Part shown: positions 1 through 64,000 of the stretch, one piece after another
Layout: the number at the start of each line of letters is the position of its first letter
Numbering within the stretch: position 1 is the stretch's first letter
Assembly: GCF_023078495.1 (NCBI RefSeq)
Contig: NZ_CP095742.1
Location: 3,162,001 to 3,226,000 of the forward strand
Direction: 5' to 3'
Source: Luteibacter aegosomatissinici
Lineage (GTDB): Bacteria > Pseudomonadota > Gammaproteobacteria > Xanthomonadales > Rhodanobacteraceae
Length of the DNA stretch: 64,000 nt
Notes under the pieces: model-generated
Database searches by the model: none
What the model was told of the DNA's origin: nothing
Seen by the model: the letters and a program-made list of their open reading frames with translations, nothing else
Program-made: the position numbers and the translations under genes

Positions 1-2701
1 AGGAAATGCTCTCCAGGTACTTGCCACGCCAGTTGTACGCGACGCGGACCTGCACGGGGCCCTTCTCGTAGTACAGGCTGGCGTTGGCCGAATCGCCGAT
101 ACCGGGAACCGCGAACTTGCCCGCTGTCGAGATGAGGCCCGGGCTCAGCGAGGTGCTGCTCTTCACATGCGTGTAGTTCAGCGCCATGCCCAGGCCATCG
201 AACGGATCGGGCAGCAGGTTCTTGAACTGATAGTTGAAGGTCAGCTCTTCGCCGTAGATGTTCGACGAGTTCAGGTTGACCGGCTGGGTAAGCGACCAGG
301 TCAGGGGCTGCCCGCTGTTCTGGTCGGTCAGGAACTGCACCGGCGTGCTCACCAGCGTGCTGAAGTTGCTGACCTTCTTGTAGAAGCCTTCCAGCGCGAG
401 GTAGCTGGCGTCGTCGATGTACCACTCCAGGCCCATGTCGTAGTTCCGCGAGGAATACGGCTGGAGCTGTGGGTTACCGCGCGAGATGGTCAGCGAGTTC
501 GGGCGCACGCCGTAGCTCGTGTTGTAGTAGAGGTTGCTGAGCTGCGGCGGGGTCAGGGTCTTCGAGAGCGAGAAGCGGTAGACCAGGTTATCCAGCAGGG
601 TCCACTTGAAGTTCATCGACGGCAGCCACTTGTGGTAACCGCCCTGGGCCGACTGCGGAGCCAGCGGGCCGTAGGATACCTGGGCATTGCTGGTGTCGTT
701 CGGGTCGACGTAGTACGTCACCGGCGGCTGGTTCACTGCGGTGGACGTCGAGACGACGTTGAGATACCGAACACCCACATCGAGCGCCCAGGGCATGTTC
801 CACGCGTTGCCTTCGAAGATCGCCCTGGTGAAGAACGCCTTCTGGTTCTCGCCCACGTTGTTGTAGCTACCGGGGTTGGGGGCAGCATCCAGGGTCCCGC
901 CGTTCGCTGCCAGGCCGGCAAGCAAGGCGTTGCGCTTGTCGTCCGGGAGCTGGTTGTACGCGGCCGGCGACGCCAGCCAGGCCAGGTAGGCACGCGGGTC
1001 GTACTGGATCCACTCGGACGGCGCGCCGGGCGACGACACGCCGTGGATCTTCGACGGCGCCTCGTAGACGTAGGCACCGACGGCTTCCGGCGGCACGTTG
1101 AGGGAGTAACCGCAGTAGGCGTTGCAGAGGATGCCGTTAGGCGTACCCCAGCTATCCGACTTCACCCACTGCTTGGTGTACTGGACGCCCGCTTGCAGCC
1201 GGGTGAGCACGCCGTCGTTGAAGGCCTTATCGAGCTTGAGCTGGTAGTTGTTGACCTTGTTGGTCACGTTGTTGCCCGAACCCGCATTACAGCAGTGCGC
1301 CGAAAGGTTCGACATGTCGGTGGTCGACAGGATGTTGGAATAGCTCGGCGGCTCGCTGTTGCCACCATTGGTCCAGGTGGGGTTGGTGCCGAAGTTCTTT
1401 GCACCAATCACCAGGAAGTAGCCGTTCGGGCTTTCCTTGTTCCACGCCTTGGAGCTGGAGACATCCAGGCTCAGCTTGGTGTCCTGGTCGATATCGAAAC
1501 CGAGGTTCAGGCCGTTCTGGTAGCTCTTTTCGTAGCTCGGCGCGTAGGACATGACGTAGTCGTTCGCCATGACGTTGGGGCCCTGGCTCTTGCGCACGAA
1601 GTTGAGTGCGGTGCCGTTCGGGTCCACCGTCATCGACTGGATATCGCCGGTGTTGCCGTACTCACCGAACTCATGCTCGAGCCCGTCCACCTTGTAGCTC
1701 GAGAACAAGGTATCGAACTGCACCGTCAGCTGGTCGATCGGCTTCCAGTCAATGGCACCGCTGACACCCTTGCGGGTACGCGTTTCGTCCAGCACGTTGG
1801 TCGCCAGGGTCTCCGGCACGGCAACGTTGGCATACGTCGGCGTGGTCTGGTTCGGGTCAACCGAGATGTTCTGCCCGGCATACCAGGAGTTGGCCTGGGT
1901 ATTGAGCTGGGTATCCTTCCGCTTGTAGTACGTGGCGTTGGCCATCCAGCCGAACGTGTGATCCGCATTCGTCCAGCCCAGCAGGCCGGAAGCCTTCGGC
2001 GTGGTCTTGCCCTCCCAGGAGCCCGTCAGGTTGCTGTTGACGCCAGCCCCGCTCCACGCGCCGTGGTAACCGCTGAAGTCGAGAGGCCGTGCGGTCTGGA
2101 TATCCACCACGCCACCGATATCCACTTCGGAAATGTCAGCCGAGGAGGTCTTGTTGACCTGGGCCACGCTGATGATTTCCGATGGCAGCACATCGAAGTT
2201 GAAGGCGCGCGATCCGGAGGCCGTGGCCATGGGCCGGCCATTCACCGTGACGGCCACGAAGTCCGGGCCGAAGCCACGCACGGCGATCTGGCTGGATTCG
2301 CCGCCGCTGCGGTTCACCGATACGCCGGGCACGCGCTGGAGTGCGTCCGCCACGTTGGGATCGGGGAACTTGCCCGCCTCCTCGGCGGAGATGGAGTCGA
2401 CGACGTTGACCGCATCCTGCTTGATCGCCTGCGCGCGCTGCAGCGCGGCCAACTGGCCCGTGACGGCCACGGCGCCCAACTCGGTGACTTTCTTCTCGTC
2501 GGTGTTATCCGCGGCCGGCTTGGCGGCCTTCGCGGGCTTGGCCGCCTGCGCCGCTGGCGTGGCTGAAGGCGTCACCGCAGGCGTCGCATCCGGACCGGTT
2601 GCGGTCTGCGCAAACAAAGGTGCGCCGTAGCCCACCACCATAGCGACACCCGTGACCACGAGCGACCGCCGCACGGCGACCGCCAACTTCGTTAGCTGCA
2701 T
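1..2701 (-). CDS. TonB-dependent receptor, 3' end outside window
   Basis: Outer-membrane active transporter of the large Xanthomonas-type TonB receptor class. Translation from the ATG at 2701 gives a signal peptide, an Ala/Pro/Lys-rich linker, a TonB-box-like stretch (ELGAVAVTGQ), and a plug domain with typical motifs (FPDPNVADALQRVPGVSVNR, then IAVRGFGPDF and NGRP). The frame stays open for about 900 codons to position 1, where the barrel sequence reads VRVAYNWRGKYLESIS, so only the last strands are missing. It diverges from a GH95 fucosidase gene across 285 bp, which suggests, but does not prove, oligosaccharide uptake. The long plus-strand reading frame over it is a codon-usage shadow. Confidence 0.93.
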   Translation of the reverse strand, partial: MQLTKLAVAVRRSLVVTGVAMVVGYGAPLFAQTATGPDATPAVTPSATPAAQAAKPAKAAKPAADNTDEKKVTELGAVAVTGQLAALQRAQAIKQDAVNVVDSISAEEAGKFPDPNVADALQRVPGVSVNRSGGESSQIAVRGFGPDFVAVTVNGRPMATASGSRAFNFDVLPSEIISVAQVNKTSSADISEVDIGGVVDIQTARPLDFSGYHGAWSGAGVNSNLTGSWEGKTTPKASGLLGWTNADHTFGWMANATYYKRKDTQLNTQANSWYAGQNISVDPNQTTPTYANVAVPETLATNVLDETRTRKGVSGAIDWKPIDQLTVQFDTLFSSYKVDGLEHEFGEYGNTGDIQSMTVDPNGTALNFVRKSQGPNVMANDYVMSYAPSYEKSYQNGLNLGFDIDQDTKLSLDVSSSKAWNKESPNGYFLVIGAKNFGTNPTWTNGGNSEPPSYSNILSTTDMSNLSAHCCNAGSGNNVTNKVNNYQLKLDKAFNDGVLTRLQAGVQYTKQWVKSDSWGTPNGILCNAYCGYSLNVPPEAVGAYVYEAPSKIHGVSSPGAPSEWIQYDPRAYLAWLASPAAYNQLPDDKRNALLAGLAANGGTLDAAPNPGSYNNVGENQKAFFTRAIFEGNAWNMPWALDVGVRYLNVVSTSTAVNQPPVTYYVDPNDTSNAQVSYGPLAPQSAQGGYHKWLPSMNFKWTLLDNLVYRFSLSKTLTPPQLSNLYYNTSYGVRPNSLTISRGNPQLQPYSSRNYDMGLEWYIDDASYLALEGFYKKVSNFSTLVSTPVQFLTDQNSGQPLTWSLTQPVNLNSSNIYGEELTFNYQFKNLLPDPFDGLGMALNYTHVKSSTSLSPGLISTAGKFAVPGIGDSANASLYYEKGPVQVRVAYNWRGKYLESIS

Positions 2702-2986
2702 GGTTACCCTCCCCGACTTTGTGGACTAAACCCCGATAAGCAAACACGGCTTGCTACCCGATGCTTACCGGTGCCGCTCCCTAGGGCGGCACCACAAAGC
2801 CTCGTTTTTCCCCGTCACCGCAAACGTCAGACAGAGCCTTCAGCAGCTACCGCTCATTTGTAGTACTTATTGATCGTTGCTCAAATTCGGCCCTCTCAAC
2901 AAGCTGCGCCGCAGCATGACAAGGCCTTCGGGGGCGGTTTAGATTTATTTGTCTTACAAATCAACTCATAGGGCCTGGCAGCGCCG
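2702..2986. promoter_or_regulatory. divergent promoter region between TonB receptor and GH95 gene
   Basis: This 285 bp gap must hold the promoters of both divergent genes. It contains a short perfect dyad ATTTGT-CTT-ACAAAT at 2947-2961, 25 bp before the GH95 start, which could be an operator. No clear sigma-70 pair was identified. Confidence 0.35.
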
Positions 2987-5434
2987 ATGACGAGCGAGTC
3001 CGATTCAAAGGCAGGCAACGGCGAACGACAGGCCAACCGGATGGATCGGCGCCAGTTCCTGAAGGTGAGCGGCACCATGGCCACCCTGCTTCCCTGGCTT
3101 GCGTTGCCCCGCTTTACGGAAGGCAAGCCCGTGCAACGCCCCGCAGGCCCTCTCCCCGCGACCGCAGCGCGCCATGCCCTCTGGTACGACACGCCTGCGG
3201 CCGAAGCAAACCTGCTGCGCGAAGGCTTACCGGTTGGCAACGGCCGCATCGGCGCGCTTGTGGGTGGTGACCCGGCATCCACATGCCTGTACCTCACGGA
3301 CGCCTCCATGTGGCTGGGCAAGCGCGATGTGGCGCTGGGTCAGGATGGCCAGTTCGATTATTCGACCCAGTCTTTTGGCAGCCTGGTCATGCTTGCCAGG
3401 CTGTACCTGTCGATCGACGGGCACGATGCCGCGCACATCAGCCACTACCGGCGAGAGCTCGACCTGGACCAGGGCTACCTGCGGATTTCCTATCGAAAGG
3501 ACGGTATCGGTTACAACTGGAACATATTTGCCAGCCACCCCGATGATGTCATCGCCATCCAGGTCTCGCAGACCGCCGGGGGCACGTTCAGTGGCTCGCT
3601 GACGTGTCATGGCATGCACGGCGATGTAACTCGCGCTGTATCCGTGAACGGTGACGGGATGGCGGCTTGTCAGTTCGACGGCACGCTGGCCAACGGCCTG
3701 CGGTACGCCGCGCATGCCCTCGCGTCGGCATCGTCGGGACGTCTCGACACTAACGGCGAAGCCGTTCATTTTGCGAACTGCAGCACACTTTCCATCATCG
3801 TATGCGGCGGCACCAACTACACACCGGACGTAGCAGCGGAGTACATGGATGCCACGCTGAATCCACTGGTCCTTGCCACCCGCAAGGCCAGCACCGCTGC
3901 ACGGCAGGACCCTGTCACCCTGCTCCATACCCATGTCGCCGATTACCGCTCCCTGTTCGACGCCATGCATGTCGACCTGGGCGCATCGACCACGACGCAG
4001 CGCGCCATGGACACGTGGGCGCGCCTCAAGGCCCGCGCCGAGACCGGTTCGTCCGCCGATCCGGAATTCGAGGCGACGTACCTTCAGTACGGCCGGTACC
4101 TCACGATCGCTGGCTCAAGGGATAGCTTGCCGACCGGCCTGCAAGGCTTATGGCTCGACAGCAACGAATCACCGTGGATGGCCGATTATCACAACGACAT
4201 CAACATCCAGATGAACTACTGGCTGCCTGACCGGGCCGCCCTGCCATCCTGCTTCGATCCCTTCACCCGGTACTGCCTTAGCCAGGTGGGCGCGTGGACC
4301 GAAGCCACCCGCAAACACTTCAACGATCCGCGGAACAACTACCGGAACAGCTCGGGGAAGCTCGCCGGCTGGACCGTGGGCATCTCCACCAATATCTACG
4401 GTGGTGGTGGGTGGCGCTGGCACCCGGCCGGCAACGCCTGGCTGTGTAACAACCTGTGGCAGCACTACCAGTACCGCCCCGACCCCACCTACCTTGCGCA
4501 GATCTATCCGCTCTTGAAGGGCGCCTGTGAGTTTTGGGAGGCGCGACTGCTGACGGTAAGCGTGAAAGATCCCGCATCGGGCCATATGCGCGAGGTCCTT
4601 ATCGACGATGCCGACTGGTCGCCGGAACACGGCCCCACCGATGCGAAGGGCAACACGTATTCACAGGAATGGGTGTGGGATCTGTTTGAAAACTATCGTC
4701 AGGCCAGCGCGTTGCTGGGCAAGGATGCGGACTACGCCGCCACCGTAGCTCAACTACAGGCGCGGCTCTATCTTCCACAGGTAAGCCCCAGAACAGGCTG
4801 GCTCGAGGAATGGATGTCACCGGATGACCTGGGCGAACCCCAACACCGGCACCTCTCCCCGCTGGTCGGCTTTTTTCCCGGGGACAGGATCCGTACGGAC
4901 AACAGCCCGCCCGCATTGATCGAGGGCGTGACGAAGCTGCTTGAGGCGCGTGGCACCGGGGGCTACGGCTGGGCCAGTGCATGGCGCGCCATGTGCTGGG
5001 CGCGCCTAGGCCAAGCGGAAAAGGCCTACCAGCTCGTCCTCAACAACCTCAAGCCTTCCGTACAACGAAGCAACGGCACCGCGCTCAACCTGTTCGATAT
5101 GTACCAGTTGGACGCCGACCACGATGCCTTCCAGATCGATGCGAACTACGGCACGCCAACGGCCATGCTGGAGATGCTTGTCTCATCGCGGCCAGGGGTG
5201 ATCCGCCTCCTGCCTGCCTTGCCCACGGCGTGGGCTGCGTCGGGGAGCGTGACCGGCATCGGCGCACGCGGCGGCTTCCAGGTCGACCTGGCGTGGAAAC
5301 AGGGGAAGGTCACGTCAGTGACGGTGCGCAGCGTCGGTGGGAAGACGACCCGATTGATGCACGGATCGTGGGTAAAGGACATCACGCTGCCGCGCGGTGG
5401 GGCGGTGACGCTGTCCCCGAACGAATCTGCATAG
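2987..5434 (+). CDS. GH95 family glycoside hydrolase (alpha-L-fucosidase-like)
   Basis: Probable exo-acting alpha-L-fucosidase (GH95; some members act on alpha-L-galactosides) releasing terminal sugars from plant oligosaccharides in the periplasm. The N-terminus carries a Tat-type signal (RRQFLKVSG), and Met19 at 3041 may be the true start. Neither start has a strong ribosome site. Family landmarks are the N-terminal LPVGNGRIGALVGG stretch, the central HGPTDAKGNTYSQEWVWDLF region, GYGWASAWRAMCWARLG, and FQIDANYGTPTAMLEML followed by LLPALPTAW. The length of 815 residues fits the family. It diverges from a TonB receptor, and a GH35 galactosidase lies 8 kb downstream. Substrate is inferred. Confidence 0.9.
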   Translation: MTSESDSKAGNGERQANRMDRRQFLKVSGTMATLLPWLALPRFTEGKPVQRPAGPLPATAARHALWYDTPAAEANLLREGLPVGNGRIGALVGGDPASTCLYLTDASMWLGKRDVALGQDGQFDYSTQSFGSLVMLARLYLSIDGHDAAHISHYRRELDLDQGYLRISYRKDGIGYNWNIFASHPDDVIAIQVSQTAGGTFSGSLTCHGMHGDVTRAVSVNGDGMAACQFDGTLANGLRYAAHALASASSGRLDTNGEAVHFANCSTLSIIVCGGTNYTPDVAAEYMDATLNPLVLATRKASTAARQDPVTLLHTHVADYRSLFDAMHVDLGASTTTQRAMDTWARLKARAETGSSADPEFEATYLQYGRYLTIAGSRDSLPTGLQGLWLDSNESPWMADYHNDINIQMNYWLPDRAALPSCFDPFTRYCLSQVGAWTEATRKHFNDPRNNYRNSSGKLAGWTVGISTNIYGGGGWRWHPAGNAWLCNNLWQHYQYRPDPTYLAQIYPLLKGACEFWEARLLTVSVKDPASGHMREVLIDDADWSPEHGPTDAKGNTYSQEWVWDLFENYRQASALLGKDADYAATVAQLQARLYLPQVSPRTGWLEEWMSPDDLGEPQHRHLSPLVGFFPGDRIRTDNSPPALIEGVTKLLEARGTGGYGWASAWRAMCWARLGQAEKAYQLVLNNLKPSVQRSNGTALNLFDMYQLDADHDAFQIDANYGTPTAMLEMLVSSRPGVIRLLPALPTAWAASGSVTGIGARGGFQVDLAWKQGKVTSVTVRSVGGKTTRLMHGSWVKDITLPRGGAVTLSPNESA

Positions 5435-5488
5435 CGAGTGGGCTGCCGCGCGGTGCGGCTGACGCCAACATGGCTGCGCCCATCACCC

Positions 5489-7066
5489 TCATGCACTGGC
5501 CTGCCTTGCAACACGCTCGAGCCAAAGAAACGAAGCAAACGCCGAGGCCGCGGGGTGCGAGTGCGTCTCCGCGATGGTCTGTAGCAACGCGAGCACGGCT
5601 TCCCGTTTCACCAATCCGAGATCAGCCAACGCGCATTCGCCCAGTTGCGCCGCGAGGCGGCCCGCGTGCCGCGCAAGGAGCGGCGGCAGCACGTTCGCAA
5701 AGGTTTCCTTGAGATAGCCCTTGGGGAACACATCGCCGCCCAGGTGGCTTTCAAGATACCTCCGCATCACCTCCCGCCCCTCACGGCTACTTCGGGGCAG
5801 CCGATGGCAGAAGTAGGCCAGCCGCGGATCACTCAGCGGGTGCACTGGCCACTGCCCATGCTTGAGTAAGTCCGGCGCCCGGCACGCGTTGGCGAGCAGC
5901 GAGGTGACTGGCACCGGGCTGAGCGGCGCATCGAACAGGGGCCGGCCGTGCGCAGCGGCAAGTGCCGTCGGGGTCAGCAAGGCTTCCGCATAGCTGCGTG
6001 CGTCACGGCCCCACAACGGCCCCCTGGCGGTCTCTTCGGAAACTTCATTGAGGTACGCAGGGAAGAGCTCATCACCGCCCACGCCAGTGAACAGCGTGTG
6101 GCGCCCGTTATCGCGCGCGGAAGCCCACAAGGCCGAGCAGGCTTCCAGATAGAACTCGCGGCAAAAGCCGTAGGGCTCGGCGGGCAGCGCCAGATCCAAC
6201 CCCGGCGGAAACGCGGTGATGTCCACCGTATGGTCGGCAAGGCCGAGGCGTTCGGCGATACGTTGGCGGCGGTGCGCCTGCGGCGCACGCACCTCGCCAT
6301 CAAGCAGGATGCCTTTGCTATCGATGTCGCGATGGCGCTGGGCGAGCGCCACCGCGACGGTCGCCGAATCCATGCCGCCACTGAGTTCCAGCGACGCCGC
6401 ACCGTCGGGCCATGGCCGCAGTGACACCGCGCGCTGCAGTGCTTCCGAAAACCCGGGCAACCGGTCCTCGCCATCCTCTGCGGGTGGACCGCCCTCCTCC
6501 ATCGCTTCGGGGTAGCGGTAGCGTGCCCGCCCCGGCTCGACGTGCAGCGATGCTCGCTCGGTGAGCAGCACCACACCGGCGTACAGCTGCCGCGCCGCGT
6601 ACGTGGTGCGCAACGCCAGCTGATGGCTCGCCACTTCCGTATCAAGCAGCGCGGGGTAGCGAGCAAAGTCAGCCGAATCCCACGAGAGGGTGACCCGGTC
6701 ATCCCCGACCGCACAATAGACCGGCGCGGTGCCGAGCATGCCGGCACGAACGCGCACGCGCCGTCCGGCTTGCGCCACTTCGACCATCACATAATCGAGC
6801 GGCCACAGCAGGCACGCCTGGTGAATGGCGTGATACGTCGCTTCATCACGTGCATCGACGATGGGACCGTGGACGTTCGCATGCCCGCCTGAATCGGCCT
6901 GACGCTCCCTGACCACCATGAACCATCGACCTGGCGCACGCACCAACACAGTCTCGAGCATGGGATGCGCGTACGGCGTCATACGGCTAGTCCCTAACCA
7001 CAACGAACCTTCGCGCCACACCGGCTCAAATGACAGGTCGGCTAACGCCACTTCGGCCTTGATCAC
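5489..7066 (-). CDS. asparagine-synthetase-like ATP-dependent enzyme, lasso-cyclase-like
   Basis: A 525-residue protein of the AsnB/beta-lactam synthetase/lasso cyclase superfamily. The start is GTG with a GAGGGAG ribosome site. The N-terminus (MIKAEV) lacks the Cys2 nucleophile of true glutamine-dependent AsnB, so ammonia cannot be made from glutamine in the usual way. The C-terminal synthetase domain is intact: pyrophosphate loop SGGMDS at 229-234, GVGGDELFP at 328-336, and a late lysine in FPKGYLKE near 449-453. Such proteins adenylate a carboxylate and form an amide, as lasso cyclases do. A 54-residue peptide gene lies immediately upstream behind a terminator. No lasso B protease gene is adjacent. 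Function as a peptide-modifying cyclase is inference; a free-standing amidotransferase remains possible. Confidence 0.8.
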   Translation of the reverse strand: MIKAEVALADLSFEPVWREGSLWLGTSRMTPYAHPMLETVLVRAPGRWFMVVRERQADSGGHANVHGPIVDARDEATYHAIHQACLLWPLDYVMVEVAQAGRRVRVRAGMLGTAPVYCAVGDDRVTLSWDSADFARYPALLDTEVASHQLALRTTYAARQLYAGVVLLTERASLHVEPGRARYRYPEAMEEGGPPAEDGEDRLPGFSEALQRAVSLRPWPDGAASLELSGGMDSATVAVALAQRHRDIDSKGILLDGEVRAPQAHRRQRIAERLGLADHTVDITAFPPGLDLALPAEPYGFCREFYLEACSALWASARDNGRHTLFTGVGGDELFPAYLNEVSEETARGPLWGRDARSYAEALLTPTALAAAHGRPLFDAPLSPVPVTSLLANACRAPDLLKHGQWPVHPLSDPRLAYFCHRLPRSSREGREVMRRYLESHLGGDVFPKGYLKETFANVLPPLLARHAGRLAAQLGECALADLGLVKREAVLALLQTIAETHSHPAASAFASFLWLERVARQASA

Positions 7067-7084
7067 CCACGGACTCCCTCGACG

Positions 7085-7113
7085 AAAAAGCCGCCCCTGT
7101 AATGAGGCGGCTT
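7085..7113 (-). terminator. intrinsic terminator between peptide gene and cyclase-like gene
   Basis: Read on the minus strand, AAGCCGCC (7113-7106) and GGCGGCTT (7095-7088) form a perfect 8 bp stem with a 10-base loop, followed by a T run. It lies after the peptide stop and just before the ribosome site of the cyclase-like gene, so it probably makes the peptide transcript far more abundant than the enzyme transcript by partial termination. Confidence 0.85.
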
Positions 7114-7149
7114 CGCTTTCGTACAGCGGCTAGGAACGATGCCCGGGAC

Positions 7150-7314
7150 TCAGCCCCAGTCGCCGCCACTGTGCGTGGAGCCGATGCGGCCAATATCGCC
7201 GACATCATCGATCTTCGGTGCCCACTTCATTGACGTGGCTGCAGGCTGCATCGGGCCATCCATCTGGATTCCGAAGAGGTTGACGTCGTGCATCGGCTGG
7301 TCGCGCTTTTCCAT
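7150..7314 (-). CDS. 54-residue putative RiPP precursor peptide
   Basis: A small gene starting at ATG 7314 with a well-placed GGAG ribosome site (GGAGCGTTAAC before the ATG) and ending with TGA at 7150. The peptide begins MEKRDQPMHDVNLFG, has a middle MKWAPKIDDVGD (residues 29-40), and ends GSTHSGGDWG. The PKIDDVG part resembles the P-x-L/I-x3-G element of lasso leader peptides, which binds the RRE. The C-terminus is Gly/Ser/Asp-rich with an Asp three residues from the end. It has no signal peptide and no cysteine. It sits directly upstream of an asparagine-synthetase-like gene. The canonical lasso arrangement (Thr at -2, Gly or similar at +1, ring acid at 7-9, long tail) is not clearly met, so the product class is unknown. 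Confidence 0.65.
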   Translation of the reverse strand: MEKRDQPMHDVNLFGIQMDGPMQPAATSMKWAPKIDDVGDIGRIGSTHSGGDWG

Positions 7315-7422
7315 GTTAACGCTCCGAAGGTTGTTGGCCGCCCTACGCGGCTCATCGACCGTAGCATAGGGGTGGCAACGCGAGAGCGCCGAGGACTATG
7401 CATTATCGGAACGTCGGTCCCG

Positions 7423-8792
<1,370 letters not shown>

Positions 8793-8819
8793 TTAGTGCA
8801 CCCCACCGGCAGCACAGAC

Positions 8820-8848
8820 GGCCTGGGCAACGACTGTCCAGGCCTTTG
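8820..8848 (+). terminator. kdsA terminator
   Basis: GGCCTGG (8820-8826) pairs with CCAGGCC (8838-8844), followed by TTTGT. The position 28 bp after the kdsA stop fits an intrinsic terminator with a short T tract. Confidence 0.65.
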
Positions 8849-8871
8849 TGCCATGGGCCAGCCCCGGCCTA

Positions 8872-9378
8872 CTAGCCGACCCAGTGAATATGGTTACCGA
8901 GCGCCGCCCAAAGCGCTCCCGCGCCCACGGCGCCCCAACTCCCGAGTTTCACCATTCCCCAGATCCGGTGTTCCCACGTCGCAAGCCTTCTGACCTCCAA
9001 GGCAAGGTCATTGACGGTAGAAGCGAGGGCCTTGATCGCCGATTCCACCGCATCGAAGCGCTTATCGACAGCATCAAATCGCCTGTCGACTGCTTCGAAT
9101 CGCCGATCAACCGCTTCGAACCGTTTATCGACGTCATCGAAACGCTTGTCGATGGCTTCGAAACGCTTGTCGATAGCTTCGAAGCGCTTGTCGATAGCTT
9201 CGAAACGCTTGTCGACGGCCTCGAATTGCTTGTCGTGGGAATCGAAACGCTGATCATGGCGCGCAAGGATGCTCATGATCTCGACGTGCACTTCGTGATA
9301 CGCGAGGCTACCTGCATATGACCTTGGCTTATTGACCTGAGCCCGCCCACAACCCCGTTTTGTTGCGCGAACGCTCAT
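8872..9378 (-). CDS. heptad-repeat coiled-coil protein with C-terminal membrane helix
   Basis: 168 residues starting at 9378 behind an almost perfect Shine-Dalgarno sequence (AAAGGAGGTGA), so it should be translated efficiently. Residues 41-112 are about ten consecutive seven-residue repeats of the type KRFEAID/RRFEAVD, giving an uninterrupted parallel coiled coil. A predicted single transmembrane helix follows near 143-162 (LGSWGAVGAGALWAAL). No signal peptide is evident, so the coiled coil is probably cytoplasmic and tail-anchored. The repeats resemble those in DUF1640-type or phage-associated hypothetical proteins, but no function can be given. It converges with kdsA. Confidence 0.8.
   Translation of the reverse strand: MSVRATKRGCGRAQVNKPRSYAGSLAYHEVHVEIMSILARHDQRFDSHDKQFEAVDKRFEAIDKRFEAIDKRFEAIDKRFDDVDKRFEAVDRRFEAVDRRFDAVDKRFDAVESAIKALASTVNDLALEVRRLATWEHRIWGMVKLGSWGAVGAGALWAALGNHIHWVG
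9043..9258 (-). repeat. 21-bp tandem repeats encoding heptads
   Basis: The heptad region is built from 21 bp tandem units such as GTCGATAGCTTCGAAACGCT on the plus strand. Neighbouring units are nearly identical at the DNA level, so copy number can probably vary by slippage without breaking the frame. Confidence 0.8.
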
Positions 9379-9497
9379 GCTTCACCTCCTTTGTATTGAT
9401 AGCGCAATGGAGGTTACTGCCCTGATCAATCCCGCGTATGTAGGCGAACGCTCAAAGTTATTAGCCTAAATCTGACAAACATGTAGGTGCGACGTGA

Positions 9498-10460
9498 TCA
9501 GGCGTCGTCCACGACCATCACAACCTTGCCAATCGCTCCACGACTCTCCAGAAACCGGTGTGCCTGGGCTCCGTCACGAAGCGCGTAAGTTGCCGCGATC
9601 TTCGGACGGAGTTCGCCACTTCGAATCTGCGCGAAAAGCGCTGCGGCACGCTCGCGCCGCTCACTCGCACTCGTGAGGACATTCCACAGATCACCGCCAG
9701 TAAGCGTCAGTGACCGATCCATGAGCAGTCGCGGATCGACGAGATCAGGATCGCCTGCCGCCATCCCGTAAAACACGACCGTTCCCCCGGTTCGTGTCGC
9801 CGCAAGGCTATCTCCCAACGTACGCCCGACCGAATCGTAGGCCACGTGGACGCCTTCGCCGTCGGTAGCCGCCAGCACACGCGCGACCAGATCGTCGTAG
9901 CCGAACACCTCGTTGGCGCCCGCGTCGCGTGCCGCCTGGCGCTTCTCATCGGATGACGCGACGCCGATGACGCGAACACCCTTCGCCCGAAGCATCTGCA
10001 CCAGCAGCAACCCCACGCCGCCGGCTGCCGCGTGCACCAGGGCCACCTGCCCGGCCTTCGGATGGGAGCTGTCGGTGACGAGATACTGTGCCGTCAGTCC
10101 CTGAAGCAGAACAGCGGCCGCCGTTTCATATGAAATATCGTCCGGCAGCGGAATCAACTTGTCAGCATCCACGGCAACAAGCTCGGCGTTGGCGAAGGGC
10201 ATATCGGCAAAGCCGACGCGCGTGCCCTTCGGAAACGGCCCATCGTCCGAAATGATGTCACCAGCGCCTTCATAACCAAGGACCCAGGGCGCGTCGCCCG
10301 CGAGGTGATAGGTGCCATTTCGGCGGTACACATCGGCAAAATTGAGCCCGACGGCCCGGGTGCGTACAAGCACCTGGCCGGGCTTCAGCGATGGATTCGC
10401 CACAGTCTCCCACTTAAGAACATCAGCACTGCCAAATTCGCGAAAGATAAGGGCTTGCAT
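9498..10460 (-). CDS. zinc-independent quinone oxidoreductase (MDR family)
   Basis: A 320-residue NADPH:quinone reductase-like protein of the medium-chain dehydrogenase/reductase superfamily. It shows the GroES-like N-terminal domain (VGLNFADVYRRNGTY, VLGYEGAGDI) and a Rossmann domain with HAAAGGVGLLLVQMLRAKG, the nucleotide-binding AAxGGVG motif. The zinc ligands of alcohol dehydrogenases are absent. It probably reduces quinones or enoyl/enone substrates with NADPH in the cytoplasm. It diverges from a siderophore receptor gene. The start at 10460 (MQALIFREFGSADVLKW) is the usual family start, although the ribosome site is weak. Confidence 0.88.
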   Translation of the reverse strand: MQALIFREFGSADVLKWETVANPSLKPGQVLVRTRAVGLNFADVYRRNGTYHLAGDAPWVLGYEGAGDIISDDGPFPKGTRVGFADMPFANAELVAVDADKLIPLPDDISYETAAAVLLQGLTAQYLVTDSSHPKAGQVALVHAAAGGVGLLLVQMLRAKGVRVIGVASSDEKRQAARDAGANEVFGYDDLVARVLAATDGEGVHVAYDSVGRTLGDSLAATRTGGTVVFYGMAAGDPDLVDPRLLMDRSLTLTGGDLWNVLTSASERRERAAALFAQIRSGELRPKIAATYALRDGAQAHRFLESRGAIGKVVMVVDDA

Positions 10461-10516
10461 AGGGGAATCCTGAAAATCGGGGCGACCGAGCCGTGCATAT
10501 TAACTCGTACCAATTT

Positions 10517-10535
10517 GCGAATCGCTCTCATTCTC
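10517..10535. promoter_or_regulatory. candidate Fur box upstream of siderophore receptor
   Basis: The 19 bp at this position match the Fur consensus GATAATGATAATCATTATC at about 11 positions, with a good right half (TCATTCTC). It lies about 80 bp before the TonB receptor start. The match is moderate, so iron regulation is a suggestion. Confidence 0.35.
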
Positions 10536-10612
10536 AGGATAATCTCAGACTCATATCTCACGCCAAGCCATCCCGCCCTGGGTAGCCGGCCCCATACCAA
10601 GGCCCCCTACCC

Positions 10613-12760
10613 ATGGACCCTCGCCTGTCCAGGCGCTCGCTTGCGCCTCGCATTTCTGCCCTTTGCTTCGCCCTGTCGCTCGCGTTCACCCACGCGGCCG
10701 TGGCCGCTGACAACAACGCCGACGCAGACCCCAAGAAAAAACGCTCGAACGCCACCGAGCTGGACAAGGTGGCCGTCGAAGCCACCACCACCGATGCGAC
10801 CTCGGCGGGCAGCAAGATCGACATCCCCAACCTGGAAACGGCGCAGGCCATCTCGGTGATCCCGCGCCAGCTGATCGATGACCAGGGTGTGCGCCGCCTG
10901 CCCGATGCGCTACGAAACGTCGCTGGCGTATCGCGCAGTGACGTATATGGCTTCTTCGATGGCTTCAACATCCGCGGCTTCGATGCCTCGTCAGGTGCGA
11001 CTTACCTGGACGGATTGGCACTTACCAATGAGATGGCCAGCACGGAGCTGGGCGGACTGGAGCGCATTGAAGTGGTGAAAGGACCGGCCTCCGGCCTGTA
11101 CGGCCAGGGCCCGCTCTCGGGGCTGGTTAACCTGATGAGCAAGCGTCCGCGCAATGATGCGTTCGTGGATGTACGGGCGGCCGTCGGAACCGATGATTTC
11201 CGCGAGATTGGGGTGGATGCCAACACACCGCTTTCGAAGGATGGCCAATGGCTGGGTCGCCTCAATATCATCCGCCGCGAACAGGATTACTTCGTGGACG
11301 CGTCGGACGCAAAACGCACCTACATTGCGCCCGCACTGACGTGGGCACCGACCAGCGACACGACGTGGACCTTCCTCGGCACCTACCAGCACGACAAGCT
11401 TCATCCGTGGTCGCCGACAACGGCCTACGGCACCATCCTTTACAACCCGAACGGCCGGCTCCCCCGCGACCGCGCGGTGAACGACACGCAATTCCCCGCC
11501 GAGCAGACGCGCGATGCCAAGGCCATCGGCTGGCAGCTCGACCAGCGCATCACGGATTGGCTTTCGTTCCACCAGGGGGTGCGCTACGAGGATTTCCATA
11601 ACTCGTGGGATCACTGGCTTTTCGCCAGCGGCTTGCACGAAGACGACATGCGCACGCTCGACCGCTTCTACTACGGCCCTTATAACGAGCACGGCCACTC
11701 TCTTCGCGTCGACAACAATGTGACGATCACGGGCAGCACGGGCGCCATCGATCACGAGCTGTTGGTCGGCATCGATTTTGCCCGACGCATGAACAGCTGG
11801 ACCAACAACTTCGATTACGGCCCCTACCCGTTCGATGTCTACGCGCCGCAGTACGGCACCGTGCCCGGCCCGGTGAACCTGGACATCACACGCTCGCGCG
11901 GCGACACAAAACAGCTGGGCTGGTACGTGCAGGATCACGCCGTGTGGGGCAAGTGGTCGGCCACCTTTGGCGCCCGCATCGACAAGGCTCGCACCGGAAC
12001 GGGCGAAGACACCACCCACGACACGGCGATCAGCCCGCGGGTAGGCCTTACCTATGCCATCAGTGACAGCGCCGCGTGGTACGCCAACTGGTCCAAGTCA
12101 TTCAATCCACAGGGCGGCTACCCGCGCTGGGATGGTGGCACTGTGCCACCGGAGCGCGGGCGCGATATCGAGACGGGCTTCAAGGTGCAGTCCACCGACG
12201 GACGCCTGCATGGCATGGTCACCGCTTTCCAGCTGACCCGCCAGAACGTGGCCACGGAGGACCTCGATCACCCGAACTTCTACGTGGTGACGGGCGAACA
12301 GCGCAGCCGTGGCCTGGAGCTGGAAGGGGGCATCAAGCCTGTCGCCGGCCTGGATATCACACTGGCGTATGCATGGACCAAGGCCGAGATCACCAAGGAC
12401 CACACGTTACCGACCGGTGTACGCCTGGCGGGCATCCCTCGCCATAACGCCAATCTGTGGGCAAAGTACATGGTGCAAGGTGGGGCACTTGCCGGATGGG
12501 GCGTGGGTGGTGGCATCAACTACCAAAGCGAACGCCTGGCAAGCAACTACGAACCCGTGGATCCGGTCTATGGGCGCCCGTTTGTCATGAAAGCCTACAC
12601 ACTGTTCGATGCGGCGGTTTACTACACCCATGGACCATGGGATGCGCAGGTCAACGTACGCAATGTGTTCGACAGGAAGTACTTCGTGACGGCTTCCAGC
12701 GATCGCACGGCATGGGGCTCACCGCGCAGCGTGATGCTGGAAGTGGAGCGGCACTTCTAA
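10613..12760 (+). CDS. TonB-dependent siderophore receptor
   Basis: A 715-residue outer-membrane receptor of the FhuE/FpvA-like siderophore class. After the signal peptide (cleavage near AVAADNN) there is a TonB-box-like ELDKVAVEATT, then a plug with QAISVIPRQLIDDQG, GFNIRGFD and LERIEVVKGPASGLYGQGPLSGLVN. The 22-strand barrel follows and ends in the expected aromatic C-terminus (SVMLEVERHF). Siderophore receptors bind ferric chelates and import them with TonB-ExbB-ExbD energy. A weak Fur-box-like sequence lies upstream. No siderophore synthesis genes are nearby, so xenosiderophore use is likely. Ligand unknown. Confidence 0.92.
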   Translation: MDPRLSRRSLAPRISALCFALSLAFTHAAVAADNNADADPKKKRSNATELDKVAVEATTTDATSAGSKIDIPNLETAQAISVIPRQLIDDQGVRRLPDALRNVAGVSRSDVYGFFDGFNIRGFDASSGATYLDGLALTNEMASTELGGLERIEVVKGPASGLYGQGPLSGLVNLMSKRPRNDAFVDVRAAVGTDDFREIGVDANTPLSKDGQWLGRLNIIRREQDYFVDASDAKRTYIAPALTWAPTSDTTWTFLGTYQHDKLHPWSPTTAYGTILYNPNGRLPRDRAVNDTQFPAEQTRDAKAIGWQLDQRITDWLSFHQGVRYEDFHNSWDHWLFASGLHEDDMRTLDRFYYGPYNEHGHSLRVDNNVTITGSTGAIDHELLVGIDFARRMNSWTNNFDYGPYPFDVYAPQYGTVPGPVNLDITRSRGDTKQLGWYVQDHAVWGKWSATFGARIDKARTGTGEDTTHDTAISPRVGLTYAISDSAAWYANWSKSFNPQGGYPRWDGGTVPPERGRDIETGFKVQSTDGRLHGMVTAFQLTRQNVATEDLDHPNFYVVTGEQRSRGLELEGGIKPVAGLDITLAYAWTKAEITKDHTLPTGVRLAGIPRHNANLWAKYMVQGGALAGWGVGGGINYQSERLASNYEPVDPVYGRPFVMKAYTLFDAAVYYTHGPWDAQVNVRNVFDRKYFVTASSDRTAWGSPRSVMLEVERHF

Positions 12761-12830
12761 GACGGCGCCGCTCCGGTTGCGCCACATCGGCCTACAATAG
12801 GGGGCGTCGAACCGCCCCCTGGAGGCCGCC

Positions 12831-13232
12831 ATGACGCTCTCAATCCGCCCCCTCATCGTCCTGGCGGCCGCCTGCATCGCCGCCCCGGCCCTTGCCTACA
12901 AAGACGACCCCGCCGCCGAGCTGGCGAAGATCACCAACGGCCGTATCGCCGGGAAGCCGCAGCGCTGCATCGACCTGCCCCAGGTGTACGGCACCCAGAT
13001 CATCGACAAGACGACGATTGCCTACCGGATCGGGCCGACCTATTACGTCAACCAGCTGAAGTCGGGGGCCAAAGCACTTAACTCCGACGACCTGATGGTG
13101 ACGAAGACGTTTGGCTCGCAACTGTGCGAAATGGATACGGTGGACATGGTGGACCGGTATGGCGGTGGGCGCCGTGGCTTTGCTGTGCTCGGCCCGTTCA
13201 TCCCGTACAAGCTGCCCGCAAAAGATCACTGA
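12831..13232 (+). CDS. small exported protein of unknown function
   Basis: 133 residues with a clear Sec signal peptide (MTLSIRPLIVLAAACIAAPALA). The mature part contains KITNGRIAGKPQRCIDL and a second cysteine in FGSQLCEMDTVDMVD, which could form a disulphide in the periplasm. A GGAGG ribosome site precedes the ATG. The pattern (RCIDL near the start, YRIGPTYYVN in the middle) is seen in exported hypotheticals of Xanthomonadales, but I cannot name a function. It follows the siderophore receptor by 70 bp on the same strand and may be co-transcribed with it. Confidence 0.75.
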   Translation: MTLSIRPLIVLAAACIAAPALAYKDDPAAELAKITNGRIAGKPQRCIDLPQVYGTQIIDKTTIAYRIGPTYYVNQLKSGAKALNSDDLMVTKTFGSQLCEMDTVDMVDRYGGGRRGFAVLGPFIPYKLPAKDH

Positions 13233-13302
13233 TAGCGGAGACGCAGGCAGCAACGCCACAAATACACACATTTGCAAATATCCCCAACTTGCCCCAACCT
13301 TG

Positions 13303-13326
13303 GGTAGGCGGCGCATGCCGCCTACC
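13303..13326. repeat. perfect 10-bp-stem palindrome
   Basis: GGTAGGCGGC, four loop bases, then GCCGCCTACC. It sits just upstream of the GH35 gene and lacks a T run, so it is either a weak terminator for the preceding gene or a dispersed palindrome. Confidence 0.6.
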
Positions 13327-13347
13327 GATGAACGATGGGAGATGGGG

Positions 13348-16200
13348 ATGTCGTGTTCCAAGTGGCCGTCAGGCCGTCGTGCGGCTTGCTGGGCCGGCCT
13401 CGCCATGTTGCTTGCCACTGCAGCCAACGCAGCGACACCCGCGCCGTCAACCGCGCATACGGTTACCTTCGACCGACACTCCCTGATCATCGATGGAAAG
13501 CCGACCTATATCTGGTCGGGCTCGTTCCACTACTGGCGGCTACCGAGCCCGGAATCGTGGAAGGACGTCCTGCAGAAGATGAAGGCCGCGGGCTTCAACG
13601 CGGTCGAGATCTACTTCGACTGGGGTTACCACTCGCCCAAGCGTGGCGTGTACGACTTCACCGGCATCCGCGACGTGGACCGCCTGCTCGACATGGCCCG
13701 CGATGTGGGGATCTATGTCATCGCACGCCCCGGCCCGTACATCAATGCCGAAACCGATGCCGGCGGCTTCCCCGGGTGGCTGGTCAGCACCGCGGGCAAA
13801 CCCCGTTCCACGGCCCCTGAGTACACGGCGGCCTACCAGGAATGGATGACCCAGATCGACCGGATCATCGCCAGGCACCAGATAACCGACGGTCGCGGAA
13901 CCGTCCTGCTCTACCAGGTCGAGAACGAGTTCTATAACGACTCCCCCGATGGAAGGGCCTACATGCAGGCCCTGGAAGACAAGGCGAGGGCCGATGGCAT
14001 CACCGTGCCGCTGTTCGGCAACCACAACACCAACTTCTTCGAAGGCGTCGGCAAGCTCGACATGCCGGGGTACGACTCGTACCCCATGGATTTCGACTGC
14101 ACCCGGCCGGACCGGTGGAACGCCGTCTACGACTTCGCCAGCGAACGGCGCGGCCTGAAGGATACGCCGCTGTTCTTTCCTGAGTACCAGGGCGGCGCAT
14201 TCGATGTATGGGGTGGTCCGGGTTACGAAGCCTGCCGCAAGCTCACCGGCCCGGCGTTCGAGCGCGTGTTCTACGAAGCCACCATGGCTTCGGGCTCGAC
14301 CATGCAGAACTTCTACATGACCTATGGCGGAATGAACTGGGGATGGCTCTCGTCTCCCGGCGTGTACACGTCGTACGACTACGGCGCGGCCATTACCACC
14401 AGCCGACAGCTCACGCCCAAGTACGATCAGCAAAAGCTGATCGGTTACATGACCCGCGCAGCAGCGCCACTCGCGCGCACCGATGCCGTGGGTACCTGGG
14501 TACCTGACAACCCCCGTCTGCGCGTGACCGCCCGGGTAAACCCTGACGATGGCACGCGTTTCTATATCCTGCGCCATGCCGATGCGGCGGATACGACCGA
14601 CGATGCCACGCACCTGAAAATCGCGCTGGGCAAGAACGGCGACACAACCATCCCGCTGGCACCCGGCACGGCCATCCATATCAACGGCAGGGACTCGAAA
14701 GTTCTGTTGGCGAACTTCAAGTTCGGCCAGCAAGACCTCGTGTATTCAACCTCAGAGCTACTGACCCAACTGCATACCGGCGATCGCGATATCGCCGTGC
14801 TCTACGGCCGGCCGGGTGAAGATGGCGAAACTGTGCTCCGCTACGACGATCGCCCCACGGTCCGCGTCCTCGACGGCAAGGTCGAAACGCGATGGGACGC
14901 GGCCGCCCACACGCTCCGCCTCAACTACCGCCATGACGGGCTCGCCAAGGTGGAAATCAATGGGGGCAAGGCGCCGCTACTGCTCTTGCTGGGCGACAAC
15001 GCCGCCGCGACGCGATTCTGGCAGCTCGGGGCGACAGACGAGCCCGTGCTGCTTCGCGGCCCTTATCTCGCACGCACGGCGGAACGGCACGGTGGTGTAC
15101 TCGCACTCACAGGCGATGCCGACCGCGCTGGCGAGCTCGAGGTCTTCGCACCGACCGGCACACGCCAGGTGACCTGGAACGGCAAATCGCTGCAGACGAC
15201 CGCCTCGGCGTCCGGCAGCCTGCTCAGCCGTATCGATGGGCCTTCACCCGTCGCCCTCCCCGCACTCGACGCATGGCACGTCACCGACGGCGCACCTGAA
15301 ATCGCTACCACGTTCGATGACCGCGCCTGGCAAGCAACCGACCGCACCAGCACGCCGAACGACTATTGGGATCACAAGCTACCCATCCTCGACAGCGACG
15401 ACTACGGCTTCCACCATGGCCACGTGTGGTACCGCGGGCACTTCACCGCTACTGGCAAGGAAACGGCGATCCAGCTCTCCGCGAACCTCGGCGTACACCT
15501 GGGCAACCATGGCATCTTCACCGCGTGGATCAACGGACACTTCCTCGGCAACAACCCCAGCGGCTCCCAGCAGTTTCCGATCGATCCAGCTTGGCTGAAA
15601 AAGGGCGGTGACAACGTCGTTTCCGTGCTGGTGGAAAATACCGGGCACCTGCAGGAAGAACACAACGGCGCGTTCCGCGAGCCACGCGGGCTCCTGTCGG
15701 CGAGGCTTGAAGGCTCGCAGGCGGTGATCCGCTGGAAGATCCAGGGCAACACGGGCGGTGAAGACCTGGTCGATCCGATGCGTGGCCCCTTCAACATCGG
15801 CGGCCTCTATGGTGAGCGCAACGGCTGGCACCTGCCGGGCTTCAAGGACAGCGACTGGGCCAAAGCCACGCTTCCCCGGACCACCGACAAGCCCGGCATG
15901 GATTGGTATCGCACGACGTTCAAACTGGATATCCCCGACGGCCAGGACGCCCCCATCGCCATCCGTATCCACGATGCCGTGCCTCTTCACTATCGCGCCA
16001 TCGTCTTCATCAACGGGTGGCAAATCGGCCGTTACATCAGCGACGTGGGCCCACAGACGGATTTCGAGCTACCGCCTGGCCTGCTCAACCGGCATGGCGA
16101 GAACACGATCGCCATCGCCTCGTGGAGCACGGCGCAGGATGGTGGGCTGGGTGAGGTCACGCTTGTGATGCAAGGCAATTACACCACCGGCCTAAGGTGA
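13348..16200 (+). CDS. GH35 beta-galactosidase, exported
   Basis: Exo-beta-galactosidase of family GH35, probably periplasmic, removing terminal galactose from plant or other oligosaccharides. The start at 13348 is chosen because GGGAG lies about 8 bp upstream and a signal peptide follows (GRRAACWAGLAMLLATAANA). The reading frame is open from 13111, but the extension overlaps the preceding gene in another frame. Catalytic landmarks are the acid/base glutamate in QVENEF and the nucleophile glutamate in FFPEYQGGAFD, with GSFHYWRLP and FNAVEIYFDWGYHSP at the barrel start. The C-terminal half contains jelly-roll galactose-binding domains. At 950 residues it is a long family member. It may work with the GH95 enzyme on xyloglucan fragments (inference). 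Confidence 0.92.
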   Translation: MSCSKWPSGRRAACWAGLAMLLATAANAATPAPSTAHTVTFDRHSLIIDGKPTYIWSGSFHYWRLPSPESWKDVLQKMKAAGFNAVEIYFDWGYHSPKRGVYDFTGIRDVDRLLDMARDVGIYVIARPGPYINAETDAGGFPGWLVSTAGKPRSTAPEYTAAYQEWMTQIDRIIARHQITDGRGTVLLYQVENEFYNDSPDGRAYMQALEDKARADGITVPLFGNHNTNFFEGVGKLDMPGYDSYPMDFDCTRPDRWNAVYDFASERRGLKDTPLFFPEYQGGAFDVWGGPGYEACRKLTGPAFERVFYEATMASGSTMQNFYMTYGGMNWGWLSSPGVYTSYDYGAAITTSRQLTPKYDQQKLIGYMTRAAAPLARTDAVGTWVPDNPRLRVTARVNPDDGTRFYILRHADAADTTDDATHLKIALGKNGDTTIPLAPGTAIHINGRDSKVLLANFKFGQQDLVYSTSELLTQLHTGDRDIAVLYGRPGEDGETVLRYDDRPTVRVLDGKVETRWDAAAHTLRLNYRHDGLAKVEINGGKAPLLLLLGDNAAATRFWQLGATDEPVLLRGPYLARTAERHGGVLALTGDADRAGELEVFAPTGTRQVTWNGKSLQTTASASGSLLSRIDGPSPVALPALDAWHVTDGAPEIATTFDDRAWQATDRTSTPNDYWDHKLPILDSDDYGFHHGHVWYRGHFTATGKETAIQLSANLGVHLGNHGIFTAWINGHFLGNNPSGSQQFPIDPAWLKKGGDNVVSVLVENTGHLQEEHNGAFREPRGLLSARLEGSQAVIRWKIQGNTGGEDLVDPMRGPFNIGGLYGERNGWHLPGFKDSDWAKATLPRTTDKPGMDWYRTTFKLDIPDGQDAPIAIRIHDAVPLHYRAIVFINGWQIGRYISDVGPQTDFELPPGLLNRHGENTIAIASWSTAQDGGLGEVTLVMQGNYTTGLR

Positions 16201-16263
16201 TCCGAGTTGCAGGCGCGCGCACCCGATCGCCAGCGAAATGACTGGACGGCTGTCGCAGGCGAT

Positions 16264-17637
16264 TCATTCGGAAAACCTGCGCCTCAATACGCCCACGGCT
16301 TCAGCATTGCGATGTGCGATCTCGCGAAACGCAACGCTGACATCGTCGTGGTTTGCGACGCGCTCCCAGAACGTCGCTGCCCACGATGCAGCCCGCTGCC
16401 AGTAGCCCATGTCAGCAGGTACGGGCGTCGCGGGCTGAAACTCCCTGGGCACCACCGCACCATTGCCCGCGGGGCGATACAACATGGGAAGCATGTCATA
16501 GCTTGGCGCAAGCGTAAGCGGCAAGGCATCGTCCAGGAAGAAACCAAGATTGCCGAAGTGCATATCGGCATTGGCGATCATGCGGCCAAACCACCAACGC
16601 TGCCTTACGCCGGCTTCGGTTGACGCATCCACCCAGTCGCCCTTGAACATCCGTGATGCGGCACCCGCCCAAGTATCCCGCTCGCCATCGTGCGCATCAC
16701 TCCAGGCGGCCAGCGTCACAAAGCCCCGGCGGCCATATGCGCCTATGCGATCGAACCGCGTGACTTCGAGGCAAAGCCTGCCGCCGGACCAGATCAATTC
16801 GCTGCGGGCACTCGGGTGCTCATTCTCCGCCAACACCTCGCCCGCGAGGTGTTCGCATATCAAGAGATCTGCCCAGCGCCGGCCGGCCGGATCATCCACA
16901 TTTTCGCTGAACTTGACGATCACATGGCGGATCGACCCGTCGTCGTCCATTACTCGCGCTGTGAACTTGGGTTGCTCACCTGCAGCGGATGACCCCACAG
17001 GTTCGCCCGCCAGGGCACTATCGGCCCGACGCGAATACTCTACCGTGCGCGTGGCCGAAGGAATGGCCGCTGCCGCCGGGCGCAATGCACGGTCAAGACC
17101 GCTCGTACCCAGGACAAAATTCCCGGGACTGTCTTCGCCATGGCGCAATAGTGCAGCGAGCACCGCATCGTCGTTCCAACGAAGGATATCGTTGGGAAGC
17201 CCCAACTCACGAGCCCACTGCTGGGCAAATTGGCGTCCAAGAAAGCCCTGCGGCCGCTGGTCGTCGAGAAACCAGGGAACACCTGGGAAATGGCCATCGA
17301 TAAATTCGCCCCTGAGCCAGTCGGGACGATGCTCCGCCATGAGGACGCTTCCTCCGCCATAAAGCGCGACGAGGTCACCAAGCGCATGCGGACGTCCTTG
17401 AGCATCGATGCGATACAAAGGCCACGCAGAACCGAGGCCATGTACGTCGCGCACGACGGCATACTGGGAGCGCCGTGCCTTGCCGATACGCACCACCTGG
17501 CCTTCCAACGTACCGAGGAGACGGGACATGGAGGGCTGACTCACGCCTATGACCGCCGCCAACTCGGCAGCACTGGACGCCCCTTGCAGGCGCAGGAAGT
17601 CCATGATCGCGGCAGACTGGCGGGTGCTTGAGGCCAT
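16264..17637 (-). CDS. HipA-family kinase with N-terminal winged helix (YjjJ-like)
   Basis: A 457-residue single-chain HipA-type serine/threonine kinase. Residues 1-60 form a winged helix (ELAAVIGVSQPSMSRLLGTLEG), the place taken by a separate HipB antitoxin in hipBA operons, as in E. coli YjjJ. The kinase part has the P-loop-like GSSAAGEQPKF, catalytic ANADMHFGN and the metal-binding SYDMLP. All key residues are present. Start Met at 17637 is preferred to 17661 because it matches family N-termini; neither has a good ribosome site. No separate antitoxin gene is adjacent. It converges with the GH35 gene. Targets are unknown; related HipA kinases phosphorylate aminoacyl-tRNA synthetases. Confidence 0.85.
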   Translation of the reverse strand: MASSTRQSAAIMDFLRLQGASSAAELAAVIGVSQPSMSRLLGTLEGQVVRIGKARRSQYAVVRDVHGLGSAWPLYRIDAQGRPHALGDLVALYGGGSVLMAEHRPDWLRGEFIDGHFPGVPWFLDDQRPQGFLGRQFAQQWARELGLPNDILRWNDDAVLAALLRHGEDSPGNFVLGTSGLDRALRPAAAAIPSATRTVEYSRRADSALAGEPVGSSAAGEQPKFTARVMDDDGSIRHVIVKFSENVDDPAGRRWADLLICEHLAGEVLAENEHPSARSELIWSGGRLCLEVTRFDRIGAYGRRGFVTLAAWSDAHDGERDTWAGAASRMFKGDWVDASTEAGVRQRWWFGRMIANADMHFGNLGFFLDDALPLTLAPSYDMLPMLYRPAGNGAVVPREFQPATPVPADMGYWQRAASWAATFWERVANHDDVSVAFREIAHRNAEAVGVLRRRFSE

Positions 17638-17640
17638 GAC

Positions 17641-17679
17641 TGAATAGATACTTGAATACATAATTCAAGTCAATATTCA
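17641..17679. promoter_or_regulatory. nested inverted repeats upstream of hipA-like gene, candidate auto-operator
   Basis: An AT-rich stretch holds a perfect dyad CTTGAA-N7-TTCAAG (17651-17669) framed by an outer TGAATA (17641-17646) and TATTCA (17674-17679). It lies at the start of the kinase gene, where a fused winged-helix domain could bind and repress. Two further GAATAGATT copies lie upstream near 17718-17740. Confidence 0.5.
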
Positions 17680-17810
17680 TATTTATCAGTAACCTATTCT
17701 CACACTTGATGAGCATATCGAATAGATTTTGAATAGATTATCCAAGTGGCGGCATCGAGATTTCAAACCGGAACTAGTCGGCGGACGAGCAAAGTCCCGG
17801 TGAGCGACCC

Positions 17811-17837
17811 GGCATCGCTGCTTGTAGCAGCGATGCC
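17811..17837. terminator. 11-bp-stem hairpin downstream of 17844 gene
   Basis: GGCATCGCTGC, loop TTGTA, GCAGCGATGCC. It directly follows the stop of the minus-strand exported-protein gene and may terminate or stabilise its transcript; no T run is present. Confidence 0.5.
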
Positions 17838-17843
17838 ACGAGA

Positions 17844-18500
17844 CTAGCCATCTTTCGACGGCACGCCGGCGATGGCGGGCACAAGGACCGATTCCACGTG
17901 CACATCACGGTGGACAAACAGCAGAGCGCGGACGTCCACGTGCGCTTTCATCCCTGTAGCCACAAAGCCGGCCGCGGGGGTGGGCGCAAAGTCGTAATCG
18001 AAATCGATGACCTTCACGTTCGCAAAGAAGCCACCCACGGGCTTCTGCAGGCGCAAGGCAATGTGGCTTATATACGGATGCCCCGAGGCATCCATGATGA
18101 CCTCGGCCGTTCCGTCGTAGCTTTCCTGGTCATCACCATCGGAGGTGACGTGCGCCTTGCCCGTGCCCATGGAGCCCTTCGGCACGGTGCGCGTCGTGAA
18201 CGTGTAAATCATGCGATCGGGATCACCGGCAGCGCGCCTGGCGTCGTTACCGACCACCGATTTCAATACCGCATAGGAAGGCAGCGCCTTCGACGGCTCC
18301 TTGCGTGGATCGACCACCTCTGTCTCGGTCTCGGGTTCATCGCCACCCTTGACCTGCGAGGTCGTCCGCACCACGCCGTTTACCTCGGCCACGGGAACCG
18401 CCGGGCGCCCGAGGGCCTCGGCCAGTAGCGCATCGTTGGCTGAAGCCGCCGATGCCAACCCAAGTGCCGCCAGCCCCACACAGCGAATCCGTCTTAACAT
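17844..18500 (-). CDS. exported protein of unknown function
   Basis: 218 residues from the ATG at 18500, which has a GGGGAGAAG ribosome site; the longer frame from 18539 lacks one. A Sec signal peptide (MLRRIRCVGLAALGLASAASA) is present. The mature part includes TYTFTTRTVPKGSMGTGKAHV-like strands (YTFTTRTVPKGSMGTG), DASGHPYISHIALRLQKPV, and VIDFDYDFAPTPAAGF, giving a beta-rich periplasmic or outer-membrane-associated protein. I do not recognise the family. It diverges from the small gene at 18716. Confidence 0.75.
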   Translation of the reverse strand: MLRRIRCVGLAALGLASAASANDALLAEALGRPAVPVAEVNGVVRTTSQVKGGDEPETETEVVDPRKEPSKALPSYAVLKSVVGNDARRAAGDPDRMIYTFTTRTVPKGSMGTGKAHVTSDGDDQESYDGTAEVIMDASGHPYISHIALRLQKPVGGFFANVKVIDFDYDFAPTPAAGFVATGMKAHVDVRALLFVHRDVHVESVLVPAIAGVPSKDG

Positions 18501-18715
18501 GGCCACTTCTCCCCATGACGCTTTCAGACCCGGAGACACTATCCGCAGACCCAGGACGGCTCATGCCCCAGAGGTCACCGGGTGCCATCAGTCACAGGCC
18601 ATGCGGTGCGCAGGCCCTCTATTCGCCAACCCGCGCACAAAGCCCGCGACCCACCCATTTTCCCGATAGACCGCCCCGGCGCCGCCGCGTATGCTCCGGC
18701 CCCAAGGGGGAGTCC

Positions 18716-19072
18716 ATGGACGAAAAAAAGAAGAACATCCTGCACGTGCGGCCGCCGAACTTTACGTCGGGCGTGGCCACGGGCATCGCGATCACCGGGC
18801 CGACGGATGATGGCTTCGTCCATCTGCACTTTTTCCGGGAAACCCAGCGCATCACGCACGATGACGTGCCATCACGCTCGCCGGCGCCGAACGAAGTGGA
18901 GTTCGCCTGGGGGCGTGCCGAGCCGCACATCCACCCGCAGCGGGAAGAGCTTGCCGTCGTTTCCGTGCCCATGGGCCGCCTCCAGCTGATGGCGCAGGCA
19001 CTGGGCCGTGCCGCGCAGTTCGTCGAATCCATCAACGAACCTCCGGTCCGCGGCCCGAACAAGGTGGCGTAG
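18716..19072 (+). CDS. small cytoplasmic protein of unknown function
   Basis: 118 residues beginning MDEKKKNILHVRPPNFTSGVA, with GGGGGAG placed a few bases before the ATG. No signal peptide or membrane helix. The sequence ITGPTDDGFVHLHFFRETQRITHDDVP followed by a C-terminal helix (MGRLQLMAQALGRAAQFVESI) looks like a compact alpha/beta protein, possibly related to DUF-type proteins with a beta sheet and one long helix. Codon use matches its neighbours. It converges on the antiporter gene, with only 4 bp between the two stop codons. Function unknown. Confidence 0.7.
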   Translation: MDEKKKNILHVRPPNFTSGVATGIAITGPTDDGFVHLHFFRETQRITHDDVPSRSPAPNEVEFAWGRAEPHIHPQREELAVVSVPMGRLQLMAQALGRAAQFVESINEPPVRGPNKVA

Positions 19073-19076
19073 GCCG

Positions 19077-20675
19077 CTACTCGCCCGGGCCCTTCCGGTC
19101 GTTTTCAGCGGCCACCTGTTGGAAGTCGAGGTCGCGCTCGAGGTAATGCAGCAGCTCATCGTGAATGTGCCCTGCCCGGTGCAGGCGCAGCAGCTCCACG
19201 CGCCCGGCAGCGATGGCCGCCAGCACCACGTCGTAGTGGGCCTCGCGGTCATCGGTGATTGAACGCCGCTCTTCGACCACGCGACGCGCGATATCGGCGC
19301 GGTAGGTGTATTGCTCCAACAGGCGCGGATGGATCAGCTTCCCGCTGGCGTCATAGGCGTGCGCCTTGACCGCCTCCAGCTGGGCCGCATCCACGTGCAG
19401 GTACGCCTGCATTTCGTTGAGGTGGTTACCCTCGACATGAATGTTGCGATCGAGGCCCAGCCAGCGAATCACCGGGCCGATGGTGCCACCCTGCACCACC
19501 ACGGTGACCAGGATGGTCGCAAACGCCGCGGCCAGCGTCAGGTCGCGACCGGGCATGTTCTCCGGCAGGGAGAGCGCGATAGCCAGGGTCACCACGCCAC
19601 GCATGCCCGCCCAGCCAAGTAGAAACGTCGATTTGGGCGATGGCGGTGAAGGTTGCTTACCGAACGCGCGGAGTACCGGCACGCGCAGGTAATCGGTGGC
19701 ATAAACCCAGACGAAGCGCGACACGATCACGGCGGCGAGCACGCCCAGGATAGGCACGCTCAACTGGTCCAACGTGTTGCCGATACCACCCAGGCGCTCA
19801 ATGACACCACGCAGGGAGAAGCCGATCAGGATGAAGACCAGGGCCTCCAGGATGAAAATCATCACCGCCCAGAACGAGCCGCCACGAACGCGCGCGATGG
19901 CCGAGAACACCTCGTGCTGGAACCAGCCAAAGATAATGCCGGTAGTGACCACCGCCATGACGCCGGAAACATGGAACGCCTCGCCACCGATATAGGCTGC
20001 CCACGGCGAAAGGCACGACGCGGTGACCGCAAGGAACACATCATCAATGCGGCGCAGGACCAGCACGACAAGCGCACCCACCGCAGCGCCAATGGCAATA
20101 CCGCCAAGGGCCAGCCCCGCGAAGCTCATCAGCGCACCGCTGGCGCTGAATGCCCCTGTCAGCGCCGCGGCAACGGCAAACCGGAACAACACCAGGCCCG
20201 TCGCATCGTTGAGCAGGCTCTCGCCTTCAAGCAGCACCATCAGGCGGCGCGGTAAACGGACCTTGCCCAGCACGGCCTTTGCGGCGACCGCATCGGGCGG
20301 GGAGACCACTGCACCCAGCGCGAAGCACGCCGCCCACGGCAGCGACGGCACGATCCAGTGCACGGTGGCGCCCACCACCAGGGTGGTGAACACCACAGCC
20401 CCCACGGCCAGCCAAAGGATCCCGCCAAGGTAGCGCCGGAAATCGGACCACACCGTGTAGTACGCCCCATCCATCAGCAGCGGCGGCAGGAACACGATAA
20501 GCACCAGCTCCGGGTCAAAGCTGACCGCGGGCACCCCCGGGAGGAAGGCAATGCCGGCGCCGCCGGCCAGCAGCGCGGCAGCCGTGGGCAAGCGCAGCTT
20601 CCGGGCAAGAAGCTCCAGCGCCACGATGGCTACGAGCAGGATGAGGACGAACTCGAAGGTCGTGGTCGATGACAT
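19077..20675 (-). CDS. CPA1-family Na+/H+ antiporter
   Basis: A 532-residue inner-membrane cation/proton antiporter of the CPA1 (NhaP/YjcE) type. About twelve hydrophobic helices are followed by a cytoplasmic tail of roughly 120 residues. Family landmarks are FLPPLLMDGAYYT, SPPDAVAAKAVL, and the ion-binding ND pair in EGESLLNDATGLVLF. The tail (residues 410-532) is charged and helical, as in regulatory tails of this family. It exports Na+ (or K+/Li+) in exchange for protons for pH and salt homeostasis. Start at 20675 is the natural Met (MSSTTTFEFVLILLVAIVALE). Confidence 0.92.
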   Translation of the reverse strand: MSSTTTFEFVLILLVAIVALELLARKLRLPTAAALLAGGAGIAFLPGVPAVSFDPELVLIVFLPPLLMDGAYYTVWSDFRRYLGGILWLAVGAVVFTTLVVGATVHWIVPSLPWAACFALGAVVSPPDAVAAKAVLGKVRLPRRLMVLLEGESLLNDATGLVLFRFAVAAALTGAFSASGALMSFAGLALGGIAIGAAVGALVVLVLRRIDDVFLAVTASCLSPWAAYIGGEAFHVSGVMAVVTTGIIFGWFQHEVFSAIARVRGGSFWAVMIFILEALVFILIGFSLRGVIERLGGIGNTLDQLSVPILGVLAAVIVSRFVWVYATDYLRVPVLRAFGKQPSPPSPKSTFLLGWAGMRGVVTLAIALSLPENMPGRDLTLAAAFATILVTVVVQGGTIGPVIRWLGLDRNIHVEGNHLNEMQAYLHVDAAQLEAVKAHAYDASGKLIHPRLLEQYTYRADIARRVVEERRSITDDREAHYDVVLAAIAAGRVELLRLHRAGHIHDELLHYLERDLDFQQVAAENDRKGPGE

Positions 20676-20726
20676 AGCGGGATTTCAGTAGACGATGCCC
20701 GGAGCATACCGTCATACAATCCCCGC

Positions 20727-21185
20727 ATGATTGAACATACGCCCGATACCCTCGCCGCCGAAGAACAGGCCCTGCAGTTCGATCGTTTCACGCTGGAAAT
20801 GGCGTGGGCGATCGGCGATGCCCTACGCACGGCGGCGCTGGAACGCGGCGCTACCGTAGCTCTCGATATCAGCCTGCGCGACAGGCCACTGTTCCACACG
20901 GCCCTGCCAGGCACCGACATCTCCCACGCCAGCTGGATCCGGCGCAAGCGCAATACCGTCCTGGCACTGGGCACCAGCACGCTGGCCGTAGGCATGAAGC
21001 TGGCCAGGGCCGGCCAGACGCTCGAAGAACGTTATGGCCTGGCACCTGCGGATCATGCCAGTGATGGTGGCGGCTACCCCTTGCGACTACGCGGGCTGGG
21101 GGTTATTGGGGCCATCACGGCATCGGGGTTGCCATCGGTGGACGATCATCAGCTGGTGACGCGGGTGCTCGCGCGGTTCGTTTGA
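20727..21185 (+). CDS. UPF0303 / heme-degrading-domain protein
   Basis: 152 residues of the UPF0303 (YBR137w) family, related to the GlcG/HbpS fold and annotated as heme-degrading-domain proteins. Typical segments are FDRFTLEMAWAIGDALRTAA, ALDISLRDRPLFHTALPGT, and WIRRKRNTVLALGTSTLAVGMKL. The C-terminus shows GLGVIGAITASGLPSVDDHQLV. It is cytoplasmic, with no signal peptide. Reaction unknown; heme binding is a family suggestion. It diverges from the antiporter with 51 bp between the genes. Confidence 0.88.
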   Translation: MIEHTPDTLAAEEQALQFDRFTLEMAWAIGDALRTAALERGATVALDISLRDRPLFHTALPGTDISHASWIRRKRNTVLALGTSTLAVGMKLARAGQTLEERYGLAPADHASDGGGYPLRLRGLGVIGAITASGLPSVDDHQLVTRVLARFV

Positions 21186-21256
21186 GGGACTCGGCTGGCC
21201 AAACAGGGCCCGTTCGTACACGATTTGCGGACACATAGGCGCGCTACGCTTGGACT

Positions 21257-21475
21257 ATGAGCCACCGCGACGACCTTCAGGCCATGCTCGACCGCCTCGA
21301 CACCGAGGTGGCGACCGGGCTGCGTGACAATCCTGACCCGGATGCCTTCTGGCCCACCTTCGCCACTCAGTCGAACATCGTGCTGGAAGCGGCGGATCCG
21401 GACCACTTCGACTGGGTGAGCTCCGAGATATCGGCCATGCTCGCGCGTTACGGCATACCCGTTCCCGAAGCCTGA
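21257..21475 (+). CDS. short hypothetical protein
   Basis: 72 residues, acidic and helical, beginning MSHRDDLQAMLDRLDTEVA and ending ISAMLARYGIPVPEA. No signal peptide or membrane segment. The frame has normal codon use and sits between two co-directional genes, 71 bp after the UPF0303 gene. No strong ribosome site is visible. I do not recognise it; it resembles short helical hypotheticals common in Xanthomonadales. Confidence 0.55.
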   Translation: MSHRDDLQAMLDRLDTEVATGLRDNPDPDAFWPTFATQSNIVLEAADPDHFDWVSSEISAMLARYGIPVPEA

Positions 21476-21550
21476 CCCTGCCGGAAGTCACGATTTACCT
21501 GCCATGGTGCCTTTGCCAGACTCGGGCGATCGTCCCGAGCCCAAAGGCCC

Positions 21551-23542
21551 ATGCCCATGCGACCCACGCGCCCTGCCCTCCACTTCGCCAGGACCGCCTT
21601 GTCGGTCGCCCTTGGCGCCACCGCCCTCGCCATGCTTGCGGCACCCGTTGCTGCCCAGGCCGTGCTTACGCCTGAGCAGAAGGCAGCGATCGCCAAGCGC
21701 AACGATACCGAGCAGAAGCTGGAAGACATCGCCGTCATCGACCGCAAGGTGATGGTGAAGATGCGCGACGGCAAACGGATGGCCGCGGATGTATACCGGC
21801 CGAAGAACGCCACCGGCAAGGTGCCGACAATCTTTGTGCGTACCCCATACAACTTCAATTTCTGGGATGTGAAGCTCGGCGCGCCGCGCGACATGACACG
21901 CCAGCTCGAAGCGGTGAAGCGCGGCTACGCGTACATCGACATGAACGAGCGCGGGCACTATTTCTCCGAGGGCAACTACGAAATCCTCGGTGCACCGCTT
22001 TCCGATGGCGTGGATGCGGTGAACTGGATCACCTCGCAGCCGTGGTCCAACGGCAAGGTCGGCACCACCGGCTGCTCCTCGACCGCGGAATGGCAAATGG
22101 CCGTGGTGGCGCAGAACACCCCGGGCCTGGCCACGTTCAACGTGCAGGGTTTCGGCGCCGGCGTGGGCCGCGTAGGCCCGTACTTCGAGCAGGGCAACTG
22201 GTACCGCGGCGGCGCCGTGCAGATGCTCTTCATCGCCTGGCTCACCAAGGAACAGAACCAGGTACGACCCTCGTTCCCCGCTGGCACCTCGCAGGCCGAC
22301 CTGATCGCCGCGTCCAAACTATTCGATCTCGACTCGCAGCCACCGGAAATCGACTGGGACAAGGCGTTCTGGACGCTGCCCGAGAAGGACATCATGAAGA
22401 AGGCCGGCGGCCCCAAGGGCATCTTCGCCGATGCCATGGATGTGCCCACCGGCGGCAACATGATCGCGCGCACGCCGAACAGCCCGGCCTGGTACAAGGG
22501 CGGCCTGTGGCACGACAACATGAAGATCAACAAGCCAGGCCTGTGGTTCATGAGCTGGTTTGATGTGTCGGTGTCGCCGAACCTGGCCGCCTATAACCAT
22601 GTGCGTGCCACGGCACCGAAGGATGTGGCCGACCAGCAGTACGCCGTGATCTCACCCTCGCTGCATTGCGGTTATTCGCGCGCCACCGAGCACACCATGA
22701 TCGGCGACCTGGACGTGGGTGATGCCCGCTTCGACGTGGATAGCCTGGTCTACGGCTGGTTCGACAAGTGGCTCAAGGGCGTGGATAGCCCGGTGATCGA
22801 TAAGCAGCCCAAGGTGATGTACTACGTGATGGGCGAGAACAAGTGGCACAACACGCAGACCTGGCCGCCGGTCGGCGCCGTGACCCGTGACCTGTACTTC
22901 ACCAGCGGCGGCAAGGCCAACACGCTCTACGGCGATGGCAAGCTTGTCGATGCCGCGGGCGGCACCGACCACCCGGATACTTTCCTCTACGACCCGATGA
23001 ACCCGGTGACCACCTTCGGCGGTGGCGGCTGCTGCCAGGGCAACGCGGTGAAGTTTGGTTCGTTCGATCAGAACACCCAGCTCGCTCGTAACGACATCCT
23101 CGTCTACGACTCCGAGCCGTTCAAGGAAGGTACGGAAGTGTCCGGCCCGATCACGGTCACGCTGTACGTCTCCTCCGACGCGAAGGACACCGACTTCACC
23201 TTCAAGGTGATGGACGTCTACCCGGATGGCCGCGCGTTCAACCTCACCGAAAATATCCAGCGCATGCGCTACCGCGAGGGCTACGACAAGCCCCCGGTGT
23301 GGATGAAGGATGGCGAGGTGTACAAGGTCACGTTCCAGCCCATCGACACCAGCAACTTCTTCTTCCCGGGCCACAAGCTGCGCGTCGCCGTGTCCAGCAG
23401 CAACTTCCCGCGCTTTGACCGCAACCTCAACACGGGCGGCAACAACTACGACGAAACCAAGGGTGTCATCGCGCACAACGCCGTGCACCACGACGCGGAG
23501 CACCCGTCGAAGATCACCTTCACGGTGGTGCCCCGCCAGTAA
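21551..23542 (+). CDS. CocE/NonD (S15-type) hydrolase, exported
   Basis: A 663-residue exported alpha/beta hydrolase of the X-Pro dipeptidyl-peptidase S15/CocE family, acting as acyl ester or amide hydrolase (glutaryl-7-ACA acylase-like). Signal peptide residues 1-35. The hydrolase domain starts at [19 protein letters not shown]. The nucleophile serine is in [12 protein letters not shown], the acid is probably in [12 protein letters not shown], and the histidine in [10 protein letters not shown]-terminal jelly roll ([37 protein letters not shown]) is typical. Length matches the family. Substrate unknown. It converges with the LytTR regulator. Confidence 0.9.
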
Positions 23543-23694
23543 CCCTTGACGTTGGCCGGCCCCGGGGCAGCCCCCTGGGCCGGTACAGCCACGCAGGCCG
23601 AGCTGGCCGTCGCCACGACAAAGCCACCGTTCAGCGGATGCAGGTAGCCAAACAGGCTACTGAAGCAGTAAAGAATCGCAAGCAACAGACTCAT
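23446..23694 (-). CDS. possible small membrane protein overlapping the hydrolase 3' end
   Basis: ATG at 23694 has an AAGGAG ribosome site 7 bases upstream and lies 15 bp after the stop of the LytTR regulator, as a downstream operon gene would. The product would be 82 residues, with a hydrophobic start ([19 protein letters not shown]). The last third overlaps the convergent hydrolase gene by 97 bp and may be shadow sequence. Only the ribosome site, position and hydrophobic start support it. Confidence 0.3.
23556..23583. terminator. GC-rich hairpin after CocE/NonD gene
   Basis: CCGGCCC and GGGCCGG frame an inner GGGG-CAG-CCCC stem, 13 bp after the hydrolase stop. It lacks a T run, so it is a weak or 3'-end-protecting hairpin rather than a certain terminator. 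Confidence 0.45.
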
Positions 23695-23708
23695 GACAGG
23701 CTCCTTCG

Positions 23709-24476
23709 TCACATGGCGCGGAAGATGGCCATGAACGGCTGGCTCACCGTGAGGGTTTCAGGGCGCCCGCGCAGGTGCAGGCAACCACGGCCACCGTCAT
23801 CACGCTCCACCGAGGCGACCTGGCGGAGATTGACGATGGTGGAGCGGTGGATCTGCCGGAACGTGCGCGGATCCAGGTGTTCAAGCAACTCGCGAATGGG
23901 CTTGCTCAGCAGCGCATCGCCATCGGCGGTGGCCACGAGCGTGTACTTGTTGTCCGCACGGAAATAGATCACGTCTTCGACCATGATCAGCCGCGTCGCC
24001 CGGCCGGTGCTGGCCGTGATCCACGTGAGCGGCACATCCGGCGTGGCATCGAACTGATCGCGCATATCCTTGGCCAGGCGCCCTGCCCGGCTGGCGTGTT
24101 TCTCGGCATCGGCCAGGCGGCTACGCAGGCGTTCCACGGTCTGCGCCAGCCGCTCCGCACTTACCGGCTTCAGCAGGTAATCCACCGCGCCGCGCTCGAA
24201 CGCATCCACGGCGTACTGGTCGTACGCTGTAATAAACACGACCAGCGTGCGCGGGCTGGCATCGGCCGCCGCTGCCGCCACTTCCATGCCGGTGAGGCCC
24301 GGCATGCGTATATCGAGGAAGGCGATGTCAGGCTGGTGCTCGACCACCGCATCCAGGGCCTCACCGCCATCCTCCGCCACCGCCGCCACCTGCAAGTCCG
24401 GCCATGCCTTGGCCAGCTCCCGCTGCAGTGCTGCGGAAAGCAGCTTTTCATCTTCGGCGATGATGCACTTAGGCAT
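23709..24476 (-). CDS. LytTR-family response regulator
   Basis: A 255-residue two-component response regulator. The receiver domain (1-120) starts MPKCIIAEDEKLLSAALQREL and has the phospho-acceptor aspartate in IAFLDIRMPG. A LytTR DNA-binding domain follows (DVIYFRADNKYTLVATADG, FRQIHRSTIVNL). The start at 24476 is the first Met of the receiver; the longer frame is an artefact. It overlaps the upstream kinase gene by 8 bp, which implies translational coupling. Together they resemble the AlgR/FimS or LytSR type of pair. Targets are unknown. The proximity to the exported hydrolase is not evidence of control. Confidence 0.92.
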   Translation of the reverse strand: MPKCIIAEDEKLLSAALQRELAKAWPDLQVAAVAEDGGEALDAVVEHQPDIAFLDIRMPGLTGMEVAAAAADASPRTLVVFITAYDQYAVDAFERGAVDYLLKPVSAERLAQTVERLRSRLADAEKHASRAGRLAKDMRDQFDATPDVPLTWITASTGRATRLIMVEDVIYFRADNKYTLVATADGDALLSKPIRELLEHLDPRTFRQIHRSTIVNLRQVASVERDDGGRGCLHLRGRPETLTVSQPFMAIFRAM

Positions 24477-25716
24477 GCGCCGGCTCCGTGATCGGCAGCG
24501 TGATCGTGGCAGCCACGCCGCTCGGGAAATTGTTTCCGATCGTAAAGGTCGCCGCATTGCCATAGGTAAGGCGCAGGCGCTCACGCAGGTTCTTCAGGCC
24601 AATTCCGGTCCCGGTGCTGTCGGTACGCAGGCCCAGGCCGTCGTCGGCCACGGTGAGTGACAGGCCGGTGGCATCGCATGCAGCACGGATCCACACCCCA
24701 CCACCACCGGGCTTCGGCTCGAGGCCATGCTTGATGGCGTTCTCCACCAGGGTCTGAAGCATCATCGACGGCATGGCGTAGGCCTGGCATACGACGGGCA
24801 CATCCACGTTCACGACCAGCCGCTCACCCATGCGCAGGCGCATGATCTCAAGCCACGCGATGCTGCGCTCGAGTTCCTGGCCCACGGTGGAAAGCGAACC
24901 GTCGGTGCGCGGCAATGAGCGGCGCAGGTAATCGATCAGGTGGCCCAGCATCTTGTCGGCGCGCGCGGGGTCGGTACGCACGAGTTCCTGGGCGCTTGCC
25001 AGCGTGTTGTAGAGGAAGTGCGGCTCCACCTGCGCCTGCAACAGCGAGAGTTGCGCGGCGGTGAGCTCCTTTTCCATGGCGGTTTGCCGTGTGTCGGCAC
25101 GCTCACGGTTGCGGCGCTCGGTGATCCGTTGGGTCAGCGCACGTACCAGCGTCTCGGCCTGTTCGAGTGACACACCGCCGTCAGGATTGAACCAGTCGCT
25201 CCACGCCCCGCTATCCGGCTCGCAGACAAAGAGCACCGTGCAGGCCCCTTCGCCTGGCACCACCGAGGCACTGATCCGCGTGTTGCGCTCAAACGGATCC
25301 CTTGGGCGGCGTTTGCGCAGCGGCACCGGCTGGGCCTGCGGTTCGACGATCGAATGGCGAATGATGCCGCGCACCTGCAAACCACCACGTGCCGCGGTCA
25401 CATCCTGGATATCCGGCAATGCGCGCACCACTTGCTCGACCAGATCGAGCGTTTCATCGGCACCATAGGGGACTTCGACGCGACGGCGCTGGCGGTTGGC
25501 CACGGTCTCCGGATCGATGCGGCCGGCAATGGTACGCACGCGGTAGAGATGGCTTACGCCCCGCCCCAACGCCAGCAACAGGCCTGCGAACCAGATGAGT
25601 GTGAAGATGGTTGGGAAATCCCGGCTGACATCCATGGCCTGCCAGCACACCAGCATGACGCACAGCGCAGCGATCCATGCGGCGATCAGGCGGGCGAGGA
25701 AACGAATGCTGGCCAT
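24469..25716 (-). CDS. LytS/YpdA-type sensor histidine kinase
   Basis: A 415-residue inner-membrane sensor kinase. The start ATG at 25716 has GGGAG nine bases upstream; the earlier in-frame Met lacks a ribosome site. Two transmembrane helices lie in the first 70 residues (LIAAWIAALCVMLVCW and FTLIWFAGLLLALG). A poorly conserved cytoplasmic region follows. Then comes the His_kinase module with the phospho-acceptor in QVEPHFLYNTLAS, and an ATPase domain with LVENAIKHGLEPK and GTGIGLKNLRERL. It is translationally coupled to the LytTR regulator. Signal unknown; there is no large periplasmic sensor, so it may sense a membrane or cytoplasmic cue. Confidence 0.9.
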   Translation of the reverse strand: MASIRFLARLIAAWIAALCVMLVCWQAMDVSRDFPTIFTLIWFAGLLLALGRGVSHLYRVRTIAGRIDPETVANRQRRRVEVPYGADETLDLVEQVVRALPDIQDVTAARGGLQVRGIIRHSIVEPQAQPVPLRKRRPRDPFERNTRISASVVPGEGACTVLFVCEPDSGAWSDWFNPDGGVSLEQAETLVRALTQRITERRNRERADTRQTAMEKELTAAQLSLLQAQVEPHFLYNTLASAQELVRTDPARADKMLGHLIDYLRRSLPRTDGSLSTVGQELERSIAWLEIMRLRMGERLVVNVDVPVVCQAYAMPSMMLQTLVENAIKHGLEPKPGGGGVWIRAACDATGLSLTVADDGLGLRTDSTGTGIGLKNLRERLRLTYGNAATFTIGNNFPSGVAATITLPITEPAHA

Positions 25717-25931
25717 GCGTGGCACTCCCTTGAAGATGGCGGCGAGCATACGACGGCGCATCCAGCGCAGGGGGCCCAGCCCGACGAAACGCCATGAGAG
25801 CCGACGAAACCGGCGCCCGGGCCCGGCCCAGGGGTGGCGCGGCGCAGCATGACGCAGGTCGGCGCATGGTCCATGCTCGGGAAACGGCTCGAAGCGGTGG
25901 GGACCGCGAGCCTCGACCAAGGGGTTAATGC

Positions 25932-26264
25932 ATGGCTTTGTTGCTCATCGTTTTCGCTGTCGTCGTTCTTGCCATCTATCTCGGCATCCAGCTCCTGCCG
26001 AAGAACCATCCTTCCAACTGGCTACTGGGCATCGTGGGTGGTGCCTGCCTCGTCCTGGCCTGGTATGCCATTTTCCGGCCAATGCTCATCGCCTCCGGTG
26101 GCGATCCGTCGCTTGCCACGCTGGGCCTCACGTCCGCCGGCATCGTCTCATGCACACTCGGCATCGTTTGCCTGGGCGTATGCGTCTGGCGCGACCCGGC
26201 GCGCTTCTGGATGCTCTCCATCGTGTTCATTGGCGTGATCGGCGCCACGCAGGTCACGGCTTGA
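25932..26264 (+). CDS. small multi-pass membrane protein
   Basis: 110 residues that are almost entirely hydrophobic, with three or four transmembrane helices (MALLLIVFAVVVLAIYLGIQ, LGIVGGACLVLAWYAIF, LGLTSAGIVSCTLGIVCLG, MLSIVFIGVIGATQV). AAGGGG precedes the ATG. It diverges from the sensor kinase across 215 bp. No family is recognised. It could be a structural envelope protein, but nothing in the sequence shows a transport or catalytic role. Confidence 0.7.
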   Translation: MALLLIVFAVVVLAIYLGIQLLPKNHPSNWLLGIVGGACLVLAWYAIFRPMLIASGGDPSLATLGLTSAGIVSCTLGIVCLGVCVWRDPARFWMLSIVFIGVIGATQVTA

Positions 26265-26280
26265 TGCGAAAGCCGCCGGC

Positions 26281-27225
26281 TCAGGCGCCGGCGGCTGCTA
26301 ACAGGTGGCGGTAGTCGCGCGCGGATAGCACGGCCTGCCCATCGCGAATTTCAAGCACGCCCTGGGCACCGAACGGCAGGGTCCACTTGTCGGGACCGTG
26401 GCCAAACGCGAGCCCACGCAACATCGGCAGGCCGCACGCCTGGCCAAAGCGCTCCAGCGCGTGGTCGATATCGTAGCCGTTGTCGTACTCACTAACGCGC
26501 TGCCCACCCAGGCCGCCCAGCAGGATGGCTCGCTGATGCTTCAGCACACCACCCAGCAGCAGCTCGTAGAGCATGCGCTCGATACGGTAGGCCTGCTCGC
26601 CGGTTTCCTCGATGTACAGGATCCCGCCTTCGACGACCGGCATGTACGGCGTGCCCACCAGGCTACACAAGGCGGACAGGTTCCCGCCCCATAAAGTGCC
26701 TTCAAGACGCAGCGGCGGCGCCTCCTCGCAGCACGACCAGCCAACATCCATGGCAGGCCCTTCGAGCGCCCGCCAGAACTCACGCCAGGTCGTCTCGCGC
26801 AGGTAGCCCCCACCAAAGTCCTGGACCAGCATGGGGCCGTGCAGGCTGCCCACCCCGCAGCGGGCCAACATGGCGCACTGGATCACCGTGAAATCGCCGT
26901 GGCCCACGAGCACGCACTGCCCGTCCGCGAACCGGGCCTTCAGGCCGTCGTAATCGAGGCGATCCAGGAGCGCGATCGCGCCGTAGCCCCCGCAGATCGC
27001 CATGGCGACATCGGGAAGGGGATGATCGGGATCGGCCAGCCGGTTGATGTCATCGGCCCGCTCGGCATCGCTGCCGGCAAAACGCAGGGCCACGCGATCG
27101 ACCACGTTCCCGCCGAGCACGGTGTGCCCCGCGGCTTGCAATCGTTCGATGGCGCGCTGGCAAGCGGCACGGTCCTCGGCGTAACCGGACGGAGCTATAA
27201 GGCGGATATCAAGTCGTTTCGGCAT
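26281..27225 (-). CDS. LD-carboxypeptidase (S66) homologue lacking the nucleophile serine
   Basis: A 314-residue member of peptidase family S66, whose LdcA enzymes remove D-Ala from tetrapeptides during murein recycling. The fold is recognisable throughout: IRLIAPSGYA, AICGGYGAIALLDRLD, LHGPMLVQDFG, TLWGGNLSALCSLVGTPY, ILYIEETGEQAYRIERML and LRGLAFGHGPDKWTLPFG. The catalytic Glu and His positions are present. However, the nucleophile motif, GHSDFT or GYSDIT in known enzymes, reads GHGDFT: Gly110 (codon 26896-26898, GGC) replaces the serine. One base change would explain it. Start at 27225 matches family N-termini; the longer frame from 27324 is less likely. The protein may be inactive, or a binding protein. 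Confidence 0.88.
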   Translation of the reverse strand: MPKRLDIRLIAPSGYAEDRAACQRAIERLQAAGHTVLGGNVVDRVALRFAGSDAERADDINRLADPDHPLPDVAMAICGGYGAIALLDRLDYDGLKARFADGQCVLVGHGDFTVIQCAMLARCGVGSLHGPMLVQDFGGGYLRETTWREFWRALEGPAMDVGWSCCEEAPPLRLEGTLWGGNLSALCSLVGTPYMPVVEGGILYIEETGEQAYRIERMLYELLLGGVLKHQRAILLGGLGGQRVSEYDNGYDIDHALERFGQACGLPMLRGLAFGHGPDKWTLPFGAQGVLEIRDGQAVLSARDYRHLLAAAGA

Positions 27226-27376
27226 GTGATGCAAGCTTGGACTTGCATTACCAATACCGCTACGCCCGGAGAAAGGCAACCGTAAGTTGGCTGCACCGCG
27301 ATTCACGGCCACACCGCCCGTCACCGGCCGCGGCCCAGGCCAGTGGCAGACGAGGCACCAGCACGCTTGGGCAAAG

Positions 27377-27404
27377 AAAAACGCGCCGCTCGCGCGGCGC
27401 GTGA
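27377..27404 (-). terminator. strong intrinsic terminator of the AraC-type gene
   Basis: On the minus strand ACGCGCCGC-GCGA-GCGGCGCGT forms a perfect 9 bp stem followed by TTTTTCTTT. It lies 150 bp past the AraC gene stop and is the natural end of that transcript. Confidence 0.8.
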
Positions 27405-27555
27405 AAATGAGGAAACCACCTGACGATTCACCGTTACACCCCTGACCAACGTGCCCATCCCGGCACTCGGCATTTATTAGAGGTGGAACACGTGCGGTTA
27501 GCTGTTCAATTGTGGCACGACGCTACGCTGAAACGGCATGGACGCCCTGCCGGCC

Positions 27556-28530
27556 TCAGATGTCGTCGACCTCCTCCATGGCCAGGTCGTCCGGCACGCT
27601 CCGCGTCAAGGTCTCGCGCGGTTGCTCACCGAACACGCTGCGATATTTCTCAGCAAAACGCGACAGATCCCACATGCCACAGCTGAGCGCGACCGACTTG
27701 ACCGAGCGGCGCCCCGCCTCCGCGGTAACGAGACTGCGGTGGGCCGTGCACAGGCGCAACATGGCAAGGTACCGGTTGGGCGGAATACCCAGCAGGTCAT
27801 CGAACGCGTAACGCAGGCCACGCTCGCTGGCCCCTGCCGCCTGGCAGAGTTCCTGCGAGTAGATATCGCGGCGAAGGTTGGCACGCATGAAGCGTTCGGC
27901 GCGGCGCATCACCTGGTAGTGGGCCCGACGGCCACGGGAGGCGACCGGCCGGTCCTCCGATGAGGAAGACAGCGCGACGCGGATATGCTCGTCGAGCAGA
28001 TCCTCGACTGGTGCGAAGCCGTCGTCCTCGCCGTCGCGCACGCGATCGCGGATCTGGCGCCAGGCCCTCTTGAGCGGCTCGGAGTTCACCGCGAACAGGC
28101 GGAGACGCTGTGCCGCCATGTCGACATCGGCGTGATCCGACGCCATGAATCGCGAGCGGAAGCGCGCATAAGGTGCGACGACCAGCGTAAAGCGCGTACC
28201 CCGTTCAAACATGAAATCGGTGGGCGTGCCACGCAACAGCGTCACCGCCATTTCCGATTCAACGCCCACTCCCTGGCACCAGCTGCGCTCACCCGCTTCG
28301 TGCATGTAAATGAGCATGCAGGAGTCATCGGGCACCGTGAGTGAGCCACGAACATCGAAATCCAGGTGGGCGGTGAAATACGAAACACCGTCATGGGTTC
28401 GCGACGCGACCGCAGCGCGCGGTCGCGCGGGGCTTAGCGTCAAGAGATCAACCTCGCATACGCCCATGGCTGCGCCTAGCGTGACGAGATCAAAGTCCTC
28501 GAGTCCTTGTACGTCGATCGGCCGCGTCAT
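27556..28530 (-). CDS. AraC-family transcriptional regulator
   Basis: 324 residues from the ATG at 28530, which has a GGAGGGG ribosome site; the ATG at 28605 is less well placed. The N-terminal half resembles the AraC_binding_2 type sensor (LDFDVRGSLTVPDDSCMLIYM). The C-terminal DNA-binding domain has the two helix-turn-helix units: FMRANLRRDIYSQELCQAAGAS then VKSVALSCGMWDLSRFAEKYRSVFGEQP. Cytoplasmic activator or repressor with unknown effector. It lies downstream of the Hsp70-like gene on the same strand, separated by 232 bp, and is probably transcribed alone. Confidence 0.9.
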   Translation of the reverse strand: MTRPIDVQGLEDFDLVTLGAAMGVCEVDLLTLSPARPRAAVASRTHDGVSYFTAHLDFDVRGSLTVPDDSCMLIYMHEAGERSWCQGVGVESEMAVTLLRGTPTDFMFERGTRFTLVVAPYARFRSRFMASDHADVDMAAQRLRLFAVNSEPLKRAWRQIRDRVRDGEDDGFAPVEDLLDEHIRVALSSSSEDRPVASRGRRAHYQVMRRAERFMRANLRRDIYSQELCQAAGASERGLRYAFDDLLGIPPNRYLAMLRLCTAHRSLVTAEAGRRSVKSVALSCGMWDLSRFAEKYRSVFGEQPRETLTRSVPDDLAMEEVDDI

Positions 28531-28762
28531 GCCTGCCCCTCCGACGTCGCGTGGTTGATGTGAACAGCACCCCTCATGCCGCCGCCATTGGTTGATCCAC
28601 TCCACTGTCCCATACGCACCCCCGCGTTGATCCAGGCAGGCCGGGCGCCTGCACGTTACTCCCTGGGCACCGTGGCTATCCGTCCGAAAGGACAGCCCCC
28701 GGCGCTATAACTAACTGTGTATGCGAGAAAATGCCAGCAGTTTGTGAAAGTGCCGAATTCGC

Positions 28763-30154
28763 TTAGGGGTCGTCAGAAACATTTGATGAAACTGGCAAAA
28801 GCGCTGCTTGTGCGAGCCCCGAAACCACGCCAAGGGAGGGGTCGCCGTGCACCACCGGGATTCCCGGGAAGCTCAATGCCACCCGGTCGCGCACCTGCGG
28901 CGAGCGCGAGGTGCCGCCCGTGAGGAAGATGCTGGCGGGGGCATCGGCGATATCGCCGTGGGCTTCCGCAAGAAGTCGCGCCATACGGTCGAGGAAATCC
29001 TCCGATGCCGCATGGAAATCGCCACCCTCCACGTGGATCGCGAGGCCCGGCTCAATGAAATCCAGTTCGGCAGTGACCCTGTCCGTGCTGGAAAGCTCGA
29101 TTTTCATGCGCTCGGCCTGCTGGTTCAGGCGAGTGGTGGCACCCGTGCCCTGTAGCGCACGCAGGCGCGACGCAAAGGGCTCATCCACGCGCCGGTAATC
29201 CTGCTTGCGGAACTCGCGCTGCTTGGGCAGGTTGTGCACGCTCGCGGCCTCTACGAAGTGGTGCACGGGCACGCCCGAGATGTCCTTGCCGAAGTGTGGC
29301 ATGAGGCTATGCAGGCTCATGCCCACGTCCAGGTCGGTGCCGCCGCGAGGCAGGCCCCAGCTGCGGTGCATGACCGGCCGTTCGCCGGCGCCCAGCTCGG
29401 CATACGCAACGTCGGTGGTGCCACCGCCAATATCCACGATGAGCGCACGCTGCCGATCCGCCAGAGACAGGTGGTAATGCATCGCTGCCGCGGCGGGCTC
29501 CTCCAGGAACGACACGGCATCGAATCCCGCGATGCCCGCCGCTTCGCGCAGAATGCCCAGGGCCTGCTCACCGCCCGCAGGCCCCATCGAACTACGGAAT
29601 TCCACGGGGCGGCCGATCACCGCCTCGCGCACCGGCGTACCGAACTGGCGCGTGGCCGTCAGGCGCACGTGCTCCAGGATGTGCGCAGCGATGCTGACGA
29701 TCGTCTTGCGGACCCGCGGATCCAGCTTGTAGCCGAACATGGACTTGGGCGATTCGATGAGGTTGCCGGTGCCCTCCTCCAGATAAGCCTCGACGGCAGC
29801 CTCGCCGAACAAGGCATCCTGGAAGCTCGCGACCGAGGACGAGGCCGCTTCGCGAATGCGTTCCTCCATCCACTGGCGGCGCACCACGCGGATCGCATCG
29901 CGGCGGACATCGCCGTCGGAGCGGGGTGAGCGACCCGTGCGGCGCTCATCGGCACGGGTGGCACGCATGAGGGTATCGACCTGCGCCTCGAGCGCGGGGG
30001 TCAGCACGAAGTCATCGAAATCGGGCACCACCTCGGGGAAGAACACGGCGGTGCGGAACTGGCGCTCCTCGCCAAAGCGGACAAGCTGCAGCTCGCCATC
30101 CACGACGGCCGCGGCGGCGGAGTAGCTGGTTCCGAAGTCGATGCCGATACGCAT
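28763..30154 (-). CDS. Hsp70-family protein (YegD-like)
   Basis: A 463-residue actin-fold ATPase of the Hsp70 superfamily resembling E. coli YegD. The phosphate-1 motif MRIGIDFGTSYSAAAAVVDG opens the protein. The phosphate-2 motif is ALIVDIGGGTTDVAYAE, and the adenosine motif is SIFLTGGTSRSPQVRD. The substrate-binding domain and C-terminal lid of DnaK are missing, as in YegD. The role is unknown, perhaps a specialised chaperone or regulatory ATPase. No DnaJ or GrpE gene is adjacent. It diverges from the M28 peptidase gene. Confidence 0.9.
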   Translation of the reverse strand: MRIGIDFGTSYSAAAAVVDGELQLVRFGEERQFRTAVFFPEVVPDFDDFVLTPALEAQVDTLMRATRADERRTGRSPRSDGDVRRDAIRVVRRQWMEERIREAASSSVASFQDALFGEAAVEAYLEEGTGNLIESPKSMFGYKLDPRVRKTIVSIAAHILEHVRLTATRQFGTPVREAVIGRPVEFRSSMGPAGGEQALGILREAAGIAGFDAVSFLEEPAAAAMHYHLSLADRQRALIVDIGGGTTDVAYAELGAGERPVMHRSWGLPRGGTDLDVGMSLHSLMPHFGKDISGVPVHHFVEAASVHNLPKQREFRKQDYRRVDEPFASRLRALQGTGATTRLNQQAERMKIELSSTDRVTAELDFIEPGLAIHVEGGDFHAASEDFLDRMARLLAEAHGDIADAPASIFLTGGTSRSPQVRDRVALSFPGIPVVHGDPSLGVVSGLAQAALLPVSSNVSDDP

Positions 30155-30277
30155 GGCGGGGCCTTTCCGAGCGGGGAAAACCGTCCATTATGACCTGCCC
30201 GCGTATCAGGCGACAGCGGGACGGTTGCGGCTACACTCGGGGTTCGAGCCACGAACGCCATAGGGAATCCCCGACCG

Positions 30278-32008
30278 ATGCGCCGAATTGCCCTCGCCTG
30301 CCTGTCCGCCCTGGCCCTGGCCGCCTGCCAGAACCACGATCAGGACAACACCGCCCCGGCCGCCGCCAGCACCGCGCCGGCGAAGCCCTCCACGGCGCCG
30401 CCACCGCCCCTACCCGCCGTCGCCAACGAGAAACACGATTTCACCCCCGAGATCACGGCTGGCGATTTCGCCGCGCACCTGCGGGTCATTTCCTCGGATG
30501 AGTACGACGGCCGCAAGCCAGGCACGTTGGGCGAGCGCCTGACGACGAACTACATCATCGAGCAGTTCAAGCGGATGGGCGTGGAGCCGGGCAACAAGGG
30601 CGAATGGGTTCAGACGGTACCGGCGGTTTCCACCGAGCTCACCGGGCAGGACAGCCTTAAGCTCGACGTCGCCGAAGGGGGCGGCACCGAATCGTTTGCC
30701 TTCGGCAACGACATGGTCGTCGGCACCCTGCAGGCCAAGGCGGACGTGGCGCTCAAGGATTCCGACATCGTGTTCGTCGGCTACGGCGTGAACGCACCGG
30801 AGTCTCAGTGGAACGATTTCGACGGCGTGGATGTGAAGGGCAAGACCCTGATCGTGCTGGTCAACGACCCGGGCTGGAGCGGCAACGACCCGAAGCTGTT
30901 CAAAGGCCGCGAGATGACGTACTACGGCCGCTGGACCTACAAGTACGAAGAAGCCGCCCGCCAGGGCGCGGCCGCCGTCTTCATCGTGCACCAGACCGAG
31001 CCGGCCGCCTACGGCTGGAACGTGGTTCGCAGCGGCTGGACCACGCCGCGCCTGGACCTGCCCGAAAGCGAAGACCCGGCACCACGCCTGCCGGTCGCCG
31101 GCTGGCTTACCCATGAATCCGCACAGCGCTTGTTCGCGAAGGCCGGCAAGAATTTCGACGACCTGGCCAAACAGGCCGACGTGCGCGGGTTCAAGGCCGT
31201 ACCGCTCGACGCCAAGGCGAACATCGAGCTTCATAGCAACATTACCCATTCGCTCAGCAACAACGTGATCGGCATGGTCAAGGGCAGCGAAAAGCCCGGC
31301 GAGGCCATTGTCTACACCGCGCACTGGGACCACCTTGGTCACGACCCTAACCTTAAAGGCCATCAGATCTACAACGGCGCGATCGACAACGGCACAGGTA
31401 TCGCCGCCCTGCTCGAAATCGCCGGCAAATTCGCCCAGGACAAGCCCAGGCGTACGGTCGTATTCGCCGCCGTGACCATGGAGGAATCCGGCCTGCTGGG
31501 CTCGAAGTATTACGTGGCACACCCGCCCTTCCCGCTCAACAAGACCGTCGCCGACATCAACATGGATGCGCTTGCGATCATCGGGCCAACCCGGGACATG
31601 AAGGTCACCGGTATGGGCCAGGGCACGTTGGAAGATACGCTGGCCGAGGTATTGAAGGCCGATGGCCGCGTGGTCAGTGGTGACGATACCCCTGAGAAAG
31701 GCGGCTATTTCCGCTCCGATCACTTCAACTTTGCGAAGGCGGGTGTTCCCGCATTGGCCTCTGGCGGTGGCATCGACATGGTGACCGGCGGCAAGGCCGC
31801 TGGCCGCGCCGCAGCCGAGGATTACAACAAGAACCGTTACCACCAGCCGACCGACGTGTACGACATGCGCTGGGATTTCACCGGCGTGATGCAGAACGTC
31901 AACGCTTACTACAAGGTAGGCGAAAAACTGGCCAACAGCGATGAATGGCCGACATGGAAGGACGGCAGCGAGTTCAAGGCCATCCGCGAAAAGTCCCTGA
32001 AAAAGTAA
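30278..32008 (+). CDS. M28-family metallopeptidase lipoprotein
   Basis: A 576-residue zinc peptidase anchored as a lipoprotein: the lipobox LALAAC places the lipidated Cys near residue 17, followed by a Pro/Ala-rich linker. Residues 130-260 form a PA-domain-like insert. The M28 catalytic core shows AHWDHLGHD, GAIDNGTGIAALLEIA, TMEESGLLGSKYY, INMDAL and RSDHFNFAKAGVPAL, so all zinc ligands and the catalytic Glu are present. It probably acts as an aminopeptidase in the periplasm or at the outer membrane. Start at 30278 fits the signal sequence. It is followed by a palindromic repeat. Confidence 0.92.
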   Translation: MRRIALACLSALALAACQNHDQDNTAPAAASTAPAKPSTAPPPPLPAVANEKHDFTPEITAGDFAAHLRVISSDEYDGRKPGTLGERLTTNYIIEQFKRMGVEPGNKGEWVQTVPAVSTELTGQDSLKLDVAEGGGTESFAFGNDMVVGTLQAKADVALKDSDIVFVGYGVNAPESQWNDFDGVDVKGKTLIVLVNDPGWSGNDPKLFKGREMTYYGRWTYKYEEAARQGAAAVFIVHQTEPAAYGWNVVRSGWTTPRLDLPESEDPAPRLPVAGWLTHESAQRLFAKAGKNFDDLAKQADVRGFKAVPLDAKANIELHSNITHSLSNNVIGMVKGSEKPGEAIVYTAHWDHLGHDPNLKGHQIYNGAIDNGTGIAALLEIAGKFAQDKPRRTVVFAAVTMEESGLLGSKYYVAHPPFPLNKTVADINMDALAIIGPTRDMKVTGMGQGTLEDTLAEVLKADGRVVSGDDTPEKGGYFRSDHFNFAKAGVPALASGGGIDMVTGGKAAGRAAAEDYNKNRYHQPTDVYDMRWDFTGVMQNVNAYYKVGEKLANSDEWPTWKDGSEFKAIREKSLKK

Positions 32009-32036
32009 TGTAGGAGCGCGAAAGCACGCTCCTACA
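32009..32036. repeat. GTAGGAGC palindrome between convergent genes
   Basis: TGTAGGAGCG, 8 loop bases, CGCTCCTACA. It begins right after the M28 stop codon, before the convergent porin gene, and may serve as a bidirectional 3'-end hairpin. It is a short copy of the repeat seen at 36641, 49160, 60960 and 63493. Confidence 0.8.
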
Positions 32037-32051
32037 CGAGCAGGCGATGAA

Positions 32052-33530
32052 TCAGTAATTCACCTGCAGCTGCGCCCGCACCAGCTTGCCATCAATCCGC
32101 TTGTACGGCGCCGCACTTACATCGGTGCGGCGCATGTTGGCAAAGGCCACCGCCAGCTCCACCGCACTGCTCGGCTGCCACTCGACGCCCGCCTCCAGCT
32201 CATCTACCTCCATCTTCGGCGCGTTCGTATCGAACTTGGACGCGCCACGGTAGGTCTGCCATTTCGCGTAGGGCATCATCGAGCCGTACCCTCCATCGAA
32301 CTTGTACATGACCTGCGCGTAACCGCCACGCAAGCCCTTGGTGCGAATGATGCGGCGTGCGACATCCAGCTCGGGCCCCTTGCCCACGGTCCATTCGGCC
32401 TGGAAGCCGAACGGCTGCGGGTAATACACGACATGCGCCGCGACGCGGCGATCGGTTGAGCCCTCCTCCGGCGCATCCACACGCGGGGTAAACGTTGCCC
32501 CGTTGATGGTCGCGGAGCCGGTCGTGACGACGTAGCGGCCGGTGTACGCATCGGCACCCACTTCCAGGTACTGGCCGTTCGCGAACTTGAACGGATACGA
32601 GAAGTGCACCACGGTGTGCAGCTGGTCGTTGCGATCGGGCCGGTTCGCGCCCTGACCGTTGTACACACCGATGCCGAACATGCCGTAGTCGCCGGAACCC
32701 TTCAGACCCGACTTCTGCAGATAGCTGAAACGCTCCTTCGCCACGGCCGGCGACCAGTAAGCGAACACGCCAAGGTCGCGTTCGTCGCGAACGCCTGAGT
32801 TAAGCGCATCAGCGCGATCCAGGGCGATACGGTTCTGGCTGGATTGCAGGTCTTCCCAGCCGTATGGCACCTTCGACTGACCCGCGCGAATGCGCCAGGT
32901 CTTTTCCTTGTCCAGCCACAGGTCGGCGTAGGCATCGCGTAACTGGGCGAAGTTGGTGGTGCTCGAACCGCTCGGCGTGCTGGCCAGGTCGGGCTGGATG
33001 TAGATCGACATCTTGTCGGTGACATCACCGCTGATGACGACACGGGCACGGCGGATACCAAAACCCTGGTCACGGCCGATGAAGCGATCGCCCGGCGACT
33101 TCAGGTCCTTGGCACCATCGTCCAGGCCCTGGTTGTAGCGCATCTGGATGTACCCGCGGATGGAAAGCTTGTCGTACCAGGCCTTGGAAGAGGATGACGA
33201 TGGCTTGGTGGCGGCCACTGCCGTACCGGAAGCAGGCGTCGGCGTGACGCCGTCCGACCCACCCGCCGCGCCAGGCGAGGCAGCCTGGGAGGTGCCGACC
33301 GGAGCACGGGTAGCTACGACGCTGCCGCTCGCGGGAGCCTGCCCGCCGGCAAGACCTTCATCCGAGGCCTGCACAAACTTGCCGAGCCGGGTGCGACCGG
33401 GACCAGGCTCCGCAAAGATCTGACGGGTTGCCGTGTCGACGTACAGCTCGATCGCGGCCTGGGGCGCTCCCTCGGCGGCCGCTGTACCGCACATCGTCCA
33501 GAAGGCGGCGGCCAGGGGGATTCTTCTCAT
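32052..33530 (-). CDS. OprO/OprP-type porin
   Basis: A 492-residue outer-membrane porin of the phosphate/polyphosphate-selective OprO/P family. The start at 33530 has GGAGCAG upstream and gives a signal peptide (MRRIPLAAAFWTMCGTAAAEG). A Pro/Ala/Ser-rich linker of about 90 residues follows. The barrel begins at WYDKLSIRGYIQMRYNQGL and contains RRARVVISGDVTDKMSIYIQPD, both typical. It ends in an aromatic C-terminus (VRAQLQVNY). Anion selectivity cannot be judged from sequence alone. It diverges from the TonB receptor at 33840, sharing a 309 bp control region. Confidence 0.9.
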   Translation of the reverse strand: MRRIPLAAAFWTMCGTAAAEGAPQAAIELYVDTATRQIFAEPGPGRTRLGKFVQASDEGLAGGQAPASGSVVATRAPVGTSQAASPGAAGGSDGVTPTPASGTAVAATKPSSSSSKAWYDKLSIRGYIQMRYNQGLDDGAKDLKSPGDRFIGRDQGFGIRRARVVISGDVTDKMSIYIQPDLASTPSGSSTTNFAQLRDAYADLWLDKEKTWRIRAGQSKVPYGWEDLQSSQNRIALDRADALNSGVRDERDLGVFAYWSPAVAKERFSYLQKSGLKGSGDYGMFGIGVYNGQGANRPDRNDQLHTVVHFSYPFKFANGQYLEVGADAYTGRYVVTTGSATINGATFTPRVDAPEEGSTDRRVAAHVVYYPQPFGFQAEWTVGKGPELDVARRIIRTKGLRGGYAQVMYKFDGGYGSMMPYAKWQTYRGASKFDTNAPKMEVDELEAGVEWQPSSAVELAVAFANMRRTDVSAAPYKRIDGKLVRAQLQVNY

Positions 33531-33767
33531 CTGAGGCTGCTCCGAATGTTTTGAGAAAATACTCAAACGTCGGCGATACCGACGTCATCTACCGGCATCG
33601 TGCAAATTGGCCGTTTCGGAGCGGCACGTTAGCCAGCCTGGATGTCACTTCCATGACAGCCCCGCAGTCCGCAAGGAATGACGCTGTTATGCGCAAGCAA
33701 CACTTCCGTCATGAGGTCGTCACGGGGATAATTTGCGAAGCTCGGGCCCCGCCAGGGGATTTGGCAC

Positions 33768-33786
33768 CGTACGAACGGTTCGTACG
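33768..33786. promoter_or_regulatory. perfect 19-bp palindromic operator candidate
   Basis: CGTACGAAC-G-GTTCGTACG is a perfect inverted repeat around one central base. It lies 54 bp before the TonB receptor start in the 309 bp region shared with the divergent porin. Size and symmetry suit a TetR- or LacI-type repressor. No regulator gene is adjacent. Confidence 0.55.
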
Positions 33787-33839
33787 TTGGCGAGGCCCGG
33801 TTTCCATCCCAGTACCCCCACCAGGCGGAAAACCTACCC

Positions 33840-36107
33840 ATGTCCCATGCCAGCACGCGCCGCATGCCGCGTCGCCTCGCCATTGCCCTGAGCATCGCCA
33901 CCGTCCTTTCGGCCGGTTCGGCATTCGCCCAGGACACGGCACAGCCGACCCCTCCCGCGAACAAAGCCAAGACGGCCACGCTCGAAACCGTCACCGTGAC
34001 CGCTGAAAAGCGCACGGAAGACCTGCAGAAGGTGCCCATCTCGATGACCGTGGTGACGGCCGAGAAGCTCGAATCCTTCGGCCAGGCCGGCGATGGCGTC
34101 CTGCAGCTCGCCTCGCGCGCGCCCAGCGTCTACGCCGAGACCTCGTACGGCCGCGAGTTCCCGCGCTTCTACATCCGCGGCCTCGGCAACAGCGACTTCG
34201 ACCTCAATGCGTCGCAGCCGGTCTCGATGGTCTACGACGACATCGTCCAGGAAAACCCGATCCTGAAGGGTTTCCCGCTCTTCGACCTGGAGCAGGTCGA
34301 AGTGCTGCGCGGCCCGCAGGGCACCCTGTTCGGCCGTAACTCGCCCGCCGGCGTGATCAAGTTCGAATCGCGCAAGCCGACCCAGGAGACCGAGGGCTAC
34401 GCCCGCGTGTCCTACGGCTCGTACGGCACCGCCAATGCGGAAGCCGCGCTCGGCGGCAAGCTCTCCAGCAGCTGGTCGGGCCGCGTCTCGGCACTCGCCC
34501 AGCACCGCGATGGCTGGATCGACAACGACTACAAGGGCAAGAAGGATGACCTGGGCGGTTACAACGACCGCGCCGTGCGCCTGCAGGCCCTTTACAAGGC
34601 CACCGACGATTTTGATGCACTGATCAACGTACACGCGCGCTGGCTCGATGGCAGCGCCATGGTGAACCGCGCGGATTCGATCACCCTGGGCGGCAACCAG
34701 TTCGTCCCCGGCTTCGATCGTGACTCGGTCTCGCAGGATGGCAATAACAAGCAGCACCTGTTCACCTGGGGCAGCAACCTGCACCTGAACTGGCATTTCG
34801 GCGACCTCAACTTCACCTCCATCACGGGCCTGGAGCGCGCGACCACGTACAGCCTGGGCGACGTGGACGGCGGCTACGATGCCTCCGAGACGCCGGCCAA
34901 GCCGAGCTACACCAATCGCACCACGCCGTTCTATTCGGAAACGGCCGATGCCCTGCCGAAGGATCGCCAGATCACTCAGGAATTCCGCCTGTCGAACGAC
35001 ACGTCGGAGCGCCTGAAGTGGCAGGTCGGCACGTACTACTTCGACGAAGACATCGCGATCACCAACTTCTCGTACGACACGCTGAACAACCACGTGCTCA
35101 ACGGCTGGGTGGATCAGAGCCAGCGCACGAAGGCGTACGCCCTGTTCGGTTCGGCCGACTACAACGTCACCGATACGTTCGATGTGCGCGCCGGCGCACG
35201 CTGGTCGCACGACAAGCGTGATTTCAAGGCGGAGCGCTTCCTCGGCTTCACCGGCCCGGTGGGCCCGCTCACCTCCGACCCGACCGACTCGCGCTGGAGC
35301 GGCGACCTGACCGGTACGTGGCAGCTCTCGAAGAACTCGAACGTGTACGGCCGCATCGCCAATGGCTTCCGCGCACCGAGCGTGCAGGGCCGCATCAATT
35401 TCGCCAACAGCATTTCCACGGCGAAGCCGGAAACGATCACGTCCTACGAAATCGGCTACAAGTCGACCTCGGATGACAACAAGATTCGTTTCAACGCGGA
35501 CATCTACAAGTACAACATGCACAACCAGCAGCTCACCGCTGTGGGCGGTGCGACGAACGTCACCCAGCTGATCAACGCGAAGAAGACGGAAGGCTACGGC
35601 GCCGAATTCGATCTCGAGGCTTACCTGACCCCGAACTTCTACATGACGGCCGGCGGCAGCTATAACCACACCGAGCTGAAGGACGCGAACCTGGCCGTGG
35701 CGCCTTGCGGCGGCGGCTGCACGGTGATCGATCCGCTCAATGCTTCGGGCAACGCGCTGATCAACGGCAACCCGCTGCCGAATGCACCGAAGTGGATCGG
35801 TACGTGGACGGCTCGTTACGGCATCCCGTACGGCGAGAGCGGCGAGTTCTTCGTGTACACGGACTGGAACTACCGCAGCGAAGTGAATTTCTTCCTGTAT
35901 GACTCGGAAGAGTTCAAGAGCAAGCCGTTCCTGGAAGGCGGCCTGCGCCTGGGCTACAACTGGGACTTCGGCAAGCGTGAGGTGGCGCTGTATGGCCGCA
36001 ACATCACGAACAAGAAGGTGATCACGGGCGGCATCGACTTCAACAACCGCACCGCGTTCGTGAACGACCCGCGGATCATTGGTGTTGAGTTCCGCGCCGA
36101 GCTGTAA
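33840..36107 (+). CDS. TonB-dependent receptor
   Basis: A 755-residue outer-membrane TonB-dependent transporter. It has a signal peptide (IALSIATVLSAGSAFAQ), a TonB-box-like LETVTVTAEKR, and a plug with QKVPISMTVVTAEKL, FYIRGLGN, QVEVLRGPQGTLFGRNSPAG and VIKFESRKP. The barrel runs to the end, with a C-terminus IGVEFRAEL. A Cys-containing loop (VAPCGGGCTVIDP) lies near residue 622. This is the iron-complex/carbohydrate class common in Xanthomonadales; ligand unknown. A perfect palindrome lies upstream and a strong terminator downstream. Confidence 0.92.
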   Translation: MSHASTRRMPRRLAIALSIATVLSAGSAFAQDTAQPTPPANKAKTATLETVTVTAEKRTEDLQKVPISMTVVTAEKLESFGQAGDGVLQLASRAPSVYAETSYGREFPRFYIRGLGNSDFDLNASQPVSMVYDDIVQENPILKGFPLFDLEQVEVLRGPQGTLFGRNSPAGVIKFESRKPTQETEGYARVSYGSYGTANAEAALGGKLSSSWSGRVSALAQHRDGWIDNDYKGKKDDLGGYNDRAVRLQALYKATDDFDALINVHARWLDGSAMVNRADSITLGGNQFVPGFDRDSVSQDGNNKQHLFTWGSNLHLNWHFGDLNFTSITGLERATTYSLGDVDGGYDASETPAKPSYTNRTTPFYSETADALPKDRQITQEFRLSNDTSERLKWQVGTYYFDEDIAITNFSYDTLNNHVLNGWVDQSQRTKAYALFGSADYNVTDTFDVRAGARWSHDKRDFKAERFLGFTGPVGPLTSDPTDSRWSGDLTGTWQLSKNSNVYGRIANGFRAPSVQGRINFANSISTAKPETITSYEIGYKSTSDDNKIRFNADIYKYNMHNQQLTAVGGATNVTQLINAKKTEGYGAEFDLEAYLTPNFYMTAGGSYNHTELKDANLAVAPCGGGCTVIDPLNASGNALINGNPLPNAPKWIGTWTARYGIPYGESGEFFVYTDWNYRSEVNFFLYDSEEFKSKPFLEGGLRLGYNWDFGKREVALYGRNITNKKVITGGIDFNNRTAFVNDPRIIGVEFRAEL

Positions 36108-36129
36108 TTCAAACCACTGTGTCGCCCCG

Positions 36130-36160
36130 AAAAGGCCGCGAGAAATCGCGGCCTTTTCTT
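36130..36160 (+). terminator. TonB receptor terminator
   Basis: AAAAGGCCGCGA (36130-36141), loop GAAA, TCGCGGCCTTTT (36146-36157), then CTT. A 12 bp perfect stem with a GNRA-type tetraloop, 22 bp after the stop codon. Confidence 0.9.
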
Positions 36161-36165
36161 ATGCG

Positions 36166-36289
36166 GGCTCGCCTTCGGCTTCGCGCTAGTGAAGCGGTTC
36201 ATCCGCTTTCGCGAATGCGTGTGTTGAGCGGCTTGCGCCGCCTCGCTCTTGTGGTTTTGAGGCGAAGAGCCGCCGGTGCCCACCCTCGC
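36166..36289. repeat. outer arm of long imperfect inverted repeat
   Basis: This 124 bp segment (starting GGCTCGCCTTCGG, ending GTGCCCACCCTCGC) is the approximate reverse complement of 36982-37104. Many positions match, including CGCCTTCGG, GGTTCAT, GCGAATGC and GCCGGTGCCCACC. No credible gene lies between the arms. Confidence 0.75.
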
Positions 36290-36393
36290 GTCGGATGCTG
36301 CGGCTGCGCCGCCGTGCCTTTTGATTCGCGCACAAGGTGCGCTCCTACAACCGCCGCCCCGTTAGCGAGCCATGGGCCAGCCCTATGTAAGGC

Positions 36394-36466
36394 TGGCCTA
36401 CGGCCGCTCTCTTGTGCGGAACTCGCCTCGAGGGTGGGCACCGACGGCTCTCTTCACCCATGAGGT
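36394..36466. repeat. inner arm of 73-bp near-perfect inverted repeat
   Basis: Reverse complement of 36849-36921 with a single mismatch at 36455. It contains GCGGAACTCGCCTCGAGGG. Near identity over 73 bp implies recent duplication or gene-conversion-like maintenance. Confidence 0.85.
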
Positions 36467-36506
36467 GGCGTGCCGGCGAGCTCGCATCTTATGCCGCCAT
36501 GCCCAT

Positions 36507-36600
36507 GTAGGAGGCCACCCTGTGGCCGACAGCTTTCGCGATACCGCCGCAGGACCTGCGCGCCTGGCGACAAGATGTCGCCCACAGGGTGGGCTCCTAC
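36507..36600. repeat. 94-bp palindromic unit, copy 1
   Basis: Left hairpin GTAGGAG-GCCAC-CCT-GTGGC-CGAC and right hairpin GTCGCCCAC-AGG-GTGGGC-TCCTAC enclose about 46 bp. The same unit occurs at 46470, 56890, 57611 and 59291. Confidence 0.85.
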
Positions 36601-36640
36601 AAGATGTGCCACGAATTAATGAATGAACACGCACGGCTCG

Positions 36641-36665
36641 TGTAGGAGCGCGCTTGCACGCGATC
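36641..36665. repeat. GTAGGAGCGCGC repeat, single copy
   Basis: TGTAGGAGCGCGCTTGCACG and five more bases, a half-unit of the second dispersed palindromic family (compare 49160 and 60960). Confidence 0.75.
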
Positions 36666-36848
36666 AACCCACGCAGCGATGACGCCATAACGCATCACCA
36701 CGCGACGATCGGCAAACGCTGCCATGACGCGACGTGCACCGACCGACGCTACGGATCACCCCTGTGCGCGGACGAAGCGGCTGTCCGTCCGCCGATGCCG
36801 AACGCACCGATCTGCCCGCAGACAACGCCGCGGCTCTCCCACCACTAA

Positions 36849-36921
36849 ACCTCATGGGTCAAGAGAGCCGTCGGTGCCCACCCTCGAGGCGAGTTCCGCA
36901 CAAGAGAGCGGCCGTAGGCCA
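36849..36921. repeat. inner arm of 73-bp near-perfect inverted repeat, second copy
   Basis: Inverted partner of 36394-36466. The 382 bp between the arms hold a 94-bp palindromic unit and a GTAGGAGC half-repeat. Outside the arms I see no ribosome site or convincing gene. Confidence 0.85.
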
Positions 36922-36981
36922 CATAAGTACACATGCCGCGCAGCGGCATTCCGCACCGAACGCGGAGGACCTGTCTGAGCA

Positions 36982-37104
36982 GCGAGGGTGGGCACCGGCG
37001 GCTCTCGGCCTCAAGCCCTCAAGCACGAGGCGGCGAAGCCGCTGGCTACATGCATTCGCGCCAGCGAATGAACCGGTTAACCAGCGCGAGGCCGAAGGCG
37101 AGCC
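36982..37104. repeat. outer arm of long imperfect inverted repeat, second copy
   Basis: Inverted, diverged partner of 36166-36289. With the inner arms it gives a nested structure spanning 939 bp between the TonB receptor and the YtrA-type operon. Confidence 0.75.
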
Positions 37105-37270
37105 TCCAGCCAGGCAATGTTCCGGCAACCTCGCACGCCGCTAAATCACCACCCCTTGCAACCTTTTCACGCATGCGTGCATCCGATGACGTGCCCGGCT
37201 AGCTACCGCACTAGCGCACCCCTCGGCCCGGCATAGGCCATAAGTCATATGGAAATCCACGAGATTTTCC

Positions 37271-37311
37271 TTGACCCCTCAAAATTTGGTGTTATAGTTC
37301 ACTACAACACC
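37271..37311 (+). promoter_or_regulatory. promoter with YtrA-type operator over the -10 element
   Basis: A sigma-70-like -35 TTGACC (37271-37276) and -10 TATAGT (37293-37298) are 16 bp apart. The -10 lies inside a 24 bp dyad at 37288-37311: left half GGTGTTATAGTT, right half CACTACAACACC, matching at 10 of 12 positions. The operon encodes a YtrA-type GntR repressor, and repressors of this family bind such sites, so autorepression is very likely. Confidence 0.75.
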
Positions 37312-37342
37312 GGTCACCCAGACCACTACTGGAGAGAGCACC

Positions 37343-37537
37343 ATGAAAACCGCAACCAACAACCTGAACGTCGTTGCCCTGGCCGCCTCCGTCGCCATCG
37401 CCGTCGCCGCCCTGGCTGGCTTCCACAGCACCTCCGTCGCGGTCGCACCGCTCACTGAGATCAACGGCACCCACGTCACCAACCTGGCCCCGGTCGTCGT
37501 CTACGCCGACGCCGACAACACCGTCGCCTCCCTGTAA
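37343..37537 (+). CDS. small exported protein, first gene of YtrA-type operon
   Basis: 64 residues with a GGAGAGAG ribosome site. A hydrophobic N-terminal segment (VVALAASVAIAVAALAGF) is a signal peptide or membrane anchor. The short exposed part reads APLTEINGTHVTNLAPVVVY followed by ADADNTVASL. The motif NG-x-x-V-x-x-L and a later DAD also occur in the next gene, so the two are paralogues. It is the first gene after an operator-promoter and precedes a GntR repressor and ABC transporter genes. Function unknown; an envelope peptide linked to stress sensing or transport is an inference. Confidence 0.75.
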   Translation: MKTATNNLNVVALAASVAIAVAALAGFHSTSVAVAPLTEINGTHVTNLAPVVVYADADNTVASL

Positions 37538-37581
37538 CCCCCGAGCACCCCGCAGCACGTCATCGGAGTTGGAGTAACCCC

Positions 37582-37917
37582 ATGAAAGCGCCGAACCTCA
37601 TCGCACTGACCGCTTCTATCCTGATCGCCGGCACCAGCGTGTTCGCCCTGCGCTCCTTCGATGACCGCGCTGCCGATATGGTCGCCGCGCCCCACTTCGT
37701 CAACGGTGTGCGCGTTGTTGACCTCCCCGCCCTCGAGGTGCGGCCCACCGACGCCGATGTGCGCGAAGCCGCCCTCCTGAGCGAGGCCACCCTGGATTCA
37801 GCAGCCGCCGCGCTGCGGCGTAGTGCCGAAGACCGCGCGGCTGCACTTATCAGCGCACAGCTCGCCATGCCCTACTATTCGTTTGGCAATGCACTGAGCC
37901 ACACGGCGAAGGAATGA
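37582..37917 (+). CDS. small exported protein, paralogue of 37343 gene
   Basis: 111 residues with GGAG upstream of the ATG. An N-terminal hydrophobic segment (LIALTASILIAGTSVFAL) is followed by APHFVNGVRVVDLPALEV and PTDADVREAAL. This matches the mature part of the preceding small protein (NG-x-x-V-x-x-L, DAD). An alanine-rich helical tail follows (ATLDSAAAALRRSAEDRAAALISAQ). The stop TGA overlaps or nearly touches the repressor gene start. It is probably anchored in the inner membrane with the tail in the periplasm. Function unknown. Confidence 0.72.
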   Translation: MKAPNLIALTASILIAGTSVFALRSFDDRAADMVAAPHFVNGVRVVDLPALEVRPTDADVREAALLSEATLDSAAAALRRSAEDRAAALISAQLAMPYYSFGNALSHTAKE

Positions 37918-37922
37918 ATTAC

Positions 37923-38297
37923 ATGTCCATCACCTGGAACGACAGCGTCCCGATTTACCGCCAGCTCCGCGAACGCGTGGTGGCGATGATCCTGGACGGC
38001 GCCTTGAATGAAGGCGACCCGCTGCCGTCGGTGCGCCAGGTCGCGGGGGATTTTCAGATCAACCCGCTGACCGTTTCCAAGGCGTACCAGGAGCTGGTCG
38101 ACGAACAACTGGTTGAGAAACGGAGGGGTCTTGGCATGTTCGTGATCGATGGAGCGCGCGATGCGCTGCTCAAGAGTGAAAGGGAGCGCTTTTTGCGCGA
38201 AGAGTGGCCGGCCTTGTTCGCCCGCCTGCAGCGCATGGGCCTCGACCTGAAAACCCTAATGCGTGAAGCCCCGGGCTCCACGGAGGATCCGTCATGA
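37923..38297 (+). CDS. YtrA-type GntR transcriptional repressor
   Basis: A 124-residue GntR-family regulator of the YtrA subfamily. The winged helix-turn-helix shows VPIYRQLRERVVAMILDGAL, GDPLPSVRQVAGDFQINPLT and VSKAYQELVDEQLVEKRRG. There is only a short C-terminal helical extension (about 45 residues) instead of a ligand domain, as in YtrA proteins. The start at 37923 has AAGGA upstream; an ATG at 37914 overlapping the previous stop is the alternative. It overlaps the ABC ATPase gene by 4 bp (ATGA). YtrA repressors control adjacent ABC transporters, often in response to cell-wall antibiotics. Confidence 0.92.
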   Translation: MSITWNDSVPIYRQLRERVVAMILDGALNEGDPLPSVRQVAGDFQINPLTVSKAYQELVDEQLVEKRRGLGMFVIDGARDALLKSERERFLREEWPALFARLQRMGLDLKTLMREAPGSTEDPS

Positions 38298-39151
38298 CAG
38301 CGGTCGTCACCGCCAATGGCCTGACCAAGCGCTTCAAGAATTCGGTAGCACTGGATGGCGCCACGTTCCAGATCGAATCCGGCCGCATCGTGGGGCTGAT
38401 CGGCCCGAACGGCGCCGGCAAGACCACCGCACTGAAGGCGATCCTGGGCCTGACCACCTTCGATGGCCACCTGAGCGTACTGGGCCTGGATCCCCGCAAG
38501 GATCGCGATAAGCTGATGGAGCAGGTGTGCTTCATCGCCGATGTGGCGGTGCTGCCGCGCTGGCTGAAGGTCCGCGATGCCGTGGATTTCGTCGCCAACA
38601 CCCACCCCCGCTTCGACCGCGCCAAGTGCGATGCCTTCCTGGCCCGCACCAAGCTGCAGCCGCAGCAGAAGGTGAAGCAGCTTTCCAAGGGCATGATCGT
38701 GCAGCTGCACCTGGCACTGGTGATGTCGATCGACGCCAAGCTACTGGTGCTGGATGAGCCGACGCTGGGCCTGGATATCCTTTATCGCAAGCAGTTCTAC
38801 CAGAGCCTCCTGGAAGACTACTTCGACGAGGAAAAGACCATCCTGGTCACCACCCACCAGGTCGAGGAGATCGAACACATCCTCACCGACCTGATGTTCA
38901 TACGCGACGGCAAGATCGTGCTCGATACCGACATGGATAGCCTGGGCGAGCGCTTCTCCGAAGTACTGGTCAGCGCGGAACTTGCCGCGGCAGCCCGCCA
39001 GCTCAACCCGCTGGATGAGCGCCAGGTGTTCGGCAAGAGCATCTTCCTCTTCGACAACGTCAGCCGCCCGCAGCTTGAAAGCCTGGGCGAGGTGCGGCGC
39101 CCGTCGATCGGCGACCTGTTCGTCGCCACCATGAAGGGTACCTACGCATGA
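38294..39151 (+). CDS. ABC transporter ATPase
   Basis: A 285-residue ABC ATP-binding subunit. Walker A is GPNGAGKTTALKAIL, the signature region is QLSKGMIVQLHLALVMS (SKGM replacing the usual SGGQ), and Walker B is LLVLDEPTLGLD with the H-loop in TTHQVEEIEH. It is similar to the YtrB/YhcH-type ATPases found with YtrA regulators. It overlaps both flanking genes by 4 bp, which implies tight co-translation. With the permease it forms a transporter of unknown substrate, probably acting on envelope-targeting compounds or peptides. Confidence 0.93.
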   Translation: MTAVVTANGLTKRFKNSVALDGATFQIESGRIVGLIGPNGAGKTTALKAILGLTTFDGHLSVLGLDPRKDRDKLMEQVCFIADVAVLPRWLKVRDAVDFVANTHPRFDRAKCDAFLARTKLQPQQKVKQLSKGMIVQLHLALVMSIDAKLLVLDEPTLGLDILYRKQFYQSLLEDYFDEEKTILVTTHQVEEIEHILTDLMFIRDGKIVLDTDMDSLGERFSEVLVSAELAAAARQLNPLDERQVFGKSIFLFDNVSRPQLESLGEVRRPSIGDLFVATMKGTYA

Positions 39152-40110
39152 AAAGCTTCTACTGGCTGGTGAAGCGCGAGTTCTGGGAACACAAGGGCGG
39201 CTTCGTCACCGCACCCATCGTGGCGGGCCTGATCGCCCTGGTGCTCAACGTCATGCTCCTGATCACTGCCGAGGTCCTCGGCAAGCGCTGGGCGGGCACC
39301 GACAACCACTTCAACACGAACTTCGACGGCGCATTCAAGCCCGACAACCTGGTGCAGGCCGGGGCCGTCCTGGACATGACCCTGTACGGCGTCACGTTCC
39401 TGATCCTGGGCGTCATGGCGATCGTGGTGTTCTTCTACTGCCTCGGCGCACTGTATGACGACCGCCGCGATCGCAGCATCCTGTTCTGGAAGTCGCTGCC
39501 GTTGTCGGATACGAACACGGTCCTGTCCAAGGCGGCGAGCGCGGTAGTCGTGGCTCCGGCCATCGCGGTGGTCACCGGTGTCATCGCCGGCCTGCTCCTG
39601 ATGATCGTGGTCTCCATCTTCGCGACGTTCCACGGCGTGCCGGCCTGGCGCCTGCTGATGGAAGCCCATCCGTTCCGCGTCGTCTTCACCCTGCTCGCCC
39701 TGCTCCCGCTGTATGCGATCTGGGCCCTGCCCACCCTGGGCTGGCTGATGCTCTGCTCCGCCTGGGCCCGCAGCAAGCCGTTCCTCTGGGCCATTGCCCT
39801 CCCGATTGGCGCTGGCATCGTCGTCAGCTGGTTCGGCCTGATGGGCTTGTTCAACCGCGGCAGCAGCTGGTTCTGGTCGAACGTGGTGGGCCGCCTGCTG
39901 GGCAGCCTGGTGCCGGGTGGCTGGGTTGGCCAGAACAACGAGCTGGTGATCATGCACGGCCACGACGATCCGGCCTCGGTGCTGCAGAGCCTGGACCTGG
40001 CGTACCACTACAGCGCCCTGGCCAATCCCTCGACATGGGTGGGCGCTATCGCCGGTGTGCTGATGATCGCCGGTGCGATATGGTTCCGCCGCTGGCGCGA
40101 CGATTCCTGA
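39148..40110 (+). CDS. ABC transporter permease of the YtrA-regulated system
   Basis: 320 residues with six predicted transmembrane helices (GFVTAPIVAGLIALVLNVML, GVTFLILGVMAIVVFFYCLG, PAIAVVTGVIAGLLLMIVVS, TLLALLPLYAIWALP, FLWAIALPIGAGIVVSWFGL and AIAGVLMIAGAIWF). The pattern DDRRDRSILFWKSLPLSDTNTVLSK is characteristic of ABC-2-type export permeases. A large periplasmic loop lies between the first two helices. It overlaps the ATPase gene by 4 bp. Substrate unknown. Confidence 0.9.
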   Translation: MKSFYWLVKREFWEHKGGFVTAPIVAGLIALVLNVMLLITAEVLGKRWAGTDNHFNTNFDGAFKPDNLVQAGAVLDMTLYGVTFLILGVMAIVVFFYCLGALYDDRRDRSILFWKSLPLSDTNTVLSKAASAVVVAPAIAVVTGVIAGLLLMIVVSIFATFHGVPAWRLLMEAHPFRVVFTLLALLPLYAIWALPTLGWLMLCSAWARSKPFLWAIALPIGAGIVVSWFGLMGLFNRGSSWFWSNVVGRLLGSLVPGGWVGQNNELVIMHGHDDPASVLQSLDLAYHYSALANPSTWVGAIAGVLMIAGAIWFRRWRDDS

Positions 40111-40133
40111 TCGGACCCTGATCGGACCCACGC

Positions 40134-40155
40134 GACGGCCTCTTCGGAGGCCGTC
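40134..40155. terminator. 9-bp-stem TTCG hairpin between permease and serine hydrolase
   Basis: GACGGCCTC, loop TTCG, GAGGCCGTC. A very stable UUCG-capped hairpin without a T run, 24 bp after the permease stop and 6 bp before the AAGGAG of the next gene. It may reduce read-through or protect the upstream mRNA. Confidence 0.6.
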
Positions 40156-40173
40156 TCTACAAGGAGAGGTGTG

Positions 40174-41355
40174 ATGCTGCGTTCGATGCTGCTTGCGGCC
40201 GCGATGGCCACCGCCTTCCCCGCCATGGCCGCCGATGACCCCGTGCCTGGCCTCATGAAAGCCGCCGATGTACCGGGCCTTGCAATAGCCGTTATCCGTA
40301 ACGGGAAAGTCGTTTCGGTCAAGGCGTACGGTTACCGCGACGTCGAAAAGAAGCTGCCACTCACCACGGATACGGTGATGTACGCCGCCTCGCTGACCAA
40401 GGCCGCCTTCGCCTATGCGCTGATGGGGTTGGTTGACGACAAGCGGCTAGACCTGAATGCGAGCATCGCAACCGACCTGCCGAAGCCCTTGCCCGATTAC
40501 GAGAAGTACGCGGACCTGGCCGGCGATGAACGCTGGAAGAAGCTGACCCCCGCCCTGCTTCTGAGCCACCGTTCCGGCTTTCCCAACTTCCGCTTCTGGC
40601 CACCGGGCAAGGATTTCGATGACAAGGCGCCGCTGAAGTTCTACCAGGAGCCCGGCACGAAATACGGATACTCCGGCGAAGGCATCAACCTGCTCCAGTT
40701 CGTCGTGGAGAATGGCAAGGGCATCGACGTGGCGACGCTGATGCAGGATCGCCTGTTCAAGCCGTTCGGCATGGCCCGCACCAGCATGAGCTGGCGCGAT
40801 GACTTTGCCGACAACAACACCATCGGCTATGACATGGATGGCAAGGCCATCCCGCACAAGCAACGCGGCTCGACGCGAGCCGCGGGCTCGATGGACACCA
40901 CGATCCACGACTACGCCAACCTCGTGGCCGCCATGGTTCGCGGTGACGGCCTCTCGAAGGCGGCCTATGCGACCTGGCTGAAGCCAGTCGTTCGCATCCA
41001 CTCCGTGCAGCAGTTCCCGACCATGGGCGCGCCGGATAGCAACGACAACGATTCAATTTCGCTGGGCTACGCCATGGGCGTGGGGACGTTCGATTCACCG
41101 CGCGGCCCAGCGTTCTTCAAGGGAGGCCACGATGACGGCACCAACAACGTCTTCGTGTGCCTGGAGCGGTCGAAGGATTGCGTACTGATCATGAGCAATT
41201 CCTCGCATGCGGAGTCGATCTTCCCTGCACTGCTTGACGCCACGCTGGGGAAGACCTGCTTTCCGTGGTACTGGGAGGGGTACATCCCCTATGACCAACC
41301 CGGGTTGAAGGGACAGCCCGTTGTGCCGAATGCGCACCCGGCCTGCCCTCGATGA
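40174..41355 (+). CDS. serine hydrolase, beta-lactamase/class C fold, exported
   Basis: A 393-residue exported serine hydrolase of the beta-lactamase/EstB/D-aminopeptidase group. The start at 40174 has AAGGAG seven bases upstream. The signal peptide (MLRSMLLAAAMATAFPAMAA) is followed by a SxxK motif in YAASLTKAAF, a tyrosine in KYGYSGEGINLLQ (YSG in place of YxN), and a C-terminal GGHDDGTNN in the KTG/HxG position. Such proteins are usually esterases or peptidases rather than resistance enzymes. It is separated from the ABC operon by a stable hairpin, so co-regulation is possible but uncertain. Confidence 0.88.
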   Translation: MLRSMLLAAAMATAFPAMAADDPVPGLMKAADVPGLAIAVIRNGKVVSVKAYGYRDVEKKLPLTTDTVMYAASLTKAAFAYALMGLVDDKRLDLNASIATDLPKPLPDYEKYADLAGDERWKKLTPALLLSHRSGFPNFRFWPPGKDFDDKAPLKFYQEPGTKYGYSGEGINLLQFVVENGKGIDVATLMQDRLFKPFGMARTSMSWRDDFADNNTIGYDMDGKAIPHKQRGSTRAAGSMDTTIHDYANLVAAMVRGDGLSKAAYATWLKPVVRIHSVQQFPTMGAPDSNDNDSISLGYAMGVGTFDSPRGPAFFKGGHDDGTNNVFVCLERSKDCVLIMSNSSHAESIFPALLDATLGKTCFPWYWEGYIPYDQPGLKGQPVVPNAHPACPR

Positions 41356-41473
41356 TCGAGCCGTAGACCGTTTGGCCACTTGCAGGGCACTTCCCGCGCC
41401 CGTACAACCGGAACCTTCGTGGCGGGATGCCGCGGCTGGGGGAATCCGGTGATCATTGGCGGGGAGATCCACC

Positions 41474-44400
41474 ATGACCGATTCAGCAGGGGCGGCGGCG
41501 CAAGCCACGGTCGCACCGCACGAGCGTGATGCGCTGAACGAGCGGCGCAGGAAGGCGGGCTTGCCGGACGACCGGCCAACCACCGGGCTGGCGTTTTCTG
41601 GCGGCGGCATTCGCAGCGCCACGTTTTGCCTCGGCGTCCTGCGGGCACTGGCAAGGCACGGCCTGGTCCGCCGCTTCGACTACCTCTCGACCGTGTCGGG
41701 CGGTGGTTATGCAGGGTCGGCCTTTGGCCGGCTATTCCATGGCGGGCCCGGCGGCGATGCCAAGGCGGTGGAAGATGGCCTCGCCCGCGACGACACCTCC
41801 TTCCTGTGGTGGCTGCGCAACAACGGGCGCTTCCTTGCGCCGGCGGGCGCAGGCGACCTTTTCCAGACATGGGCGACACAACTGCGCGGATTCATCGCGA
41901 CGCAGGTGGAGGTGGCCGTGCTGGCCATCGTGCTGGCCTGCCTCATCACGTTGCCCCACCTGATCTACACCGCATTGCCCGAGGATGGCTGGTCACTGCC
42001 CGTGGTTGTCAGCCTGTGGTGGTGGCTGCTTCCGGTTCCCGCTGCGCTGGCGGCTATCGCTTGCTACGGTTACTGGTTCCTCGGGCGAATCAGTGTCGCC
42101 GGCATCATCACCGCGATAGCGGCGGGGTTTGCATGCCTCGCCCTGGCGCAGCGGGCATGGGTCGCCCAGGATGCCGTGGAACAGGGGCTGTGGACCGCCT
42201 GCGCCATCTTCTTCGGGCCATCGCCCGTCGCGTGGATCGTGGCGCGGGTCAGTTCCGCGCTGCGCACGGAAGAAGCCAACCGGGTGCGCTATGCGCATGC
42301 CTTCACAAGGTTCCTCGGTCTTTTTGCACTGCTCGCCCTGCTCGGCGGCATCGACATGTTCAGCTGGTACATCCGCTCGCGGCTGGGCAACCTGCATCCG
42401 GGCGTGGGGCTTTTCACCAGCGCGGGTATCGCCACTGTACTGCTGGCCGTCGTGCGCGCCGTGATGCCCCTTGCCGGCAACGGCGGCAAAGCGGGAACCA
42501 AGCTACCCGCAGGCACCATCGCGCAGGTGCTCGGCATCATCACGCTCGCGCTGATCGTGGTGTTCTGGACCACGATCTTCCAGTTTCTCGTGTTCCCACC
42601 CAACCAGGCAGGCTACGGCCTGTTCCAGCACGCATGGCTGCGCTGGTGCGCCGCCGCGCTGGTCGTCGCCGTATACCTTTTGATGAACGGGCGCTCGATG
42701 GCCCAGCTCAACCAATCTTCGCTACACCTGTTTTATCGCTCACGCCTGGCCCGCACGTATGTTGCCGTGGGCAATGCCCCGGTGACTGGCGTCGATGCAC
42801 GTACGCGCTTTCCTTCGCCCATCCTGGCCGCGACGACGCGCGACACGACCGAAAACGTCGTCAAAGTCACCGAGTTGCTGCCGGGTGATGACGTACCCCT
42901 TACCGACTACGCACCCCACCGATTTGGCGGCCCCATCCACCTGGTGAATTGCTGCATCAACCAGACGGTCGATGACCGGACCGGCACATACAACGCGGAC
43001 CGCAAGGGCGTCAGCCTCTCGGTGAGCTCGCTCGGCGTGGAAACCGGCACGCACTCACCCAATGCGGCCGCGATGTCGACGCTTGCCAAAACGACGCTCG
43101 CCGAATGGGTGGCCATCTCTGGCGCCGCGGTCGGCTCGGGCATGGGGTCGCTCACCCAATCCGGCACGGCCGCGCTGCTATTCCTTAGCGGGTTGCGCCT
43201 GGGTTACTGGCAGCGCAACCTGGCCAGCGAGCCACCGCCGCGACGTGGCGTGGTCGCGAAGTACCAGGCACTGCTCCGCGAAATGCTGGCCCGTTTTCCG
43301 GGCCTGCGCGATGCCGACTGGTACTTGAGTGATGGCGGCCATTTCGACAATACCGGTGTCTACGCGCTGCTCAAGCGCCAGCTGAATTTGATCGTACTGG
43401 TGGATTGCGGTGCCGATCCGGATTACCGCTTCGCCGATGTCGAAAACCTCGTACGCAAGGCGCGCATCGATTACGACGCAGGCATCGCGTTCGTCGATCC
43501 GCTCACGCTGGCCAACCTGGCGGGCCCGGCATCATCCTTGTTTGGCACGCCCGATACGATGACCGCCGACCCGGGCCCGGCGCACCTCCTGTTGGCTCGC
43601 ATCACCTATGCGGACCGCAGCCAGGGCACGCTACTGATCGTCAAACCGCGGCTACCCGAAGGGCTGCCACTGGATGTCGCGGGATATGCCGACCGTGAAT
43701 CCACGTTTCCGCAGCAGAGCACATCACAACAGTTCTTCAGCGAATCGCAGTGGGAAAGCTATTGCCAGCTGGGCGTCTGCCTGGGCAGCTCCCTGACCGC
43801 CGATTTGCTCGACAGCGCGCCGACATGGGCGTGGCAAAGCGATGTCGTCGGTACCCAGGCGACGGCACTGACGCCCACGGCGGCACCGCCGAGCCGCTTC
43901 CGGCAGATGGCCACGACCGTGGGCACCTCGATCGGCCTGGGCGCCATTTTCACCGCGGCAATTGCTGGCTGGCAGGCGATCGATGCCGCGCGCAAACAAG
44001 AAGCTGCCGCACAGGCGGTAACCCAGCAGAAGACACAGGAGATTGCCAAACAGGCCATCCACCTCACTACCTTGTTGCAGCCTGGCGCCACGTTCACGAA
44101 GAACGTGGGTGATGAGGTGAAGAGCCTGACCGACGATCTCGCGGCCATCGAACTGCCGGACCGCCTGCGCGACCGCCTCGCCGCACTTGTCGGCCCGTTA
44201 TCCAATGCATGTGACGCAACGGTCGACCCGCCGTTGCAGGCTGACTGCCAGGAGGCGGCGAACGTGCTTTCATGGCAAACCCGCGTACCACAAACACCGT
44301 GGGACCTTGCCATGCGTGATTACGATCGCTGGCGCGACCCAAAGCAGGTACTCAGCGAAAGCGTCGCCGCCACGGGCGACGCATCACCGGCTCCCGCACC

Positions 44401-44995
44401 GCCTCCACCCATGGCGGATGTATCTGCCGTGGCGCCTCCACCGCCGCCGCCCGAAGCCGCACCCGTACCCCCACCACCGGACGTCGCCGCCGGTGCGCCA
44501 GTCACGCCCCCATCGACAGGCGCACAGGAGCCGATGACGACGGCAGCACCGCCGCCGGCCCCAGCCCCGACATCGGCGGAACCAACCGCCACGACCGCAC
44601 CCGCGATGCCATCGCTCCGTGAACTCGAAGATCAGGTAAGGCGCGTGTGTGGCCAGCCCGCACAACCGTTCACCCTTTACACGCAGATCTATGACGAAGG
44701 TAGTCGTGCCCGGGCGAGCGACGTGCTAGCGCAGGTCCAGACGTTGGGTCTCGTGGTTCCCGGCATTGAAAACGTGAGCGCCACCGCATCACGAAACGGC
44801 GCACGCGCCCCGTTCGAATGGCGCGCGCCCACCGTGCTTTACGCATCGGGCGGGGCAGCATGTGCGAATGCCCTCGTGACCTGGGCCAACAACACCCTGC
44901 CCCAGCTTGAACACATCAAGGCCAATGCCGTGGCCCTGCCCCCTGGCACGGGCAAAGCCACGACATTGGAACTGTGGCTACCGCGACGGCGTTAA
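41474..44995 (+). CDS. large membrane patatin-like phospholipase
   Basis: A 1173-residue protein with a patatin hydrolase split around a membrane region. The start at 41474 has GGGGAGATCC upstream. Residues 37-100 hold the oxyanion loop GGGIRS (43-48) and the nucleophile in STVSGGGY (Ser75). About six transmembrane helices lie between roughly residues 150 and 415. The second part of the catalytic domain has DGGHFDNTGVY with the catalytic Asp near residue 620. A further hydrophobic helix and a coiled segment follow near 820-870 (AARKQEAAAQAVTQQKTQEI). A proline-rich linker (about 970-1040) leads to a C-terminal domain of about 130 residues (FTLYTQIYDEGSRARASDVL). Probably an inner-membrane lipase; substrate and role unknown. 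Confidence 0.85.
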   Translation: MTDSAGAAAQATVAPHERDALNERRRKAGLPDDRPTTGLAFSGGGIRSATFCLGVLRALARHGLVRRFDYLSTVSGGGYAGSAFGRLFHGGPGGDAKAVEDGLARDDTSFLWWLRNNGRFLAPAGAGDLFQTWATQLRGFIATQVEVAVLAIVLACLITLPHLIYTALPEDGWSLPVVVSLWWWLLPVPAALAAIACYGYWFLGRISVAGIITAIAAGFACLALAQRAWVAQDAVEQGLWTACAIFFGPSPVAWIVARVSSALRTEEANRVRYAHAFTRFLGLFALLALLGGIDMFSWYIRSRLGNLHPGVGLFTSAGIATVLLAVVRAVMPLAGNGGKAGTKLPAGTIAQVLGIITLALIVVFWTTIFQFLVFPPNQAGYGLFQHAWLRWCAAALVVAVYLLMNGRSMAQLNQSSLHLFYRSRLARTYVAVGNAPVTGVDARTRFPSPILAATTRDTTENVVKVTELLPGDDVPLTDYAPHRFGGPIHLVNCCINQTVDDRTGTYNADRKGVSLSVSSLGVETGTHSPNAAAMSTLAKTTLAEWVAISGAAVGSGMGSLTQSGTAALLFLSGLRLGYWQRNLASEPPPRRGVVAKYQALLREMLARFPGLRDADWYLSDGGHFDNTGVYALLKRQLNLIVLVDCGADPDYRFADVENLVRKARIDYDAGIAFVDPLTLANLAGPASSLFGTPDTMTADPGPAHLLLARITYADRSQGTLLIVKPRLPEGLPLDVAGYADRESTFPQQSTSQQFFSESQWESYCQLGVCLGSSLTADLLDSAPTWAWQSDVVGTQATALTPTAAPPSRFRQMATTVGTSIGLGAIFTAAIAGWQAIDAARKQEAAAQAVTQQKTQEIAKQAIHLTTLLQPGATFTKNVGDEVKSLTDDLAAIELPDRLRDRLAALVGPLSNACDATVDPPLQADCQEAANVLSWQTRVPQTPWDLAMRDYDRWRDPKQVLSESVAATGDASPAPAPPPPMADVSAVAPPPPPPEAAPVPPPPDVAAGAPVTPPSTGAQEPMTTAAPPPAPAPTSAEPTATTAPAMPSLRELEDQVRRVCGQPAQPFTLYTQIYDEGSRARASDVLAQVQTLGLVVPGIENVSATASRNGARAPFEWRAPTVLYASGGAACANALVTWANNTLPQLEHIKANAVALPPGTGKATTLELWLPRRR

Positions 44996-46389
44996 CCGCC
45001 GCCGCCACCGCCCCCATGGATCCCGCCCTTCGTCAGCGCGGCGGGATCCAGCAACTTCGCCAGCTCCGCCTTCGAAAGACCGGTCGTCTCCAGTGCCACC
45101 TCCAAGATCGGGCGTTTCTCCTTGTAGGCCTGCTTGGCGGTGGCCGCGCCCTTCTCGTAACCAATCACCGGGTTGAGCGCGGTGACGAGGATCGGGTTCT
45201 TGTCGAGCGCCTCGCGCACGTGCTCTTCGTTGACCTTGAAGCCAGCAATCGCCTTATCCGCCAACAGGGTGGTGACGTTGGCGAGAATCTCGATCGACTG
45301 CAGCAGGTTGAATGCGATGACCGGCAGCATGACGTTGAGCTGGAAATTGCCCGACTGGCCGGCGATGGCAATGGTGGCGTCGTTGCCGATCACCTGCGCG
45401 GCGACCATGGCGGCGGCTTCCGGGATCACGGGGTTGACCTTGCCCGGCATGATCGACGAGCCCGGCTGCAACGCCGGCAGTTCGATTTCACCAAGGCCCG
45501 CTAGCGGGCCGGAGTTCATCCAGCGCAGGTCGTTGGCGATCTTCATCACCGCCACGGCGAGCGCGCGGAGCTGGCCGGAGAGCTCGACCGGCGCATCCTG
45601 GGCGGCCATGCCCGAGAAATAGTTGTCTGAGGATTCGAACTTCACACCGGTGAGCTTGCCCAGCTCGGTGGCGACGGCCGGGCCGAACTTCGGATCCGCG
45701 TTGATGCCGGTGCCAACGGCACTGCCGCCTTGTGGCAGGCGGCGGGTGCGCTTGAGCGTGTCGCCAATGCGCTCCTCCGCATCGCGGATCTGCGCCGACC
45801 AGCCGGAGAGCTCCTGGCCAAAGGTGATCGGCATGGCATCCATCAGATGGGTGCGGCCGGTCTTTACGACCTTCTTGAGCTCCTTGGCCCGCGTATCAAT
45901 GGTCTTACGCAGGTGCTTCAAGGCCGGCAGCAGCTTTTCGCTGGTGGCGAGGGTCGCGCTGACCAGGATGGCCGTGGGGATCACGTCGTTCGAGCTCTGC
46001 CCCGCGTTGACGTGATCGTTGGGGTGCACCTTGGCGCCCGCGGCCTCGGCAAGGTGAGCGATCACCTCGTTGGCGTTCATGTTGGAACTGGTGCCTGAGC
46101 CGGTCTGGAACACATCGATCGGGAAGTGCTCATCGACCTCGCCCGCGGCGACCTTGTCGGCGGCGGCGCGGATGGCCTTGGCGGTGGCCTTGTCGAGTTG
46201 ACCGAGCTTCACGTTGGCCTCGGCGGCCGCAGCCTTGACCAGGCCCAGGGCCCGGATGAACTCACGCGGCATGGTGAGCCCCGAGACCGGGAAATTATCC
46301 ACGGCCCGCTGGGTCTGGGCCCCGTAGAGGGCTTTGGCGGGCACCTTCAACTCGCCCATGCTGTCGCGTTCGGTACGAAACTTGGTCAT
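44992..46389 (-). CDS. fumC: class II fumarate hydratase (FumC)
   Basis: Iron-independent fumarase interconverting fumarate and malate in the TCA cycle. The 465-residue product has TGSGTSSNMNANEVI, NDHVNAGQSSNDVIPTA, TGRTHLMDAMP and the superfamily signature GSSIMPGKVNP. Start at 46389 (MTKFRTERDSMGELKVP) matches the family; the frame extends upstream to 46419. The C-terminus ends in a run of seven glycines (IHGGGGGGG), unusual for the family. The stop codon overlaps that of the convergent patatin gene (shared TTAA), with no terminator visible between them. Confidence 0.96.
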   Translation of the reverse strand: MTKFRTERDSMGELKVPAKALYGAQTQRAVDNFPVSGLTMPREFIRALGLVKAAAAEANVKLGQLDKATAKAIRAAADKVAAGEVDEHFPIDVFQTGSGTSSNMNANEVIAHLAEAAGAKVHPNDHVNAGQSSNDVIPTAILVSATLATSEKLLPALKHLRKTIDTRAKELKKVVKTGRTHLMDAMPITFGQELSGWSAQIRDAEERIGDTLKRTRRLPQGGSAVGTGINADPKFGPAVATELGKLTGVKFESSDNYFSGMAAQDAPVELSGQLRALAVAVMKIANDLRWMNSGPLAGLGEIELPALQPGSSIMPGKVNPVIPEAAAMVAAQVIGNDATIAIAGQSGNFQLNVMLPVIAFNLLQSIEILANVTTLLADKAIAGFKVNEEHVREALDKNPILVTALNPVIGYEKGAATAKQAYKEKRPILEVALETTGLSKAELAKLLDPAALTKGGIHGGGGGGG

Positions 46390-46469
46390 TGCGGTGGAAT
46401 CCGGGTTGTGGGAGCCCAATCACGATAGACCTTTTCCCGTTAATCCGTCATCGCGTCCTGAGCCGGCAC

Positions 46470-46565
46470 CTGTAAGCGCCCACCCGGTGGGTGACGCCGC
46501 TCGCGACCATTCCACAGGCCCTGCCGCGGTATCGCGAGAGATGTCGCCCACAGGGTGGGCTTGTG
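46470..46565. repeat. 94-bp palindromic unit, diverged copy 2
   Basis: Left hairpin GCCCACC-CGG-TGGGT-GAC-like and right GATGTCGCCCAC-AGG-GTGGGC, about 50 bp apart with inner CTCGCGA/TCGCGAG. Located between fumC and the IS110 element. It is more diverged at its ends than the other copies (GTAAGC, GCTTGTG). Confidence 0.7.
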
Positions 46566-46643
46566 TCTTTGCCGCGGCGTAGGCTGATGGGTGAGAGCGG
46601 AGTGCGGCAAGCCGATGATGGCCGGTGCCAGGAGCACGTGTAG

Positions 46644-47690
<1,047 letters not shown>

Positions 47691-47735
47691 TTGCTCCTAC
47701 ACCCAGGGCGGTCCGCTGGTCCCTTGCGGGTATAA

Positions 47736-49142
<1,407 letters not shown>

Positions 49143-49159
49143 CCCGAACGCCCGGGCCC

Positions 49160-49287
49160 TGTGGGAGCGCGCTTGCGCGCGAACCCCAATGCAACGATCC
49201 AACGAATGAAGCCATGCACATCCCCGTGCATGGCTTCATTCGTTTCAGCGGAATAAGAAAAGCATCGCGCGCAAACGCGCTCCTACA
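49160..49287. repeat. paired GTAGGAGCGCGC palindrome with a 19-bp internal hairpin
   Basis: TGTGGGAGCGCGCTTGCGCG at 49160 and its inverted partner ending CGCGCTCCTACA at 49287 enclose a perfect 19 bp hairpin: AACGAATGAAGCCATGCAC (49201-49219) and its complement (49226-49244). The inner hairpin, followed by TTTC, may terminate purB. Confidence 0.75.
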
Positions 49288-49361
49288 GGAGCATCCGGGC
49301 AGCGGCATGCGGCGTTATATGGGCAAGCGCAGCGGGGCCCGGCCCGATTACAATCCCGCCC

Positions 49362-50564
49362 ATGGCCATCAAGACCCCCACCCAGAAGCCCCTCCCCATT
49401 GAAGTCCGCGGCAGCGCCTCGCAGCCGCTCGGCATGAGTGCCACGCAGTTCCTGCGCGATTACTGGCAGAAGCGTCCGCTACTTATCCGCAATGCCTTCC
49501 CTGATTTCGAGGCGCCGATCGAGCCCAATGACCTGGCCGGCCTGGCCTGCGAAGAAGGTGTACTCGCCCGCCTGATCATTCACGACGAAAAACGCGACAA
49601 GTGGACCGTGAAGAACGGCCCGCTCACCGAGGCCGAATTCGGCAAAACCCCGAAGCGCGACTGGACCCTGCTGGTGCAGGATGTCGACAAATGGGACGCC
49701 GATGTGGCGGGTCTGCTCGACACCTTCAACTTCCTGCCCAGTTGGCGCCTGGACGACATCATGATCTCGTACGCCGAGGACGGCGGCGGCGTGGGTGCCC
49801 ATGTCGACCAGTACGACGTGTTCCTCCTTCAGGGCCTGGGCCAGCGCCACTGGGCGATCAGCACCGATCCGGATGCCCCGCTGGATTTCCGCGATGACGT
49901 GGAGCTCAAGCAACTGAAGACCTTCGAGCCCACCCATGAGTGGCTGCTCGATCCGGGCGATATGCTTTACCTGCCGCCCGGCGTGCCCCATGACGGCGTG
50001 GCCCTGGGTGATTGCATGACCATTTCGGTCGGCATGCGCGCCCCCTCGCAGGCCGAGCTTACCGGCGACCTGGCCGATTTCCTGGCCGAGCGCATGCCGG
50101 AAGAGCTGCGCTACACCGACCCCGACCTTGCACCGGCCAAGCGCGCGGGCGAGATCGACTCGGCCGCACTGAACCGCCTGCGCCAGGCCCTGCCCTTCGC
50201 CGCCGCCCTGGATCGTGACCTGCTGGCCGACTGGTTCGGCCGCTTCATCACCCGCTACCGCAATGCCCAGGACGCGGCCCCGCCGCCGAAGGCGACCACG
50301 GCCGCGGCGCTGGATAAGGCGATCGAGGGCGGCTCGACCTTGGTCCGCCATCCGTTCGCCCGCGTGGCCTGGGTCCGCGGAAAGAAGGAGGCCACGCTTT
50401 ATGTCAGCGGCGGAGCCTACGAGTGCCCGACCGACCTGGCCGAAGCCCTCTCCGGTCAGCGCGAGCTGACCTTCGACAAGGCGCCGCCCACAGCTGCGAA
50501 GGCCGTGCTGCTGGCCCTGGTCAACGACGGCCACCTCGGCATCCGCAAGGGCCGCCGCCGGTGA
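49362..50564 (+). CDS. JmjC-type ribosomal oxygenase (RoxA/YcfD-like)
   Basis: A 400-residue cupin/JmjC 2-oxoglutarate and Fe(II)-dependent oxygenase similar to E. coli YcfD (RoxA), which hydroxylates an arginine of ribosomal protein L16. Landmarks are FLRDYWQKRPLLIRNAFPDF, the metal-binding HxD in VGAHVDQYDVFLLQGLGQR, and the distal histidine in PPGVPHDGVALGD. The C-terminal winged-helix-like dimerisation region extends from about 200 onwards. Start at 49362. It overlaps the next gene by 4 bp (GTGA) and lies upstream of the 2-oxoglutarate dehydrogenase genes, an interesting but unproven metabolic neighbourhood. Confidence 0.9.
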   Translation: MAIKTPTQKPLPIEVRGSASQPLGMSATQFLRDYWQKRPLLIRNAFPDFEAPIEPNDLAGLACEEGVLARLIIHDEKRDKWTVKNGPLTEAEFGKTPKRDWTLLVQDVDKWDADVAGLLDTFNFLPSWRLDDIMISYAEDGGGVGAHVDQYDVFLLQGLGQRHWAISTDPDAPLDFRDDVELKQLKTFEPTHEWLLDPGDMLYLPPGVPHDGVALGDCMTISVGMRAPSQAELTGDLADFLAERMPEELRYTDPDLAPAKRAGEIDSAALNRLRQALPFAAALDRDLLADWFGRFITRYRNAQDAAPPPKATTAAALDKAIEGGSTLVRHPFARVAWVRGKKEATLYVSGGAYECPTDLAEALSGQRELTFDKAPPTAAKAVLLALVNDGHLGIRKGRRR

Positions 50565-51055
50565 CCGGCCCGGCGGACATGGCGCTCGTGGCGCAGGACC
50601 GGGCTGGTCTGGACGTCGCCCATGTCCGCCTGCTTTCGGCGGCCCGCTACCGGGTCTCGATCTATCTGCCGGTCATGGATGCCGGCGTCCTGGAAAGTGA
50701 CCTGGTGCACACGGAACTGCGCCGGCTGGCCACCAGTGGCCGCCAGGCCCGCGTGCGCATCCTCACGCACGACGCGAACCGGGCCCATCGCGAAGGTCAC
50801 CGGCTGGTCACCCTCGCCCAGCGCCTGCCGACAGCGGTCAGCATCCGCGTCCCCACCGACGAGACCCACCTGCGCTATGGCTCGGCCTTCACCACCGACG
50901 AGACCAGTGCGTATCTGTTCAGGCCGGTGGCCCTGCGTTTCGACGCCGAGGGGTCCCTCGATTCCCTGGGTGAAACCGGCCGTTTGACCGCCTATTTCGA
51001 TGAAGTATGGGAGCGCGCGGAGCCGGCCTGGGAAATCAGACCATTGGGTATTTGA
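50561..51055 (+). CDS. small conserved protein coupled to the oxygenase gene (DUF7931-like)
   Basis: 164 residues from a GTG start that overlaps the oxygenase stop; an internal ATG at 50579 is the alternative. The sequence LDVAHVRLLSAARYRVSIYLPVMDAGVLESDLV, arginine-rich, with THDANRAHREGHRLVTLAQRL in the middle and FDEVWERAEPAWEIRPLGI at the end, resembles the DUF7931 proteins found beside RoxA-like genes in proteobacteria. A related fold occurs in phospholipase-D-like and acetyltransferase-associated domains, but no catalytic motif is complete here. Function unknown; translational coupling suggests a shared role. Confidence 0.7.
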   Translation: MTGPADMALVAQDRAGLDVAHVRLLSAARYRVSIYLPVMDAGVLESDLVHTELRRLATSGRQARVRILTHDANRAHREGHRLVTLAQRLPTAVSIRVPTDETHLRYGSAFTTDETSAYLFRPVALRFDAEGSLDSLGETGRLTAYFDEVWERAEPAWEIRPLGI

Positions 51056-51187
51056 TATCTCAGACATACGGCAAAAAGCTTGGCGCGGCGCAATGTCACG
51101 GGGCTATACTTAACGAATTCTTTGCCGCGGGCGAGTAATCCCCACAACCCGCGACAGCCCGCCCTTTCCGTGTGTGCCGGTGGTGAC

Positions 51188-54040
51188 GTGAGCGCAAATC
51201 TGATTCGCGAGTTTTCCGAAACTTCCCAACTCGCCGGCGGTAACGCCGATTACGTAGAGCAAATCTACGAAGCCTGGCTTTCCGATTCGGGCAGCGTCCC
51301 GGCGGAATGGGATGCGTATTTCAAATCGTTCAAGGGCCGCGAGGCCGGTGATGTCGCCCATTCCGGTGCCATTGCCCGTATCGAAGCCGCGCAGAAACAG
51401 CGCCGCGGCAATGGTGCCGTCACTGTCGCCGCCCCGGCCGACAACGCCTACGCCCAGAAACAGGCCGGCGTGCTGCGCCTGCTCACGGCCTACCGCTCGC
51501 GTGGCCACCTGGCCGCCAAGCTCGATCCCCTCGGCCTGACCGCCCCCGATGTCGACGCGCCGGACCTCGGCCTCGCCTTCCACGGCCTCTCCGATGCCGA
51601 CCTCAACACCGAATTCGATTGCGGCACCTTCGCCGGTGGCGGCCAGCGCATGCTCCTACGCGACCTGCTGGCCAAGCTGAAGGCGATCTACACCGGCACC
51701 GTCGGCGCCGAGTTCATGTACATCGCCGACTACGACCAGCGCAGCTGGATCTACTCGCGCCTGGAAAAGGCCGCCGGTAACCCGGGCCTCGACAAGGGCG
51801 AGAAGGTGCGCGTGCTCGAGGCGCTCACCGCGGCCGAAGGCCTGGAGCGCTACCTGCACACCAAGTATGTCGGTCAGAAGCGCTTCTCGCTGGAAGGCGG
51901 CGACAGCCTCATCCCCATGGTGGATGACGTGGTCCGCGCCGCCGGCGACAACGGCGTCAAGGAAGTCATCATCGGCATGGCCCACCGCGGCCGCCTGAAC
52001 GTCCTGGTCAACATCCTGGGCAAGGCCCCGTCGCAGCTGTTCAACGAGTTCGAAGGCAAGTTCGAGCACGACGACAGCCCGATGCACACCGGCGACGTGA
52101 AGTACCACATGGGCTTCTCGGCCGATGTCAAAACCCCGAAGGGTGGCGTGCACGTCGCGCTGGCCTTCAACCCGTCGCACCTGGAAATCGTCAACCCGGT
52201 GGTCGCCGGCTCCGTGCATGCCCGCCAGGGCCGCCGCCGCGATACCGCGCTGGAGAAATCGCTGGCCCTGCTGATCCACGGCGATGCCGCCTTCGCAGGC
52301 CAGGGCGTCAACATGGAACTCATGCAGATGTCGCAGGCCCGTGGCTTCGCCATCGGCGGCACGCTGCACATGGTGGTGAACAACCAGGTCGGCTTCACCA
52401 CGTCCAAGCGTGAAGACTCCCGCTCCACCCTGTACTGCACCGACCTGGCCAAGATGGTCAACGCGCCGGTGTTCCACGTGAATGGCGACGACCCGGAAGC
52501 CGTCATCCAGGTCACCCGCCTGGCGTACGAGTTCCGCAAGCAGTTCAAGAAGGACGTGGTGATCGACCTCGTCTGCTACCGCCGCCACGGCCACAACGAG
52601 GCCGACGAGCCGGCAGCCACCCAGCCGCTCATGTACCAGATCATCCGCAAGCGCCCGACCACGCGCGACCTGTATGCGCAGTCGCTGGTCAAGGCTAACG
52701 CCATCGCTGCGGATGACGGCCAGAAGATGCTCGACGATTACCGCGGCCGCCTCGAGAAGGGTGCCTCGCTGATCTCGATCGATGAAAATCCGCAGCGCGA
52801 TATCCCGGTCGACTGGACCCGCTTCATCGGCAATTCGCTGTCGATGGACGTGGATACCGGCGTGCCCCGCGACAAGCTGGCCAAGGTGCTCGACACGATC
52901 CTCAACGTGCCGGCCGATGTCACCCTGCACGCGCGTGTCGCCAAGATCTACGAAGACCGCCGCAAGATGGCCGCCGGTGAACTCCCGGGTGACTGGGGCT
53001 TCGCCGAGAACCTCGCCTACGGCACGCTCATCGCCGAAGGCAACGACCTGCGCATCGTGGGCCAGGATGCCGGCCGCGGCACGTTCTTCCACCGCCACGC
53101 GGTGCTGCACGACCAGAACAGCGACAACACCTACATGCCGCTGGCCAAGGTGCGCGACGACGCCCGCGTCGACGTGATCGATTCGCTGCTCTCCGAAGAA
53201 GCCGTCATGGCCTTCGAGTACGGCGAAGCCACGACCTCGCCGGACCAGCTCACCATCTGGGAAGGCCAGTTCGGCGATTTCGCCAACGGCGCCCAGGTCG
53301 TGATCGACCAGTTCATCAGCTCGGGTGAGGCGAAGTGGGACCGCCTGTGCGGCCTTACCCTGCTGCTCCCGCACGGCCAGGAAGGCGCCGGCCCGGAGCA
53401 CTCCTCCGCACGCCTCGAGCGCTTCCTTCAGCTGTGCGCGCTGGACAACATGCAGGTCTGCGTACCGACCACGCCGGCCCAGGCGTTCCACATGATCCGC
53501 CGCCAGCAGGTGCGCCCGGTGCGCAAGCCGCTGATCGTGATGACGCCGAAGTCCCTGCTGCGCCACAAGCTGGCCGTGTCCTCGCTCGATGAGCTGGCCA
53601 ATGGCAAGTTCCAGCTCGTGATCGGCGAGCACCGCGACCTGCAGGCCAAGAAGGTCAAGCGCGTCGTGCTGTGCTCGGGCAAGGTCTACTACGACCTGCT
53701 TGAAGAAGCCGACAAGAAGGGCATCACCGACGTCGCCATCGTGCGCGTCGAGCAGCTGTACCCGTTCCCGCGTCCGGAAGTCTCGGTCGAACTGGAAAAG
53801 TACCCCTCCGCCAAGGAAGTGGTCTGGTGCCAGGAAGAGCCGATGAACCAGGGTGCGTGGTTCCAGATCCGTCACCACCTGCAGGCCTGCATCGGGTCGA
53901 AGCAGAGCCTGTCCTACGCCGGACGCTCGCGCTCGCCGTCGCCGGCCCCGGGCCATCTCAATACCTACCTCGCCGAACAGGCGGCCCTCGTCGAGCAGGC
54001 GCTCGTCGCGCCCGTCGGCACCGATCACGCAGCGGAGTAA
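51188..54040 (+). CDS. sucA: 2-oxoglutarate dehydrogenase E1 (SucA)
   Basis: Thiamine-diphosphate-dependent E1 subunit of the 2-oxoglutarate dehydrogenase complex. The start is the GTG at 51188, giving [20 protein letters not shown], with a GGTGGTGAC ribosome site; the frame extends upstream to 51080. Landmarks include [57 protein letters not shown], and [23 protein letters not shown]. The length of 950 residues is typical. It is followed by sucB after 7 bp, so the two are co-transcribed. The long minus-strand frame across sucA and sucB is a shadow. Confidence 0.97.
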
Positions 54041-54047
54041 GGCAAGC

Positions 54048-55265
54048 ATGTCCATTGAAGTCAAAGTCCCGGTCCTGCCCGAGTCGGTCTCCGACGCGCT
54101 CATCGCCACCTGGCACAAGAAGGCCGGCGACGCGGTCAAGCGCGACGAAAACCTGCTGGACCTCGAAACCGACAAGGTCGTGCTCGAAGTCCCGGCACCG
54201 GTCGACGGCGTGCTGAAGGAAATCAAATTCGAGGAAGGTTCCACCGTTACCTCGAGCCAGGTGATCGCCGTGATCGAGGAAGGCGCCGCCGCTGCCGCGC
54301 CCGCCCCGGCCGCTGCGGCTCCGGCTCCGGCCGCCGCCGAAGCCCCCAAGGCTGAGAAGACTGAAGCGCCGAAGGGCGTGGACGAGCTCTCGCCGGCCGG
54401 CCGCCGCGTGGCCGTGGAAGACAACATCGACCCGTCCAAGGTCGCCGGCACCGGCCGCGATGGCCGCGTGACCAAGGAAGACCTGGTCAACGCCAGCAAG
54501 GGCGGTAGCGCCCCTGCCCCGGCAGCCGCTGCGGCTGCCCCGGCCGCCAAGCCGACCCCGGGTTCGCGTCCGGAAGAGCGCGTGCCGATGACCCGCATCC
54601 GCACCCGCATCGCCGAGCGCCTGATGCAGTCGAAGAACTCGATCGCGATGCTCACCTCGTTCAACGAAGTGAACCTCGCCGAGGTGGTGAAGCTGCGCAA
54701 GGCCCTGGGCGAGCAGTTCGAAAAGGCCAACGGCGTGAAGCTGGGCTTCATGAGCTTCTTCGTGAAGGCCGCCACCGAAGCGCTGAAGCGCTACCCGGTG
54801 ATCAACGCCTCGGTCGATGGTTCGGACATCATCTACCACGGCTACCAGGACATCTCGATCGCCGTCTCCACCGACAAGGGCCTCGTGACCCCGGTGCTGC
54901 GCGACGTGCAGGACATGTCGTTCGCCGATGTCGAGAAGGGCATCATCGGTTACGCCAAGAAGGCGCGTGACGGCAAGCTCGGCCTGGATGACCTCCAGGG
55001 CGGCACCTTCACCATCACCAACGGCGGCACCTTCGGTTCGCTGCTCTCCACCCCGATCGTGAACCCGCCGCAGAGCGCCATCCTGGGCATGCACACGATC
55101 AAGGAGCGCCCGGTCGTCGAGAACGGCCAGGTGGTCGCCGCACCGATGATGTACATCGCACTCTCGTACGATCACCGCATCATCGATGGCCGCGACGCCG
55201 TGCTGTTCCTGGTCGATATCAAGAACCAGCTGGAAAACCCGCAGCGGATGCTGCTCGGCCTCTAA
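54048..55265 (+). CDS. sucB: dihydrolipoyl succinyltransferase E2 (SucB)
   Basis: The E2 core of the 2-oxoglutarate dehydrogenase complex, 405 residues. A lipoyl domain comes first, with the lipoylated lysine in [19 protein letters not shown]. An Ala/Pro-rich linker, a peripheral subunit-binding domain ([20 protein letters not shown]), a second linker and the catalytic acyltransferase domain follow. The active-site region is [17 protein letters not shown] with His and Asp present. Start ATG at 54048 lies 7 bp after sucA. A terminator-like hairpin follows before lpd. Confidence 0.97.
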
Positions 55266-55276
55266 TGGTCGGTTAA

Positions 55277-56806
<1,530 letters not shown>

Positions 56807-56818
56807 GCCTGAGTGAAC

Positions 56819-56855
56819 AAAGCCCGCCCATGCGAGTAGCATGGGCGGGCTTTTT
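56819..56855 (+). terminator. lpd terminator
   Basis: AAAGCCCGCCCATG (56819-56832), loop CGAGTAG, CATGGGCGGGCTTT (56840-56853) then TT. A perfect 14 bp stem with T run, 13 bp after the lpd stop. Confidence 0.95.
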
Positions 56856-56889
56856 CGTTTCCAGAACCACGGAACGGCGCGGTGTTTTT

Positions 56890-56984
56890 GTAGGAGCTCA
56901 CCCTGTGAGCGACATCTTTCGCGACGACGCGGCTGGCCCTGCAGCGATTCCGCGAACGGCGTCGCTCACAGGGTGAGCTCCTAC
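56890..56984. repeat. 94-bp palindromic unit, copy 3 with compensatory changes
   Basis: Left GTAGGAGCTCAC-CCT-GTGAGCGAC and right GTCGCTCAC-AGG-GTGAGCTCCTAC. Compared with the common GCCCAC/GTGGGC form, all four stem arms carry the matching change (GCTCAC/GTGAGC), keeping every base pair. Confidence 0.88.
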
Positions 56985-57005
56985 AAACACATCGGAGATT
57001 TCAAC

Positions 57006-57596
57006 ATGCGCGATATCAAAGCCCTTTGCGTTTACTGCGGTTCCAGTAGCGGCACACGGCCCGAATACACCGAAGCGGCCTGGGCCTTCGGCACCCGCAT
57101 GGCGAAGGAAAACATCGCCCTCGTCTATGGCGGCGGCAAGGTCGGCCTCATGGGCACGGTGGCCGATGCCGTCATCGCCGCCGGTGGCCGCGTCATCGGC
57201 GTGATTCCGCGCCAGCTCGTCGAGAAGGAAGTGGCCCATACCGGCCTCTCCGAGCTGCACGTCGTTGAGACCATGCACGAGCGCAAGACGCGCATGTACG
57301 AACTCTCCGATGCCTTTGTCGCCCTGCCCGGCGGCTTTGGCACCATGGATGAAATGTTCGAAATGCTCACCTGGGCGCAGCTCGGCCTGCACACCTACCC
57401 ATGCGCCTTCCTCGACGTGCTCGGCTTCTATAAGGGCCTGTCGGCGAGCATGGACCACATGGTGGCCGAGGGCTTCGTCAAGCAGGTGCAGCGCGACCAG
57501 GTGTGGTTCGGCGACAGCATCGATGCCGTATTCGACTGGATGAAAATCTACGAATCCACCTACATCCCCAAGTGGATCACCAAAGAGTCCGTATAA
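57006..57596 (+). CDS. LOG family protein (TIGR00730 type)
   Basis: A 196-residue Rossmann-fold protein of the LOG (cytokinin riboside 5'-monophosphate phosphoribohydrolase) family. Landmarks are KALCVYCGSSSGTRPEY, LVYGGGKVGLMG, MHERKTRMYELSDAFVALPG and the PGGxGT-x2-E motif in LPGGFGTMDEMFEML with the catalytic Arg and Glu. It hydrolyses nucleoside 5'-monophosphates to free base and ribose phosphate in studied relatives; in bacteria the role is often nucleotide salvage or unknown. Start at 57006. It stands alone, bracketed by palindromic repeats. Confidence 0.92.
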   Translation: MRDIKALCVYCGSSSGTRPEYTEAAWAFGTRMAKENIALVYGGGKVGLMGTVADAVIAAGGRVIGVIPRQLVEKEVAHTGLSELHVVETMHERKTRMYELSDAFVALPGGFGTMDEMFEMLTWAQLGLHTYPCAFLDVLGFYKGLSASMDHMVAEGFVKQVQRDQVWFGDSIDAVFDWMKIYESTYIPKWITKESV

Positions 57597-57610
57597 GACG
57601 CGCCCCACCG

Positions 57611-57715
57611 CAGGCGCCCACCCTGTGGGCGACGACGTTCGCGGCAGCGCCATAGCAGCGCCACGGGGTCTGATGCGGTGTGGCGAAAAATGTCGCCCAC
57701 AGGGTGGGCTCCTAC
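57611..57715. repeat. 94-bp-type palindromic unit, copy 4
   Basis: Left GCGCCCACC-CTG-TGGGCGAC, right GTCGCCCAC-AGG-GTGGGCTCCTAC at 57692-57715. The left outer end is diverged (CAGGC for GTAGGAG) and the spacer is longer, about 58 bp. Confidence 0.78.
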
Positions 57716-57744
57716 AACTCAGTAACTGGCAGGAGAAGCAGACG

Positions 57745-58737
57745 ATGCCGTCCATGAAGGCTTTCCGAATCCACAACGACGACGCTGGCTACCGCGGCGC
57801 CATCGACACCATGGACACGGACGCGCTCTCGCCCGGCGAGGTGCTGGTCAAGGCCGACTACTCCTCGGTGAACTACAAGGACGCTCTCGCCGGGACCGGC
57901 AAGGGCAAGATCCTCCGCCAGTACCCACTCAACGGCGGTATCGATGTCGCCGGCACCGTCGTGGCCTCGACCGACCCGGCCTTCCGCGAGGGCGACAAGG
58001 TCCTGGCCACCGGCAGCGGCCTTTCGGAAACGCGTGATGGCGGCTACGGGGAGTACGTCAAACTACCCGCCGCACTGACGATCCCCCTGCCCGCCACGCT
58101 TAGCACCCGCGAGGCCATGATCCTGGGCACGGCCGGCTTCACCGCCGCCCTGGCCCTGCTGCGCATGCTCGATAACCGCCAACGCCCGGACATGGGCCCG
58201 ATCGCCATCACGGGCGCCACGGGTGGTGTCGGCATGCTGGGCGTCGATATTTTCACGCGCGCCGGTTTCCAGGTGCATGCGGTAAGCGGCAAGCCGGATC
58301 ACTTCGATTTTCTGAGAACGATCGGCGCCGCCGAATGCATCGATCGCCACCAGCTCGCCTTCAGCGGCAAGCCCATGGATTCGGCGAGGTACGGCGGCAT
58401 GCTCGATAACGTGGGTGGCGCCATGCTGGCTGGCTTCCTGCCCCTGATCGCACCCTACGGCAACGCAGCCATCTGCGGCCTCGCAGGCAGCCCGGAACTG
58501 CCGACCACGGTCATGCCCTTCATCATCCGCGGCGTAAGCGTGCTGGGCGTGGCCTCGGCCGGTACCGCCCGCGATATCCGTGACGAGGTTTGGAAGCGCC
58601 TGGCCGGTGAATGGAAACCACGCCACCTGGACACGATCTGCACGAAGGAAGTGGCACTGGAGGACGTGGCAAGCGTCTTCGAAACCATGCTTTCGGGCGG
58701 CTCGTTCGGCCGGACGCTCGTCCGGATCGCCGGATAA
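57745..58737 (+). CDS. YhdH/YhfP-type acrylyl-CoA reductase-like oxidoreductase
   Basis: A 330-residue MDR-superfamily oxidoreductase of the YhdH/YhfP (AcuI) type, reducing acryloyl-CoA or related enones with NADPH. It starts at ATG 57745, with AGGAG upstream. Landmarks are LVKADYSSVNYKDALAGTGKG, GGIDVAGTVV, MILGTAGFTAALALL and the nucleotide-binding ITGATGGVGMLGVDI. No zinc ligands. The frame extends upstream through a repeat, which is not coding. Physiological substrate unknown. Confidence 0.9.
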   Translation: MPSMKAFRIHNDDAGYRGAIDTMDTDALSPGEVLVKADYSSVNYKDALAGTGKGKILRQYPLNGGIDVAGTVVASTDPAFREGDKVLATGSGLSETRDGGYGEYVKLPAALTIPLPATLSTREAMILGTAGFTAALALLRMLDNRQRPDMGPIAITGATGGVGMLGVDIFTRAGFQVHAVSGKPDHFDFLRTIGAAECIDRHQLAFSGKPMDSARYGGMLDNVGGAMLAGFLPLIAPYGNAAICGLAGSPELPTTVMPFIIRGVSVLGVASAGTARDIRDEVWKRLAGEWKPRHLDTICTKEVALEDVASVFETMLSGGSFGRTLVRIAG

Positions 58738-58916
58738 GTGCCTGCCGAGGCAGGTTAAGTACGTTTCACCATTGATACAGGCCGTTAGGCCAGTAGAATG
58801 GGCCCTCGCCAAAGGCGCAACACGCGACGGTTTATCGTCGCCGAAGTATCGCGGCGGCCCACTGGACGGTGGCCGCTACAAAGGAAAACAATCGGGCATA
58901 GCCCGGGGGAAAGTTA

Positions 58917-59282
58917 ATGGCTCGTATCCTGATCGTCGACGATTCGCCGTCGCAGCTCCTGGGCATCAAGCGCATTGTCGAAAAGCTGGGCCATGAGGCA
59001 CTGACTGCCGAAGACGGCGCCGCAGGCGTCGAGGCAGCCAAGCGTGAGCTGCCGGACCTCATCCTGATGGACGTGGTCATGCCGAACCTCAACGGGTTCC
59101 AGGCCACCCGCACGATCAGCAAGGAAGAGACCACCAAGCACATCCCCATCATCCTGGTCACCACGAAGGACCAGGACACCGACAAGGTGTGGGGCCTGCG
59201 CCAGGGCGCGAAGGATTACGTCGTGAAGCCGATCAAGGAAGAAGAACTGGTCAAGGCGCTGAAGACGCACCTGCCGGCCTGA
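58917..59282 (+). CDS. PilH-like response regulator
   Basis: A 121-residue single-domain CheY-type receiver. The sequence ILIVDDSPSQLLGIKRIVEK, phospho-acceptor in DLILMDVVMPNLNGFQA, and the KDYVVKPI lysine loop closely resemble PilH/PilG of type IV pilus chemotaxis systems. It would receive phosphate from a ChpA-type kinase and modulate twitching motility. GGGGGAAAG precedes the ATG. No other pil/chp genes are in view, so assignment to PilH rather than PilG or a generic regulator is tentative. Confidence 0.82.
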   Translation: MARILIVDDSPSQLLGIKRIVEKLGHEALTAEDGAAGVEAAKRELPDLILMDVVMPNLNGFQATRTISKEETTKHIPIILVTTKDQDTDKVWGLRQGAKDYVVKPIKEEELVKALKTHLPA

Positions 59283-59290
59283 TCTGCTCC

Positions 59291-59384
59291 GTAGGAGCCC
59301 ACCCTGTGGGCGACGCGTTTCGCGAGCGGCTCACATGGCTTGCGTGTTGACGCGAAAGATGTCGCCCACAGGGTGGGCTCCTAC
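59291..59384. repeat. 94-bp palindromic unit, copy 5
   Basis: Left GTAGGAGCCCAC-CCT-GTGGGCGAC, right GTCGCCCAC-AGG-GTGGGCTCCTAC, with inner TTTCGCG and CGCGAAAGAT arms adding to the long-range palindrome. It lies between convergent pilH-like and cbpA-like genes. Confidence 0.9.
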
Positions 59385-59398
59385 GAATGGCTGTGGCC

Positions 59399-60316
59399 TT
59401 AGCGCCGCGGATCAAAACCCTTGAACGCATCCTTGAACTCCGCATAGGCGGCCTGTTCTTCGTGCGTCTCCGGCACGGGCACGCGAATTTCCAGCACCAC
59501 GATCTGGTCGCCTGGCTCACTGCCCGGCAGGCCGCGCCCCTTCAGGCGCAGTTTGCGGCCTGATTGGCTGCCTGCGGGGATCCGCAGATCCACCGCCCCA
59601 CCCAGGGTTGGCACGGCCACCGTGGCGCCCAGCGCCGCTTCCCACGGCGAGATCGCCAGCGTATGCGTCACGGTACGGCCTTCGAGCCGGAAGCGCGCAT
59701 CGTCGCGGATATTGATCTCAAGCAGCAGGTCGCCCGAGGGCCCACCGCCACTGCCGGGATGGCCCTGGCCACCCAGGCGAATGGTCTGGCCGCTGGATAT
59801 GCCGGCCGGGATCTTCACCTCGAGTACGCGCTCGCCGCCCGACTGATCATTCAGCACAACGCGGGTCTTGCCGCCGTTATAGGCGGTCTGCAGGTCGGTA
59901 TCGATCCTGGCATTGATATCGCGGCCACGACGGGCCTGGGTCTGCTGCGAACGGCGGCCACCGCCACCCCCGAACAGGCTCTCGAAGAAGTCGCTGAAGT
60001 CGCCACGACCGGCGCCACCGCCCATGTCGCCGAAATCGAACCCGCCACCACCGCCCTGGCCCCAGCCCGGCGGCGGCCGGAACTGCTCGCCCTGGCGGTA
60101 GCCGCCAGCGCGGAACTGATCGTACTGGCGGCGCTTCTCGGGGTCCTTCAGGGCCTCATTGGCCTCATTAACGGCCTTGAACTTCTCTTCCGCACCCGCT
60201 TCCTTGTTCTTGTCCGGGTGGTATTTACGCGCCAGCTTGCGATACGCCGCCTTGATCTCGGCGTCGGTCGCTTCGGGTTTTACCCCAAGAATCTCGTAAT
60301 AATCCTTGAACTCCAC
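59399..60316 (-). CDS. CbpA-like DnaJ-family co-chaperone
   Basis: 305 residues from a GTG start at 60316 with GGGAGAG upstream; the frame extends to 60397, but family proteins begin with [11 protein letters not shown]. The J domain has the HPD motif in [10 protein letters not shown] Gly/Phe-rich linker ([25 protein letters not shown]) follows. Two C-terminal beta domains ([40 protein letters not shown]) complete a CbpA/DnaJ-C type co-chaperone of Hsp70. The zinc-finger domain of DnaJ is absent. It lies downstream of the Hsp20 gene. Confidence 0.93.
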
Positions 60317-60409
60317 AGGCTCTCCCGCCGGGCTTGTGTCGAAATGTGAAATGGAAAAGGCCTGCGGTGGGCCACCCCACCGCAGACCATACGCCAAGCT
60401 TAGACCGAA

Positions 60410-60862
60410 TTAGCCCGCGGCGTTGATCGTGATGCGGCGCGGCGCGCTTTCAGCCTTCTTCGGAATGGCGATTTCGAGCACGCCATTCGCGCCCGAAGCC
60501 GTAATTCCCTCGGCATCGGCGCTTTCCGGAAGCGTAAAGCTGCGCTTGAAGGCGCCGGCCACGCGCTCGACCCGCGCGTACTTGCCTTCGGTCTCGCTGC
60601 TGTAGGCCTTCCGCTCGCCCTTGATCGACAGGACGTTCTTGTCCATCTGGATCTCGATACTGTCCAGGGCCACGCCCGGGATATCGGCCAGGATCAGGAA
60701 GCGATTGGCTTCCTCACGAATGTCGACGCACGGCGCCCAATCCTGCACGGCACCCGCCACCGGCGCGGCGATGTCGCCTGCAAGGAACTGACCGAACACA
60801 TGGCGCAGTTCATTTCCAAACACCGGCGCACGGCGAAACGCAACATGACGAAGCTGGTTCAT
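60410..60862 (-). CDS. Hsp20-family small heat-shock protein
   Basis: A 150-residue small heat-shock protein binding unfolding proteins without ATP. The alpha-crystallin domain runs from about residue 42 to 145: WAPCVDIREEANRFLILADIPGV, LSIKGERKAYSSE, and SFTLPESADAEGITASGANGVLEIAIPKK. The C-terminal I-x-I-like ITINAAG is short. It is co-directional with and 93 bp upstream of the CbpA-like gene, so they may form a heat-shock unit. Start ATG at 60862. Confidence 0.94.
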   Translation of the reverse strand: MNQLRHVAFRRAPVFGNELRHVFGQFLAGDIAAPVAGAVQDWAPCVDIREEANRFLILADIPGVALDSIEIQMDKNVLSIKGERKAYSSETEGKYARVERVAGAFKRSFTLPESADAEGITASGANGVLEIAIPKKAESAPRRITINAAG

Positions 60863-60959
60863 CTGTTTGACTCCAATGATGTTTTTCGGCCCCGTGGCCG
60901 TCTGGGATCAAAGATATGAGCGCCCCGCCACGATTCAAGGGGCCTATCGAGCCGGTTTG

Positions 60960-61027
60960 TGTAGGAGCGCGCTCGCGCGCGATCCGTGCTTGCAACACAC
61001 CCCATCGCGCGCAAGCGCGCTCCTACA
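60960..61027. repeat. paired GTAGGAGCGCGC palindrome
   Basis: TGTAGGAGCGCGCTCGCGCG at 60960 and its inverted partner GCGCGCAAGCGCGCTCCTAC ending near 61027, in the divergent gap between Hsp20 and peroxiredoxin genes. Each half can also form its own hairpin. Confidence 0.82.
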
Positions 61028-61063
61028 TTTACACTTGGGAAATCCCCCAACGAGGCAGGCCCC

Positions 61064-61543
61064 ATGACTATCGCCGTCGGCGACCGCATTCCTGAATCCA
61101 CCGTCACCTACTTCCAGGACGGCATCCAGACCGCCTCCACCCTGGACCTGATGGGCACCGGCAAGGTGGTGCTGTTCGCGGTACCGGGTGCATTTACGCC
61201 CACCTGTTCCAACAAGCATCTGCCGGGCTATATCCAGCACATCGAGGATTTCAACGAGCGCGGCGTGAAGGTGTCCTGCTATTCCGTGAACGACGCGTTC
61301 GTCATGGATGCCTGGGGCAAGGAGCGCGGCATCCCGAAGGATCTGCACCTGCTGGCCGATGGCAATGCCGCGTTCACCAAGGCGCTCGGCCTGGAGCTGG
61401 ACGGCACCAAGAACGGCATGGGCATTCGCGCCAAGCGCTTCGCCATGTACCTGGAAGATGGCGTGGTGAAGGTGCTCAACATCGAAGCGCCGGGCGAATT
61501 CCGCGTGTCCTCGGCGGAAGCCATGCTCGAAGCGATCCGCTAA
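61064..61543 (+). CDS. Prx5-type peroxiredoxin
   Basis: A 159-residue peroxiredoxin of the Prx5/AhpE-like (PMP20) class. The peroxidatic cysteine is in PGAFTPTCSNKHLPGY. Another cysteine in VKVSCYSVND could be resolving. The C-terminal part has GTKNGMGIRAKRFAMYLEDG, typical of this class. It reduces hydrogen peroxide and organic hydroperoxides with glutaredoxin or thioredoxin. The start at 61064 matches the family; the longer frame from 60986 runs through a palindromic repeat. It overlaps the LysR gene stop by a few bases. Confidence 0.94.
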   Translation: MTIAVGDRIPESTVTYFQDGIQTASTLDLMGTGKVVLFAVPGAFTPTCSNKHLPGYIQHIEDFNERGVKVSCYSVNDAFVMDAWGKERGIPKDLHLLADGNAAFTKALGLELDGTKNGMGIRAKRFAMYLEDGVVKVLNIEAPGEFRVSSAEAMLEAIR

Positions 61544-62412
61544 ACGCCGTTTTCAGCGTCGTCGCCGGGCGGCACGACGCCGTTCCTCAGCAGCCCCGCC
61601 AGCGCATCCGCGGCGGGGTTTGCGCGATCCGCACGCACCATGAAAAGGGAGGCCTCGCCCAGTTCCGGCAGACCTTCGCCAACGGCGATACGGCGTAGCG
61701 CCGCAGGCACATGGATCGCGGGCCGGGCCACCCAACCAAGGCCTGCACGCGCGGCGGCCCAGAGCGCAGAGACACTCCGCGCCGTCACCACGACGCGCCA
61801 CGGGATGTGTGCGGCATCCAGCGCAGCGATCATGCGCCGGCGAAACACGCAGGGGGCTTCCAGCGTGAGCAAGGGTAATGGGCCCTGCCCCGGTCCGGCG
61901 ACACCCTCCGCTGCGAACCAATACACGGGAAACGCCCCGAGCAAGCTTCCACCCAGCCCGCCATCGCTCTCGAACGCGAGCGCAAGGTCGATCGCGCCCT
62001 CACGTACGCCTTCCACCAGGGGTCCGCTCTGATCGACGCTCAGTTCAAGGCTGGTGCCCGGGTGCGCGGAAGCGAAGGCCGCCAGGGTCGATGGCAGCCA
62101 GGCCTCGGCGAAATCGTGCGGTACGCCCAGATGCACGCGCCCTTCCAGATGCTCGCCGCGGACAGCGCCTACGGCATCGGCATTCAGTTCAAGCATATGG
62201 CGGGCATAGCCCAGAAGCCGTTCGCCCGCTTGCGTCAGTTCCTGCTTGCGGCCCACGCGCTGGAAGATGGCCGTGCCCAGCCGGTCCTCAAGCGCCCGCA
62301 ACTGTAGGCTCACCGCCGACGGCGAGAGATGCAGCTTTTCGGCGGCGCGCCCGAAGCCACCGAGGTCGACGGCTGTCACAAGGGTACGCAGCGTGGCGAG
62401 GTCGAGGATCAT
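61540..62412 (-). CDS. LysR-family transcriptional regulator
   Basis: 290 residues with a start at 62412 (MILDLATLRTLVTAVDLGGFGRAAEKLHLSPSAVS), the normal LysR beginning; an in-frame Met at 62448 is less likely. The N-terminal HTH is followed by a LysR substrate-binding domain (HLEGRVHLGVPHDFAEAWLP). Cytoplasmic regulator with unknown inducer. It diverges from the DUF4865 gene, the classic LysR arrangement, so control of that gene is likely. Its stop codon overlaps the peroxiredoxin stop by 3 bp. Confidence 0.93.
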   Translation of the reverse strand: MILDLATLRTLVTAVDLGGFGRAAEKLHLSPSAVSLQLRALEDRLGTAIFQRVGRKQELTQAGERLLGYARHMLELNADAVGAVRGEHLEGRVHLGVPHDFAEAWLPSTLAAFASAHPGTSLELSVDQSGPLVEGVREGAIDLALAFESDGGLGGSLLGAFPVYWFAAEGVAGPGQGPLPLLTLEAPCVFRRRMIAALDAAHIPWRVVVTARSVSALWAAARAGLGWVARPAIHVPAALRRIAVGEGLPELGEASLFMVRADRANPAADALAGLLRNGVVPPGDDAENGV

Positions 62413-62511
62413 GCTTAAGCGCGGCTCACGCGTGGGTTTGGAAACCATCGCTTTTATAGCACCCCGCGCGGCCCGACCATGAGTGCATCCCGTTCACGCA
62501 GGCCTACGCTC

Positions 62512-63021
62512 ATGCTCGCAATGCAATACAGCTTCGATCTCGCGCCTTCGGTCGACCCGGATTCGGTGCGCGCACGGGCCCGGGATATCGGGCCGTCGTT
62601 CGAGGGGCTGCCTGGCCTAAGGATGAAGGCATTTCTCGTTGCATCCGACCCCGCCATTTACGCACCCATCTATGTATGGGACGACGATGCGTCGATGCGC
62701 GCGTTCCTTGAGTCACCGGCATTTGAACGCGTCGTCGCTAAGTACGGCAAGCCCGCGTTCTACGTGATGCCATCCATCCGCGTGGCGCATTCAGCGAAGT
62801 CGAGGCCCATTCGGTTCGCGACGCAGGAGCGCACTGCATTACCGCTTCCTCCCGTTTTCGACGGAAGTGGGGGCGACGTACGCAGTGATGCGAACGTCCT
62901 TACCGGCGCAGACCTCACTCGCTGGGAATCGGTGCGCACGGTGTTCTGGCACGATGCGCCGCCTGCGCGCGAAGGCCAGGTCGTGTTCGATGTTCCCTAT
63001 CTGATCGGGGGATTGCCATGA
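62512..63021 (+). CDS. DUF4865 family protein
   Basis: 169 residues beginning MLAMQYSFDLAPSVDPDSVR, the usual DUF4865 opening (an earlier Met at 62479 is possible). The body has LPGLRMKAFLVASDP, YAPIYVWDDDASMRAFLESPAF and HDAPPAREGQVVFDVPYLIGG. The family resembles the monooxygenase-like ferredoxin fold seen in ABM proteins, and is commonly found next to LysR regulators. Function unknown. It overlaps the next gene by 4 bp (ATGA) and diverges from the LysR gene. Confidence 0.85.
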   Translation: MLAMQYSFDLAPSVDPDSVRARARDIGPSFEGLPGLRMKAFLVASDPAIYAPIYVWDDDASMRAFLESPAFERVVAKYGKPAFYVMPSIRVAHSAKSRPIRFATQERTALPLPPVFDGSGGDVRSDANVLTGADLTRWESVRTVFWHDAPPAREGQVVFDVPYLIGGLP

Positions 63022-63458
63022 GGAGTGCTCTACTTTGCATGCTGGCTCTTGGTGCGCCCCTATCCGTACAGGCGAACGACACCAAAGAGCTCCGCGCCCT
63101 ATTGGCCGCCTATCCGCGCTTTGTGTCGGAGGGAAACCGACAGGGGTTCGAAGGATTGCTACTCGACAAGGACATTCCATTTCGGGGCGTTTACGACAAT
63201 CGGGCTACATCGAGCCAGCAATTACGCGATTACACGCATTTCCGCGAAGCGGTGTTTGATAGCGGCCATCGGTACCGACAAACGTTCTCCCACGTAGTTG
63301 TCGAAATGCACGGCGCCATTGCGCAGGCATCGCTGGATTTCGAAACGATCGACTTAGCGCACCCCTCGGAACCCACCAGGGGATGGAAGATCCTGCAGTT
63401 CGTACGCGGTGAGGGGGGATGGCGGATTGCCAGCGAGCTTTGGGGGGCCGCTCGATGA
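63018..63458 (+). CDS. exported NTF2-like protein
   Basis: 146 residues with a signal peptide (MRSALLCMLALGAPLSVQAND). The mature part (ELRALLAAYPRFVSEGNRQGFEGLLLDKDIPF, then VEMHGAIAQASLDFETIDL and GWKILQFVRGEGGWRIASELW) shows the pattern of DUF4440/SnoaL-like NTF2 folds. Translationally coupled to the DUF4865 gene by a 4 bp overlap. Function unknown, perhaps an accessory to the DUF4865 protein in the periplasm. Confidence 0.8.
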   Translation: MRSALLCMLALGAPLSVQANDTKELRALLAAYPRFVSEGNRQGFEGLLLDKDIPFRGVYDNRATSSQQLRDYTHFREAVFDSGHRYRQTFSHVVVEMHGAIAQASLDFETIDLAHPSEPTRGWKILQFVRGEGGWRIASELWGAAR

Positions 63459-63492
63459 ATCGGGAACTACCTGCTTCTGCGTTTCATTGGCT

Positions 63493-63516
63493 ATCGCGCG
63501 CAAGCGCGTTCCTACA
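63493..63516. repeat. GTAGGAGCGCGC half-repeat
   Basis: ATCGCGCGCAAGCGCG then TTCCTACA, a single inverted half-unit downstream of the NTF2-like gene and before the gyrA terminator. Confidence 0.7.
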
Positions 63517-63576
63517 ACAGCTTTGGATCGCGTCATCCAGCGTGCCCCACCCCACACGCCGCCGCTGAACGCACGC

Positions 63577-63604
63577 AAAAAAAACCCGCCGTTCGGCGGG
63601 TTCT
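63577..63604 (-). terminator. gyrA terminator, possibly bidirectional
   Basis: AACCCGCCG-AAC-GGCGGGTT on the minus strand, followed by a run of eight T. The plus-strand side also has TTCTTTTCTTT, so it may end transcripts from both sides. It lies just after the gyrA stop. Confidence 0.93.
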
Positions 63605-63609
63605 TTTCT

Positions 63610-64000
63610 TTATTCGCTTTCGCCATCCACCGGGCCAGATTCAACCGGCGGGAGGTCGGCGGCGGCTTCGCAGGCCGGTGAATCGCCGTTGAGCGCCTCA
63701 CCATTCGGGATGTCACCCTCGCCTTCCACCTCGGTCTCTTCCTCGGCCTCAAGGCGGACGACACCGATGAGGGTCTCGTCCTTCGGCAGCTTGATCAGCG
63801 TCACACCCTGGGTGTTACGGCCGACCTGGGCGACTTCCGATACGCGGGTGCGCACGAGCGTGCCCTGGTCGGAGATCAGCATGAGCTGCTGGGCCTCGGT
63901 GACCTGCGTGGCGGCAACCAGGTTGCCGTTACGCTCGGAGCACTGGATACCGATGACGCCCTGCGTACCGCGACCCTTTTTCGGGAAATCCTCGAGCACG
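63610..64000 (-). CDS. gyrA: DNA gyrase subunit A, C-terminal fragment in window
   Basis: The 3' end of gyrA, with the 5' part outside the window. Visible are the last beta-pinwheel blades of the GyrA C-terminal domain (LEDFPKKGRGTQGVIGIQ, LVRTRVSEVAQVGRNTQGVT, IKLPKDETLIGVVRLE), which wrap DNA. An acidic tail of about 50 residues follows (EEETEVEGEGDIPNGEAL), typical of regulatory GyrA tails. Gyrase introduces negative supercoils. The visible segment is 129 codons plus the stop; the frame is open to the window edge. Confidence 0.96.
   Translation of the reverse strand, partial: VLEDFPKKGRGTQGVIGIQCSERNGNLVAATQVTEAQQLMLISDQGTLVRTRVSEVAQVGRNTQGVTLIKLPKDETLIGVVRLEAEEETEVEGEGDIPNGEALNGDSPACEAAADLPPVESGPVDGESE

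Follow-up and report, generated by a model that had tools for sequence, protein, structure and literature searches.

Beta-lactam and carbapenam synthetases activate a carboxylate by adenylation and then form an amide within the same molecule, and in both of them the N-terminal nucleophile is missing. Ligases of the asparagine synthetase (AS) fold can also use external nucleophiles. On ribosomal peptides, a macrolactam between the side chains of Lys and Asp/Glu is found in the graspetides (microviridin type), where it is made by ATP-grasp ligases. The AS-like enzymes that a 2026 preprint names in RiPP pathways are the lasso cyclases, TsrC, ScdTA and the nitrile synthetase PesC; the products are C-terminal amides for TsrC and ScdTA and, for PesC, a C-terminal nitrile, also with ammonia (PMC13060819). 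Beyond lasso, that source mentions about 300 AS-like candidates for RiPP enzymes that are uncharacterised, and the pair of genes described here may be among them. As for lasso peptides, the leaders have Thr, more rarely Ile or Val, at position -2 (PMC10368454), and the fusilassin enzymes tolerate rings of 7-10 (PMC13352647).

A first-pass annotation of a 64,000-nucleotide stretch of Luteibacter aegosomatissinici DNA, hereafter the window, described a RiPP-like peptide gene next to a gene for an ATP-dependent modifying enzyme. The pair resembles lasso systems of the benenodin/xanthomonin type in that it has an AS-fold enzyme, here a putative cyclase comparable to lasso cyclase C, an adjoining small precursor gene, a predicted 7-8-residue ring on Asp and a short tail. 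However, the window pair has an invariant Lys and no adjacent B1/B2 protease, Thr at -2, or Gly/Ala/Ser start, and pairwise comparison of its enzyme with a true lasso cyclase from a related genus gave no significant similarity. The predicted fold of the beta-lactam and carbapenam synthetases extends over most of the enzyme length and the nucleophile is absent, as in them, but the substrates of these synthetases are small molecules and they share only 13-18% identity with the window enzyme. The type of cross-link that is predicted is that of the graspetides, although the graspetide enzymes are ATP-grasp ligases and the window enzyme is of the AS fold. TsrC, ScdTA and PesC are also AS-like enzymes that modify ribosomal peptides, but they act on C-termini (PMC13060819), and the C-terminus of the window family is not conserved.

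Organization and conservation of the two genes

The features of the locus, all on the minus strand, are the following:

7150..7314, minus strand, precursor gene of 54 codons (ORF): leader, then core with Lys34 and Asp40
7322..7325, minus strand, GGAG ribosome-binding site of the precursor (sequence)
7228..7314, minus strand, leader, residues 1-29, with NLFGIQMDGPM (alignment of 21 precursors)
7195..7215, minus strand, predicted ring segment Lys34-Ile-Asp-Asp-Val-Gly-Asp40, K-x5-D (family alignment and motif counts)
7087..7114, minus strand, intergenic hairpin followed by T's, a likely attenuator or terminator (folding and pattern search)
5489..7066, minus strand, enzyme of 525 amino acids with a GTG start, a predicted peptide macrolactam synthetase (PF00733, AF2, Foldseek)
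6365..6382, minus strand, SGGMDS ATP-pyrophosphatase loop, residues 229-234 (alignment of 49 relatives)
6059..6085, minus strand, GVGGDELFP motif, residues 328-336 (alignment of 49 relatives)

The 54-codon ORF with its ribosome-binding site and the 525-residue asparagine-synthetase-like enzyme with the SGGMDS and GVGGDELFP motifs are present as the first-pass annotation had described them. It had also noted that no B protease or isopeptidase gene is adjacent, and the window contains no match to PF13471 (lasso B2, E<=1) or to S9 peptidases of the isopeptidase kind (PF00326, E<=1e-5). What had been called a perfect terminator hairpin is a hairpin followed by T's, but its stem is not perfect, as the 11 pairs include G-U. 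The 86-nt intergenic strand has a folding energy of -35.8 kcal/mol (z -2.1), and the hairpin at 7114-7087 was not among the predictions of a consensus terminator scan. Among Xanthomonadales precursor genes, 33 of 42 are followed by a similar hairpin, as opposed to none of the 10 from other lineages. It probably lowers expression of the enzyme relative to the precursor, leaving the latter in excess.

The precursor peptide has no match to any family in Pfam, NCBIfam or PHROGs. Comparison of the window with eight Luteibacter-group relatives gave pN/pS values of 0.04 for codons 30-54 and 0.46 for the leader, and therefore the ORF is coding; the core is under strong purifying selection. The grounds for doubt that had been named in advance, frame breaks in the 54-codon ORF or the lack of a conserved small ORF in relatives, did not materialize: the ORF evolves as a protein and is conserved beside the enzyme. 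Xanthomonadales precursors have in common the leader features N-x-F and, later, P-[MLI], while their C-terminal parts vary (IGRIGSTHSGGDWG, SRWYSTQPGG, LAHASRGFGCDQD and NGGYGIPTIP are examples). A conserved leader, a variable core and a genetically linked putative modifying enzyme are, as judged from the sequences, the characteristics of a RiPP system.

The window enzyme matches PF00733 at 1e-11 (Pfam) and no NCBIfam model above its cut-off. Residue 2, the position of the N-terminal nucleophile, is Ile in the window enzyme, and all 49 aligned sequences have L, I or F there. The Cys2 of glutamine-dependent asparagine synthetases is found in none of the 49 relatives, in agreement with the first-pass claim that the glutaminase cysteine is absent. 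Residues S229, G230, G231, D233 and S234 of the PP loop, as well as G328, G330, G331 and D332, are kept in all 49, and position 453, which we take to be the catalytic Lys, is Arg in five and Pro in one of them. An AlphaFold2 model built from an input alignment of 6 rows reached a mean pLDDT of 73 and a pTM of 0.79, the remaining four models having a pLDDT of 44-53. The best Foldseek match of this model was the hydroxyamidotransferase TsnB9, followed by beta-lactam synthetase, carbapenam synthetase and AsnB, with most of the length covered and TM-scores to the best PDB matches of about 0.5-0.6. A sequence search against solved structures found one weak match, to an NAD synthetase, and PADLOC a weak match to SspD (E 0.068). 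The SGGxDS PP loop and the modelled AS-B fold place the enzyme in the asparagine synthetase superfamily, and sequence and model together indicate an adenylating ligase of the asparagine synthetase type, whose N-terminal domain resembles a glutaminase but lacks the nucleophile. In the enzyme tree the lasso and Asn synthetase sequences sit on very long branches that are possibly joined falsely, so no claim about rooting or monophyly is drawn from it.

Among 233 genomes of the family, 31 have the enzyme (E<=1e-30) and 31 the precursor (profile of 21 precursors, E<=1e-3). The two sets are identical, so that within this family sample neither gene occurs without the other. The enzyme is present in 29 of the 398 genomes of the order sample, four of them from a second family, and at E<=1e-40 the class (1/369) and phylum (1/398) samples contain it in the window genome only. 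Relatives of the enzyme were found on plasmids of Xanthomonas sacchari, Mesorhizobium, Aminobacter, Bradyrhizobium, Rhizobium and Streptomyces, with about 28-50% identity among the matches listed (40 of 53). In the records examined, a small ORF is annotated or can be read directly upstream of the enzyme; at the Bradyrhizobium locus L075 the precursor is frame-broken next to an open enzyme frame. The record of Streptomyces NBC_00334 (L051) annotates another ORF, but a 39-codon ORF (4808-4927), which has a ribosome site and carries KMPGGGD, stops about 74 bases ahead of the enzyme start. Some genomes have tandem precursors, and in some there are additional copies at distances of 1.6 to 22 kb or on a different contig. 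The A-C gene order of the first-pass annotation is not general, as the precursor gene is downstream of the enzyme in Dyella and at one locus of another Rhodanobacteraceae genome (G232). As read from these sequences, precursor and enzyme genes are a conserved unit of two genes, present in bacteria that live in soil, are associated with plants or produce antibiotics. A keyword search of open PMC papers returned no report of the precursor/enzyme pair among the matches listed.

A lysine and an aspartate at constant spacing

In an alignment of 21 precursors the invariant columns are Met1, Pro21, Lys34 and Asp40, and N12 and F14 are conserved in at least 90%. Xanthomonadales precursors were selected with a leader model made of seven N-terminal halves from which the core was excluded. 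K-x5-D or K-x6-D follows the leader in 42 of 42 precursors selected in this way, a number that includes the early precursors from which the idea of the motif was derived and which seeded the model. All 19 distinct cores have the motif, whereas 5,000 shuffles gave 5.18 on average and never more than 12; in this 42-precursor test the window core entry included 14 extra residues. When all residue pairs and spacings were ranked, K..D came first (26/26) and the runner-up reached 21. Precursors found with the leader-only model after the motif had been fixed also have it (KFNQPGD, KPFRPGD, KLPIPGD, KLIDGVTD, KPFGMIID and KPYGMVID). Four further precursors, first found by a profile of the whole precursor, core included, and matched by the leader-only model too, all carry K-x5/6-D. 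With these four, the motif is present in all 46 precursors and in all 18 distinct cores, against a shuffle mean of 4.29 and a maximum of 12 (20,000 shuffles). The motif count omits L005 and L006 (duplicates of L004 and L003), the frame-broken L075, and L072, L073, L074 and L076, whose precursors are identical to L040 or L053.

The shuffle tests ignore the relatedness of the precursors, and separate lineages therefore weigh more. K-x5/6-D is present in 12 of 12 precursors from other lineages, a viral contig included, when the last two thirds of the peptide are scanned, this set containing four near-identical Rhizobium precursors; a scan of the last 25 residues alone found it in 9 of 10. The motifs are KGPFPSD and KAPFPND in Bradyrhizobium, KRRLPGD in Mesorhizobium, KGGKPGD in Rhizobium, and KPAGTED, KAAETSD and KMPGGGD in Streptomyces. 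The ORFs at L040, L054, L051 and L091 (Bradyrhizobium, one Streptomyces and the viral contig) were picked by position and by the known motif and are weaker cases. In Bradyrhizobium, Mesorhizobium, Rhizobium and Streptomyces the K..D spacing is kept without recognisable similarity of the leader to that of Luteibacter, with the exception of one Mesorhizobium precursor that matches the leader model weakly (E 0.0024).

In the window peptide, Lys30-Asp36 and Lys30-Asp37 share the spacings of Lys34-Asp40, and the pair reported for it in the 46-precursor test was Lys30-Asp36, the first of several. The assignment of Lys34-Asp40 consequently rests on the family alignment. The residues ahead of the invariant Lys vary freely: Pro is the commonest at -1, and 12 residue types were counted at -2 (30 rows). 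As a result of this variation no conserved cleavage site is seen. The C-terminal residue is not conserved either, G being the commonest and D, T, P, S, L, V, N, K and C also occurring.

These alignments change the reading of the peptide given in the first-pass annotation. Its core idea, a RiPP-like peptide with an ATP-dependent modifier, is borne out by the pair, and a macrolactam is the likeliest chemistry, but two of its elements are not supported. The PKIDDVG segment, likened there to the lasso leader motif P-x-L-x3-G, holds the invariant Lys34 and runs into the invariant Asp40, and no residue of PKIDDVGD other than this Lys and the final Asp is invariant. The suggested Gly45-Asp52 ring is not conserved, since relatives end in GGGG, SRGGIG, GIPTIP, GCDQD or YYSGG. 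Of the conservation that it anticipated, the pairing of small ORF and enzyme was found, but the GGDWG end is limited to close relatives.

Proposed reaction and alternative explanations

We propose that the two genes are a minimal RiPP unit of an unrecognised family, in which a stand-alone synthetase adenylates Asp and Lys closes a macrolactam of 7-8 residues, a reading that we judge fairly probable. The enzyme would itself bind the leader (N-x-F..P-[MLI]), no separate RRE protein being involved, and, with ATP, would adenylate the side-chain carboxylate of Asp40. The epsilon-amine of Lys34 would then attack Asp40 intramolecularly to give a macrolactam of 7 (or 8) residues closed by a Lys-Asp isopeptide bond. 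Ring closure would cause a loss of 18.01 Da, from a calculated 5879.74 to 5861.73 for the untagged window peptide with its initiator Met (monoisotopic), and leave a predicted tail of 6-14 residues; the single exception among the listed members is Mesorhizobium L039, with 26. Adenylation of Asp40 followed by the attack of Lys34, the sole invariant amine, would parallel by analogy the beta-lactam and carbapenam synthetases. Leader removal, if any, would be carried out by housekeeping proteases. In the cross-linked product Lys34 would be blocked to trypsin and a single fragment, WAPKIDDVGDIGR at 1423.73, is predicted, in place of the WAPK (MH+ 501.28) and IDDVGDIGR (959.48) expected from the unmodified peptide. 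Attack by the Lys side chain fits the invariance of this Lys as well as the lack of both a conserved cleavage site and a protease gene.

The main rival is a lasso-type product. An unlinked protease would cut before the invariant Lys, the alpha-amine would attack Asp7/Asp8 to form a lasso-like ring of equal size, and the tail would thread. The predicted rings of 7-8 and tails mostly of 6-14 residues are within the lasso range (PMC13352647), and a true lasso cluster exists in some pair-bearing genomes. One of them, Dyella L081, has a bona fide cluster with B2 (NF033537), a benenodin-type precursor (NF033522), an S9 peptidase and a cyclase, and in a second genome with a strong B2 match (L083) there are a B-like gene and a frame resembling that of a cyclase. 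However, PF13471 was matched at E<=1e-8 in only three of the 28 pair-bearing genomes searched (35 were then known), the window genome not among them. The window genome has ten PF13471 matches at E<=1, three of them at or over the Pfam cut-off. The three of the ten that were examined as candidates for a trans-acting B protease are general PF01841 transglutaminase proteins, which score at most 19 bits with NF033537 against a cut-off of 33 and the 81 bits of the positive control L081. The Dyella lasso precursor reads ..ETQ-GGPL, with Thr at -2 and Gly at 1. If the invariant Lys were residue 1 of the core, neither Thr (rarely Ile/Val) at -2 nor a small first residue would be found in the window family, where -1 and -2 are unconserved, as opposed to the Thr, or more rarely Ile/Val, at -2 of lasso leaders (PMC10368454). 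The window enzyme has no significant BLASTP match to the true Dyella lasso cyclase (E 0.54), and hhalign of the enzyme family with that cyclase aligns the synthetase core alone (probability 94%). With the NF033561 cyclase model (cut-off 300) the window enzyme scores 38.6 bits and the true Dyella cyclase, also below the cut-off, 118. We consider a lasso-type product unlikely. With no B2 leader protease (PF13471/NF033537) encoded with the precursor, the view is supported that the pair does not belong to the lasso family in its present definition and has no B protease dedicated to it.

Another product directed to Asp or to the C-terminus, such as an amide, a nitrile, an aspartimide or an ester, has precedents in the amidations by TsrC and ScdTA and the nitrile of PesC (PMC13060819), and TsnB9 is the top structural match. 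Against this, the C-terminus is unconserved across precursors, the glutaminase Cys is missing in 49 of 49 enzymes, and an invariant Lys at fixed spacing is left unexplained, which makes such a product improbable. The invariance of Lys and Asp could serve recognition and not bonding. In one reading of this kind the enzyme would join Asp to an external amine. The ability of AS-fold ligases to take external nucleophiles is general knowledge, but an invariant amine spaced 6-7 residues from the Asp is the simplest nucleophile, and we regard an external one as very improbable. The reading to which we give the least weight, and hardly any, is that the small ORF is a chance or regulatory leader ORF, for instance an attenuator peptide before a small-molecule ligase, and not a substrate. 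It would account for the hairpin 3' of the ORF, but not for the core pN/pS of 0.04 or for the persistence of the invariant Lys and Asp at loci where no hairpin was detected, and copies in tandem, at a distance or downstream of the enzyme are unexpected for an attenuator.

Returning to the Lys-Asp macrolactam, we give an even chance to a wider proposal, a new RiPP class in gamma- and alphaproteobacteria and Streptomyces. Its stand-alone AS-like enzyme would make a Lys-Asp side-chain macrolactam with the leader retained and with neither protease nor RRE needed, uniting lasso-type adenylation with a graspetide-type cross-link, and one enzyme may serve precursors encoded elsewhere. If so, AS-fold cyclases would have evolved peptide cyclisation outside lasso biosynthesis, and a protease-free macrolactam synthetase acting on an encoded peptide would be useful for libraries of side-chain-stapled peptides. 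The prediction at the residue level (Lys, Asp and mass loss) and a two-gene construct make the family directly testable.

Neighbouring genes

All-against-all BLASTP of 22 neighbourhoods identified the enzyme as the sole broadly common gene; the next gene cluster consists of ORFs that overlap the enzyme region, at 7 loci. The window genome has 12 S9 matches. An S9 peptidase that adjoins the X. sacchari pair was considered as an isopeptidase neighbour and rejected, since it recurs only in a syntenic Xanthomonas relative. An ABC protein recurs in three of the 22 neighbourhoods. Two Streptomyces pairs have ABC-type ATPases nearby, and one Bradyrhizobium and one Mesorhizobium pair have in their vicinity ABC proteins that include a membrane domain.

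Additional precursor genes away from the pair

Four additional precursor genes were found (L118, L119, L120 and L121, in genomes G112, G104, G116 and G232, respectively). Their locations differ: a contig separate from that of the precursor and enzyme genes, distances of about 15 and 22 kb from this pair, or a distance of 1.6 kb to the nearest other precursor. All four encode K-x5/6-D, the invariant Lys followed by Asp six or seven positions on, and within the stretch covered for each locus the enzyme sequence was seen only at L121. It is possible that these precursors are substrates on which the enzyme acts in trans.

Surroundings of the pair in other bacteria

In four Rhizobium loci (L041, L053, L076 and L077) a gene for an acyl-homoserine-lactone synthase lies directly upstream of the pair, and rhiA is visible nearby in three of them. 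The pair is followed by nifHDK in R. johnstonii 3841 and, up to the end of the stretch viewed, by nifH and nifD in Rhizobium strain 248. The Rhizobium pair may be under quorum control.

On the plasmid of Bradyrhizobium sp. 41S5 (L075) the precursor frame diverges from its relatives right past the conserved Pro-Lys, and the enzyme frame is open. In Streptomyces NBC_00334 (L051), where a methyltransferase gene is found 3′ of the enzyme gene, the upstream ORF annotated in the record differs from the likely precursor:

L051, 4808-4927: likely precursor, 39 codons, C-terminal end DKMPGGGDNNGDHCSK, absent from the listed annotation

The Dyella genome of L081 holds both the stand-alone pair and a genuine benenodin-type lasso cluster (L081, 957-5779), composed of precursor, B and C genes plus an S9 peptidase ORF:

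L081, 5642-5779: benenodin-type lasso precursor

Viral contigs and a repeat ORF in the window

A 110-kb IMG/VR viral contig (L091) encodes an enzyme relative at 30% identity, and the ORF upstream of it has the C-terminal end KKIAGSSDSVQTYDTTAV. Eleven other IMG/VR contigs (L092-L102) include a remoter synthetase-domain match, with 25-26% identity across about 230 residues.

Another ORF was identified in the window:

8872-9378, minus strand: ORF of 168 amino acids with repeats of KRFEAIDKRFEAID-like units

Judged by eye from its sequence, the product is likely a coiled coil.
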